A stretch of DNA of 42,252 nucleotides from Candidatus Saccharibacteria bacterium RIFCSPHIGHO2_12_FULL_47_17 (GTDB taxonomy: Bacteria; Patescibacteriota; Saccharimonadia; Saccharimonadales; UBA10212), in the NCBI GenBank assembly GCA_001790575.1, contig MGCV01000022.1, forward strand, positions 1-42,252. The letters run 5' to 3'. The position numbers and the translations under genes are program-made. Below, in pieces: positions 1 through 42,252 of this stretch. Positions within the stretch are counted from its first letter, which is position 1, and each line of letters opens with the position of its first letter. Below the pieces are notes generated by a model, which saw nothing but the letters and a program-made list of their open reading frames with translations, was not told the DNA's origin and made no database searches.

Positions 1-367
1 CCACAATACAAGGAGTGTCCCTGTAAATAGCAGAATCGTGGCATAGCAAGTTTTTTAGGAGTTCAATCATAGTTTCTGATTCCGGCCGTGGCTCCAACAC
101 ATCTTTATTAACCACGAACCGACGACCATAAAATTCACTAAAACCACGAATGTAGGCGATCGGTTCATGCTTAATTCGACGATGTATTTCTTTATTCAAG
201 CTTTTAAGTTCTTCAGGCCTCATTGCATTTTCTGGATGGGCCAGCAGCCAGGAGCGATCTTTAGCAAGCTCATCCTCGAGCAGTATGAGGACGTCCAGTC
301 GGGCTGAGCCGATGCCGGCGCTCTTTAACTTTTTTTCGGCTTGCGTCAGCCAGTCTCTAAGGTTCAT
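1..367 (-). CDS. prmC: Peptide chain release factor N5-glutamine methyltransferase, N-terminal part (cut by window edge)
   Basis: PrmC/HemK methylates the glutamine of the GGQ motif in release factors RF1 and RF2. The visible 122 residues start MNLRDWLTQAEKKLKSAGIG and carry the family's helical N-terminal domain. They include the hallmark stretch IAYIRGFSEFYGRRF followed by VLEPRPESE, close to the PrmC consensus EFYG..F.V...VLiPRPeTE. The SAM-binding domain and NPPY motif lie outside the window. It is the last visible gene of rpmE-prfA-kinase-prmC, so the enzyme is co-encoded with its substrate RF1. The start at 367 follows GGG directly and is embedded in a hairpin. An in-frame ATG at 439 would add 24 residues (MNPFRSKLS..., ending RTSNG), which resemble the leader peptides before the kinase-like gene and recO. 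The true start is therefore uncertain. Confidence 0.87.
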   Translation of the reverse strand, partial: MNLRDWLTQAEKKLKSAGIGSARLDVLILLEDELAKDRSWLLAHPENAMRPEELKSLNKEIHRRIKHEPIAYIRGFSEFYGRRFVVNKDVLEPRPESETMIELLKNLLCHDSAIYRDTPCIV

Positions 368-439
368 CCCGTTAGAAGTTCGATTCGTCTTTTGCGAATC
401 GGCAGTTTTCGTCGAAAGCTTACTTCTAAAGGGATTCAT
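366..439 (-). promoter_or_regulatory. Start-codon-linked structured element before prmC (module 1 type)
   Basis: Read on the minus strand, the arm ATCCCTTTAGAAGT (435-422) is complementary, apart from one mismatch, to ACTTCTAACGGGAT (379-366). The ATG of prmC follows the GGG of the second arm. Between the arms are two hairpins, TTTCG/CGAAA (417-407) and CGATTCG/CGAATCG (401-381), giving a three-way junction. The upstream kinase gene stops (TAG) inside the first arm. An ATG at 439 opens a frame that runs through the element into prmC. The architecture matches the first halves of the elements at 39152 and 40468, with different hairpin sequences. This is a structural prediction by eye. Confidence 0.6.
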
Positions 440-950
440 TTAGATGATCAAGTATCTGTCCGACAACTGTCTCGATTGACTTTGAGGAGTCAATTTCGAT
501 GGCACCGGCGGCCCGCAGCTCGGCATCGAAATCCGGTCGGCCGGATAGCACACGGTGTAAATCGACCGGGTGTTTACCGAAGTCCGATGTAGTGCGGCTT
601 TTCAGACGATGTGCCAGCAATTTATCATTGGCTGTCAGAAGAAAAATTTTGTCGAACTTCGGGTAATACTTCGATTGATTAGCGGTTATTGATGCCAGAA
701 ACAGCTGCTCACCAGTGTGTTTTTGAAACAGGTCCTGAAGTACATTCTCATCAAAAATCCGCTCATGCTTTGCATACCATTCCAGGCTTGGTGTTTTTGG
801 ATGTGGAACCCGTTGCCGGGTTTTCTTATTAACATAATAACTAAAACCAGAATCAGCGTCGTAGGCCGCGTAGCCGCGCTTATGCAGTTGATGGGCAACA
901 GTCGACTTGCCAGTACCGGCCACCCCAGTAATCAAATACCTAGCAGCCAT
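426..950 (-). CDS. Small P-loop nucleoside/shikimate-kinase-like protein
   Basis: This 174-residue protein has a Walker A motif near residues 9-16 (GVAGTGKST) in a compact NMP-kinase-like P-loop fold. A DADSG stretch follows at about 31-35, and a C-terminal region predicts an LID or base-binding segment (LAHRLKSRTTSDFGKHP). It resembles the AAA_18 / adenylate-kinase-like family often annotated as AAA family ATPase. The substrate cannot be told. Its start overlaps the prfA stop (TAATG at about 950), so it is translationally coupled to prfA. Its own stop lies inside the structured element that precedes prmC. The setting between RF1 and its methyltransferase suggests a house-keeping role, but no function is proven. 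Confidence 0.75.
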   Translation of the reverse strand: MAARYLITGVAGTGKSTVAHQLHKRGYAAYDADSGFSYYVNKKTRQRVPHPKTPSLEWYAKHERIFDENVLQDLFQKHTGEQLFLASITANQSKYYPKFDKIFLLTANDKLLAHRLKSRTTSDFGKHPVDLHRVLSGRPDFDAELRAAGAIEIDSSKSIETVVGQILDHLNESL

Positions 951-2008
951 TACTGCTCGCCTCGCTTGAGCTCCAGTTCTTTAGCTTGGAGTTTCTCGAT
1001 TAAATCATCAATGCCGCCACCTAGCGCGCCCTGGAGGTTGCTGCGCGAATAACCAATCCGATGATCAGTGATTCGGTCCTGTGGGAAGTTATAGGTGCGG
1101 ATCTTCTCGCTGCGGTCGCCGGAACCAATTAGACTGCGCCGGGCATCAGACAGTTGTTTATGCTCTTCATCAATTTTGGCCTGAAGCAGGCGGCTGCGTA
1201 GAACGCTCATTGCCTTAGCTTTATTTTTAATCTGGCTTTTTTCGTCCTGGCTAGTTACCACCAGATTTGTGGGCAGGTGAGTTATACGCACGGCCGAATC
1301 GGTAGTATTGACACTTTGGCCGCCCGGCCCACTGCTGCGAAAAACATCAACTCTGGTTTCTTCGGGTTTGATTTCGATATCGGCCTCCTCAGCTTCTGGC
1401 AAGACTGCCACGGTTACGGTACTGGTATGAATACGGCCACTGGATTCGGTCACCGGCACGCGTTGGACGCGGTGAACACCGGCTTCAAATTTCAGTTGCT
1501 GGTAGGCATTTTCGCCCCGAACCGCAAATATAATCTCCTTAAAGCCGCCGGCTTCTGACGGGCTTTCGCTGACCAGTTCGGTTTTTAGGCCCTTTCTTTC
1601 ACACCAGCGGACATACATGCGGTAAAGGTCACCGGCAAATAAGCTGGCTTCATCACCGCCGGCAGCGGCTCGAATTTCAACAATCGCGTCCCGTTCATCG
1701 TTTGGATCTTTAGGCAGTAGAGCTTCTGTCAATTTCTCTTCATTTTGCGCTAGCTTGGCTTCGAGTTCAGCCTGTTCCGTTTTAGCCAGTTCGGCTAGTT
1801 CAGTATCGCTAAGCACTACCATGTGCTTGGTCTGTTCTAGCTGAAGCTCAAGCTGTTTTTTTTCGTCAAACAATTTAACTATAGATTGCAGTTCGGCATA
1901 CCGGCGAGCCAAAGCAGGGTAGTCTTTTGATGAATAGACATCCCGGCTCTGCAATTTGCTTTGCAGGGACGACAGTTCTTCCCTCAGACTTTTCTCTTTA
2001 GAATCCAT
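950..2008 (-). CDS. prfA: Peptide chain release factor 1
   Basis: RF1 ends translation at UAA and UAG. The 352 residues are a normal length. The tripeptide anticodon that marks RF1 is P185-V-T187 (usually PAT or PVT). The catalytic GGQ, which triggers peptidyl-tRNA hydrolysis, is at 229-231 in SSGPGGQSVNTTDSAVR. The N-terminal 90 residues are coiled-coil domain 1. It lies 67 bases downstream of rpmE and overlaps the kinase gene. A -10-like TATACT (2025-2020) and GGAGATAAG just before the ATG suggest an extra promoter with a very short leader. RF2 is also present in this window at 24778. Confidence 0.97.
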   Translation of the reverse strand: MDSKEKSLREELSSLQSKLQSRDVYSSKDYPALARRYAELQSIVKLFDEKKQLELQLEQTKHMVVLSDTELAELAKTEQAELEAKLAQNEEKLTEALLPKDPNDERDAIVEIRAAAGGDEASLFAGDLYRMYVRWCERKGLKTELVSESPSEAGGFKEIIFAVRGENAYQQLKFEAGVHRVQRVPVTESSGRIHTSTVTVAVLPEAEEADIEIKPEETRVDVFRSSGPGGQSVNTTDSAVRITHLPTNLVVTSQDEKSQIKNKAKAMSVLRSRLLQAKIDEEHKQLSDARRSLIGSGDRSEKIRTYNFPQDRITDHRIGYSRSNLQGALGGGIDDLIEKLQAKELELKRGEQ

Positions 2009-2032
2009 AGCTTATCTCCAGTATATAAAGAA

Positions 2033-2061
2033 CCGCCTGAAACTCGTATAGCATCAGACGG
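2033..2061 (-). terminator. Hairpin between rpmE and prfA, possible weak terminator or attenuator
   Basis: On the minus strand CCGTCTGA (2061-2054) pairs with TCAGGCGG (2040-2033), eight pairs including one G-U, with a 13-base loop and then TTCTTTATATAC. The U-run is interrupted, so partial read-through into prfA is likely. Confidence 0.45.
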
Positions 2062-2075
2062 CCTAAATAACTTAG

Positions 2076-2432
2076 TTATTCTGCGGCAGCGGGCTTAGCG
2101 GTTTTGGCGCCAAGCTTTTTAGCTTCAGATTTTGCTTTCTTAGTTTTGGGCTTGACGACTTTGGCAACACGCTCGGCTCGGGCTTTGGCGGCGGCCTCGC
2201 GGCGGGCTTTAAATTTATCAACGCGGCCTTCAATATCAACCAATTTTTCCTGGCCGGTAAAGAAGGGATGCGAGCTGGAAGAAATATGGACTTTTACCAG
2301 TGGGTATTCTACACCATCGAGCGTTATGATCTCTTCTGTCTGGGCAGTTGAACGAGTTAAAATGGTCGTGTTGTCATTGCTGTCGGCAAAGACAACCGGC
2401 CGGTAGTTACTAGGATGTAAATCCTTCTTCAT
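2076..2432 (-). CDS. rpmE: Ribosomal protein bL31 with basic Ala/Lys-rich tail
   Basis: Component of the large ribosomal subunit. The core (residues 1-75) has the bL31 signature: an [10 protein letters not shown] start, then [15 protein letters not shown] and GRVDKF. The zinc-binding cysteines of the C+ form are missing, so this is the zinc-independent form. Residues 76-118 form an extended K/A-rich tail ([20 protein letters not shown]), longer than in most bacteria and probably contacting rRNA. A -10 box TATACT (2447-2442) lies nine bases before the ATG with no Shine-Dalgarno sequence, suggesting a leaderless or nearly leaderless transcript. It is the first gene of the rpmE-prfA-kinase-prmC group. 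Confidence 0.93.
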
Positions 2433-2475
2433 AAGAGAGTAAGTATAACTTTTTTACCCTTCTCAAGTCAATAAA

Positions 2476-2817
2476 CTATGCAGCTAAACGTTTTTTAGGC
2501 CAATCCGGCTCAAAGACACACGCTTCACCCTTTTGTTGATAGATATCACGCCGTATGTTTGAAATTACACGCCAGGCTTTAACTCGCCGATAAATTACCC
2601 TAGTGAGGGGCAGCTTAGGGGAGCCATAGGCAACAATATCTGTATCATTTAGCCCATCTTCCTTAAGCGTCCAATGAGAGGCATCGAATGGATCAACCAT
2701 CGGTTCACGGTAGTAATGAGTTTCAATACCATTGGTAACATGATTAAGACGGCTGCCTTGCTTATATAGTCCAACAGCTCTTTCATCTGACTTATACCCG
2801 GGCCAGTTTTCAGCCAT
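2476..2817 (-). CDS. Hypothetical protein, 113 aa
   Basis: Not recognised. The protein is soluble, with no membrane segment. It is rich in Trp, Tyr and Arg, and its C-terminal half is basic (RVIYRRVKAWRVISNIRRD). A -10-like TAAAAT (2829-2824) ends six bases before the ATG and there is no ribosome-binding site, matching the leaderless pattern of other genes here. It is transcribed divergently from rpsB. Coding is supported by the promoter position and by good fit between the rpsB promoter region and rpmE. The function is unknown. Confidence 0.6.
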   Translation of the reverse strand: MAENWPGYKSDERAVGLYKQGSRLNHVTNGIETHYYREPMVDPFDASHWTLKEDGLNDTDIVAYGSPKLPLTRVIYRRVKAWRVISNIRRDIYQQKGEACVFEPDWPKKRLAA

Positions 2818-2833
2818 AGCTATATTTTAACCC

Positions 2834-2862
2834 TTGAATAATTATCAGAACAGCTTTACAAT
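2834..2862 (+). promoter_or_regulatory. Promoter of rpsB-tsf-frr
   Basis: TTGAAT (2834-2839), 17-base spacer, TACAAT (2857-2862): a good sigma-70 type promoter. The predicted start is near 2869, giving a leader of about 88 bases before rpsB. Confidence 0.7.
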
Positions 2863-2868
2863 GCCAAG

Positions 2869-2956
2869 ACTAAATTAAACAGTGCGGTGATTAGTCCTCT
2901 CTAGGAACACCATGTAGGTTTCACGGAGTCTGCCGCACGAAGAGGAAGGATTTAAA
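2869..2956 (+). ncRNA. Structured 5' leader of rpsB (candidate S2 autoregulatory leader)
   Basis: GTGCGG (2882-2887) pairs with CCGCAC (2933-2938), enclosing a smaller hairpin GAACACC-ATGTA-GGTTTC. A strong purine-rich ribosome-binding site (AGAGGAAGGA, 2941-2950) follows directly. Leaders of rpsB are bound by S2 in other bacteria. That this one does the same is inferred from position and structure only. Confidence 0.5.
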
Positions 2957-3766
2957 TTGTCCGTTAAAAGCATAGATATTAAAGAGCTTTTGCAAGCCGG
3001 TGCACACTTTGGGCATAGCTCTAGCCGTTGGCATCCCAAAATGGCGCCTTACATTCATAGCGTGCGAGATGGTAACCACATTATTGACCTAACTAAGACT
3101 GTTGTGGCGCTGGAGCAGGCTTTGGCTTTTTTAGAAAAAACTGCTGGCGAAGGCAAGCAAATACTGTTAGTTTCAACTAAACGCCAAGCCCGTGATAAGG
3201 TCAGAGAAATTGCCGAGGCGCTCGGCATGCCTTACGTTACCGAGCGCTGGCTAGGCGGTATGCTAACCAATCAAGCCACCATTGGCGCCCGTATTAAATA
3301 TTTGGTTGATCTTGAGAACAAGATGGCTGGTGGCGAGCTCGAGGCTCGTTATTCCAAACTGGAAGTCCAGCGCTTTGCCGAAGAAATTGAAGCCATGAAC
3401 AAACTTTACGGCGGCATCAAGAATTTACAGGCTAGACCAGGAGCCGTTTTTGTGGTTGACATGCTCAGTGATAATATTGCCGTGCGCGAAGCCCGCAAGC
3501 TAGAAATCCCGGTGGTTGGTTTGGCAGATACTAATGTCGACCCCAGCCTGGCCGACTATCCGGTTCCTTGCAACGATGATGCCACCAAAACGATTAATCT
3601 TATTCTTGATTACGTTAAATCAGCAATTGAGGTGGGCAAGAGCGAAACCAAGGCGCCAGCCACCCCCGAAGATAAACCAGCCGAAGTTGCTCAAAAGCCG
3701 CTCGCCAAGCCAAAAACTGTAACCGCTGACCGACAACCTATAACCTTGGCAAAGGAGACAAAATAA
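2957..3766 (+). CDS. rpsB: Ribosomal protein uS2
   Basis: Small-subunit protein uS2, 269 residues. Family landmarks are AGAHFGHSSSRWHPKMAPYI near the start, STKRQARDKV, TERWLGGMLTN and the conserved block ending GLADTNVDPSLADYPVPCNDDA. The last 40 residues (KSETKAPATPEDKPAEVAQK...) are a low-complexity charged tail. The start codon is TTG at 2957, chosen because AGGAAGGA lies seven bases upstream and the frame begins exactly at the conserved N terminus. The stop overlaps the ATG of tsf by one base (TAATG), so the two are translationally coupled. Confidence 0.97.
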   Translation: MSVKSIDIKELLQAGAHFGHSSSRWHPKMAPYIHSVRDGNHIIDLTKTVVALEQALAFLEKTAGEGKQILLVSTKRQARDKVREIAEALGMPYVTERWLGGMLTNQATIGARIKYLVDLENKMAGGELEARYSKLEVQRFAEEIEAMNKLYGGIKNLQARPGAVFVVDMLSDNIAVREARKLEIPVVGLADTNVDPSLADYPVPCNDDATKTINLILDYVKSAIEVGKSETKAPATPEDKPAEVAQKPLAKPKTVTADRQPITLAKETK

Positions 3767-4236
3767 TGGCCAAGATTTCAATCGATGACATTAAGAAATT
3801 AAGAGAATTGACTGGCGTTGGAATCAGCGATGCCAAGCAGGCCTTAGTTGAATCTGACGGCGATTTCGATAAAGCGTTAGCTGCTATGCGCGATAAAAGC
3901 CTGGCTAAAGCCGCCAAAAGGACTGAACGCGAAACCTGGGCTGGTCTAATTGCTACTTATTCCCACGATGGCCGGATCGGCGTGGTGGTGGAGGTCAATT
4001 GCGAAACTGATTTTGTGGCTAAGACCGATGAGTTCAAAGAACTGGTCAAGGACCTTACTTTGCAAATTGCGGCTTCCGAAGCCGAAGATGTCAAAGCGCT
4101 TACGGATGAACCATTCGTCAGACAGCCGGATGTATCGGTCGGCGATTACGTTAAAGAGCATATTGCCAAGCTCGGCGAAAATATTGTTATTCGCCGCTTT
4201 GCCCGCATGGTCTTGGGTGAAGTCAACGGGGAGTAA
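3766..4236 (+). CDS. tsf: Translation elongation factor Ts, short form
   Basis: EF-Ts recycles EF-Tu by exchanging GDP for GTP. The N-terminal UBA-like domain is residues 1-50 (IKKLRELTGVGISDAKQAL). It is followed by the catalytic core containing VEVNCETDFVAKTDEF, which includes the conserved TDF contacting EF-Tu. At 156 residues it is far shorter than the roughly 280 of E. coli and also shorter than the compact Thermus form. It lacks the second core subdomain and coiled-coil insertion. The frame is intact, so this looks like true reduction and not truncation. It is coupled to rpsB and followed by the leader ORF and hairpin of frr. Confidence 0.95.
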   Translation: MAKISIDDIKKLRELTGVGISDAKQALVESDGDFDKALAAMRDKSLAKAAKRTERETWAGLIATYSHDGRIGVVVEVNCETDFVAKTDEFKELVKDLTLQIAASEAEDVKALTDEPFVRQPDVSVGDYVKEHIAKLGENIVIRRFARMVLGEVNGE

Positions 4237-4245
4237 AATAAGGCT

Positions 4246-4353
4246 ATGAATCCCGTTAGACCTCAGCCTGCAATTTCCAAGCTAATTTTACGTCGGAGCT
4301 GTCTTAGGTTTCTAACGATAAACGATTATCATAAGCCAAGGGTGAGGTTCTAA
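4246..4353 (+). CDS. Leader peptide upstream of frr (35 aa)
   Basis: An ATG at 4246, ten bases after the tsf stop, opens a 35-codon frame. It begins MNPVRPQPAISKLILRR and ends NDYHKPRVRF. Its TAA (4351-4353) is four bases before the frr ATG. From Pro3 to the stop it aligns without gaps (33 residues) to the C-terminal half of the leader peptide at 39152. Shared residues include PVR, L.R..C.RF, N and HKPR.RF. Several DNA differences between the two are third-position changes (TTA/TTG, CGT/CGG, AGG/AGA), which hints at translation. The peptide is basic and has no recognised domain. It could be a repeat that happens to be open. Confidence 0.5.
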   Translation: MNPVRPQPAISKLILRRSCLRFLTINDYHKPRVRF

Positions 4354-4360
4354 CGGGATG
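4251..4360 (+). promoter_or_regulatory. frr leader: Start-codon-linked structured element before frr (module 2 type)
   Basis: The arm TCCCGTTAGACCTCA (4251-4265) pairs with TGAGGTTCTAACGGGA (4343-4358), with one bulged T. The pairing runs into the A of the frr start codon. A hairpin GATAA-ACGA-TTATC lies within. The last 30 bases before the ATG, including CATAAGCCAAGG, are almost identical to those at 39307-39336. The frr start codon and TAA of the leader ORF lie within or next to the 3' arm, so folding would hide the start and translation of the leader would open it. Confidence 0.65.
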
Positions 4361-4921
4361 AACCCAAGTCAATTAATTACCGAGACTAAAACCAAACTAG
4401 AGCGGGCCAAGGCCCATTTTCAGGACGAGCTTACCAAACTGCGAACCGGTCGGGCGCATCCGAGCATGCTTGACGGCGTGATGGTCGAAGCTTACGGCCA
4501 GCCGATGCCGCTAAAGGCCGTTGGATCAGTACTGGCTCCTGAGCCTCAGCTGCTGCAAATTACGCCGTTTGACATTGATAACTTGCAAGCTATAGCCAAC
4601 GCAATTCGTGATGATAGATCACTCGGATTGACACCAACGGACGATGGACGAGTTGTAAGGATAAGCTTGCCGCCCATGACCAGTGAAAATCGAGAGGCCA
4701 TGGTCAAGGTTCTGCACCAAAAGGTTGAAGATTGCCTAGTGACGGCTCGGCAAGTCCGTCACGAGGCTTTTCGCAAAGGCGAACAGGCCGAAAAAGACAA
4801 GCAAATTGGCAAAGACGAACGGCTGCATTTTGAAAAGCAAATTGATGAACTAATGGCTAAGCACAAAGCCGAAATCGAAACACTAGCCCAATCCAAAGAG
4901 CAAGAAATTCGCACTATTTAG
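4358..4921 (+). CDS. frr: Ribosome recycling factor
   Basis: RRF splits the post-termination ribosome together with EF-G. At 187 residues it is full length. It shows the conserved LRTGRAHPSMLDGVMVEAYG block in domain I, the domain II core LLQITPFDID, and the C-terminal helix with VRHEAFRKGEQAEKDKQIGKDE, close to the family's VRN.RRDA....K. The ATG is fixed by strong match from the first residues and by the preceding element ending CTAACGGG-ATG. A plain Shine-Dalgarno is missing at the usual distance. GAGG lies about ten bases upstream inside the hairpin arm. Likely expressed from the rpsB promoter. Confidence 0.96.
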   Translation: MNPSQLITETKTKLERAKAHFQDELTKLRTGRAHPSMLDGVMVEAYGQPMPLKAVGSVLAPEPQLLQITPFDIDNLQAIANAIRDDRSLGLTPTDDGRVVRISLPPMTSENREAMVKVLHQKVEDCLVTARQVRHEAFRKGEQAEKDKQIGKDERLHFEKQIDELMAKHKAEIETLAQSKEQEIRTI

Positions 4922-4985
4922 GCTTAGACGCCGGAAACTATTCCCCACGTAATTATATCTACATATCTCATATATCTCACACTAC

Positions 4986-5019
4986 CATTGAAGCATTTAA
5001 ATATTTAAATGCTTCAATG
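4986..5019. repeat. Perfect 34-bp palindrome between frr and rseP
   Basis: Two 17-base arms, CATTGAAGCATTTAAAT and its exact complement, meet with no spacer. It is preceded by a degenerate ATATCTCA-type repeat (about 4956-4982) and followed by an A-rich stretch with no T-run on the plus strand. It may act as a transcript-end hairpin or a dimeric protein-binding site. No function can be assigned. Confidence 0.6.
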
Positions 5020-5096
5020 AGGAAATATAAAAAAGGATCAAGCAGTTAGTTTCGGGCGGCCGGTTTTTGATGAAGTTGTAAGTTATACTTAATCTA

Positions 5097-6281
5097 ATGC
5101 AAGTTCTGCTAGCTATTTTGGGCTTCCTGTTGTTCGTCGGTCTGATTTTGGTTCACGAATGGGGGCACTATTTAGCTGCCCGCCGCAGCGGCGTTGAAGT
5201 TGAGGAATTCGGACTGGGTTTGCCGCCACGGGCCTGGGGTAAAAAAACTAAATCTGGCATGTTGCTTAGCCTTAATTGGCTGCCACTTGGTGGCTTTGTC
5301 AAGTTAAAAGGCGAGCACGACAGTGACCGCGAAAAAGGCAGTTTTGGAGCCACTAGCTTTGGAGGTAAAACCAAAATTTTGCTAGCTGGAGTAAGTATGA
5401 ACCTGATAACCGGCCTGGTACTTCTAACGCTTCTAGCGGCGGTCGGTATACCGAAGCTAATCAATCAAGAGACAGCCGGCCAATCTCAATTTACGCTCAA
5501 GAGTGATGAGCGGCTGATAAGTTCCCAAACCATGGTCTACTACATTGTGCCGGACTCGCCGGCCCAAGCGGCAGGTATTGCTGAGCGAGATATTATCGAG
5601 GTTATTGCTAGTTCCAGTGAAAGCCGCAAAATCACTAACGGTCAAGATCTTAAATCAGCTACCACCCACTTTGCCGGTCAAACGGTCAATATTACCCTCA
5701 AACATGGCGGCCAGCAGAAGGTAGTGCAGGCCAAGTTACTCAGTGCCGCCGAGGTCGAAGCCAGCCAAAAGACGGCTCACCCCAAACCCAACCTCGGCGT
5801 AGCACCAACCAGCCTTGAAGTTGTCCGCTATAGTTGGAGCGCGCCGGTGGTAGCCGTTGGCTTCACCAAACAATTGATTGAACTAACTGCCAAAGGATTG
5901 TGGCACGCCCTGGAAGGTTTGGGTTCGGCCATTGCTGGTCTGGCCACCGGCAATCAGGCGGCTCGCCAGGCCGGCCAGACCCAGGCCAGCTCACAAGTCG
6001 CCGGCCCGGTGGCTATCATGGTTGCGATCTGGAATAGTGGTTCGCTAGGGCTTAATTTTCTGCTAATGTTTGTCTCGATAATATCGCTATCTTTAGCCTT
6101 TATTAACTTGCTGCCTATCCCGGCTCTTGATGGCGGCCGGCTATTTGTTATCGGTCTGGCGCGAGTCCTGCGGGTTCGACTGTCGGCTGGCGTCGAGGAG
6201 CTTATCAATGGATTAGGAATCACGTTGATTCTCCTGCTAGCCGTATTAATAACAGTTGTCGATGTCAGAAGATTCTTCTAA
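5097..6281 (+). CDS. rseP: Site-2-type intramembrane zinc protease RseP/RasP
   Basis: Membrane metalloprotease of family M50 that cuts transmembrane anchors such as anti-sigma factors and leftover signal peptides. Zinc ligands are in H20-EWG-H24 in the first membrane segment (LLFVGLILVHEWGHYLAARR). The third-ligand motif LPIPALDGGRL is near residue 345. A PDZ domain spans about 140-215 (VPDSPAQAAGIAERDIIEVI). At least four membrane segments are visible. TATACT (5084-5089) ends seven bases before the ATG with no ribosome-binding site, suggesting a leaderless mRNA. The stop overlaps the next gene, a second membrane protease. Confidence 0.94.
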   Translation: MQVLLAILGFLLFVGLILVHEWGHYLAARRSGVEVEEFGLGLPPRAWGKKTKSGMLLSLNWLPLGGFVKLKGEHDSDREKGSFGATSFGGKTKILLAGVSMNLITGLVLLTLLAAVGIPKLINQETAGQSQFTLKSDERLISSQTMVYYIVPDSPAQAAGIAERDIIEVIASSSESRKITNGQDLKSATTHFAGQTVNITLKHGGQQKVVQAKLLSAAEVEASQKTAHPKPNLGVAPTSLEVVRYSWSAPVVAVGFTKQLIELTAKGLWHALEGLGSAIAGLATGNQAARQAGQTQASSQVAGPVAIMVAIWNSGSLGLNFLLMFVSIISLSLAFINLLPIPALDGGRLFVIGLARVLRVRLSAGVEELINGLGITLILLLAVLITVVDVRRFF

Positions 6282-7023
6282 AGAAATCCCACCTAAGAAA
6301 AATTTCGGTGGGCCACTGAGGGCAATTGCCAATGCTTTGGCGATTTTTTTATTTAGTCAACTAATTGCCGCTCTGTTAATCGAGCTTTTTGCCGCTTTAT
6401 ATCTCAATCGCAGTCCGACTGTCTCAATCTTAAGCTATTCAGCTATCGCCCAATTCTTTTATATTCTGATTGCCGAAGTTCTGGCAGTGGCGGCCGTGCT
6501 TTGGATACTTAAAAGACGCAAATTAAGTCTGGTTGATATTGGTTGGGGCAGGCGGCTAGCTGGCCGGGATTTCACATTAGCTATCGGTGGCTTTATCACT
6601 TTCTTTGTGCTTTTGATTGTGGTTAACGCCTCATTGGCAGCACTTATTCCAAGTTATAACTTAGATCAAACACAGGATGTTGGCTTTAAAACGGTCAGCG
6701 TTTCGACTGACAAGATTTTGGCTTTTGTAGCGCTAGTGGTTTTGCCACCGCTAGGCGAGGAATTTCTGATGCGCGGCTACCTTTATTCGATTTTGCGCAG
6801 TCGCTGGAGCTTTGTTTTAGCCGGACTTGTCACCAGCGCCTTATTTGGTGCCGCCCATCTCTTAACGGGTTCGGATGGCATTTTATGGGCCGCCGCTGTT
6901 GACACCTTTATCTTGTCCTTGGTTTTGGTTTACCTGCGCGAAAAATCCGGCGCCCTATATGCACCTATCATGGTCCATGGACTTAACAATATTTTAGCCT
7001 TCAGCGTCTATTTCAGCACCTAG
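6262..7023 (+). CDS. CPBP-family intramembrane glutamic protease (Abi/CAAX type)
   Basis: Polytopic membrane protein of about 253 residues with the CPBP motifs: EEFLMRG (motif 1, EExxxR) in PPLGEEFLMRGYLYSIL, the second motif around LFGAAHLL, and the C-terminal H in MVHGLNNILAF. Seven or eight membrane segments are predicted. The family includes Rce1-type prenyl-protein proteases and bacteriocin-immunity proteins. The substrate here is unknown. The ATG at 6262 was chosen over the TTG at 6256. Both lie inside the end of rseP, so translation is coupled. Confidence 0.85.
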   Translation: MSEDSSKEIPPKKNFGGPLRAIANALAIFLFSQLIAALLIELFAALYLNRSPTVSILSYSAIAQFFYILIAEVLAVAAVLWILKRRKLSLVDIGWGRRLAGRDFTLAIGGFITFFVLLIVVNASLAALIPSYNLDQTQDVGFKTVSVSTDKILAFVALVVLPPLGEEFLMRGYLYSILRSRWSFVLAGLVTSALFGAAHLLTGSDGILWAAAVDTFILSLVLVYLREKSGALYAPIMVHGLNNILAFSVYFST

Positions 7024-7071
7024 GAGGCTTGCTCTGGCGTTGGCCTAAAAAGCCATATACAATTTAAACCC

Positions 7072-8319
7072 ATGAGGCTATCACAGCTTTTTACTAGAAC
7101 AGCTCACCAAGTGCCGGCCGATGAGCAATCGCTCAACGCCAAACTGCTAATTCGCGCCGGCTATATCCATAAAGAAATGGCCGGCATCTACGATTTCTTG
7201 CCGCTTGGTCTGCGGGTCTTAAATAAAATCATTGGCATCATTAGAGACGAGATGAATGCCATTGGCGGCCAGGAACTTCAGATGAGCAGCCTACAGCGCG
7301 AAGAACTGTGGCAAAAGACCGACCGCTGGGACGACAAAAAGGTCGATATTTGGTTCAAATCTAAATTACAAAACGGCAGCGAGGTCGGACTGGCCTGGTC
7401 GCACGAAGAGCCGATCGTCGATATGCTCAAGAACTTTGTTTCCAGTTATCGTGATTTGCCGATCTGTGTCTATCAATTCCAAACTAAACTGCGTAATGAA
7501 ATCCGGGCCAAGGGTGGTATTTTGCGCACGCGTGAATTCATCATGAAAGACATGTACTCGCTGAGCCGCACGGCCGAGGAACACGAGGCTTTTTATCAGC
7601 AGGCGATAGAGGCTTACCACAAAGTTTTCAAACGCATCGGCATCGACGATAAAACCTTCTTTACTTTTGCTTCTGGTGGCGCCTTTACGCAGTTTAGCCA
7701 CGAATTTCAAACATTACTTGATACCGGCGAAGATACAGTTTTTTTGGACCGCAATAAAAAAATGGCCGTCAACGAAGAAGTCATGAGCGATGAAGTTCTA
7801 GCCCAGCTTGGGCTCGAAAAAGCCAAACTAGACAAGGAGAGAGTGGCTGAAGTTGGCAATATATTCAATTTTGGTATCACCAAAGCCGAGCAGCTGGGCC
7901 TGCAATTCAGTGACGAATCGGACCAAAAACAGTCGGTTTTTCTAGGCTCGTATGGCATCGGCGTAACCAGGTTGATGGGTGTGGTCGCTGAGCTGTTTGC
8001 GGATGATAAAGGTTTAGTTTGGCCGCAATCGATTGCGCCGGCACATGTCCATTTGGTAGCCCTGCCAGGCAGTCAAAATCTTCAAGCCGCCGAAAAACTC
8101 TATCAGCAGTTGACAGCTGCCGCCGTTGAGGTAATATATGATGACCGGGGGGAGTCTGCTGGCAAAATGTTTGCCGATGCTGATCTTCTGGGGATACCGC
8201 TCCGGCTCGTCATAAGTGAAAAGACACTTGCAGATGGCGGCTTTGAGCTAAAAACCCGCACTGAATCAGAAGCCAAGCTGGTATCCAAAAATTCGATTAT
8301 TGACATCGTAAAGCGGTAA
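7072..8319 (+). CDS. proS: Prolyl-tRNA synthetase, short form without editing domain
   Basis: Class II aminoacyl-tRNA synthetase charging tRNA-Pro. Motif 1 is in AGIYDFLPLGLRVLNKI. Motif 2 is in FQTKLRNEIRAKGGILRTREFIMKDMYS. Motif 3 is in LGSYGIGVTRLMGVVAE. The C-terminal anticodon domain starts near 320 (PAHVHLVALPG). Bacterial ProRS is usually about 570 residues with an editing (INS) insertion between motifs 2 and 3. Here the total is 415, and that place holds only a short link (ASGGAFTQFSHEFQTL). Mischarged Ala-tRNA-Pro would need a separate editing enzyme. A -10-like TACAAT (7058-7063) ends eight bases before the ATG, suggesting a leaderless start. Confidence 0.96.
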   Translation: MRLSQLFTRTAHQVPADEQSLNAKLLIRAGYIHKEMAGIYDFLPLGLRVLNKIIGIIRDEMNAIGGQELQMSSLQREELWQKTDRWDDKKVDIWFKSKLQNGSEVGLAWSHEEPIVDMLKNFVSSYRDLPICVYQFQTKLRNEIRAKGGILRTREFIMKDMYSLSRTAEEHEAFYQQAIEAYHKVFKRIGIDDKTFFTFASGGAFTQFSHEFQTLLDTGEDTVFLDRNKKMAVNEEVMSDEVLAQLGLEKAKLDKERVAEVGNIFNFGITKAEQLGLQFSDESDQKQSVFLGSYGIGVTRLMGVVAELFADDKGLVWPQSIAPAHVHLVALPGSQNLQAAEKLYQQLTAAAVEVIYDDRGESAGKMFADADLLGIPLRLVISEKTLADGGFELKTRTESEAKLVSKNSIIDIVKR

Positions 8320-8330
8320 GAATAAAGTGG

Positions 8331-8361
8331 CTTGAGGCATTTAGCTCTCAAGAGTGTTTTT
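8331..8361 (+). terminator. Probable terminator after proS
   Basis: CTTGAG (8331-8336) pairs with CTCAAG (8347-8352), followed by AGTG and TTTTT (8357-8361). The stem is short, so it is probably weak. Confidence 0.45.
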
Positions 8362-8400
8362 AGGGGTCTAAGAAAGTAAGAAAGGATAAGTTGGTAAGCT

Positions 8401-8859
8401 ATGAAAAAGACGTTCAGCTTAACTCAAGACGGTATCAACGAGCTCAAAACCGAGCTTAGTGAGTTAATTGGCCAAAGAACAGCCATTGCTGAACGGATTA
8501 AGGCGGCCCGCGAACTAGGCGACCTTTCCGAAAATGCCGAATATCAAAGCACCCGCGAAGAACAGGATCGATTAGAAACCAGAATTTCCGAACTGGAAAA
8601 TGTGCTCAACAACAGCAAAGTTATTCGTAAGCCCAAAACCGATGGACACGTGGTGCTCGGTTCAACTGTTAAACTCAAAAGCCCAAGCGGTAAAACCACC
8701 CAATTTCAGGTTGTCGGCACCATGGAGGCCGATCCTTTGAACGGCAAAATCAGTGATGAATCGCCAATCGGTGTAGAGCTAATAGGCAAAGCAGTCGGCG
8801 ACAAAGTTACTATCGCCAACTCCGAAGCCACTACCTACAAAATCACCCACATCAGCTAG
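8401..8859 (+). CDS. greA: Transcription elongation factor GreA
   Basis: GreA rescues backtracked RNA polymerase by stimulating transcript cleavage. Its 152 residues show the N-terminal coiled coil with ARELGDLSENAEYQSTREEQ, whose acidic tip D and E residues reach the polymerase active site. The C-terminal FKBP-like domain contains VVLGSTVKLKS and ISDESPIGVELIGKAVGD. AAAGGA lies upstream at about 8382. It stands between proS and lysS with its own ribosome-binding site. Confidence 0.96.
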   Translation: MKKTFSLTQDGINELKTELSELIGQRTAIAERIKAARELGDLSENAEYQSTREEQDRLETRISELENVLNNSKVIRKPKTDGHVVLGSTVKLKSPSGKTTQFQVVGTMEADPLNGKISDESPIGVELIGKAVGDKVTIANSEATTYKITHIS

Positions 8860-8862
8860 GGG

Positions 8863-8922
8863 AGAGAGACTAGAGTCTGGAGTCGAGGAGTCCTAAACCC
8901 TATACCCTAAACCCTATACCCT
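8863..8922. repeat. Degenerate heptamer repeats upstream of lysS
   Basis: Two short arrays lie side by side. One has the word GACTAGA / GTCTGGA / GTCGAGGA (8868-8892). The other is CCCTAAA / CCCTATA repeated four times (about 8893-8922). The second ends at the -10 box of lysS. Similar arrays with other words occur at 27606, 32288 and 32857. Confidence 0.7.
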
Positions 8923-8936
8923 TTATACTTTTATGT

Positions 8937-10442
8937 ATGAAGTGGCTGGAGAAGATTGTTAATGAAGTTGAAAGTCGTCAGCCTAAAGGTAAGGTGCTGA
9001 TTGAATCAGGCGCTAGTCCGTCTGGCACCTATCACTTTGGGCATTTGCGCGAAATTATCACCTGTGATGCGATCCGGCTGGAACTTCTAAGTCGTGGCCG
9101 GCAAGCCAAACACATCCATTATGTTGATGATCTCGATGCGCTACGTAAAATTCCAGCCAACGTGCCAGCCGAGTTTGAGAAATATTTAGGCCAAGCCCTT
9201 TGCGATATTACAGCGCCGGACGGCTCGAAGGCCTCATACGCCGACTTTTTCTTAAGCGATTTTCTTAAGGTCGCCAAGGCTTTAGGTATCGCAATGGAGG
9301 TTATCCACGGTAGCGAAAAATACCGCAACGGCTTCCTTGTGCCGGCAATCGAAAAAACGCTTCGCAGTGAGGACAAAGTTCGCCAGATTTTAGAAACCGT
9401 TTCCGGCCATAAGCTGGATGATCATTGGTCACCGCTACAGGTGATGGAAGACAAATATTTAAAAAACCGTAAATTTTTGTCGATCGATAAAACTGCTAAA
9501 ACACTCGATTACGAGGATGCTGAAGGTGAAAAGCAAACTATCAGTTATGCTCACGGCCAAGCCAAATTGAACTGGCGAATCGATTGGCCGGCCCGTTGGT
9601 GGCTGCTTAATATAGCCGTTGAACCGGCCGGCCGAGACCATGCCTCAGCCGGCGGCTCGTTTGATACCGGGCTGGCGATTGTCAAAGAAATTTTTGGCGT
9701 CGACGGTCCACTACCAGTACCGTATGATTTTGTTAACCGGGCAGGTGATAGCAAAAAAATGAGCGCCAGTGCTGGCACCGGCATCAGTGCCGTGGAAGTA
9801 ACTCAAGCTTTGCCGCCGGAAATCGTCCGCTACTTCATGTTGCGCTTTCCGCCTGCCAAAAGACTATATTTTGACGAGCAAAATGTAGCTCAGCTGATTG
9901 ATGAATTTGCCGAGCTGGCAGCTAACGAACCAGACTCAAAACTGGTACAAATAGCTGTTGGCGATTCGGAAAGGGTAGTGAGTGGCGTACCTTTCACTCA
10001 TTTGGTAGCGGCCTATCAATCCTCTTTAAAAGATCCTCAAAAAACCCTAGCCACAGTTAAAAGAACTAGTAGTGAAAAAGTTGATGAGGTACTCGTCAAA
10101 AAAGAGCTTAAATACATTGATGGCTGGCTCAAGAACTGGGCACCCGATGCAATCAAATTTGAACTTCGCCAGACCATTGATTCAGCTGAATTTAGCCAGG
10201 CAGAAAAAAACTTCCTCAAAGCTTTAGCCGACAAAATTACCTCAGCTCCACCGGCTGCCGGCGGCGACTGGTTTCACAAAGCTATCTACGGCTTGCAGGG
10301 CGAAAGCGGGTTGGAACCTAAAAAGATATTCGAAGCTCTCTACAAGGCCTTGATTGGCAAGACTTCAGGCCCACGAGCGGGCTGGTTTTTGTCAATTTTA
10401 CCGCGCGATTTCTTAATCAGACGCTTAAAATTAGAAGCTTGA
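8937..10442 (+). CDS. lysS: Lysyl-tRNA synthetase, class I (archaeal type)
   Basis: This LysRS is the class I (Rossmann-fold) enzyme, unrelated to the class II enzyme of most bacteria. The HIGH-like motif is H33-FGH36 in GASPSGTYHFGHLREI. The KMSKS-like motif is KKMSAS near residue 285 in FVNRAGDSKKMSASAGTG. At 501 residues it fits the family. The alpha-helical anticodon domain forms the last 170 residues. TATACT (8924-8929) ends seven bases before the ATG without ribosome-binding site, indicating a leaderless message. The gene behind it encodes a lysA-like decarboxylase. Confidence 0.95.
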   Translation: MKWLEKIVNEVESRQPKGKVLIESGASPSGTYHFGHLREIITCDAIRLELLSRGRQAKHIHYVDDLDALRKIPANVPAEFEKYLGQALCDITAPDGSKASYADFFLSDFLKVAKALGIAMEVIHGSEKYRNGFLVPAIEKTLRSEDKVRQILETVSGHKLDDHWSPLQVMEDKYLKNRKFLSIDKTAKTLDYEDAEGEKQTISYAHGQAKLNWRIDWPARWWLLNIAVEPAGRDHASAGGSFDTGLAIVKEIFGVDGPLPVPYDFVNRAGDSKKMSASAGTGISAVEVTQALPPEIVRYFMLRFPPAKRLYFDEQNVAQLIDEFAELAANEPDSKLVQIAVGDSERVVSGVPFTHLVAAYQSSLKDPQKTLATVKRTSSEKVDEVLVKKELKYIDGWLKNWAPDAIKFELRQTIDSAEFSQAEKNFLKALADKITSAPPAAGGDWFHKAIYGLQGESGLEPKKIFEALYKALIGKTSGPRAGWFLSILPRDFLIRRLKLEA

Positions 10443-10467
10443 TATTATCAGCTAAATAAGTTATGGT
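10439..10467 (+). promoter_or_regulatory. Promoter for the 10623-lysA leader
   Basis: TTGATA (10439-10444), overlapping the lysS stop, with a 17-base spacer and TATGGT (10462-10467). The predicted start near 10474 lies about 120 bases before a strong terminator. Confidence 0.55.
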
Positions 10468-10473
10468 ATGACG

Positions 10474-10592
10474 CATGTGTTTATCACAGATTAGTTTTGA
10501 GTCTAAGAAAAAGGTCACGAAGCCCTGGTCGTGATCTAGTTAGAGTTTGGTAAAAATCCCGCTCCTGGTCACGACCAAAGGAGCGGTTTTTT
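10474..10592 (+). ncRNA. Attenuator-like leader or terminated small RNA before the lysA-like operon
   Basis: TGGTCGTGA (10526-10534) can pair upstream with GTCACGA (10514-10520). Alternatively it can pair downstream with TCACGACCA (10569-10577), which lies inside the terminator hairpin. These two pairings exclude each other, the usual logic of an attenuator or riboswitch. The alternative reading is a free RNA of about 120 bases ending at the terminator. I do not recognise a known riboswitch class. Confidence 0.5.
10559..10592 (+). terminator. Strong intrinsic terminator
   Basis: CCGCTCC (10559-10565) pairs with GGAGCGG (10580-10586), extended inside by TGGT/ACCA, and is followed by six T (10587-10592). 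It lies upstream of the gene at 10623, for which no other promoter is seen between the terminator and the start. Confidence 0.85.
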
Positions 10593-10622
10593 AATATTTA
10601 ATTTCCAAAGGAAAAGGTTAAA

Positions 10623-11321
10623 ATGACACACTTAGATGTTAGTTTTGAAAGACGATTTTTTCAGCCTCTGAGCAGCCACGAGTTAATGTCCGAATATTCT
10701 GAAGCGGAACTGTTCGACTTTGCTGAAAACGTCCGATTTGAGTGGCAGCCGGCCGGCGAAAGGCCGGTGGCTACTTGCCGACCGCGAGATATGAGAATAT
10801 GCTCGCTCATTCAATCGATGGAAGGTCTTGATCCGGCATGGGCGCCAGCTATGGGCTTAAGGGTTGGCCCTCGGGTTATTTGGGAATGGGACCGTGCCAA
10901 CTACCGAGGGAGATATCGGCAGCTGGGTGGCATAGCTCTTTTTAGGCCATATGAAGCCGCTGAGGCAGCTTTTCGCCGCAATCTTTATCGGCCTAACGAT
11001 GAAGCTCAACTCTCCCGGCTTAGTGACAGAGAAGTAGAAAATTTCGAAGCCGCCAGAATTGCAGCCTCCTGCCAGATGACGTCCGGCCATCTGCTTTTTA
11101 TTGCCGGACGTTCAGGTCAATCAATAAAAGCTTTGGTTTCGCCAATTGGCCGTGACTTATATCGCCTAGCTAGGGAGGGAGTAATGGCCGGCCCATACAT
11201 TCGGCAAACTGCCGATGGGCCGGTTCAAATGTCTGGCATCGGACTATATGAGAAAATAGCTGCAGGCGAAAGTCAGCGGAGGCAAAAATGGCTAGTACCA
11301 TCTTTACAAGTCGGAAATTAG
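10623..11321 (+). CDS. Hypothetical protein, 232 aa, coupled to lysA-like gene
   Basis: Not recognised. Soluble and Arg-rich with no membrane segment or obvious catalytic motif. Noticeable stretches are CRPRDMRICSLIQSMEGLDPAW and RVIWEWDRANYRGRYRQLGG. AAAGGAAAAGG lies just upstream of the ATG at 10623. It overlaps the decarboxylase gene by 34 bases, so the two are made together and probably act together, and both lie behind the attenuator-like leader. A link to lysine or a lysine-derived compound is a guess from context only. Confidence 0.7.
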   Translation: MTHLDVSFERRFFQPLSSHELMSEYSEAELFDFAENVRFEWQPAGERPVATCRPRDMRICSLIQSMEGLDPAWAPAMGLRVGPRVIWEWDRANYRGRYRQLGGIALFRPYEAAEAAFRRNLYRPNDEAQLSRLSDREVENFEAARIAASCQMTSGHLLFIAGRSGQSIKALVSPIGRDLYRLAREGVMAGPYIRQTADGPVQMSGIGLYEKIAAGESQRRQKWLVPSLQVGN

Positions 11322-12466
11322 CAGCCAAGCTAGCGGCTAAATACGGCACACCTATCTATGTCTATAACCTAAGGGGCTTGGAAGCTAGAGCCAAGCAGCT
11401 GCTCGAGGCTTGCTCGATTGCTGGCTGCCTGCCTCGTTATGCCATCAAAGCCAATCCGCACGAGCGAATTCTCAAATTGTTCGCTCGGTTAGGTCTTGGT
11501 TTTGACGCCAGTTCTGAATATGAAGGAGAGTTGGCCGTCAGCATAGGTATCGCACCACAAAAAATAAATTTGAGTTCACAACAGCCGCCAAAAGACCTGG
11601 AGAAAATACTGCAAAGCAGAGTTGAGTTTACCGCCACTTCGCTGCATCAGCTAGAACTAGTGGCGCAAACCGGTTGGCAGGGCAATATTGGTGTACGCAT
11701 CAATCCTGGCATTGGCGCCGGCGGCACTAACCGTACGGCCACTGGCGGTGTAAGTGCCAGTTTTGGTATTTGGCATGAATATATACCTAAAATTTTGCGC
11801 TGGCAGAAACGCTCAGGCTGCCAAATCGTGCGGCTCCATATTCACATTGGCTCGGGCTACGACCCTAAAATCTGGCACAGTTCGATTAATACGGCCTTGA
11901 GTTTAGTCGAGCAACTGCCTTCAGTGACAATTTTAAACATGGGCGGCGGGTTTAAAGTGGCTCGAATGCCTGATGAAACCGAGGCTGGTATGGCAAAGAT
12001 AATTAGGTCTTTTAATATTGCGCTTAAAGATTTTCGTCGGCGAACAGATCGAGATTTGCGACTTGAGATTGAACCGGGCACTTGGCTGGTAGCCAATAAC
12101 GGACTGATTCTAAGCCGGGTGGTAGACATTGTTGACACCGGCAAAAACGGCTTCCAGTTTATAAAACTAGATACCGGTATGAACGATTTTCTACGACCTG
12201 CTATGTACGGCGCTCAGCACGAAATCGAGGTTTTAAACCAGGCCACAAGCAAAAAACACTACGTGGTTGTGGGCCATAATTGTGAATCCGGCGATATCTT
12301 GACGCCTGAGCCGGGTAATCCCGAATTGATTCGACCGAGGCTGCTAAACATGGCCGGAATCGGTGATTTGGTTGCAATCGGTGGCGCCGGCGCCTATGGT
12401 GCTAGCATGCGGGTAGCTGGCTATAACAGCTTCCCATCAGCCGCAGAGGTTTTCGTTGATGAGTAA
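11288..12466 (+). CDS. lysA: Diaminopimelate decarboxylase-like PLP enzyme (fold type III)
   Basis: Member of the LysA/ornithine-decarboxylase family, which removes CO2 from meso-diaminopimelate to make L-lysine. The PLP lysine is in YAIKAN (about residue 55). HIHIGS, the glycine-rich loop NMGGGF, EPGTW, CESGD and the C-terminal GAGAYGASM are all present, so the active site looks intact. GGAGG (11278-11282) is five bases before the ATG. The 392 residues are slightly short of typical LysA. CPR bacteria usually lack amino-acid synthesis, so the enzyme may instead salvage diaminopimelate or act on a related substrate. It overlaps the upstream unknown gene. Confidence 0.85.
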   Translation: MASTIFTSRKLAAKLAAKYGTPIYVYNLRGLEARAKQLLEACSIAGCLPRYAIKANPHERILKLFARLGLGFDASSEYEGELAVSIGIAPQKINLSSQQPPKDLEKILQSRVEFTATSLHQLELVAQTGWQGNIGVRINPGIGAGGTNRTATGGVSASFGIWHEYIPKILRWQKRSGCQIVRLHIHIGSGYDPKIWHSSINTALSLVEQLPSVTILNMGGGFKVARMPDETEAGMAKIIRSFNIALKDFRRRTDRDLRLEIEPGTWLVANNGLILSRVVDIVDTGKNGFQFIKLDTGMNDFLRPAMYGAQHEIEVLNQATSKKHYVVVGHNCESGDILTPEPGNPELIRPRLLNMAGIGDLVAIGGAGAYGASMRVAGYNSFPSAAEVFVDE

Positions 12467-12571
12467 TTGAACTCGATCGCTCCTATAAAAAACGGCGCTG
12501 GAGACGCTGCCGCGGACAATCCGTTTGTCTGAAAAACCGCTGCCACTAAAAACCGTCTATAATTAAACTAA

Positions 12572-13471
12572 ATGGCAGAGGCAGCAATTACAACCTATGG
12601 CCTGAGCAAACGCTATCAAAAGGCTAGACATTTTGCGCTGCGCGATCTGGAACTCAATATCAAACCCGGTGAAATCTATGGCTTTTTAGGGCCTAATGGG
12701 GCTGGCAAAACCACCACCATTAGGTTGCTGATGAATTTCATTGTGCCAACCCGCGGCCAGGCCAGGATTCTGGGACTCGATACGCTAACGCAGTCTGTTC
12801 AGGTCAAAGACAAAGTTGGTTATCTGGCGGGTGAAGTTGAACTTTACCCGAAAATGAATGGCCGTCAACTGCTGGCTTATTTAAGCGATCTAAGACCACC
12901 ACCGATAAGCGGCTATGTCAATGTACTTTGCCGACGGTTTAAGGTAGAGCTGAATCAGCGAATATCATCGCTGAGCCGCGGTAATCGACAGAAGCTGGGC
13001 ATCGTCCAAGCCTTCATGAATCATCCGGAGGTACTAATATTGGACGAGCCGACTGCCGGTTTGGATCCTTTAATGCAGGAAGAATTTTTTGATCTGGTGC
13101 GCGAAACTAAAGAGCGTGGCGCGACAATATTTTTAAGTAGCCATAACCTAACTGAAGTTCAAAAAGTTTGCGATCGCGTCGGCATTATCCGGGCCGGCCG
13201 CTTAATCAAAGAACAAGACATCGGCGACATTGTTGCCAGCTCAGTTCAGGTATTTAATATCGCCTTTGCCAAACCAGTGCCAGAAGCTCAGCTGCGGACT
13301 ATCGCTGGCCTCAAGCTAATACTAAATAGTCAACATCACGCGACTATTAAAGTGAGAGGCGATTTACGGCCGTTGTTTCGAGTTTTAGCCAAGCATCAGG
13401 TCCGCGCCTTGGATCGCCAAGAGAGCGACCTGGAAGAAGAATTTCTAAAGTTCTACCGAGGCCAGTCGTGA
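12572..13471 (+). CDS. ABC transporter ATP-binding protein (ABC-2 export type)
   Basis: Cytoplasmic ATPase of an ABC-2 exporter. Walker A is GPNGAGKTT near 39-47, the signature is LSRGNRQKLGI (R replacing the usual G of LSGGQ), Walker B is VLILDEPTAGLD, and the switch H is in LSSHNLTEV. The last 80 residues are the C-terminal domain typical of drug or antibiotic exporters such as CcmA/NatA types. TATAAT (12558-12563) ends eight bases before the ATG without ribosome-binding site, suggesting leaderless transcription. The partner permease follows after a 150-base repeat-bearing spacer. The substrate is unknown. Confidence 0.92.
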   Translation: MAEAAITTYGLSKRYQKARHFALRDLELNIKPGEIYGFLGPNGAGKTTTIRLLMNFIVPTRGQARILGLDTLTQSVQVKDKVGYLAGEVELYPKMNGRQLLAYLSDLRPPPISGYVNVLCRRFKVELNQRISSLSRGNRQKLGIVQAFMNHPEVLILDEPTAGLDPLMQEEFFDLVRETKERGATIFLSSHNLTEVQKVCDRVGIIRAGRLIKEQDIGDIVASSVQVFNIAFAKPVPEAQLRTIAGLKLILNSQHHATIKVRGDLRPLFRVLAKHQVRALDRQESDLEEEFLKFYRGQS

Positions 13472-13485
13472 CTTCGTCACTCCAA

Positions 13486-13608
13486 TATTCAATGAACAAA
13501 TGGACTAATGAACAAATGAATGCCATTAATGCTTCTAATGATTCAATCTATTTAAACCATTACTTCATTGACTATTCATTGAACATTGAACATTGTTCAT
13601 TGATCATT
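13486..13608. repeat. Degenerate ATGAACAA / CATTGAA repeat spacer between ABC ATPase and permease
   Basis: The left part has the word ATGAACAA / ATGGACTA repeated at eight-base steps. The right part is CATTGAA / CATTGTT / CATTGAT at seven-base steps and is roughly complementary to the left part, so the RNA can fold on itself. A close relative lies at 26567-26665, also between an ATPase gene and its permease gene. No ORF is seen in it. Confidence 0.65.
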
Positions 13609-13623
13609 GCCTCCGAAGGAGGC
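13609..13623 (+). promoter_or_regulatory. Hairpin hiding the permease ribosome-binding site
   Basis: GCCTCC-GAA-GGAGGC is a perfect six-pair hairpin with its 3' arm containing the AGGAGG Shine-Dalgarno (13617-13622) for the ATG at 13629. Initiation would depend on opening this hairpin. Confidence 0.6.
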
Positions 13624-13628
13624 CTGTG

Positions 13629-14426
13629 ATGTGGGCTGTATTGCATTGGACTTTCTGGCAGCGGCGTTGGTCAACGCTGTGGTGGTGCACTGGTGTCTCC
13701 AGCTTTATCATTCTGAGTCTTAGTTTCTATGCTTCGTTCCGCGACCAGGCTGTCCAACTAAATGAAGTTTTGAGTCGTTTACCCAATGCCGCCCATGCCC
13801 TAATTTCTGATACAACTGATTTCTTAACGCCCGAAGGCTTTCTTAGTGCCAGACTGTTTTACCTTTTATTACCGTTGCTGCTAAGTATTTTGGCCATTGG
13901 TCTGGGCAGTAGCTTGATTGCCAAAGAAGAGGATAGAGGAACTCTGGAGGTATTGTTATCCCGACCAGTTTCCCGCGTTAAACTACTGGCCGGCAAAGCT
14001 TTGGCCGGATTAATTATTGTCTTGGCTGTTAGCCTCGTCTCGTTAATTACGGCAGTCGTAGTTTGTAGACTAGTGAAGCTGGAAGTGGCCTTTGATCGGA
14101 TTATTCTGGCGACTCTACTGTCAACTTTGCTGGCCTTAGTTTTTGGGGTCATCGCTTTTGCGGTAGCAGCTCACGGTCGGGCAAGGGCCGCCAGCGTCGG
14201 CATCGCCACCTTATTTGGTATAGCTAGCTATTTAATCTCTTCGCTTGATGAAGTCGTTGAGGTTTTACGGTTTCCAGCCAAGCTGCTACCTTACCATTAT
14301 TACCGCCCCGGCGAAGTATTGGTTGGTAATTTCAATTGGCGTTTCGTAACTATTTTGGTCAGCGTTATTGCAGTTTTAATTTTGTTCTCATTTTTAAGCT
14401 TCCGCCAGCGCGACCTCAACGACTAA
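13629..14426 (+). CDS. ABC-2 type transporter permease
   Basis: Membrane partner of the ATPase at 12572. About six membrane segments are visible. A cytoplasmic stretch LIAKEEDRGTLEVLLSRPVSRVKLLAGK matches the conserved ABC-2 permease motif (KE...GTLE.LL..P..R). The ATG at 13629 was chosen because AGGAGG lies six bases upstream. The longer frame from TTG 13593 runs through the repeat spacer and is less likely. Length is 265 residues from this start. It probably exports a lipid-like or small hydrophobic compound; the cargo is not known. Confidence 0.88.
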   Translation: MWAVLHWTFWQRRWSTLWWCTGVSSFIILSLSFYASFRDQAVQLNEVLSRLPNAAHALISDTTDFLTPEGFLSARLFYLLLPLLLSILAIGLGSSLIAKEEDRGTLEVLLSRPVSRVKLLAGKALAGLIIVLAVSLVSLITAVVVCRLVKLEVAFDRIILATLLSTLLALVFGVIAFAVAAHGRARAASVGIATLFGIASYLISSLDEVVEVLRFPAKLLPYHYYRPGEVLVGNFNWRFVTILVSVIAVLILFSFLSFRQRDLND

Positions 14427-14488
14427 TAGCCTCAATTATTATTCGGGACATTTTTTCTATTACATCAATACTAACTTAGAGCTAGACA

Positions 14489-14535
14489 CCTATATACATA
14501 TTCTATAGAATACACGAATAGTATATGTATGTAGG
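14489..14535. promoter_or_regulatory. Imperfect palindrome upstream of winged-helix gene, possible operator
   Basis: CCTATATACATATTCTAT (14489-14506) is complementary at 16 of 18 positions to 14518-14535, centred 70 bases before the regulator gene. A self-binding operator site is plausible for such a regulator. This is inference from position. Confidence 0.45.
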
Positions 14536-14584
14536 ATGGTTATGTAGGGTAGGATGCGCGGGGCAGGATACTCAGGGAGGTTAA

Positions 14585-14854
14585 ATGATGAATGTAAGAC
14601 AAGTAGAAAAAATAGTGAAAGGATTTGCCAATCGTCGGCGTATTCAAATTTTGATGATCATTGAAAATAATCCCGGCATCACACTTTACGAAATTGCCCA
14701 AAAGGCCAAAATTAGATTTAGAAATGCTAGCGAGCATACCCGGAAACTGGCTGAAGCCGAATTGATAGTCAAAAAGTATAAGGCTCAAACTGTCGAACAT
14801 CGATTGACCGATCGTGGTCGAAAAGCCCTGAAGTTTTGTAGAATAATAGAATGA
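14585..14854 (+). CDS. Winged-helix DNA-binding regulator (ArsR/MarR-like)
   Basis: 89-residue protein with a compact winged helix: helix ANRRRIQILMII, helix-turn-helix TLYEIAQKAKIRFRNASEHTRKL, wing KKYKAQTVEHRLTDRGRKAL. No metal-binding cysteines or sensor domain are seen, so it may respond to a partner. GGGAGG (14575-14580) precedes two adjacent ATG codons (14585, 14588). The second has the better spacing. The stop overlaps the start of msrA (ATGA), so regulator and oxidative-repair enzyme are made together, which suggests control of or by oxidative stress. Confidence 0.8.
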   Translation: MMNVRQVEKIVKGFANRRRIQILMIIENNPGITLYEIAQKAKIRFRNASEHTRKLAEAELIVKKYKAQTVEHRLTDRGRKALKFCRIIE

Positions 14855-15336
14855 CGCAAACGGCAATTTTTGCGGCTGGGTGTTTTTGGGGCGTACAGTA
14901 TTATTTTGATCAAGTGCCGGGAGTGCTGGAAACAAAAGTCGGTTACATTGGCGGCCACACCAAAAACCCAACCTACGAGCAAGTTTGCAGCCATACAACT
15001 GGTCATGCCGAAGTCACTAAAATTATTTTTGATCCCAAAAATGTTAATTATGAAACACTCGTTAAGCATTTCTTTCGGATGCATGACCCCACTCAATTAA
15101 ATCGTCAAGGCCCGGATGTCGGCGATCAGTACCGCTCGGCAATTTTTTATACTGATAAGCGACAGAAAGAGGCTGCTAAGAAAATCTTAGATGAGCTCAA
15201 TAAAACGCAGTTTGATGGCCAAATTGTAACCACGCTAGAGCCAGCCAAAAAAATCTGGCCGGCCGAGGAATACCACCAAAAATATACAGAAAAAACGGGA
15301 CTCGGTATGTGTCATGTCCCGTATACTCCAGTGTAA
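14851..15336 (+). CDS. msrA: Peptide-methionine (S)-S-oxide reductase
   Basis: MsrA repairs oxidised methionine. The catalytic Cys lies in FAAGCFWGVQ (GCFWG, about residue 11). Other conserved stretches are GYIGGHTKNPTYEQVCSHTTGHAE, FFRMHDPTQLNRQGPDVGDQYRSAIFY and WPAEEYHQKY. Two further Cys (VCSH and MCHV) could serve as resolving residues. At 161 residues it is full length. It is coupled to the upstream winged-helix gene by a four-base overlap. Confidence 0.96.
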   Translation: MTQTAIFAAGCFWGVQYYFDQVPGVLETKVGYIGGHTKNPTYEQVCSHTTGHAEVTKIIFDPKNVNYETLVKHFFRMHDPTQLNRQGPDVGDQYRSAIFYTDKRQKEAAKKILDELNKTQFDGQIVTTLEPAKKIWPAEEYHQKYTEKTGLGMCHVPYTPV

Positions 15337-15346
15337 GGAATGCTTG

Positions 15347-15418
15347 CCCCGCACCAAATCCTGAGTGGAGAAAAGGGAGAATATCCCTATTTCGGAACAT
15401 CAAGATTTTGGTGCGGGG
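15347..15418. repeat. Long imperfect hairpin between convergent msrA and PEBP genes
   Basis: CCCCGCACCAAATCCTGA (15347-15364) pairs with the complement at 15400-15418, with one bulge and one mismatch. Inside is a small GGGA-GAATA-TCCC hairpin. It has no T-run on either strand, so it is not a classic terminator. Its place between convergent genes suggests it stops or protects both transcripts. Confidence 0.6.
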
Positions 15419-15442
15419 GTGCCATGTGGCTTACGAGCCAAT

Positions 15443-16021
15443 TTAATCGGCGTTAAAAAATCCGGTTAGAGTTGTTTTGGCGAGGGTATGACTTTCCATA
15501 GCCTTTTCCAGTGTTGATCTGTCGCTGCCGGCCGGCAAGTTCAGAACACTATCCAAAGCATAAAGCTCAAACATGTAACGATGAGTACCGGTACCAGTCG
15601 GTGGGCAGGGGCCCATATATTTATTTTGGCCGCCGTCGTTTTGGCCTTGAACGGCGCCGACTGGGACAGAGTTAGCGTTGATGGCGGTGGTTGAAGTTGG
15701 TAAATCCCATATTAGCCAATGGGTAAAATCGCCGCTGACGGCATCGGGATCATGAACAATCAACGCCAGAGCCTTGGCCTCGGTCGGGGCGCCGGTAACC
15801 GCCAATGGCGGATTGACGTTTTCGCCCTTGCAACTAAATTGGGTAGGAATCGGCTGGTTATCGTTAAAAGCTGTTGAACTGAGCGCTAATGTACTAATTG
15901 TTGGTTTGGACTGGTTGTCCATCTTGCCTCCTTGTTGATCTTGCTTGGTTGCTATGACAATTATAATACCGACCACAACTGCCAGCAGTAATAAAACTAA
16001 CCAACCAAGCCCTTTGCGCAT
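15443..16021 (-). CDS. YbhB/YbcL-type PEBP (Raf kinase inhibitor-like) protein, membrane-anchored
   Basis: Phosphatidylethanolamine-binding-protein fold of the YbhB/YbcL group. Signature stretches are QFSCKGENVNPPLAV, ALIVHDPDAVSGDFTHWLIWDLP (the D-P-D-A and H-W ligand-pocket residues) and GTHRYMFELYALD. An N-terminal hydrophobic helix (GWLVLLLLAVVVGIIIVIA, about 5-23) anchors it outside the membrane. Natural ligand and role are unknown in bacteria. TACTAT (16033-16028) ends six bases before the ATG, consistent with a leaderless message and divergent from the zincin gene. Confidence 0.9.
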   Translation of the reverse strand: MRKGLGWLVLLLLAVVVGIIIVIATKQDQQGGKMDNQSKPTISTLALSSTAFNDNQPIPTQFSCKGENVNPPLAVTGAPTEAKALALIVHDPDAVSGDFTHWLIWDLPTSTTAINANSVPVGAVQGQNDGGQNKYMGPCPPTGTGTHRYMFELYALDSVLNLPAGSDRSTLEKAMESHTLAKTTLTGFFNAD

Positions 16022-16053
16022 AATTTGATAGTAGCACTTGCTAAGATTAATGT

Positions 16054-16428
16054 ATGCCTAAATTGACACCTAAGCAGTTTAAGAAAATAGTTGCCGAAGC
16101 CATAGACGGTATACCGGAGCTTTATCAAAAGTACCTTAACAATGTGGTTTTTATCATTGAAGATGAACCGTCTGCCGAGCAACGCCAGCAACTCAAACTA
16201 GCAGATGGTCATACATTGTTTGGGCTTTATGAAGGTACGCCACTACCAGCTCGGGGCGGGGCTACTAAATTACTGCCGGATAAAATCACGCTTTTTAAAT
16301 TGTCGCTGGAAGCTATTAGCCGAAGTACAGACGATCTGAAGGAAAACGTTCGTCACACCATCTGGCACGAGGTGGCTCATTATTATGGTCTTGACCACGA
16401 CAGAATCGATGAACTTGAATCACAATAA
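16054..16428 (+). CDS. Zincin-like metallopeptidase, minimal (PF06262-like)
   Basis: 124-residue single-domain protein with the zincin signature in TIWHEVAHYYGLDHDRIDEL: HExxH followed by xxGxxH/D. It resembles the small metallopeptidase family often annotated DUF1025 / possible zinc metallo-peptidase. No signal peptide, so probably cytoplasmic. Substrate unknown. TAAGAT (16042-16047) ends six bases before the ATG, again a leaderless arrangement, and the promoter region is shared with the divergent PEBP gene. Confidence 0.85.
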   Translation: MPKLTPKQFKKIVAEAIDGIPELYQKYLNNVVFIIEDEPSAEQRQQLKLADGHTLFGLYEGTPLPARGGATKLLPDKITLFKLSLEAISRSTDDLKENVRHTIWHEVAHYYGLDHDRIDELESQ

Positions 16429-16472
16429 AAACATAAGCCTATGTTAATTTGAAAAGGCTGTGGATATGTGTC

Positions 16473-16501
16473 TTGAAATATTGCGCCCTAAAGCATATGA
16501 T
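16473..16501 (+). promoter_or_regulatory. Promoter of the yggT-like gene
   Basis: TTGAAA (16473-16478), 17-base spacer, TATGAT (16496-16501). The predicted start near 16508 gives a 22-base leader with an AAGGAGG site, in contrast to the leaderless genes nearby. Confidence 0.7.
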
Positions 16502-16529
16502 GGACTCATTAACAACTAAGGAGGAAACT

Positions 16530-16829
16530 ATGTGGCAATACTCGCCTAAGCAAGTGGCAAATGGTATGCTTATGCTTTTTGTAAGCTTAACCGAACTGCT
16601 GCTTACTTTAAGGGTGGCGCTAAGGTTCTTCAATGGCAATCCGGATGCGACGTTTGTGAATTGGGCCTACAGCCAAACGCAAACACTGCTGGAACCATTT
16701 AGGGCAGTGTTTACATCCACCGATGTCGTTTTGCGCGGTTGGGTTGTAGACTACGTAGCTCTGTTCGCTATGGCAGCTTATGCGGTAGCGGGCTACTGGC
16801 TAGTGTCCTACATGCGCAACATGAAGTAG
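16530..16829 (+). CDS. YggT family membrane protein
   Basis: 99-residue protein with two or three membrane helices (MLMLFVSLTELLLTLRVALRFF and VDYVALFAMAAYAVAGYWLV). The loop between them, WAYSQTQTLLEPFRAVF, matches the YggT-family pattern of an amphipathic loop with a P-F motif. YggT proteins are linked to osmotic tolerance and cell-division loci in other bacteria; the role here is unknown. AAGGAGG five bases before ATG 16530 fixes the start over an upstream in-frame ATG at 16449. A strong terminator follows. Confidence 0.75.
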   Translation: MWQYSPKQVANGMLMLFVSLTELLLTLRVALRFFNGNPDATFVNWAYSQTQTLLEPFRAVFTSTDVVLRGWVVDYVALFAMAAYAVAGYWLVSYMRNMK

Positions 16830-16868
16830 ACATTGGAAGATTAAAACTTAAAACTGAAAATAAAATTG

Positions 16869-16913
16869 GCGCGGGCTTAATCGATATATATTTCGCAAAG
16901 GCCCGCGCTTTTT
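16869..16913 (+). terminator. Intrinsic terminator after yggT-like gene
   Basis: GCGCGGGC (16869-16876) pairs perfectly with GCCCGCGC (16901-16908), with a 24-base loop and five T after. Confidence 0.85.
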
Positions 16914-17035
16914 CACGCCTACGCACTTGGCGCATTACGGTGTCAGAGCCCGCGGTACTCCTTCAACGTATTTCCATATACGTCTCGGTCCGTTCCTCGG
17001 CTCTTCCTTGTGCTGCATCCAAGTACGTAGGCGTG
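16914..17035 (-). repeat. Palindromic repeat family copy X (structured RNA or MITE-like element)
   Basis: Terminal arms CACGCCTACGCACTTGG (16914-16930) and CCAAGTACGTAGGCGTG (17019-17035) are inverted with one mismatch. A central hairpin CGTAT/ATACG lies near 16968-16983. Its reverse complement aligns over about 105 bases with 28850-28955, with matching words such as ACTTGGATGCAG, CGTATATGGA and CCGTAATGC. The interior is in opposite orientation in the two copies. It sits directly behind a terminator and contains no ORF of note. Confidence 0.65.
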
Positions 17036-17063
17036 ATAAATAATCGAGATGTACAATAAAGTT

Positions 17064-17159
17064 ATGAACCCGACTTATAAAAAGATCGGCATTATCGCAA
17101 TCGTGGCAGCAGTAGTTTTGGCGCTAATTTCGTGGCTAGCAATCATTCTTGCCGGCTGA
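17064..17159 (+). CDS. Single-pass small membrane protein, 31 aa
   Basis: MNPTYKKIGIIAIVAAVVLA, continuing as a hydrophobic helix to the end (LISWLAIILAG). It has a short positive head followed by one membrane span. TACAAT (17052-17057) ends six bases before the ATG, the same leaderless pattern as neighbouring genes, which supports expression. Function unknown. Similar tiny membrane proteins are often missed by gene finders. Confidence 0.55.
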   Translation: MNPTYKKIGIIAIVAAVVLALISWLAIILAG

Positions 17160-17224
17160 TTAAACTAAATTGTCCTAAAAACATAAGCATGATAATCTTG
17201 AAATAACTTAATGGAGGTTAGGAA

Positions 17225-17803
17225 ATGCCGCCAACAGAACCCTATCAAACGTCCTCAATGCCTGTACAGACTCATACAACTCCACCGCCACCCCCGGCCA
17301 CTCAAGTTCCAGAAATCAATACCTCGGCATCTAGAAATGATTTGCCGGTTGCAGTTGTCCAAGCCCTAAGTGTCCGTGGCGTCGAATATGCCATGATGAC
17401 TTTTAGTCTCTGGCTGATTGCTGGCAGTATTATCTGGGCCCTAATAGCACTGGTCTATGGCGGCACATCATTTAAGGCGTTGGTTCTACCAACGGCCATC
17501 CTTATCGCCTGTATGCCTGTTTTTGGCTACCTTTTCATACGACTCAAAAGGGAAGAAATTGCCAATCCGAATTTGCGCTTTGATCCTTCTAAACGGCGCC
17601 TAAGCCAGTTCACTCAAATTATTGCTTTTGCCGCCTGTCTTTTTAATGTCATAGGTTTTATATATTTACTGCTACAGAAAGCGGCAGGGGAAACCGGACC
17701 GACGATAGTAAAATCTTTCTTGACAATGCTAATTGTGCTGGTCGTCGCCGGTGGAATTCTGACGTACTACTGGCTGGACGAGCATAAATTACGTAATAGA
17801 TGA
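17225..17803 (+). CDS. Membrane protein resembling the CPR DUF5671 family
   Basis: 192 residues. A Pro/Thr-rich cytoplasmic head (residues 1-45, including PPPPPATQVP) is followed by four membrane helices. The stretch FSLWLIAGSIIWALIALVYGG and the later FDPSKRRLSQFTQIIAFAA resemble DUF5671 proteins of CPR bacteria; this is recognition by eye. GGAGG precedes the ATG at 17225. It overlaps the next gene by four bases (ATGA), so the two probably work together in the membrane. Function unknown. Confidence 0.7.
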   Translation: MPPTEPYQTSSMPVQTHTTPPPPPATQVPEINTSASRNDLPVAVVQALSVRGVEYAMMTFSLWLIAGSIIWALIALVYGGTSFKALVLPTAILIACMPVFGYLFIRLKREEIANPNLRFDPSKRRLSQFTQIIAFAACLFNVIGFIYLLLQKAAGETGPTIVKSFLTMLIVLVVAGGILTYYWLDEHKLRNR

Positions 17804-18360
17804 ACTCACTGCGTAAGTATCTTTTCGGCATATTGGCGCTAGGTCTTTTAACAGCTATTCTGGCAGCTTACGTTCTACTTCAAGGCGCTAGTGCCAAACA
17901 GGACAACCTAACACTTCAAGCCGCCAAGGATGCCGCCGAAAAAATCAACAGTTATGTTACCGAGAAAAATGAAATTCCTGCCTCCCTTAATGAGGCAGGA
18001 GTCAAAAGTGCTCCAAATACCATTAAGTACACTAAGAAAAGCGCCTCGGAATTTGAATTTTGCGCGACCTATAAAAAAGCCAATAAATTGAATATTGGTA
18101 GTTTCGATCAAATTCTTTTCGGGTTGACAGCTGGTGGACAGGCTACCAGCAGTAGCTCTTACGGCAATTATGATTCAGCATATTTATATATTGATGATCA
18201 ATACAAAGCCGGTGAAAATTGCCAGACAATCAAACCCTATATCTATTCTCCAGAGCCGCTTAATGATTCCAGTACGGATCTATGTTCACCAGAGAACCCA
18301 GATTATGAGTTGTACGCGGAATATTGTGCGGAAATCAACCCTCCTAGCAATGTCAACTAA
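17800..18360 (+). CDS. Secreted or membrane-anchored hypothetical protein
   Basis: 186 residues with an N-terminal membrane helix (YLFGILALGLLTAILAAYVLL, residues 7-27) and an outside domain. The arrangement, hydrophobic helix then AKDAAEKINSYVTEKNEIPASLNEAG, is pilin-like: a long N-terminal helix followed by a small globular domain with cysteines (FEFCATY, GENCQTI, TDLCSPEN, EYCAEI). No prepilin cleavage motif is clear. Ser/Tyr-rich middle (SSSSYGNYDSAYLYIDD). Coupled to the upstream DUF5671-like gene. Role unknown. Confidence 0.65.
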   Translation: MNSLRKYLFGILALGLLTAILAAYVLLQGASAKQDNLTLQAAKDAAEKINSYVTEKNEIPASLNEAGVKSAPNTIKYTKKSASEFEFCATYKKANKLNIGSFDQILFGLTAGGQATSSSSYGNYDSAYLYIDDQYKAGENCQTIKPYIYSPEPLNDSSTDLCSPENPDYELYAEYCAEINPPSNVN

Positions 18361-18376
18361 TTGTTAGAATAGATAG

Positions 18377-19180
18377 ATGGCATATAAGAGATGGCACCGC
18401 CCGCCTTATCAACCGGGGCAAACTTCGCCGTATAAAATTAGTCGCAGCAAAATTGACCTATTTGTACAGTGTCCGCGCTGTTTTTGGCTGGACGGGCGCC
18501 TGAAGATCAGTCGGCCCAGCGGCCCGCCATTCCAACTCAATAAAGCAATTGACGAACTGCTCAAAAAAGAGTTCGACTCATTCAGGCTGAAGGGCCAACC
18601 CCATCCCTGGATGGTCGAGCACAAAATTCAGGCGGTGCCAATGCAACATGAGGACCTAGATAAATGGCGACAAAATTTTACTGGCGTAGCAACTTTACAT
18701 CAGCCAACCAACCTACTTATTTATGGGGCAATTGATGATTTGTGGATCGATAATAACGGTCAGGTATATGTGGTCGACTACAAAGCGACAGCCAAGGCAG
18801 GCGAAGTTAGCTTGGATGCCGAGTGGCAGAAAATGTATAAACGACAAATGGAAATTTACCAGTGGCTGGTCAGGCAAAACGACCTTAATGTTAGCGACAC
18901 TGGCTACTTCGTATATACTAACGGTCGGCTGGATCCGGACGGCTTTTATAATAAGCTCGAGTTTCACACCAAGATTATCAGCTACCAGGGCAGCGACAAA
19001 TGGGTAGAGCCAACGATAAAAAAAATGAAAGATTGCCTGGAAGGCGAGATGCCGGCAATTGGCAAACAAGTTATGGACCCTACCAAACCCTGCGAGTTCT
19101 GCACTTATGCCAAGGCTCGTACCGAACTAACCCTCAATCACATAAATGGCAAAAGGCCAATCAAGCTCAAGACCAAATAG
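18377..19180 (+). CDS. PD-(D/E)XK nuclease-like protein with Cys pairs (RecB/Cas4-like)
   Basis: 267 residues of the PD-(D/E)XK superfamily: GAIDDLW, then VVDYKATAK, giving the D...D-x-K core. Cys pairs at 32/35 (QCPRC) and 239/242 (PCEFC) flank the domain as in Fe-S-stabilised RecB-family nucleases, though those usually have one N-terminal and three C-terminal Cys, so zinc is also possible. No CRISPR genes or arrays are near, so this is not evidence of a CRISPR system. A repair role is more likely. TAGAAT (18365-18370) ends six bases before the ATG. Confidence 0.8.
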   Translation: MAYKRWHRPPYQPGQTSPYKISRSKIDLFVQCPRCFWLDGRLKISRPSGPPFQLNKAIDELLKKEFDSFRLKGQPHPWMVEHKIQAVPMQHEDLDKWRQNFTGVATLHQPTNLLIYGAIDDLWIDNNGQVYVVDYKATAKAGEVSLDAEWQKMYKRQMEIYQWLVRQNDLNVSDTGYFVYTNGRLDPDGFYNKLEFHTKIISYQGSDKWVEPTIKKMKDCLEGEMPAIGKQVMDPTKPCEFCTYAKARTELTLNHINGKRPIKLKTK

Positions 19181-19195
19181 CTATATAATATAGAT

Positions 19196-20491
19196 ATGCT
19201 GGATATTAAGTTTATTCGGGAGAATGCCGAGCTGGTTGCTAAAAAAGCCGAGCAAAAGGGCTACAACGTTGATATTAAAGATTTACTGAAAAAATATGAA
19301 TTAAGAAATAAGCATTTGCATGAACGGGAAGAAATTAAGAAAAAAATAAACGAAATTTCAAAGGTCACAAAACATCCATCAGAAAAAGAAATTTCAGAAG
19401 CTAAAAAACTAAAAGAAGAACTGACGATTGCTCTAGAGGACTTTAGGAAAGCTGATAATGATTTCTTTAGTTTACATAAGCAAGTACCAAACATGCCAGC
19501 TGATGATGTGCCGGTCGGCAAAAGTGAGAAGGATAACAAGGTTGAGAAAGAATGGGGCAAAAAACCGCACTTTGACTTTAAACCCAAAACGCACTGGGAA
19601 ATTGCCGAACCTCGAAATTTTATTGATAAAGAAAGAGCGGCTAAAGTTGCTGGCAGCCGTTTTACATACATAAAAGGCGACCTAGTACGGCTACAGTTTG
19701 CCATGATGCAGTTTGGGCTTGACACGCTGACCAATGAGGAAACCCTAAAAAAAATCATCAAAGATTTTAAACTCGACGTGCCGTCCAAGCCGTTTATGCC
19801 AGTCTTGCCGCCGGCTATGATCCGAACCGGAGTTTTTGAAGCGATGGACAGGCTGGAACCCCGCGAAGAACGCTACCAAGTCGGCAGCAAAGAGGATGAC
19901 CTTTGGTTGCAAGGGAGCGCCGAGCATACTCTTGGGCCGATCCACATGAACGAGATTCTGGAGGTCAAAGACCTGCCAGTCCGCTACGCCGGTTATGCAA
20001 CCAGTTTTCGCCGTGAAGCTGGTAGTTACGGCAAGGACATCGAAGGCATTATTCGCCTACATCAATTCGATAAATTGGAGATGGAGAGTTTTACAACTTC
20101 AGAGCAGGGCATAAACGAACATCTCTTTATGATAGCTATACAGGAATATCTGATGCAGCAGCTTGAGCTGCCTTATCATGTTCTCAATAAATGCACGGCC
20201 GATATTGGCAAACCTAACGCTCGAGGAGTAGATATTGAGGTCTGGCTGCCAGGGCATAATCGCTATCTAGAGACTCATACTGCCGATTTCATGACTGATT
20301 ACCAGGCTCGTCGCCTTCAAACCCGTATTAAGTTAGCCGACGGCAGTTTGCAGTACGTTCATACCAATGACGCTACGGTCTTTGCTCAGCGTCCGCTCAT
20401 CGGCATTATCGAAAACTACCAGAACGATAATGGATCGATAACTGTCCCGAAAGTTCTACGTCCATATATGAGAGAGCAGGCCACCATTTAG
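19196..20491 (+). CDS. serS: Seryl-tRNA synthetase
   Basis: Class II enzyme charging tRNA-Ser. The N-terminal 110 residues form the long antiparallel coiled coil that grips the variable arm of tRNA-Ser (KLKEELTIALEDFRKADNDF). Catalytic stretches are LQGSAEHTLGPIHMNEIL, ATSFRREAGSYGKDIEGIIRLHQFDKLE (motif 2) and the C-terminal motif 3 area. At 431 residues it is full length. TATAAT (19184-19189) ends six bases before the ATG with no ribosome-binding site, one of the clearest leaderless cases here. Confidence 0.97.
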   Translation: MLDIKFIRENAELVAKKAEQKGYNVDIKDLLKKYELRNKHLHEREEIKKKINEISKVTKHPSEKEISEAKKLKEELTIALEDFRKADNDFFSLHKQVPNMPADDVPVGKSEKDNKVEKEWGKKPHFDFKPKTHWEIAEPRNFIDKERAAKVAGSRFTYIKGDLVRLQFAMMQFGLDTLTNEETLKKIIKDFKLDVPSKPFMPVLPPAMIRTGVFEAMDRLEPREERYQVGSKEDDLWLQGSAEHTLGPIHMNEILEVKDLPVRYAGYATSFRREAGSYGKDIEGIIRLHQFDKLEMESFTTSEQGINEHLFMIAIQEYLMQQLELPYHVLNKCTADIGKPNARGVDIEVWLPGHNRYLETHTADFMTDYQARRLQTRIKLADGSLQYVHTNDATVFAQRPLIGIIENYQNDNGSITVPKVLRPYMREQATI

Positions 20492-20556
20492 ATTAAATAG
20501 CCAGCGTACGCTAAAATAATAAGGTTAATCAAAGTTACAGAGGGGTTTACTTAAAG

Positions 20557-23184
20557 TTGCCAATAATCAGGAATAAGTTCTTAAAGCGGGTTTTGGGCGA
20601 TCCCCAAGCTGCAACTATCAAGCGTTTGAAAAAACGGGTGGTTGAGGTTAACGCACTAGCTGATCAGTATAAAAAACTATCGGATGATAAACTCAGGGCC
20701 AAAACAGATGAATTTAAAAAACGCTTAGGCGGCGGTGAAAGCCTGGATAAATTATTGCCGGAGGCTTTTGCGGCGGTGCGCGAAGCTTCCACCCGAACAC
20801 TCAAGCAGCGCCATTTTGATGTTCAGCTAATTGGCGGTATGGTGCTGCACGAAGGTGGTGTGGCTGAGATGAAAACTGGTGAAGGTAAAACCTTGGTAGC
20901 CACGCTGCCAGTTTATCTAAATGCTCTGGAAGGTAAGGGTGTCCATATCGTCACCGTTAATGATTATCTGGCCCAGCGTGACGCTGGTTGGATGGGCCAA
21001 ATTTACAATTTTCTAGGTCTATCCGTCGGTGTGATTATCCCCGACGAATCATATTTGTATGATCCAAACTATACTAACAAAGAGCATTTTGATGAGCGTT
21101 TCCGTCACTTGGCGCCAGCTTCACGCCAAGATGCTTACAGCGCCGATGTAACTTACGGTACCAATAATGAATATGGCTTTGATTATCTGCGCGATAACAT
21201 GGTCCGCGAAGTTGATCAACTGCGCCAGCGCGAATTGAACTTTGCCATTGTTGACGAGGTTGACTCAATTTTAATTGATGAAGCCCGGACGCCGCTGATT
21301 ATTTCGGCTCCCTCCACCACCAGCGCCTCGGCCTATGAACAATTTGCCCGCGTGGTTCGTCAGCTTAAAGAAACCGAGCATTATGAAAAAGACGAAAAAC
21401 GGCGCAGCGTGGTGCTAACTGACGACGGCGTGGAGTTGATGGAAAAGACGCTGGGTATTGACAATCTTTATTCAACTGACAATCTACGGATTATTTACCA
21501 TCTGGAGCAGGCTCTGCGAGCCGAAGTTTTGTTCCACCGCGATAAAGATTATGTCGTCACCCGCGAAGGCGAGATTGTAATCGTTGATGAATTCACTGGA
21601 CGGCTGCTGCGCGGCCGTCGCTATAACGAAGGTTTGCACCAAGCGATTGAAGCCAAAGAAGGTGTTGAGGTTCAAGAAGAATCAATGACGCTGGCCACTA
21701 TCTCGTTCCAGAATTACTTCCGTCTGTATAAAAAATTATCTGGCATGACTGGTACGGCGGCCACCGAGAGCGAAGAGTTCCACCAAATTTATAAAATTAA
21801 CGTGGTTGAGGTACCAACCAACATGCCGATGATCCGGATGGATTTGCCAGACCGGATTTATAAGTCTGAAGCCGGAAAATTAGGGGCTATCGTGCGCGAA
21901 GTGGCCGAACTGAATAAGCGTGGCCAGCCGATCCTGCTAGGTACTGTAAGTGTTGAAAAAAACGAACTGCTGTCCAATTTCTTAAAAAAAGCCGGTGTAC
22001 CTCACGAAGTGCTCAATGCCAAAAACAACGAGAAAGAGGCCGCCATTGTTGCCAAGGCCGGTCAGCGCGGCTCTGTAACGCTAGCTACAAACATTGCCGG
22101 CCGGGGCACCGATATAGTTTTGGGTGAAGGTATAGTTAAGCTCGGTGGTTTATTCGTTATGGGCTCCGAGCGACACGAGGCCCGCCGGATTGACAATCAG
22201 CTGCGTGGCCGAACCGGGCGGCAGGGCGATCCGGGTATGACTCAGTTTTATGTTTCTTGCGAGGACGATCTGATGCGGATTTACGGCGGCGACAAAATTG
22301 CCTCCATCATGGGTCGATTGCGAGTTGACGAGGATACACCAATTGAGAGCCGGATGATTACTAAAAGCCTAGAAGGTGCTCAAAAGAAGGTCGAGGGTTT
22401 TAATTTTGATATGCGCAAAAACGTTGTCCAATACGACGACGTCATGAATCGCCACCGCAAAGCTATATACACACTGCGCCGCGAGGTCCTGAAGGCCGAA
22501 GATATTAGTCCGCGGATTATCAAATTTATTGAAGAAGAGGCCAAGGCCCTGACTGAGCATCCGGAATCATTGAGTGAGCATTTTGAAGAAATTTTGACTG
22601 CCACCTTCCCATTTGATGCGGCCGCGCTTGATAAGTTGTTTGCCACTGAGGCCAGTGCTTTTGGCGAGGCCTTAAGAAGGGCGGCTGTGGATTATTACCG
22701 ACAACGCGAGCAAAAATTTACACCGGCCCTAATGCGCAAAGTAGAGCGCGATATCTACCTGCAACTGCTTGATACGCTATGGATGCAACACCTAGAAAAC
22801 ATGGATCATTTGCGTCAGGGGATACATTGGATTGCCGTTGGCCAACGCGATCCGCTGGTTGAATATCGGCGCCAGTCCCAGCGCATTTTTGATGAGATGC
22901 AAATGACTTTGCGCGGTGAAATTGTACGAGCGATTATGCATGCTCAACCGCTCGAGACAGAGCTGGAAAAGCAAGTCGATACCGAACTGACACGAGCCGC
23001 TGCCTCATCGGTTGATAATGCCGCCCAAATTACTCAAGCTGAAAGCTATGAAGAATCAGATTTTGCCGAGGCGCAGGAACAGAAAATTCAACAGGCTATG
23101 GCTCACAACCAGCGTCGAAAAGTTCGTAAGGCTGAACGCCAGCGCAAGAAAAAATCGCATGCCAAGAAAAGAAAAAAGAAGTAA
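20557..23184 (+). CDS. secA: Preprotein translocase ATPase SecA
   Basis: Motor that pushes proteins through SecYEG. Walker A is in AEMKTGEGKTLVATLP. The DEAD-like box is in VDEVDSILIDEARTPL. The preprotein-crosslinking region, second helicase domain (TNIAGRGTDIVLGEG, RRIDNQLRGRTGRQGDPG) and the helical scaffold (VQYDDVMNRHRKAIY) are complete. At 875 residues it is normal, but the C-terminal zinc-binding SecB site is replaced by a Lys/Arg-rich tail (RKAERQRKKKSHAKKRKKK). The start is TTG at 20557 behind AGAGGGG, as it coincides with the conserved N terminus. Confidence 0.98.
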   Translation: MPIIRNKFLKRVLGDPQAATIKRLKKRVVEVNALADQYKKLSDDKLRAKTDEFKKRLGGGESLDKLLPEAFAAVREASTRTLKQRHFDVQLIGGMVLHEGGVAEMKTGEGKTLVATLPVYLNALEGKGVHIVTVNDYLAQRDAGWMGQIYNFLGLSVGVIIPDESYLYDPNYTNKEHFDERFRHLAPASRQDAYSADVTYGTNNEYGFDYLRDNMVREVDQLRQRELNFAIVDEVDSILIDEARTPLIISAPSTTSASAYEQFARVVRQLKETEHYEKDEKRRSVVLTDDGVELMEKTLGIDNLYSTDNLRIIYHLEQALRAEVLFHRDKDYVVTREGEIVIVDEFTGRLLRGRRYNEGLHQAIEAKEGVEVQEESMTLATISFQNYFRLYKKLSGMTGTAATESEEFHQIYKINVVEVPTNMPMIRMDLPDRIYKSEAGKLGAIVREVAELNKRGQPILLGTVSVEKNELLSNFLKKAGVPHEVLNAKNNEKEAAIVAKAGQRGSVTLATNIAGRGTDIVLGEGIVKLGGLFVMGSERHEARRIDNQLRGRTGRQGDPGMTQFYVSCEDDLMRIYGGDKIASIMGRLRVDEDTPIESRMITKSLEGAQKKVEGFNFDMRKNVVQYDDVMNRHRKAIYTLRREVLKAEDISPRIIKFIEEEAKALTEHPESLSEHFEEILTATFPFDAAALDKLFATEASAFGEALRRAAVDYYRQREQKFTPALMRKVERDIYLQLLDTLWMQHLENMDHLRQGIHWIAVGQRDPLVEYRRQSQRIFDEMQMTLRGEIVRAIMHAQPLETELEKQVDTELTRAAASSVDNAAQITQAESYEESDFAEAQEQKIQQAMAHNQRRKVRKAERQRKKKSHAKKRKKK

Positions 23185-23253
23185 AATTTTTATGCGGCTA
23201 TATTATCAGGAAGAGTTGCCTATGGGTGGTGCTAGAAAACGCAGGAAAAAATA

Positions 23254-24540
23254 GTGTTACGACACGCGGTTAGTGAAATACAACTTAAAAATGGCGCCCG
23301 CGGACTGCTGATTGACGTTCCGGGAACTTCGGTGACAACTTACGAACTCAACTTCCGGGCCGGGGAATTTTTGATTCCTTATGTTAAATGCGAAGTGCCG
23401 CATATTTTGGAACATTTGGTGTCTTCTGGGGCCAACGAGCTTTATCCTGACCGTCAGCTGTTTAACGCCGAAATCAGTAAAAATGGCGCTTATATTAACG
23501 CTTACACTAGTTACTATTCGGTGGCTTATGTGGGCGAAATCGCCAACTTTGAATGGGAAAGAGTAATGCGTCTGCAATTTAACTCGCTGGAGAAGCCTTT
23601 GTTCTTGCAATCAGAGTTTGAAGCGGAGTTTGGTAACATCCGCGACGAACTAACCAGTTATACCAATAATCACTTTCGAGTACTGAATACTAAAATGAGT
23701 CAGGGTTTTGGTTTCAAGGTTGTGTCTGACGGACAAAGAATTAGATTGATGAAAAATGTCAAAGTTGACGATCTAGTTGATCACTATAAGCGAACCCATT
23801 ATACAAGCAACTTACGCTTTATTATCGCCGGCAGTCTAAGGGGAAGGCGGGTGGCGATCAAACGTCTACTTGAAGAACTTAACCTACCAAAAGGCAAATC
23901 GCGTAAGGCGTTGCCCCAGGAGCATGCTAAAAAGCCAGCCAAGGCGGTTTTTATCAAAAACCCAACTGTACCGAACATCTATTTGACAATCAGTAGTCAA
24001 TATAATGACATTGTCTCCCAAAAAGATGAAGATGCCCTTGGCTTGGCTCGCGTGATTTTGACCGATACTATGTACTCGCGTATTTTTGGACAGGCTCGCG
24101 AACATGGTTTGGTCTACAGCGTTCATTCTGGCCACCATATATCGAGCCGCAATACTGAGTGGTGGTTAAGCACACAAGTATTGCCGGCCAGCGCACCGGC
24201 TCTCTGCGACATAATTTTGGCGGAGGTCAAGAAAGTGCAAAACGGCATTATTGACGATCTGGAGCTAGAAAATGCCAAACAATATGCCCTTGGTTCGTAT
24301 CAGCGTTCATTCCAGACTGTTGGCAATGTAGCCAGCGCTTATTCGCGTTACTTCTTTGATGGCCATATTGAAGATTTAAAAAATTTCCCATCAAGGATAA
24401 AAGCTATCAGCAAAAACGATATTGCTGGCGCCATGCGACGGCTGTTTGATCAAAAAATCGGTGATGTTGGGGTTTTGGGCGGTACTGACCGGAGCTTGGG
24501 GATTAAACTACGCGAACAACTTCAACCACTCTGGCACTAG
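23254..24540 (+). CDS. M16-family (pitrilysin/insulinase-like) zinc peptidase homologue
   Basis: 428 residues with the inverted zinc motif H50-ILE-H54 (HxxEH) of M16 peptidases in CEVPHILEHLVSSGANELY. The downstream Glu ligand probably lies in LQSEFEAEFGNIRDELTSY, and the domain includes AYINAYTSYYSVAYVGEI. It also resembles the YmfF/YmfH and processing-peptidase types that work in pairs. Here one two-domain gene is present and no partner adjoins. No signal peptide, so the site is probably cytoplasmic. The start is GTG at 23254, overlapping a TAG of a very short frame after secA. Confidence 0.88.
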   Translation: MLRHAVSEIQLKNGARGLLIDVPGTSVTTYELNFRAGEFLIPYVKCEVPHILEHLVSSGANELYPDRQLFNAEISKNGAYINAYTSYYSVAYVGEIANFEWERVMRLQFNSLEKPLFLQSEFEAEFGNIRDELTSYTNNHFRVLNTKMSQGFGFKVVSDGQRIRLMKNVKVDDLVDHYKRTHYTSNLRFIIAGSLRGRRVAIKRLLEELNLPKGKSRKALPQEHAKKPAKAVFIKNPTVPNIYLTISSQYNDIVSQKDEDALGLARVILTDTMYSRIFGQAREHGLVYSVHSGHHISSRNTEWWLSTQVLPASAPALCDIILAEVKKVQNGIIDDLELENAKQYALGSYQRSFQTVGNVASAYSRYFFDGHIEDLKNFPSRIKAISKNDIAGAMRRLFDQKIGDVGVLGGTDRSLGIKLREQLQPLWH

Positions 24541-24777
24541 GTACTCGCTCGCTCATCTTTATTTCGAACGCTCGGTCTACTTGATGCAGCCACTCGTCAA
24601 AGCGTACAACAACCTGCGGAACTCGCTACGCTCAAACAGTCCTCGGCTTACTAGTTGTGCTTTTGACGGTAACTGCTCAGGTAAACCTCGCATGTTCTCA
24701 AAAAGATGGGTTCGCTTTTAGATGGAAGGTCACTGTTACCTCTGTACGCTGAACGGTACAAGCTGTACGCTATTAAT
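24541..24777. other. Non-coding gap before prfB with GC-rich imperfect repeats
   Basis: 237 bases with no convincing gene. It holds repeat-like words (GCGGAACTCGCTACGCTC; GTACGCT occurring twice at 24743-24767) and short inverted pieces. It resembles palindromic or REP-like intergenic DNA. An open frame runs from 24706 into prfB but begins within this DNA and is not a credible N terminus. TACGCT ends six bases before the prfB ATG and is a weak -10 candidate. Confidence 0.4.
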
Positions 24778-25860
24778 ATGGAGGAACTGAAAAAAAGGGC
24801 AGACGAGCTGGAACGAGGGCTTAATCAAGCACTAGCCAAACTTCGATTTGAAGAACTAGAACAGGAGTTAAAGTCGCTTAATAACCAGATGGCCGAAGCT
24901 GGTTTTTGGCAAGATGCTAAAAAAGCTCAGGCTACTGCCCGTCGGGCCGGTGATTTGAGTCGGCGGTTAGAACCGTGGCAAAAGCTGGCCTCAGACCTTA
25001 AAGCCATTCAAGAACTACTAGCTACCAAAGATCCGACCATTGTGGGCGAACTCACGCTGCAGCTAGATGGTTTGGAGAAGCAATTGTCTGAGCTTCAAAC
25101 CGAGCTTAAATTCCAAGGCCCGTATGATGATCACGATGTGATTATCAATATTTATGCCGGTGCCGGAGGCACTGATGCCCAGGACTGGACCGAGATGCTG
25201 CTGAGAATGTATGTTCGCTGGGCAGAGAGTCAGAATTTATCAATTAAAACAGTTGATCAATCGCCCGGTGAGGAAGCTGGCCTCAAAAGTGTCACCATTG
25301 AATTTTCCGGCGGAGATTTTCTCTATGGCAAACTGGTTGGTGAACATGGTGTACATCGACTGGTACGGCAAAGCCCCTTTAACGCTGATCATAAGCGTCA
25401 AACTAGCTTTGCTAAAGTCGAGATCTTGCCGCTAATTGATAGATCCGACAAGGTTGAAATTGATCCCAAAGACCTGAAAATTGATGTTTTCCGAGCCAGC
25501 GGCAAAGGTGGCCAGTCGGTTAACACAACTGATTCAGCGGTTAGGATAACACACTTGCCGACATCTATATCGGTAGCTATTCAAACTGAGCGTTCGCAGC
25601 TACAAAATAAACAGACAGCTTTATCAATATTGCGCTCAAAACTTGTTCAACTTTCATTGGAGCAACATGCCGACAATTTAAGTCAACTCAAAGGTCCAAG
25701 CCAATCGGCGGAATGGGGCAACCAGATTAGAAATTACGTTCTGCACCCTTACAAACAGGTCAAAGACCTACGCACTGGTTTTGAGACGTCGAACCCGGAA
25801 AAAATACTCGATGGCGATTTGGAACCGCTCATTGACGCCTGGCTCGATAAGGCAGCCTAA
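24778..25860 (+). CDS. prfB: Peptide chain release factor 2
   Basis: RF2 ends translation at UAA and UGA. The tripeptide anticodon is S199-P-F201 in VRQSPFNADHKRQTSF, the marker of RF2. GGQ is at about 244-246 in RASGKGGQSVNTTDSAVR. From ATG 24778 the protein has 360 residues, the normal length, with coiled-coil domain 1 first. There is no sign of the programmed +1 frameshift (CUUUGAC) found in many prfB genes: the frame is open throughout. Its presence agrees with TGA being a stop in this genome. The start is chosen for family fit. ATG 24706 would add 24 unrelated residues. Confidence 0.96.
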   Translation: MEELKKRADELERGLNQALAKLRFEELEQELKSLNNQMAEAGFWQDAKKAQATARRAGDLSRRLEPWQKLASDLKAIQELLATKDPTIVGELTLQLDGLEKQLSELQTELKFQGPYDDHDVIINIYAGAGGTDAQDWTEMLLRMYVRWAESQNLSIKTVDQSPGEEAGLKSVTIEFSGGDFLYGKLVGEHGVHRLVRQSPFNADHKRQTSFAKVEILPLIDRSDKVEIDPKDLKIDVFRASGKGGQSVNTTDSAVRITHLPTSISVAIQTERSQLQNKQTALSILRSKLVQLSLEQHADNLSQLKGPSQSAEWGNQIRNYVLHPYKQVKDLRTGFETSNPEKILDGDLEPLIDAWLDKAA

Positions 25861-25885
25861 AGTGCTTTTGTTATACTATTAGATA

Positions 25886-26566
25886 ATGATTCTACTCGAT
25901 AGGGTAACTAAGGTCTACAATCGCCGCGAAGCGGCCTTGGAACGTGTCTCCTTGCACGTTGAGCCCAAAGAGTTCGTCATTATTGTCGGGGCTAGCGGCG
26001 CCGGTAAATCAACCATGTTCAAGTTGCTGACGAGAGAAGAGAAGCCGACCTCCGGTAAAATAATTGTTGGCGGCATTGATTACGAAAACCTAAAAGATAG
26101 AGATATACCAACCCTCCGACGCAAAATCGGCGTAGTCTTTCAAGACTTCAAACTACTAAGCAATAAGACCGTCTATGAGAATGTGGCCTTTGCCCTGGAA
26201 ATTGCTGGAGCAACTAACGCCGAAATCAAACATACCGTGCCAAAAGTACTTGAGGTGGTTGGTCTAAAAGACAAAACAAATAGCTATCCCAGACAGCTTT
26301 CCGGCGGCGAGAAGCAGCGGGTAGCCATTGCCAGAGCCATCGTCCGCCAGCCCAAAATTTTGATTGCTGATGAGCCAACCGGCAATCTTGATCCAAAGCA
26401 CGCCTGGGACGTCATAAAAGTGCTGGAGAAAATCAACCGTTTTGGCACAACCGTGCTTTTGACCACCCACAATCAGGAAATCGTCAATTACCTTAAGCGT
26501 CGAGTAGTGACTATTCGCGATGGCAAGGTGGTTAGCGATAAAGCAATTGGTAACTACAAAGGATGA
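25886..26566 (+). CDS. ftsE: Cell division ATP-binding protein FtsE
   Basis: ATPase of the FtsEX complex that gates peptidoglycan hydrolases at the septum. Walker A GASGAGKST (about 37-45), Q-loop VFQDFKLL, signature LSGGEKQRVAIARAI, Walker B ILIADEPTGNLD and switch His in LLTTHNQEIV are all present. 226 residues is normal. TATACT (25872-25877) ends eight bases before the ATG, suggesting a leaderless start. ftsX follows after a repeat-bearing spacer, then a CHAP hydrolase, the likely effector of the complex. Confidence 0.97.
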   Translation: MILLDRVTKVYNRREAALERVSLHVEPKEFVIIVGASGAGKSTMFKLLTREEKPTSGKIIVGGIDYENLKDRDIPTLRRKIGVVFQDFKLLSNKTVYENVAFALEIAGATNAEIKHTVPKVLEVVGLKDKTNSYPRQLSGGEKQRVAIARAIVRQPKILIADEPTGNLDPKHAWDVIKVLEKINRFGTTVLLTTHNQEIVNYLKRRVVTIRDGKVVSDKAIGNYKG

Positions 26567-26665
26567 ATGGACGAATGAACAAATGGACGAATGAACAAAT
26601 GCATTTCAAGCATTGTTACATTGATTATTCATTGAACATTGAACATTTGTCGCATTGGTGCATTG
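26567..26665. repeat. Degenerate ATGGACGA-ATGAACAA / CATTGAA repeat spacer between ftsE and ftsX
   Basis: ATGGACGAATGAACAA is repeated in eight-base words on the left. The right side has CATTGAA-type words. The shared pieces ATGAACAAATG and TATTCATTGAACATTGAACA also occur in the spacer at 13486-13608. The repeat ends at the hairpin before ftsX. Confidence 0.65.
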
Positions 26666-26681
26666 GAGCGAAGCGGCAATG
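26661..26681 (+). promoter_or_regulatory. Hairpin containing the ftsX start codon
   Basis: CATTG (26661-26665) pairs with CAATG (26677-26681), whose last three bases are the ftsX ATG. GGAG lies in the loop side. This could limit ftsX initiation until upstream translation or unfolding. Confidence 0.4.
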
Positions 26682-27608
26682 AAAGATCATAAATTTATAA
26701 AACTGGAGCGGATCGTTAAAACCGGTGCCGTTAATTTTATTCGCAACATCTGGCTGGCTATTGCCGCCATCGCCATGATGACTACCACCCTAACAATCCT
26801 ACTATTTGCGGTGGTAGCTAATGCCACTTTTTCTAACAGCATTACCGATCTTACCAGCCGGATTGATGTATCGGTTTACCTTAAAGATAGTGTGACAGAG
26901 CAGCAACGCAATCAATTAAGAGCCGACCTTAAAAATATTGACAATGTTAAATCAATTGAGTATGTCACTAAAGAACAAGCCCTGAAAGATTTTCGCGAGG
27001 ATCATGCTAACGATCCAGAAACTCTGTCAGCCGTTTCCGAAGTTGATAACACGCTACCGGCCTCACTCAAAATTAAGGTCTATGATCCAAATCGTTTGCA
27101 AACTATCAAGGATTTTGTCGATAAAAAGGAAATCCAGGCTTTGCAGTCTGAGCAAACATCGTATTCAGGTGAACGTAAAGAGGCAATTGATAGCATTGCC
27201 AAAGCGACAGATTTTTTCCGCAAGGCCGGTATCGTTAGTATCATAATTTTTATAATAATTTCGATATTGATCATCTTTAACACCATTCGTATGACTATTT
27301 TCAATCGTCGTGACGAACTTATAATCATGCGTTTGCTTGGCGCCAGTCCATGGTATATTAAAGGGCCTTTCGTGGTGGAGACGACGATGTATGGCATTAT
27401 GGCGGCAGTTGTCTCGATAGCTATTGTTTGGGGGTTATTTGCTATCGCTTCGAGCTTGGAGGTAAGTAGCCTACTGGACATTGATTTTTCAAGAAACTAC
27501 TTTTCAAGACACTTATGGCTAATAGTTGTCGCCCAAATCGGAGCTGGTATAATAATCGGTGCCGTTTCTTCAGCAGTGGCGACGCGGCGTTATCTAAAGC
27601 TTAAGTAG
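26679..27608 (+). CDS. ftsX: Cell division protein FtsX
   Basis: Membrane partner of FtsE. Four membrane helices are visible: one after the cytoplasmic head (WLAIAAIAMMTTTLTILLFAVV) and three at the C terminus (IIIFIIISILIIFNTIRMTIF and following). Between the first and second lies the large outside loop (residues 45-165; SRIDVSVYLKDSVTEQQRNQL) that binds hydrolase activators. The intracellular RRDELIIMRLLGASPWYIKGPF is the permease coupling motif. ATG 26679 is chosen over the TTG at 26655, which lies in the repeat spacer. 309 residues. Confidence 0.95.
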   Translation: MKDHKFIKLERIVKTGAVNFIRNIWLAIAAIAMMTTTLTILLFAVVANATFSNSITDLTSRIDVSVYLKDSVTEQQRNQLRADLKNIDNVKSIEYVTKEQALKDFREDHANDPETLSAVSEVDNTLPASLKIKVYDPNRLQTIKDFVDKKEIQALQSEQTSYSGERKEAIDSIAKATDFFRKAGIVSIIIFIIISILIIFNTIRMTIFNRRDELIIMRLLGASPWYIKGPFVVETTMYGIMAAVVSIAIVWGLFAIASSLEVSSLLDIDFSRNYFSRHLWLIVVAQIGAGIIIGAVSSAVATRRYLKLK

Positions 27609-27630
27609 AAGCTAGAAGCTAGAATCTAGG
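27606..27630. repeat. AGAAGCT heptamer repeat after ftsX
   Basis: AGAAGCT-AGAAGCT-AGAATCT-AGG: three and a half copies of a seven-base word immediately after the ftsX stop. Same style as arrays at 8893, 32288 and 32857 but with a different word. Confidence 0.7.
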
Positions 27631-27658
27631 GAAACGGTTAACAAATACTAATCGCAGG

Positions 27659-27687
27659 TTGCAAAACAGGGGAGGGTGTGATACAAT
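27659..27687 (+). promoter_or_regulatory. Promoter of the CHAP hydrolase gene
   Basis: TTGCAA (27659-27664), 17-base spacer, TACAAT (27682-27687). The -10 ends 13 bases before the ATG at 27701, so the leader would be about six or seven bases. It allows the hydrolase to be expressed apart from ftsEX. Confidence 0.6.
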
Positions 27688-27700
27688 CAATCTGTTAATA

Positions 27701-28825
27701 ATGCCAAAACAAAAAAATAAAAAACCATTTAGTTCAAAACGATATGCCGTCCTATTTGTTATAACGGCTGTTTTAGCATTTGCTGCCCTAATGTCTGGTT
27801 GGGTGGCAGCTGATCAATTTGATGACCAAATCCGTGAGTTGCAGAATCAAAACAGCGGCCTACAGCAAAACTCTAGGAGCCTAGCCGCCGAAGCCGCCAG
27901 CTACGAGGACGCCATAAATAAGCTTCAAGTCCAGATTGATGGCCTGCATCAAGCGATTTTGGATAATCAACGGCAAAATGATGAACTACAAAGACAGATA
28001 GACGCTGCCCAAGTTGAGTTGAACCATCAAAAACAGATTTTGGGCCAGAACATCAAAGCCATGTATCTGGAGGGCCAGATTTCGACTATTGAAATCTTAG
28101 CCAGCAGTAATGATTTAAGCGAGTTTGTTGATAAACAGACCTATCGCAATTCTGTTCAGAGCAAAGTTAGAACCACGCTTGATAAAATTACTCAAATTAA
28201 GCTGGAGCTGGAAGGTAAGCAGCGTCAGATCCAAATTTTGATTTCTGAGCAAGAAAGCCAAAAAGCCCAACTGGCGTCCAGTCAAGACGAACAGTCCAGG
28301 ATGTTAGCTTACACAGAGAGTCAGAAAGCGTCATTCGACTCTCAAATTAAGGCTAACCAAACCCAAATCAGCGAGCTAAGACGACAGCAGGCAGTCACCA
28401 ATGCTCGACTGTTTGGCGGCGGTCAAATAATCAGTACTAGTCGCTGCGATATTTATCCGCAGGATTGGTGCAATGCCCCGATGGATAGCATGATTGACAG
28501 TTGGGGTATGTATAACCGCGAATGTGTTTCCTGGACCGCTTACCGGGTGGCTGTTTCTGGTCGTTATATGCCTTACTGGGGCGGGCGGGGTAATGCCAAT
28601 CAATGGGATGATAATGCTCGGGCGGCCGGAATTCCAGTGGACGGTAGCCCGCAAGTTGGCGATGTAGCCGTCAGCAACGCCGGCTACTACGGTCATACTG
28701 CTTACGTTGAGGCCGTTTACGACGATGGGACAATTTTGGTCAGCCAGTTTAATGTTGACTGGGGAGGTACCTATAGTATGGCTAAGATCAAAGTAGGCAA
28801 CCTGGTCTTTATCCACTTCCCCTAG
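27701..28825 (+). CDS. Secreted coiled-coil CHAP-domain peptidoglycan hydrolase (PcsB-like)
   Basis: 374 residues from ATG 27701. An N-terminal membrane helix or signal (YAVLFVITAVLAFAALMSGWVAA) is followed by a long coiled coil (about 40-235; LQNQNSGLQQNSRSLAAEA and repeats of Q/E-rich heptads) and a C-terminal CHAP domain. Catalytic Cys is in NRECVSWTAYRV and His in YYGHTAYVEAV. Domain order and genome position match PcsB, the FtsEX-activated hydrolase of Gram-positives, so FtsX probably controls it. The C-terminal half also contains WGGRGNANQWDDNARAAG, a typical CHAP stretch. The neighbouring ctpA may trim wall proteins in the same process. Confidence 0.9.
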   Translation: MPKQKNKKPFSSKRYAVLFVITAVLAFAALMSGWVAADQFDDQIRELQNQNSGLQQNSRSLAAEAASYEDAINKLQVQIDGLHQAILDNQRQNDELQRQIDAAQVELNHQKQILGQNIKAMYLEGQISTIEILASSNDLSEFVDKQTYRNSVQSKVRTTLDKITQIKLELEGKQRQIQILISEQESQKAQLASSQDEQSRMLAYTESQKASFDSQIKANQTQISELRRQQAVTNARLFGGGQIISTSRCDIYPQDWCNAPMDSMIDSWGMYNRECVSWTAYRVAVSGRYMPYWGGRGNANQWDDNARAAGIPVDGSPQVGDVAVSNAGYYGHTAYVEAVYDDGTILVSQFNVDWGGTYSMAKIKVGNLVFIHFP

Positions 28826-28847
28826 CGAATAAGCACTTTTTTTCCAG

Positions 28848-29010
28848 ACCCACGCACTTGGATGCAGTGCCAGGAAGCAACGAGGAGCGAGCCAGCCGTA
28901 TATGGACATACGATGAGCGAGCCCCGCAGGCAGCTGACGCCGTAATGCCCCAAGAGTCCGCCGGCATGCCTGGCTATGCTAGGCAACAGGGCGGACGGTG
29001 CGTATGCCTG
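28848..29010 (+). ncRNA. Palindromic repeat family copy Y (candidate structured RNA)
   Basis: Homologous in about 105 bases to the reverse complement of 16914-17035. ACTTGG (28855-28860) pairs with CCAAG (28950-28954), and the central hairpin CGTAT-ATGGAC-ATACG is kept. Compared with X, an extra stem-loop of about 46 bases (GTCCGCC...GGCGGAC, containing GCCTGGC-TAT-GCTAGGC) is placed between CCAAG and GTGCGT, which pairs with ACGCAC at 28852-28857. Insertion exactly at a helix junction suggests a structured RNA. It lies between a T-run after the CHAP gene and the ctpA promoter. Confidence 0.55.
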
Positions 29011-29015
29011 GATGG

Positions 29016-29021
29016 TATAAT
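29016..29021 (+). promoter_or_regulatory. -10 box of ctpA
   Basis: TATAAT ends 16 bases before the ATG at 29038, predicting a leader of roughly ten bases. No clear -35 box was found. Confidence 0.5.
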
Positions 29022-29037
29022 TTAGCATAAGTTTTAT

Positions 29038-30282
29038 ATGGATGGTTTGAATAGCTACAACAAATTACCTGAGCCAATTGGTCAAAAAAAAAGTTGGCCG
29101 TTTCTAAAAATCGTTGCCAGCCTGTTATTTGTTTTGGCCGTTTTTGCGGCTGGTGTAATGATTGGCCGCGGCGACAAAATTCATCTTCGGGGCCTTTCGG
29201 CCACACCCAAAACCACTCAGACTCAGCTGGACTATTCTTCGGTTGAACAAGTTTATAATTTGTTGAAAGCTGATTTTGACGGTGCCTTGGATAATAATAT
29301 TCTGCTCGACGGCTTAAAGCGCGGTTTGGTAGAAGCGGCCGGCGATCCCTACACTGAATACTTAAATGCTGCCGACGCCGAAGAATTTGACAAGCAACTG
29401 TCTGGAAGTTTTACTGGCATTGGTGCGGAGCTTGGAACTGATGATGAAAATAATATTTTAATAGTTGCACCGCTTGCCGGTTATCCGGCCGAGAAGGCTG
29501 GTCTGCAGCCTAAAGACATAATTTCGGCCATTGACGGCCAAACTACAGCTAGTATGAGCGTCAATTCTGCCGTCAAGAAGATTCGTGGACCGGCCAATAC
29601 TCAGGTGACACTGACTATTATTCGTGGCTCGGCTAAACCATTTGATGTTACTATCACCCGAACCCAGATTACTCTGCCGAGCGTCGAATCAAAGATCGAG
29701 GGCAATATTGGCTATCTTAAAATAAGCCAGTTCACCAATGACACAGTTGAATCAGCCTCTGCTGCCGCCAAGTCGTTCAAAGAGCAGGGCCTTAAAGGAG
29801 TTGTTTTAGACGTCCGAGGCAATCCCGGCGGCTATCTTTCCGGCGCGGTTGATATTGCCAGTTTGTGGTTAGAAAAAGGCAAAACCGTCGTCTCGGAACG
29901 TCGTGGCCAGCAGGTTCTGTCAACCGATTACTCCACCGGTACGGCAACCTTAAATGGCTTGCCAACCGCCGTGTTGATAGACGAGGGTAGCGCTAGCGCT
30001 AGTGAAATAACGGCCGGCGCCTTGCATGATAACGAGATTGCCACAGTGGTTGGCGAGAAAAGTTTCGGTAAGGGCAGTGTCCAGCAGGTGGAAAGACTTT
30101 TGGGCGGTGCCGCCCTGAAAGTAACCATCGCCAGGTGGTATACACCTAAAGGCGTCAATATTGACCAACAAGGTATTACACCGGACGTTCAAGTCGGCCT
30201 ATCGGATGATGATAAGAAGGCCGGCCGCGATCCACAAAAAGATAAAGCCTTCGAGATTGTTCGTCAAAAAATTACTCCTTGA
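29038..30282 (+). CDS. ctpA: C-terminal processing peptidase, S41 family (CtpA)
   Basis: Serine protease with a Ser-Lys dyad that trims extracytoplasmic proteins. An N-terminal membrane helix (LKIVASLLFVLAVFAAGVMIG) anchors it outside. The PDZ domain spans about 115-195 (GIGAELGTDDENNILIVAPLAGYPAEKAGL). Catalytic Ser is in DEGSASASEITAGAL and Lys in GEKSFGKGSVQQ. GNPGGYL and the C-terminal YTPKGVNIDQQGITPDV are conserved. 414 residues is typical. CtpA enzymes often regulate peptidoglycan hydrolases, which fits its place behind the CHAP hydrolase gene. Confidence 0.96.
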   Translation: MDGLNSYNKLPEPIGQKKSWPFLKIVASLLFVLAVFAAGVMIGRGDKIHLRGLSATPKTTQTQLDYSSVEQVYNLLKADFDGALDNNILLDGLKRGLVEAAGDPYTEYLNAADAEEFDKQLSGSFTGIGAELGTDDENNILIVAPLAGYPAEKAGLQPKDIISAIDGQTTASMSVNSAVKKIRGPANTQVTLTIIRGSAKPFDVTITRTQITLPSVESKIEGNIGYLKISQFTNDTVESASAAAKSFKEQGLKGVVLDVRGNPGGYLSGAVDIASLWLEKGKTVVSERRGQQVLSTDYSTGTATLNGLPTAVLIDEGSASASEITAGALHDNEIATVVGEKSFGKGSVQQVERLLGGAALKVTIARWYTPKGVNIDQQGITPDVQVGLSDDDKKAGRDPQKDKAFEIVRQKITP

Positions 30283-30359
30283 ATATCCGTCCCTACTAGC
30301 GTAGAGTAATCTAGTAATTAACAACTAGCGGAGAGAATTTAAAGAGGAGAAGTTTTAAA

Positions 30360-31967
30360 GTGGCGGCTCGGGCCCAGACAAAATACATTTTTGTTACCGG
30401 CGGCGTTTTATCAGGCGTCGGTAAGGGTATCACCGCCGCTTCGCTCGGCAATATTCTTCAAGCCCGTGGTCTCTCCGTAAACATCCAAAAGTGCGATCCT
30501 TATCTAAATGTTGATGCCGGAACGTTGAACCCGGCCGAGCATGGCGAAGTTTTTGTAACTCATGATGGCGCTGAGGCTGATCTCGATCTTGGCCACTACG
30601 AACGTTTTTTGGATATTGAACTCAATCAATCTAGTTCGCTAATGAGTGGCCGGATTCTGCAAAAAGTTATCGCCGATGAGCGCTCTGGTCGCTACCTTGG
30701 TAAAACCGTCCAGATTATTCCGCATGTGACCGATGCCATTCAGGTAGAGATCGAGAATACCGCTAAGGGCTTTGATGTCCATATAATTGAGATTGGCGGC
30801 ACGGTCGGCGATTATGAATCACTAAGCTTTATCGAAGCAATCCGCGAGATGAGTCTGCGAGTTGGCGCCGAAAACTGTCTCTACGTTCATGTGGTTTATA
30901 TTCCTTACTTGACGGCCAGCGGCGAATTCAAAACCAAGCCGGCTCAAAATGCCGTTCGGGAGTTGCGTGGCTTGGGTATTGTGCCAGACGTGCTGGTAGC
31001 CCGCTCCGAAGCCACACCGCAGCGCTCGGCAGTCAATAAATTAAGTTTGCATACGGGGGTTGAGCCGGAAGCTATCGTATTGCTGCCCAACGCGCCGACC
31101 ATTTACCAGGTTCCGCTGACTTTAGAGAACGCCAAAATAGCTGATGTGATTTCCGACAAGCTCAGCCTTAGGCGCCGCAAAGCCGATATTGAGGAGTGGA
31201 AAAGAGTGGTGAAGAGCGCCCTGAGCGTCTATAAAAAGACTGTCCGGATTGGTTTGATAGCTAAATATCTTGATAATCAGGATACTTACATGTCGATTTG
31301 CGAGGCTCTAAAAGCTGCTGCCTGGGCAGCTGAAGTCAACATCGAAATTGTCTGGGTAGATGCCGAAGGTCTAATTAAAAACCCCAAAGAAAAGGCCGGC
31401 CTCAAAGAACTTGATGGCCTGGTGGGCATGCCGGGCTTCGGCTCACGGGGCAGTGAAGGCAAAATTCTGGCGGCCGGTTGGGCCTACGAGAATAAGTTGC
31501 CTTATTTGGGAATTTGCCTGGGCATGCAGATGTCAGTTATCGCCATGGCTCGCCGGGCTGGTCTAAAAAAAGCTAACTCAACTGAATTTGAACCGGATAC
31601 GCCAGATCCAGTAATTTCGACCATGGCCGAGCAAATCGGCAAAGAAAATACTGGCGGCACCATGCGCTTGGGCGATTACGCGGCTGTATTGGAGCGAGGG
31701 ACGTTGGCGCGCAAACTGTTCGGTCAGGAAAAAATAATAGACAGGCATCGTCACCGTTACGAGGTAAACAATTCTTACCGTGATCAATTTGAACAATGGG
31801 GTATTAAAGCTTCCGGCTTGTCCCCAGACGGTAAGCTAGTTGAGATGATCGAGGCGCCTGCTCATCCATTCTATATTGGCACACAAGCTCATCCGGAGTT
31901 TCGTTCTAGACCAAACAAGCCACACCCACTCTATCTGGGCCTACTTCGCGCTGCATCTAAAAAATGA
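30360..31967 (+). CDS. pyrG: CTP synthase
   Basis: Converts UTP to CTP using glutamine. The N-terminal synthase domain begins KYIFVTGGVLSGVGKGITAASLG with the P-loop and contains KCDPYLNVDAGTLNPAEHGEVFV. The C-terminal class I glutamine amidotransferase has the nucleophile in YLGICLGMQ and the His/Glu pair in QAHPEFRSRP. 535 residues is full length. The start is GTG at 30360 behind AGAGGAG. Directly upstream are two ACTAGCG(T/G)AGAG words but no recognised attenuator. One of the few nucleotide-synthesis genes in the window. Confidence 0.98.
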   Translation: MAARAQTKYIFVTGGVLSGVGKGITAASLGNILQARGLSVNIQKCDPYLNVDAGTLNPAEHGEVFVTHDGAEADLDLGHYERFLDIELNQSSSLMSGRILQKVIADERSGRYLGKTVQIIPHVTDAIQVEIENTAKGFDVHIIEIGGTVGDYESLSFIEAIREMSLRVGAENCLYVHVVYIPYLTASGEFKTKPAQNAVRELRGLGIVPDVLVARSEATPQRSAVNKLSLHTGVEPEAIVLLPNAPTIYQVPLTLENAKIADVISDKLSLRRRKADIEEWKRVVKSALSVYKKTVRIGLIAKYLDNQDTYMSICEALKAAAWAAEVNIEIVWVDAEGLIKNPKEKAGLKELDGLVGMPGFGSRGSEGKILAAGWAYENKLPYLGICLGMQMSVIAMARRAGLKKANSTEFEPDTPDPVISTMAEQIGKENTGGTMRLGDYAAVLERGTLARKLFGQEKIIDRHRHRYEVNNSYRDQFEQWGIKASGLSPDGKLVEMIEAPAHPFYIGTQAHPEFRSRPNKPHPLYLGLLRAASKK

Positions 31968-32009
31968 AATAGTTGATGCTAAAACACCTGCGTTCGGGCG
32001 CAGTTCGTT

Positions 32010-32282
32010 TTACTCGACTATAACTTCGGTGCGGGGTATTGTACGGCCAGAAAAGCTGCGAACTTTACGTTGGTTGAATTTAACCACCCCGTCTTTACCG
32101 GCGTGGATAGTGAAATCGCGGCTGGCAAAGGTGCCTTTGCCAGGCCGCTTAGTCATACCGATTTGGCGCACTAAAACGTCGCCGACCTTAACTTTTTGGC
32201 CGCCGGATACTTTTAATCCCAGCCGCTGACCGGGGCTGTCATGGACGTTTCTAGCTGTACCGCCGGCTTTAGTCTTACTCAT
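32010..32282 (-). CDS. rpmA: Ribosomal protein bL27
   Basis: Large-subunit protein whose N terminus reaches the peptidyl-transferase centre. 90 residues with the bL27 pattern: MSKTKAGGTARNVHDSPGQR, RLGLKVSGGQKVKVGDVLVRQ, GMTKRPGKG, FASRDFTIHAGKDGVVKF. It starts directly with the conserved tail and has no N-terminal extension of the Firmicutes type. AGAGG, provided by a heptamer repeat, lies about ten bases before the ATG, so the repeat may double as a ribosome-binding site. It converges on pyrG with a 42-base gap. Confidence 0.93.
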   Translation of the reverse strand: MSKTKAGGTARNVHDSPGQRLGLKVSGGQKVKVGDVLVRQIGMTKRPGKGTFASRDFTIHAGKDGVVKFNQRKVRSFSGRTIPRTEVIVE

Positions 32283-32287
32283 TGTCC

Positions 32288-32316
32288 GTAACCTCTAACC
32301 TGTAACCTATAACCTC
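32288..32316. repeat. TAACCTN heptamer repeat between rpmA and the RNA methyltransferase
   Basis: TAACCTC-TAACCTG-TAACCTA-TAACCTC: four copies of a seven-base word. On the minus strand it reads GGTTAGAGG-type words immediately before rpmA. Confidence 0.75.
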
Positions 32317-33518
32317 TTTAATATTAACAATTCACGGGCGACGATTTGGTTTTCTCTAAAATAAATCAGCTCGTCTCTTTTGACATGAACCAAGTCCAAA
32401 CGAGTATAGCCCATATCTGTTAAATGGTCAACTAATGGCAAATGCTTGAAACCGTTTTTAACTCGCCAAGCCGGTACAGCCAGGACCATCCGCTGTCCCG
32501 GCTGCAATTGCGAGGCAATGTTTATTAGGAATTTTTTGATAATTGTATTAGCATCGTTGATTATCTTTTTAAGTTCGTCATCTCCTGGTAGGGAAGACAG
32601 TGGTCGACCGAGAAAAACTTCCGAGGCCACCACCGAAAAGCGCGGCCATTTATGATTTATGGCATCAGCTTTTTCTATAACCACATGTCCCTCAATCTGA
32701 GGATATTTTTTTATTAACCATTGAATATTTTCGGTTGTATAATCAACCATCCGCTGATCAATATCTGTTCCCATAACGCTGTAACCCATCAGCAGTGCTT
32801 CCTGAAGAATGACCCCCGTTCCGCAAAAAGGATCAAGTATCCTTACCGATCGTGGCCTTCCGTCTTCCGTCTTCTGTCTTCTGTCATCCGGCGAGCTCAA
32901 ATTTATCAAAATTTGAGCGAGCTTCGGTGGCAGCATACCGACCCGCGCGTCGCGTTTTGGTCTGGCTTGGTCGCGGGCACCGTAAGCTTCAATGTCTTGA
33001 ACAAATAATGTTTGCGCTAAAATAGCCTGCCCCTCATTTCTTATCAAAAGCAATTCCCAGCCACCACGATGCGTTAGTTTGTTATGTAACACTTGTGCAG
33101 CGTTAAGCTCAGCTGTTTTATTAGGGATAATGCGCACCGGCCGTCCGGTTTGGCGGATAATTTTTTTAATCTCCAGCAAGTTAGCGCTCAAAGTTCTTAA
33201 CGGTACTCTGATGCCATAGCAGCTGACACCTAGTCGAAATTGGCCTTCAGGCAGATATTTAAGTTGTTTGGGAATATTTTCTTTAAGGTAAGCAAATAAC
33301 TTTGACCAATCGGTGAAGGGCAGAACGGCCAGTATTTTGGCGACTTTTAAAGTGCCGCCCACACGTTTGAAATTGATATCAGCTGCTTCAATATCAAGCA
33401 AAGCCGCGCCATGGATAGGTTTAATATGTCTAGCGCCATATAAACTTTCCAGCTCAGCCAGTCCCAAGGCTGGCTGGCGGCCTAAAATACAGATACTTTT
33501 CAGCAAAAACTCCGTCAT
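32307..33518 (-). CDS. Putative THUMP/Trm11-like RNA methyltransferase
   Basis: 403 residues. The N-terminal 160 residues resemble a THUMP-containing RNA-binding region (FRLGVSCYGIRVP...). A class I SAM domain follows with motif I in RILDPFCGTGVILQEALLMGY and motif II in GTDIDQRMVD. The arrangement matches the Trm11/Trm14 family of guanosine-N2 tRNA methyltransferases. The expected DPPYG catalytic motif is replaced by ASEVFLGRPL, so activity or substrate may differ. Just before motif I the protein carries DDRRQKTEDGRP, encoded by a heptamer repeat. TACACT (33530-33525) ends six bases before the ATG, indicating a leaderless start. Confidence 0.75.
   Translation of the reverse strand: MTEFLLKSICILGRQPALGLAELESLYGARHIKPIHGAALLDIEAADINFKRVGGTLKVAKILAVLPFTDWSKLFAYLKENIPKQLKYLPEGQFRLGVSCYGIRVPLRTLSANLLEIKKIIRQTGRPVRIIPNKTAELNAAQVLHNKLTHRGGWELLLIRNEGQAILAQTLFVQDIEAYGARDQARPKRDARVGMLPPKLAQILINLSSPDDRRQKTEDGRPRSVRILDPFCGTGVILQEALLMGYSVMGTDIDQRMVDYTTENIQWLIKKYPQIEGHVVIEKADAINHKWPRFSVVASEVFLGRPLSSLPGDDELKKIINDANTIIKKFLINIASQLQPGQRMVLAVPAWRVKNGFKHLPLVDHLTDMGYTRLDLVHVKRDELIYFRENQIVARELLILKRL
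32857..32890. repeat. Heptamer repeat inside the RNA methyltransferase gene
   Basis: Plus-strand words CCGTCTT-CCGTCTT-CTGTCTT-CTGTCAT. They lie in frame in the methyltransferase gene and encode a charged linker of about 11 residues just before SAM motif I. Same style as the intergenic arrays. Confidence 0.75.
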
Positions 33519-33542
33519 TACTCTAGTGTAACTTAAAGAAGG

Positions 33543-33640
33543 GAAAAGGAGAGCCCGAGTGTCGGATTCATTCCGCGCCCGGCGCGATGAGGGAAAACCG
33601 CGAGGTTGTCCCTCATAAGGCGGAGCGTCAGCGTAGCCGC
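33543..33640. other. GC-rich hairpin cluster between divergent genes
   Basis: Contains ATGAGGGA/TCCCTCAT (33587-33616) with inner AACC/GGTT, and GCGG/CCGC around GCGTCAGCGTAGC. It looks like REP-type palindromic DNA or a small RNA. TATAAT (33674-33679) after it is the likely -10 of the next gene, 14 bases before its ATG. Confidence 0.4.
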
Positions 33641-33693
33641 ATTTTAGTATAAACTTTGCGGCGTAGTTACAGTTATAATATCGGCATATACAA

Positions 33694-34734
33694 ATGAGTA
33701 ATTCAAAAGGGCCGAAGTGGCGACTATACCTGACGCTAGCAGGTTTTGCCGGCTTGGCGATGTTAGTTTATGGCCTACGCCACCAAATTCTTGAGGCTGT
33801 TCGCGAACTCGGCAACATTAATGCCGTCGCATTACTTCTAATCATTCCTCTTAAGTTTCTTAACTACGATGCCTACGCTCGGCTGTATCGGGGGCTGTTT
33901 GCGGTTTTAGGCAACAAAGTAGAGTACTGGCAAATGTACCGTCTAAGTTTGGAACTAAACTTCGTTAACTACATTTTGCCCAGCGCTGGAATTTCCGGTA
34001 TCTCTTACTTTGGCTTGCGCTCTCGGGCTTACGGCATTAGCGCCTCTAAAGGCACCTTAGCCCAGTTCGCCAAGATGCTTTTACTTTATGTTAGCTACCA
34101 GCCACTTCTGATTATTGGCTTAGTGCTTTTGGCGATGCGCAATCATGTTAACGACTTGGTGCTCATAACAGCAGCCTCATTAATCACCTTGTTAATTGCC
34201 GGCACGCTTTTTAGTATCTATATGATCGAGAGCCGCCGACGGATTAGAACCTTTCTAACTTTTATGACTAAGATTTTGAACGTCTTGATTAAACTGGTGC
34301 AGCCCAGGAAAAAAGAAGCCATCAATATTGCTGGGGCGCAGGCGGCCTTTGATGAACTGCACGATAACTATCGACTATATAAAAAGAATTGGCGTGATTT
34401 GAAGTGGCCCTTCATCCACACAACATTTGCTAACCTAACCGAAATAGCCTCTTTGTACGTGGTTTATCTGGCTTTTGATCAGTTCGTCAATCTAGGAGCG
34501 GTGATTTTGGCCTATGCGGTCGCCAACTTCGCCGGTTTAATCTCGGTACTGCCGGCCGGCATTGGTATTTATGAAGGTTTGATGACTGGCGTCCTGGTGG
34601 CTACAGGCATTCCGGCTGGCCTGAGCCTATCGGTCACCATTATGTTTCGGCTGGTTACCATGGCTATTCAACTGCCACCCGGCTACTTGCTTTACCAAAG
34701 AGCTGTCGATAACGGACTAAGGTCAAAAAGCTGA
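33694..34734 (+). CDS. Lysylphosphatidylglycerol synthase-like transmembrane protein (UPF0104)
   Basis: 346 residues, about eight membrane helices, no soluble synthase domain. Conserved stretches are YILPSAGISGISYFGLRSRAYGIS and AVANFAGLISVLPAGIGIYEGLMTGVLVATGIP, typical of the UPF0104 / LPG-synthase flippase domain. It may be a lipid flippase or transporter, but the compound is not known. It is followed by xseA after 7 bases, so they are probably co-transcribed by location more than by function. Confidence 0.85.
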   Translation: MSNSKGPKWRLYLTLAGFAGLAMLVYGLRHQILEAVRELGNINAVALLLIIPLKFLNYDAYARLYRGLFAVLGNKVEYWQMYRLSLELNFVNYILPSAGISGISYFGLRSRAYGISASKGTLAQFAKMLLLYVSYQPLLIIGLVLLAMRNHVNDLVLITAASLITLLIAGTLFSIYMIESRRRIRTFLTFMTKILNVLIKLVQPRKKEAINIAGAQAAFDELHDNYRLYKKNWRDLKWPFIHTTFANLTEIASLYVVYLAFDQFVNLGAVILAYAVANFAGLISVLPAGIGIYEGLMTGVLVATGIPAGLSLSVTIMFRLVTMAIQLPPGYLLYQRAVDNGLRSKS

Positions 34735-34741
34735 TGTCGGT

Positions 34742-35860
34742 ATGAGCCCGGAAATTGTTTTTTCGCCAAGTGATTTTGTAGCAGTCTTTAATCAGACGCT
34801 GGAATATGCTTATCCTAACGTGGCGATTGAAGGCGAACTGTCTAATTTTAGGGTGGTTAAAAATAGATGGGTCTATTTTGACCTCAAAGACGAAGCCGCC
34901 AGTTTGCGCTTTTTCGGTACAGTTTACATGCTGCCAGGTCCGCTGGAAGACGGACTCAAATTAAGGGCTATTGGTTCGCCGCGGCTGCATCCGAAATTTG
35001 GCTTTACTATTAATTTAATGTCGCTTCTGCCAGTCGGCGAAGGTTCTATCAAAAAGGCGGCTGATCTGCTGCGAGCTAAGCTACAGGCCGAAGGCCTGTT
35101 TGATGAAGATCGTAAACGGCCGCTGCCAGCCGTGCCGAATCGAATTGGCCTAGTCACGGCGGCTGATTCGGCGGCTTGTGCCGATTTTCTGAAAATATTA
35201 AATAGCCGTTGGGGCGGGGTGGAAGTTTTGTTAGTTGACTGTTTAGTGCAGGGTGACCAAAGCGCCCTACAGCTAGTTGAGGCAATTGAGCATTTAAACC
35301 AGTTGCCGGATCTGCCGGACGTAATTGTGGTGACTCGTGGTGGAGGCAGCGCCGAAGATCTGGCGGCTTTTAATGACGAGCGGCTGGTTAGAGCTGTGGC
35401 GGCCAGCCGAGTGCCGACGTTGGTGGGAGTTGGCCATGAAGTCGATATTAGTTTGGCGGAACTGGCGGCCGATCAGCGGGCCAGTACGCCAACCAATGCT
35501 GCCCAACTAGCCGTGCCGGATCGCAAAGAAGTCTTATATCGTTTGGAGCTATCAAGCAAAGCCTTAAAGCGTGATATTGAAGATTTGTTCGAAAGCCATA
35601 ACCGCCATCTGGTCGAGATGGTAACTGACACCCATAAACTGGTGGAAAGCTTGCTAAGAGCCGAACAGGAAAAACTAGCTTCAGTTAAACGACTGGCATT
35701 ACTTTTTGATCCGATGGCCGCACTTAAGCGCGGCTACAGCCTAGTTATTAAAAATGGAAGCTATGTAACCAAAGCAGCTCAAATTAATATTGGTGATAAT
35801 TTAAGCTTACAATTTCATGATGGACAAATTGCTGCCCAGGCCGGCAGGAGGCTTAAATGA
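34742..35860 (+). CDS. xseA: Exodeoxyribonuclease VII large subunit
   Basis: Subunit of the ATP-independent single-strand nuclease ExoVII, involved in mismatch and damage repair. N-terminal OB fold (VAIEGELSNFRVVKNRWVYFDLKD), then the catalytic domain with NRIGLVTAADSAACADFLKIL, VVTRGGGSAEDLAAFNDE, GVGHEVDISLAELAADQRASTPTNAAQ. At 372 residues it is shorter than the roughly 450 of E. coli because the C-terminal coiled coil is reduced. Followed directly by xseB. Confidence 0.96.
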   Translation: MSPEIVFSPSDFVAVFNQTLEYAYPNVAIEGELSNFRVVKNRWVYFDLKDEAASLRFFGTVYMLPGPLEDGLKLRAIGSPRLHPKFGFTINLMSLLPVGEGSIKKAADLLRAKLQAEGLFDEDRKRPLPAVPNRIGLVTAADSAACADFLKILNSRWGGVEVLLVDCLVQGDQSALQLVEAIEHLNQLPDLPDVIVVTRGGGSAEDLAAFNDERLVRAVAASRVPTLVGVGHEVDISLAELAADQRASTPTNAAQLAVPDRKEVLYRLELSSKALKRDIEDLFESHNRHLVEMVTDTHKLVESLLRAEQEKLASVKRLALLFDPMAALKRGYSLVIKNGSYVTKAAQINIGDNLSLQFHDGQIAAQAGRRLK

Positions 35861-36072
35861 TGGCTAAATCCAAATCAGCGAAGGACTATCAACAATTGGC
35901 AGATGAGCTAGAAGAAATTATACTTTGGTTCGAGAGTGGCCAAGTCACACTAGACGAGGCTATTAAAAAATACGAACAGGCCAGCCAACTAATCGCCGAG
36001 ATGGAAGAGTATTTGAAGAATGCTGAAAACAAAATAAAAAAGATAAACGCTACCTTTAAGAAAAAGAGTTGA
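35857..36072 (+). CDS. xseB: Exodeoxyribonuclease VII small subunit
   Basis: 71-residue helical partner of XseA. Pattern LADELEEIILWFESGQVTLDEAIKKYEQ is typical of the family, followed by a Lys-rich end. AGGAGG (35846-35851) precedes two adjacent ATG codons (35857, 35860); both are possible. It overlaps xseA by four bases and its TGA overlaps the start of the methyltransferase gene. Confidence 0.93.
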   Translation: MMAKSKSAKDYQQLADELEEIILWFESGQVTLDEAIKKYEQASQLIAEMEEYLKNAENKIKKINATFKKKS

Positions 36073-36605
36073 CAGTGGAATGGTACAATTGGCTGTTTTG
36101 GATTGTCTGGTCTATCGCTATCCTGATGGTCATAAGTTATGCTCTGACCATTCCGTTTGGGGCCATTTACATACCAACAATCAAAGATGAGAGGCAGAAA
36201 GCCCTGGACTTGCTGGACCTAAAGCCCGGCCAGACATTTGTCGATCTCGGCTCCGGTGACGGCACCATGCTGATTCTAGCAGCGCAGCGTGGCTGGAAGG
36301 CCATTGGCTATGAGCTTAATCCTTTTTTGGCGATTGTTTCCTGGCTGCGTACCCGGCGCTATGGCCGGCACGTCAAGGTCAGACTTGGCAACTTCTGGAA
36401 GGCCGACGTATCAAACGCCGACGGAATTTTTGTTTTTTTGATAACTCATCATATGAAACGGCTTGATAGATTTTTGATCAAACAAGCGAGGCAAAAAGAT
36501 CTCAAAGTTGTTAGTAATTCCTTCGAAATCCCTGGGCGTAAGTACTCCAAAAAATCCGGCCCGATGTTCCTGTATATTTACGGCTCTAAGCCGCCAAACG
36601 CATAG
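36069..36605 (+). CDS. Membrane-anchored class I SAM methyltransferase-like protein
   Basis: 178 residues. A membrane helix (WLFWIVWSIAILMVISYAL, residues 8-26) precedes a SAM-binding domain: motif I FVDLGSGDGTML, then AIGYELNPFLAI. No motif IV (N/D-PPY) is seen, so the acceptor is unknown. Similar small membrane-attached methyltransferases occur in CPR genomes. The start is TTG at 36069 overlapping the xseB stop (TTGA); GTG at 36075 is an alternative. The 3' end overlaps the convergent M20 gene by 20 bases. Confidence 0.75.
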   Translation: MTVEWYNWLFWIVWSIAILMVISYALTIPFGAIYIPTIKDERQKALDLLDLKPGQTFVDLGSGDGTMLILAAQRGWKAIGYELNPFLAIVSWLRTRRYGRHVKVRLGNFWKADVSNADGIFVFLITHHMKRLDRFLIKQARQKDLKVVSNSFEIPGRKYSKKSGPMFLYIYGSKPPNA

Positions 36606-38352
36606 TCAACGCCGCCAAGGCTTTAACACCCTTTTCAATATCCTCAGGACTGGAGTAAGCGTCGGGATGGTGGGCCTTGCCGCCGTTACGGCTCGGACAA
36701 AAAAGCATCACTGCCGGAATGCCGGCGCGGGCGGCATTTTGGGCATCGTGACCAGCGGCACTGAACATGACTTTTGATGAACCGATACCGTACCTGTCTA
36801 TAATTTCGGCGGCGGTCTTAACTAAGCCAGCGTCCATGGCCACAGGATCGTCGTTACCAGGCAGATCGTTAAAGAATATTCTGACACCGTGTTTAGAGTT
36901 AAGTCTCCTGGCAGCTTCTCTTATCCAAGTCGCTGTCAAATCCCGCGGATGTTTATCTATGCCGCGGACGTCGAGCTTCATCTCGATCATACCACTGGAA
37001 TCTAGGCTGAAGGTACCTATTGTACCGACGACATGCTCGTTGCGCCGGCTTGTAGCCTCATTACGAGTAGCTATAATCAACCCAAAAGCTGCCAACTGCC
37101 TGGGTATGATCGTAGAGCCGGGAAAAAATTGGCTATCGTGCAGATCATCAACTTCACGTAACTCCATCGCCTGCGCGTCGAACAGAGTCTGCCGGCCCTC
37201 GCGGTAAGTATTACTTAAGGTTACTCTATCTTGGAGAAGTCTCAACGCTTCATCGACTTGCTGCTCGCTTTGTCCGGCCAAGCGAATATTGGCAGTGGTT
37301 AGACCAGGTATTTTGTTAATGGCACCGCTTAAGATATCTATCTCGCCAACGGAAATCGTTTGGACACGATCCATCTCTTCTTCCATCAGACGCGAGAGGA
37401 CTATTGCCATCTCGACCAAACCATCAGCCCGATTTTCTTCACCCATCGGCGTGGCCCCCGAATGATCCGCCTTACCGTTGACGGTCAACTCGAGGTATTT
37501 TTTATGTTGATATTCGATTTCGTCCGGCTCCAGCTCTCTGTCACCAATGTGTATGGTGTAGCGAACTGGCGCGGCTATGGATTCAACTATACCCAAATCA
37601 ACACCATCTTTTTCCAGGTCGCTGCTCTGTTCCACGTGTAGTTCAATGACGGCGTGGGGCGTCGGGAAAAATTTATCATTTAGCCGAAAAAAAGGCATAC
37701 TGGCTAAGCGGCTACCCTCGGGACCCAAGGCTTCTTCAATAGTTACACCAAGCCCATCGCAGGCCTGTAATTCTTTATCAGTCAAACCGTGAAACATGCC
37801 CCGGCTGCCAAACAGGGCCAAGCCGAAGCGGGCGGATTCCTCGCCGGTTAAGGCAAGTACAAAAATAGGCCGTTTCGGTACAATACCACTTTCCTTGATC
37901 GCTCGAACAGTCTCGATACCGCCGACTACGCCGAGAGTGCCGTCATACATATCACCATTCGGCACTGAGTCGGTATGCGACATTATGAAGAGTGGCGTGA
38001 GTTCCGGCTGGCTGCCCTCGAATCGGCCTATTAGACCAAGAGGGTGTTCAATCATGCTCATTCCGGCCTTATGCATCATTAACTTGATTACATCGTTGCG
38101 AGCATTGATGTCTTCTTCGGACAGAGCTAGACGGTTTACAGCGTAACGCTCCGGCAACTGTTCGGTCGGCGGGTATGGCAGTCCACCCACACGGGCCACG
38201 TCGAGCAGCCGTTGTTCAACAACCCGGCCTTTGATTTTTTCTAAGACTCTGAGGATATCAGCATCAAGATCAAGCTCTTCCGGAAGCATGCGCGGCAGTC
38301 CGACAGCCTCATGTGATAAAGGATTAATCGATGGTCGCTCACCAGCGCTCAT
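36586..38352 (-). CDS. M20-family zinc amidohydrolase (N-carbamoyl-amino-acid hydrolase / allantoate amidohydrolase type)
   Basis: 588 residues, related to hydantoinase/carbamoylase-type M20 enzymes. Metal-binding stretches: SHTDSVPNGDMYDGTLGVVGG (H and D), LTGEESARFG (catalytic Glu pair), ELHVEQSSDLEKDG and HHPDAYSSPEDIEKG (C-terminal His). The dimerisation insert contains NGKADHSGATPMGEENRADG. Substrate is unknown: family members release amino acids from N-carbamoyl or ureido compounds. It is longer than the usual 410 because of an N-terminal extension of about 80 residues and loops. TATGAT (38367-38362) ends nine bases before the ATG. Confidence 0.85.
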   Translation of the reverse strand: MSAGERPSINPLSHEAVGLPRMLPEELDLDADILRVLEKIKGRVVEQRLLDVARVGGLPYPPTEQLPERYAVNRLALSEEDINARNDVIKLMMHKAGMSMIEHPLGLIGRFEGSQPELTPLFIMSHTDSVPNGDMYDGTLGVVGGIETVRAIKESGIVPKRPIFVLALTGEESARFGLALFGSRGMFHGLTDKELQACDGLGVTIEEALGPEGSRLASMPFFRLNDKFFPTPHAVIELHVEQSSDLEKDGVDLGIVESIAAPVRYTIHIGDRELEPDEIEYQHKKYLELTVNGKADHSGATPMGEENRADGLVEMAIVLSRLMEEEMDRVQTISVGEIDILSGAINKIPGLTTANIRLAGQSEQQVDEALRLLQDRVTLSNTYREGRQTLFDAQAMELREVDDLHDSQFFPGSTIIPRQLAAFGLIIATRNEATSRRNEHVVGTIGTFSLDSSGMIEMKLDVRGIDKHPRDLTATWIREAARRLNSKHGVRIFFNDLPGNDDPVAMDAGLVKTAAEIIDRYGIGSSKVMFSAAGHDAQNAARAGIPAVMLFCPSRNGGKAHHPDAYSSPEDIEKGVKALAALTMRLAA

Positions 38353-38440
38353 AAGATGTAAATCATATTAACTTTTGCTCTTTTTGTCAATCAAGCAGCA
38401 AGGGTTGATAAGATAGGCGAACTCCATTACCATAAGCTAT

Positions 38441-39097
38441 ATGCTCAGTAACAGTTCTCTGAAGTACGTTATTGCCATAACTATTTTAAGCGTGCTTTTA
38501 GCTGCGTCACTTATCTTTGGTGGCTGGGCTTATAGCGGCCGACAGGATTATAAAAATAATGTCGACAAAAAAATAGCTCAAGCAGTCGAGACTGCCAAGG
38601 CTGCTCAAAAACAGGAGTCCGAAAAACAATTCGCTGAAGAATCTAAACTGCCTTACAAGTCATATAAAGGTTCGCAAACTTATGGCAGCGTAAGCTTTAA
38701 TTATCCAAAAACCTGGAGCGCGCTGGTTGAAGAATCCACCAGCCAACCCATCAATGCTTATTTTTATCCTGATATTCTGCCGTCCCTCGAAAGCAAGGTA
38801 GCACTGGCACTAAGAGTAGAGCTACTAACATCAGATTATGCTTCAGTGGCTTCGCAATTTGATTCCCAAATTGATGATGGTAGCCTCAAAGCCATTGCCT
38901 ACATCCCACCACAAATGACAAAAGTTGCCAACGCTCAGCCCGGATTGAAATTGGATGGTCAGATCACTTCAGACTTTCAAGGTTCGATGGTGATTGTTAA
39001 AGTTCGTGACAAGACTTTGCAGATTTCGACCCAGTCCAATGATTTCTTAAAAGATTTTAACGATACAGTCCTCTCCAGCCTGACCTTCGTGCCGTAA
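38441..39097 (+). CDS. Secreted or membrane-anchored hypothetical protein
   Basis: 218 residues. N-terminal membrane helix (YVIAITILSVLLAASLIFGGWAY, 9-31), charged coiled segment (KKIAQAVETAKAAQKQESEKQF), then a beta-rich outside domain (GSVSFNYPKTWSALVEESTSQPINAYFYP), reminiscent of PsbP/lipoprotein-like domains common in CPR. No catalytic motif. Unknown role. It is transcribed into the region of the two-component pair but has a gap with a new promoter. Confidence 0.7.
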   Translation: MLSNSSLKYVIAITILSVLLAASLIFGGWAYSGRQDYKNNVDKKIAQAVETAKAAQKQESEKQFAEESKLPYKSYKGSQTYGSVSFNYPKTWSALVEESTSQPINAYFYPDILPSLESKVALALRVELLTSDYASVASQFDSQIDDGSLKAIAYIPPQMTKVANAQPGLKLDGQITSDFQGSMVIVKVRDKTLQISTQSNDFLKDFNDTVLSSLTFVP

Positions 39098-39115
39098 AAA
39101 TTACTTCAGTCGGCC

Positions 39116-39125
39116 TTGCTATAAT
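39116..39125 (+). promoter_or_regulatory. Extended -10 promoter before the leader ORF of the kinase-like gene
   Basis: TTGCTATAAT carries the TGn extension before TATAAT (39120-39125). The start would be near 39132, about 20 bases before the leader ATG at 39152. No convincing -35 box. Confidence 0.55.
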
Positions 39126-39151
39126 TATCTTGAAAGAAGTGCACTGAGGGT

Positions 39152-39331
39152 ATGACCACAATTAGAAGTAGCATGTCAAAGACATCTTCTGATTTGTTTA
39201 AAACAAATCAGACTTCTAACGTTGTCTATCCCGTTAGAACTCACCTCACAGCTCTTGAATTTCTTTTGCGGTGGCGCTGTTTCAGATTTTCAGTGAACAC
39301 TGATAAACATAAGCCAAGGATGAGGTTCTAA
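39152..39331 (+). CDS. Leader peptide upstream of the kinase-like gene (59 aa)
   Basis: Open frame from ATG 39152 to TAA 39329-39331, five bases before the ATG of the next gene. The first half, containing MSKTSSDLFKTNQTSN, is almost identical to the leader at 40468. The second half (from YPVRTHL to HKPRMRF) aligns without gaps to the leader at 4246. It has no known domain and is Arg/Ser-rich. It may be translated to allow the next gene to start (termination-reinitiation) or may simply be the coding face of a palindromic repeat. It is short enough to be missed by standard gene calling. Confidence 0.5.
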   Translation: MTTIRSSMSKTSSDLFKTNQTSNVVYPVRTHLTALEFLLRWRCFRFSVNTDKHKPRMRF

Positions 39332-39339
39332 TCGGGATG
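39152..39339 (+). promoter_or_regulatory. Start-codon-linked structured element, two modules, before the kinase-like gene
   Basis: Module 1: ACAATTAGAAGT (39157-39168) pairs with ACTTCTAA..TTGT (39212-39225), enclosing ATGTC/GACAT and CTGATTTGTTT/AAACAAATCAG hairpins. Module 2: TCCCGTTAGAACTCAC (39229-39244) pairs with TGAGGTTCTAATCGGGA (39321-39337) with two bulges, with CAGTG/CACTG inside. ATG 39337 follows GGG. A near-copy of module 1 and the stem of module 2 lie at 40468-40658. Confidence 0.65.
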
Positions 39340-40083
39340 ATAAAAAAACGGGCTCGCGCCAGCATAAATGAATCCGAGCAATTATACGCTCTGCTGGCGG
39401 CTCTCAGTAACGATCTGGCTCTGCCGCTGTTGCAAATAAAAACCAGCCTTGAGATGTGGGAGCAGACCGGATTTAACCGCCAACAACTGCTAGTCAATGC
39501 CGAGAAAATGAATCTTAGTATCGATAGTGGCTTACAGTTAATCGAGGCTTATCGACTGGTTTTAAAAGCCGGCGAGGACCTCGCTCAAGAGTATGAGCCG
39601 GTAGCCATCGGGGCTGTTCTAAACGATGTGGCTCATCAACTTTCGCCATATGCCCAGAAATATGATGCTCAGCTGCGGGTTGATGTCCAAGGCCGCTTAA
39701 CGCCAGTTCTAGCCCACCAACCCAGTTTGTTTGTGGCCATGCAGATTTTAACCTCAAGCTTAATTCGTGCCCAGGCAGCCCAGGCTAACCCCAAAGAGCA
39801 ACTGGTTATTCTTGGTGCTCACCGTGGCGAAGAGAATCTAATTTCGGCTGGCGCTTTCTCGAACGTGCAAGGAATATCAGATCGCGCCTTACGTACAGCC
39901 AGGAGCCTGATGGGTAAAGCCAGGCAGCCGATACCAAATCTACCAGCTGGTGCCGCCAGCGGTGTGCTGATTGCCGACATGCTTTGCAGCTCTATGTGGC
40001 AGCCGCTGCGGGCCGCTGTCCATAGCGGCCTGCACGGTCTGGTTACCGTCGTGCCGGCTAGTAAGCAGCTACAACTGATCTAA
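39337..40083 (+). CDS. Degenerate sensor histidine kinase-like protein
   Basis: 248 soluble residues laid out like a histidine kinase: dimerisation helix hairpin (1-70), then a GHKL-like ATPase domain. The phospho-acceptor box, normally SHELRTPL, reads S-N25-DLALPL, so the His is replaced by Asn. The N box (VLxNLLxNA) appears as VAMQILTSSLIRAQ and the G boxes are weak (GLHGLVTV). It therefore probably cannot phosphorylate and may be a sensor or scaffold. The ATG at 39337 is preceded by CTAATCGGG of the structured element. One base separates it from the receiver gene. Confidence 0.7.
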   Translation: MIKKRARASINESEQLYALLAALSNDLALPLLQIKTSLEMWEQTGFNRQQLLVNAEKMNLSIDSGLQLIEAYRLVLKAGEDLAQEYEPVAIGAVLNDVAHQLSPYAQKYDAQLRVDVQGRLTPVLAHQPSLFVAMQILTSSLIRAQAAQANPKEQLVILGAHRGEENLISAGAFSNVQGISDRALRTARSLMGKARQPIPNLPAGAASGVLIADMLCSSMWQPLRAAVHSGLHGLVTVVPASKQLQLI

Positions 40084-40084
40084 G

Positions 40085-40471
40085 ATGGCACACGTCTTGG
40101 TTATAGAATCAGACCGCATTGTGGCAGACAACATTACTCAAATGTTGGAGCAGGCTGGTCATCGTACTTCTTGGCATTTGGATCCGCAGGGTGCTATTGA
40201 TGGTGCTGATTCTAAGGCCCCCGACGCCATAATTATCGATCTAATGTTAGCCGGACGCAGCGGTGTGGAGTTTTTGTACGAATTTCGCAGTTATCCGCAG
40301 TGGCAAAAATTGCCAGTCATAGTATTTTCTGATGTCACGCCCGAGGAATTTAATGGTGCCGGCACCGGCTTTAGCCAGCTAAACGTAGCGGCTTATCACC
40401 ATAAGCCGGTCACTAAACTCAGTGATTTATTAGACTCAGTTAAGACAGTTCTTCAGCCTGCGGCCGCATGA
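40085..40471 (+). CDS. Stand-alone response regulator receiver protein
   Basis: 128-residue receiver domain without output domain. Acidic pocket residues are E8 and D10 (VIESD), phospho-acceptor D52 (IIIDLMLAGRSG), Ser82 in place of Thr (VIVFSDV) and Lys107 (YHHKPV), so it looks able to accept phosphate. It begins one base after the stop of the degenerate kinase, so they are a pair. With the kinase lacking its His, phosphate would have to come from elsewhere. Its stop overlaps the ATG of the next leader ORF (ATGA, 40468-40471). Confidence 0.88.
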   Translation: MAHVLVIESDRIVADNITQMLEQAGHRTSWHLDPQGAIDGADSKAPDAIIIDLMLAGRSGVEFLYEFRSYPQWQKLPVIVFSDVTPEEFNGAGTGFSQLNVAAYHHKPVTKLSDLLDSVKTVLQPAAA

Positions 40472-40650
40472 CCCCGATTAAAAGTAGTATGTCAAAGACA
40501 TCTTCTGATTTGTTTAAAACAAATCAGACTTCTAACGGGGTCTATCCCGTTAGACCTCACCCGTGTATTTCCAGTCGATATCTGCACGTCGGACGATGCC
40601 TTTGTTATCCAACACTATACGAAGGTTGTAAATTGAAGGTTGAGGTCTAA
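40468..40650 (+). CDS. Leader peptide upstream of recO (60 aa)
   Basis: Begins at ATG 40468, overlapping the receiver-gene stop by four bases, and ends at TAA 40648-40650, five bases before the recO ATG. Its first 29 residues differ from the leader at 39152 at only three positions. The second half (from YPVRPHP) has a different interior, ending CKLKVEV. The position between two coupled genes fits termination-reinitiation. A peptide function is not implied. Confidence 0.5.
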   Translation: MTPIKSSMSKTSSDLFKTNQTSNGVYPVRPHPCISSRYLHVGRCLCYPTLYEGCKLKVEV

Positions 40651-40658
40651 TCGGGATG
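40468..40658 (+). promoter_or_regulatory. Start-codon-linked structured element, two modules, before recO
   Basis: Module 1: CCCCG (40472-40476) pairs with CGGGG (40536-40540), next to TTA/TAA and AAGT/ACTT, with the same two internal hairpins as at 39152. Module 2: TCCCGTTAGACCTCA (40545-40559) pairs with TGAGGTCTAATCGGGA (40641-40656), one bulge, ending in the recO ATG. Compared with 39152, the outer stem of module 1 changed on both sides (ACAA/TTGT versus CCCCG/CGGGG). Confidence 0.65.
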
Positions 40659-41360
40659 AACGCCAAGAGTTTCACGACCAAAGGCATAATCCTAACTCGT
40701 ACTAACTTCGGCGAAGCTGACCGGATTTTGACCTTTTTAACCAAAGATCACGGCAAGGTTAAAGCTATTGCCAAAGGCGTGCGTAAATCCAAAAGTAAAC
40801 TAGCCGGCGGAATTGAACTATTTTCAATCAGTGATTTGACATTAATAATCGGCAAAGGCGAGATTAACACCATCATTTCCTCGCGTTTGGTTAAACACTA
40901 CGCCAACTTAGCCAAAGACTTAGACCGCTCCAATATGGCATATGGTTTTATCCATAAAATTAATAAAGCAACCGAAGAAAAAACCGAACCGGAGTATTTT
41001 AATCTGTTAAAAGCCGCTTTTGAAGGCCTAGACAATACAAATATCGATCCGCAACTAAGCGAACCCTGGTTTAACCTACATCTGCTGAAGCTAACCGGCC
41101 ATGCGCCCAATCTTCGGACCACTTCCGATGGCCAGAAACTACAAGTCGGCCGGCACTACAATTTCGATCTTGATAGGATGATATTTACGCAAGGCGAGAA
41201 GGGCAAATACAGCCCTAACCATATTAAGTTTCTAAGGTTTTGTATAGGCACCAAAACACCGAGAGTAATAAATCGAATCCAAGGCACCGATAAATTAGCC
41301 GCGAATTGCCGACCCTTGGTCGAAGCCATGTTAAAAACGCATATTCGAACTTTGGCCTAA
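40656..41360 (+). CDS. recO: DNA repair protein RecO
   Basis: RecO helps RecA load on SSB-coated DNA in the RecFOR pathway. 234 residues, N-terminal OB fold (KGIILTRTNFGEADRILTFLTKDHGKVKAIAKGVRKSKSKLAG), then the helical domain (GFIHKINKATEEKTEPEYFNLLKAA). The usual zinc-finger cysteines are absent, as in several other RecO proteins. The start is fixed by the N-terminal match. The preceding CTAATCGGG-ATG belongs to the structured element. The 3' end overlaps the next convergent gene by four bases. Confidence 0.92.
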   Translation: MNAKSFTTKGIILTRTNFGEADRILTFLTKDHGKVKAIAKGVRKSKSKLAGGIELFSISDLTLIIGKGEINTIISSRLVKHYANLAKDLDRSNMAYGFIHKINKATEEKTEPEYFNLLKAAFEGLDNTNIDPQLSEPWFNLHLLKLTGHAPNLRTTSDGQKLQVGRHYNFDLDRMIFTQGEKGKYSPNHIKFLRFCIGTKTPRVINRIQGTDKLAANCRPLVEAMLKTHIRTLA

Positions 41361-41824
41361 GCCGCCAGCTCTTCTGGTTCTTGAGTGGCGACTAAGGCTA
41401 GTTGGCCAACCTTTAGGGCTTCGAGCCTATCCGATACGAACTCAGCCGGTAAAGGTAAGACTTTGTCAGCCTCATTTCTGTCGCCCCATTCCTCTAGGGC
41501 GTTTATCTCAGTATATACTTCCTCCGAAGAGTTGCTTTTGCGTGCATCATCGCGAGCCTGCGTAAAATAAGCTTGACGTTCCTCTGTCGTGCTTTTCATT
41601 GCTCCAGCTCGAGCCCAGAATAATGGTAAATGTTCGTTTTGGTAGCGTAAAAAAAGCGCCCGTGTGTATGCAGTACCAGCTTGATCCGGTTGGGTTGGCC
41701 ACAGCTCTTCGGCGACTTGAACACTTTCTGCCTTTGTCAGTTCAGCCGGATGTGAATCCCACATATTGTGATGCGGGCCTGGGCCTGAATCGTAAAAACC
41801 GTGAGTTATTTTTTGTGTTGGCAT
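41357..41824 (-). CDS. Hypothetical protein, 155 aa
   Basis: Not recognised. Soluble, rich in Glu and Ala, probably helical in the C-terminal two thirds (AYTRALFLRYQNEHLPLFWARAG; TEINALEEWGDR). The N terminus is His/Gly/Pro-rich (FYDSGPGPHHNMWDSHP). TATAAT (41838-41833) ends eight bases before the ATG with no ribosome-binding site, matching the leaderless pattern and supporting expression. It converges on recO. Confidence 0.65.
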   Translation of the reverse strand: MPTQKITHGFYDSGPGPHHNMWDSHPAELTKAESVQVAEELWPTQPDQAGTAYTRALFLRYQNEHLPLFWARAGAMKSTTEERQAYFTQARDDARKSNSSEEVYTEINALEEWGDRNEADKVLPLPAEFVSDRLEALKVGQLALVATQEPEELAA

Positions 41825-41885
41825 TTCATTAGATTATACCACTTATGCCTAATTTGAGCAAGCTAAGTGTTACACGATGTGTGGA

Positions 41886-41915
41886 TAGACCGGAAAGTGT
41901 ACTACAGGGTATAAT
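41886..41915 (+). promoter_or_regulatory. Promoter of the last gene and its structured leader
   Basis: TAGACC (41886-41891), 18-base spacer, TATAAT (41910-41915). The predicted start at about 41922 falls at the beginning of the next element, so the element would be the complete 5' leader. Confidence 0.55.
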
Positions 41916-41925
41916 CTGTAGCTAA

Positions 41926-42038
41926 GACCTGTCCTGTTAGAGGCCACGAGAACTGTTCTAAATCGGCTATACTATTAGGTAAATACTTTCAATTATGCAA
42001 ATCACTATGACAAAAATAGGAAAGGCTCTAATGGGATG
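41926..42038 (+). promoter_or_regulatory. Start-codon-linked structured element before the last gene (diverged module 2)
   Basis: TCCTGTTAGAG (41932-41942) pairs with CTCTAATGGGA (42026-42036) throughout, two pairs being G-U. This keeps an RNA stem but would break a DNA palindrome. The ATG at 42036 follows GGG. A short frame from ATG 41995 (14 residues) ends in a TGA overlapping that start (ATGA). Interior sequence differs from the other copies. Confidence 0.55.
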
Positions 42039-42252
42039 ACAGTTACGCTAGACAATATTGCCCAAGTTGGAATTTTCATTTTTGCGGTTTCGGCCCTCTT
42101 CTTGATCTCCCGAAAAAATAAGTGGGGGTTTGTGCTGGGATTAATCTCACAGCCTTTTTGGTACTACACCAGTTATCATCACCAACAATGGGGCATATTT
42201 TTCCTAAACTTTGCCTATACGGGAGTTTGGACCTACGGCTTTTACCAATGGT
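42036..42252 (+). CDS. Small polytopic membrane protein, 3' end outside the window
   Basis: 72 residues are visible, starting MTVTLDNIAQVGIFIFAVSA. Three hydrophobic spans are seen, with a repeated aromatic pattern (GLISQPFWYYTSY, WTYGFYQW at the edge). It resembles small PnuC- or SemiSWEET-like membrane proteins, recognised by pattern only, so no substrate is proposed. Incomplete at the window edge. Expressed from its own promoter through the structured element that ends in its start codon. Confidence 0.6.
   Translation, partial: MTVTLDNIAQVGIFIFAVSALFLISRKNKWGFVLGLISQPFWYYTSYHHQQWGIFFLNFAYTGVWTYGFYQW

Follow-up and report, generated by a model that had tools for sequence, protein, structure and literature searches.

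Within the window, by which we mean the whole 42,252-nt stretch of DNA that was analysed, contig C22 of the 769-kb, 41-contig genome of Candidatus Saccharibacteria bacterium RIFCSPHIGHO2_12_FULL_47_17, palindromic elements stand directly before prmC, frr, a gene read as 'kinase-like', recO and the last gene. The identities of RRF (frr) and RecO are backed by Pfam, a response regulator gene precedes recO, and a Pfam search with the 'kinase-like' gene (39337) returned no match. The features are as follows.

365-439, minus strand: element at prmC, with leader ATG at 437-439, arms CCCTTTAGAAGTAAG../..ACTTCTAACGGG at 368-433 and flanks ATGAA/ATGAA; it reads in frame into prmC (ATG 367-365).
4246-4357, plus strand: B element at frr, with arms at 4252 and up to 4357 and the target duplication ATGAA at 4246 and 4358; leader ORF 4246-4353, 35 codons, TAA 4 nt before ATG 4358.
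39152-39224, plus strand: A unit of the composite at the kinase-like gene, an outer stem enclosing two inner hairpins, beginning with the leader ATG.
39230-39336, plus strand: B unit of the same composite; leader ORF 39152-39331, 59 codons, TAA 5 nt before ATG 39337.
40468-40539, plus strand: A unit of the recO composite, with an ATG that overlaps the response-regulator stop codon (ATGA, 40468-40471).
40546-40655, plus strand: B unit of the same composite; leader ORF 40468-40650, 60 codons, TAA 5 nt before ATG 40656.
41926-42035, plus strand: class C copy at the last gene (ATG 42036), ACCTGT followed by CCTGTTAGAGGCC..GGCTCTAATGGG, with no in-phase leader start and no target duplication.

The elements at the kinase-like gene and recO are composites, in which a 67-nt hairpin unit (A) is joined to a 107-110-nt unit (B), and their A parts are 93% identical. 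An earlier note, made from the sequence alone, had described leaders with 35, 59 and 60 codons that stop 4-5 nt upstream of frr, the kinase-like gene and recO, and a frame at prmC that continues into the gene; these descriptions are exact. It had also placed the last gene in the same set, and both arms are indeed present there, but the missing in-phase leader start and target duplication put this copy in a different sub-class. Of the contacts that it reported between leaders and other frames, the one at recO is the ATGA overlap listed above. Further class C copies occur elsewhere (G000:C6:10969-11070; L099, L106, L120, L121, L122, L168, L248, L249, L301 and L303) and have a constant left flank, A(C/T)(C/T)TGT, before CCCGTTAGA, a right end that is the ATG, no leader start and, mostly, no duplication; class C is a distinct sub-class, perhaps a domesticated one. 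Two spacers of the window lying 13 kb apart (13490-13600 and 26557-26650) contain related short tandem repeats of the AATGAACAAATG type.

Copies at gene starts

DNA search and arm scans located 33 insertion loci in the window genome, whose genes were predicted by a simple ORF method, and all 33 copies lie directly before the ATG of a gene; this number includes a diverged B unit (C26:20860) on the strength of its typical leader ending, ..LMG* (CTA ATG GGA TGA). The relatives were searched with a palindrome-only pattern (CCCGTTAGA..TCTAAYGGG) that does not require an ATG, in place of an ATG-requiring pattern, which is biased. Within the window's own family, this search found copies in eight further Candidatus Saccharibacteria genomes, and 46 of these 47 copies are on a start codon, counting two that the script scored as 'none', the gene being rpmJ (38 aa). 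Gene starts make up about 19% of the RTGRR sites outside gene bodies and the placement of the copies is therefore not due to chance (binomial P = 1.5e-20 for 31/33 in the window genome and 2.5e-32 for 46/47 in the relatives). The association with start codons that the earlier note had seen holds in this family, and selection against other sites cannot alone explain why the family has copies at starts only and none in spacers. The copies stand before unrelated genes (frr, recO, rpmJ and many others). At recO, rpmJ, a GDPD-like gene and others, identified from their N-termini and by Pfam for RecO only, the element sub-type varies from species to species, a variation that points to repeated insertions at one start.

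Among 59 unselected copies from other Patescibacteria, 19 are at an ATG, 11 precede GTG or TTG (few with long genes) and 29 lie elsewhere, so that start-codon specificity across all Patescibacteria is rejected. The same arms were also seen in contigs titled Omnitrophica/Omnitrophota, Planctomycetes, Desulfobacterales and Deltaproteobacteria (L101, L114, L115, L151, L104 and L091), several with ATG-side duplications; these are MAG contigs and possibly contamination.

A TATAAT-like box lies 3-12 nt upstream of 36% of the ATG-start ORFs of the G000 genome, against 11-14% in control intervals, which suggests that leaderless mRNAs are common in the window organism. Element-bearing genes would then often be leaderless, and translation of the leader would matter to them. 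Such boxes occur just upstream of the leader start at 21/44 and 10/31 element sites, not clearly enriched over the 36% background, and insertion mainly at the promoters of leaderless genes was rejected for this reason.

Arms, target duplications and empty sites

The arms consist of CCCGTTAGA plus about 3 nt, 12-14 bp in all, and form terminal inverted repeats such as MITEs possess; the element ends are Y...R. Three variable arm positions pair in 95-97% of copies, with exchange between A-T, G-C and T-A, compared with 70-72% after shuffling. Target duplication was scored by comparing the 4 bases that precede the variable first base of the element with the 4 bases that follow its last base. All four are identical in 40/44 copies of the family (shuffled mean 14.9, maximum 25) and in 38/59 copies of other Patescibacteria (shuffled mean 6.8, maximum 15), including 17/29 of those that are not at a start; a target site duplication, again as in MITEs, is therefore present, with the sequence TGRR in the Saccharibacteria family and TNNA in other Patescibacteria. 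The last base of the element is the first base of the start codon, such that elements with C..G or A..T ends yield a GTG or TTG start (L252, L279, L280 and L284). Unoccupied orthologous starts are present in the window genome as ATGAACGTTGTAGTC, ATGGATTTTTTGG and ATGAAAGTTAGC, where the relatives have ATGRA-element-ATGRA (L125 versus C38, L152 versus C14 and L133 versus C27), and copies occur in tandem at L173 and L179. From the 4-bp duplications and the unoccupied sites it follows that the hairpins are insertions. The earlier note had offered palindromic mobile repeats as the alternative to control by a leader, and the duplications, the empty sites and the tandem copies, together with the full-length versions encoding a GIY-YIG nuclease that are described below, bear that alternative out.

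Insertion of the IS200 type makes no target duplication, a point of relevance to whether these palindromes could be moved by an IS200-like tyrosine transposase in the manner of REP sequences and RAYT. Genes for Y1_Tnp are present in 15/31 relatives, the window genome included, but the arms are absent at eight Y1_Tnp loci and on contig C32 of the window genome, G394 has 8 copies and no Y1_Tnp, and the 4-bp duplications are unlike an IS200-type insertion. A RAYT gene flanked by the repeat and present wherever the repeats are was thus not found, RAYT was rejected as the mover and we regard this explanation as highly improbable. REP/BIME elements with their RAYT transposases are likewise abundant palindromes able to form hairpins (PMC3733652); the present elements differ from them in having no RAYT link, no visible GTAG/CGTC end tag and a 4-bp target duplication.

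The leader reading frame

Of the 31 copies in the window genome with an in-phase leader start, 27 have leaders ending at -4, -5 or +4 of the gene's ATG, one fuses with its gene (prmC) and three are broken. In the relatives 38/43 leaders end at -4 or +4 (27 and 11, respectively), that is, with the stop of the upstream ORF within a few nucleotides of the downstream start, as in translationally coupled leader ORFs. The leader frame of the relatives contains 7 stops in 1,230 codons and the two other frames contain 93 in 1,216 and 102 in 1,214 (Fisher 2e-21 and 5e-24). Three gap-free length classes of 19, 13 and 11 copies, with mean identities of 78, 65 and 57%, have no in-frame stop at all, although in a neutral simulation on the class trees 7.3/19, 10.0/13 and 8.0/11 copies are expected to be closed and not one of the 300 runs per class ended with zero (p<=0.0033). 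Sequence diversity is about equal at the three codon positions; in the absence of a codon-position signal a conserved leader peptide was rejected, and, taken with the zero count of stops, this means that the copies have retained a stop-free frame and not a peptide. Outside the Saccharibacteria family the leader frame is open in 19/86 copies and the other frames in 10 and 12, so that leader openness is rejected as a general trait. Start siting and frame keeping are a lineage-specific trait of the Saccharibacteria branch, and the element itself is widespread.

The right arm, TCTAACGGGATGA, offers an exit in all three frames: a TAA 4 nt before the ATG, a TGA inside ATGA, or fusion. The open frame and the positions of the stops fit termination-reinitiation in the Saccharibacteria family, where ribosomes would pass from the leader into the gene. 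The proposal of the earlier note that leader translation feeds ribosomes into the next gene is supported to this extent, and inside this family, by frames that stay open despite 22-43% divergence, by the lack of codon-position bias and by stops at -4, -5 or +4; the further idea that the leader regulates the gene by opening the hairpin is not needed. A Shine-Dalgarno-like GAGG is present in the 3' arm of the CCTCA/TGAGG sub-class and is not general.

A translational bypass has also to be considered, in which the ribosome would leave the duplicated ATG region and land in the gene beyond the hairpin, in the way known from T4 gene 60 and the mitochondrial byp elements. Known bypass elements are accompanied by mobile nucleases, and here a sequence is duplicated at both ends with a hairpin between. 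However, the element restores at its end a start codon from which the complete frame of the gene itself can be read, which makes a hop unnecessary, and an open leader with its stop at the restart codon fits reinitiation better; we give bypassing scarcely any credence.

A cis-acting regulatory RNA, either a riboswitch or a leader-peptide attenuator in which the hairpin hides the gene start until leader translation opens it on a signal, would account for the strength of the fold (a mean z of about -4.2 relative to mononucleotide shuffling), the compensatory changes in the stem and the open leader. It sits poorly with the evidence for insertion, with copies that precede unrelated genes and, in other Patescibacteria, often lie off starts, and with a leader peptide that is not conserved; moreover, no known RNA family in Rfam matches at the gathering threshold or E<=1. 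We consider it quite improbable. Less easily dismissed, though still unlikely, is a plain selfish repeat that targets start codons and owes its open leader to recent copying from a single open source. Duplications and empty sites demonstrate the mobility that this requires and there is almost no bias towards open leaders outside the Saccharibacteria family, but inside it the copies of each class are too unlike one another (57-78% alike on average) for the 7-10 closed copies per class expected under neutrality to be absent by recency, and frames 1 and 2 of the very same copies are full of stops. The earlier note had reasoned that copies mostly away from starts, with frames broken as often as chance, would favour such a repeat: this is roughly what is seen in other Patescibacteria and is not the case in the Saccharibacteria family. 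Its two readings, leader coupling and mobile repeat, are not exclusive and each is right in part.

Full-length copies and the GIY-YIG nuclease

Full-length members of about 272-295 nt carry a single gene between the arms, coding for a GIY-YIG endonuclease of ~90 aa. The full-length copy of the window genome (C36:17949-18222, 274 nt) lies before a gene read as rplU and has perfect 13-nt arms and ATGAA flanks; its GIY-YIG frame is broken by a frameshift. A pattern combining the left arm with the GIY motif matched 14 of 380 Patescibacteria genomes, with one match for the reversed control, and a protein search yielded many full-length cases. In all, a GIY-YIG ORF lies between the arms at 19 of 58 loci that have both. 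L395, L396 and L397 are intact, 272 nt long and situated at start codons in the family with perfect duplications. Their frame, M(S/N)PVRA..GIY-YIG..FLALTG*, takes the host start codon as its first codon (in L395 the sole ATG before the GIY motif) and the right arm as its last codons, and its TGA overlaps the restored ATGA. The nuclease matches Pfam PF01541 at 57-60 bits and has the GIY..YIG motif with the catalytic Arg, Glu and Asn of the superfamily, Y12, Y23 and R33 being invariant and E69 and N83 conserved at 90% or more; its nearest solved structures are UPF0213 proteins (PDB 1zg2 and 1ywl). The top PF01541 matches, L211-L240, were rejected as arm carriers, since none has arms and the carriers form a separate GIY-YIG group. 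At L398, in a genome of the same genus as the window genome (G380), an A unit abuts an element that carries a GIY-YIG gene, an arrangement that corresponds, in full-length form, to the A+B composites of recO and the kinase-like gene.

With an arm score of 11 or more as the threshold, inverted arms flank 50% of 82 GIY-YIG loci and 0.5% of random positions. These arms are of several unrelated sequences (CCCGTTAGA, CCCAGCACTTACG, CCCTGTGAAA, CCCTGTTAAA, CCCCGCACATAAC and CCCCCTGGAA), and genomes with CCCGTTAGA palindromes are richer in GIY-YIG genes (median 7 vs 3, p=6e-5). GIY-YIG genes between other arms (CCCAGCAC.., CCCTGTGAAA, CCCTGTTAAA, CCCCGCAC.. and CCCCCTGGAA) were observed at L391, L393, L394, L402, L410-L412, L414, L415, L418, L419 and L421, pointing to a larger superfamily of such elements. 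No GIY-YIG gene with CCCGTTAGA arms was found in the searched assemblies of G385 (19 copies) and G394 (8 copies), where the mover may have been lost or may act in trans.

On these sequence comparisons, the short copies are most plausibly non-autonomous relatives of the full-length element, and the GIY-YIG nuclease is the candidate for their transposition. The inserted hairpins belong to one palindromic mobile family; we consider the whole reading probable, in which this nuclease is the putative mover, start codons are the niche and the leader would be coupled to the gene behind it. The nuclease would act on the hairpin ends and on a TNNA/TGRR target and so move the elements, which in the Saccharibacteria family would insert between the first and second bases of a start codon (A^TGRR). 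Duplication of the target would rebuild the ATG of the gene, and the old ATG, with its promoter or ribosome binding site, would remain in place as the start of a leader ORF that the element supplies. Because TCTAACGGGATGA has its exits in three frames, ribosomes starting on the old ATG would finish at the start of the gene and reinitiate there. Insertions with a closed leader would be lost, and the frame would consequently stay open while the peptide drifts. To our knowledge, 4-nt staggered insertions are not known for GIY-YIG enzymes.

Several known systems invite comparison. Like bacterial MITEs and their parent insertion sequences, the family has terminal inverted repeats, target duplications and short copies beside a full-length element with the same ends; that full-length relative, unlike the parents of MITEs, codes for a ~90-aa GIY-YIG nuclease, with a presumed role in mobility, and not for a DDE, HUH, serine or tyrosine transposase. 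A homing endonuclease spreads through repair into a single cognate site and lacks inverted ends and target duplications. The elements described here, in contrast, occupy many unrelated sites and have both, so that the single cognate site and lack of terminal repeats of a free-standing homing endonuclease are not what was found, although the seg genes of phage T4, which are free-standing GIY-YIG homing endonucleases (PMC2988022), are similarly mobile single-gene nucleases lying between genes. Rickettsia palindromic elements (RPE; Ogata et al. 2000, reviewed in PMC10969869) are palindromic repeats of ~100-150 nt that lie inside ORFs as in-frame fusions with a conserved peptide. Both are short palindromic repeats found in small genomes, and both preserve an open frame when they enter genes, but the present family inserts at the start codon, with a leader that ends at the restart codon, and has a nuclease-encoding full-length form; prmC is the only fusion among the 31 copies with a leader and, with diversity equal at the three codon positions, the encoded peptide is not conserved.

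Also comparable are the GIY-YIG insertions and short (<200 bp) ORF-less insertions in CPR rRNA genes described in PMC11270868, which fit no intron class and have a non-homing look. Compared by description only, they resemble the present elements in being patescibacterial, GIY-YIG coding, non-intron and scattered over non-conserved sites, with short ORF-less forms alongside; that description, as far as it was available for comparison, concerns rRNA genes only and does not include arms, duplications or a link between long and short forms. GIY-YIG genes are also among those predicted to have been donated by Patescibacteria to other bacteria (PMC12455944). No bacterial GIY-YIG transposon and no palindromes that target start codons were found described in the published open-access literature, to which the search was confined.

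We know of no GIY-YIG nuclease that serves as the sole enzyme of a transposon-like element in bacteria. On balance we lean towards the view that the full-length form is a minimal bacterial transposon of about 270-300 bp, with a GIY-YIG nuclease of ~90 residues as its only enzyme, which occurs widely across Patescibacteria, bounded by arms of many sequences. One Saccharibacteria branch would have specialised in start codons, its nuclease being translated from the start codon of the host gene, with the terminal repeat as its last codons and a stop overlapping the restored host start, so that the element and the host gene are expressed from one start signal. If this is true, a transposon-like element near the lower size limit for autonomy would have a GIY-YIG nuclease as its sole enzyme; many scattered GIY-YIG genes and palindromes of Patescibacteria would be accounted for, and the same may apply to the insertions, GIY-YIG or short, that were reported from their rRNA genes and left unclassified. 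The start-codon branch would then illustrate cleanly how selfish DNA persists in a gene-dense genome by letting ribosomes pass, and its copies would provide dozens of natural replicates on the requirements of termination-reinitiation, in bacteria in which about one third of starts look leaderless.
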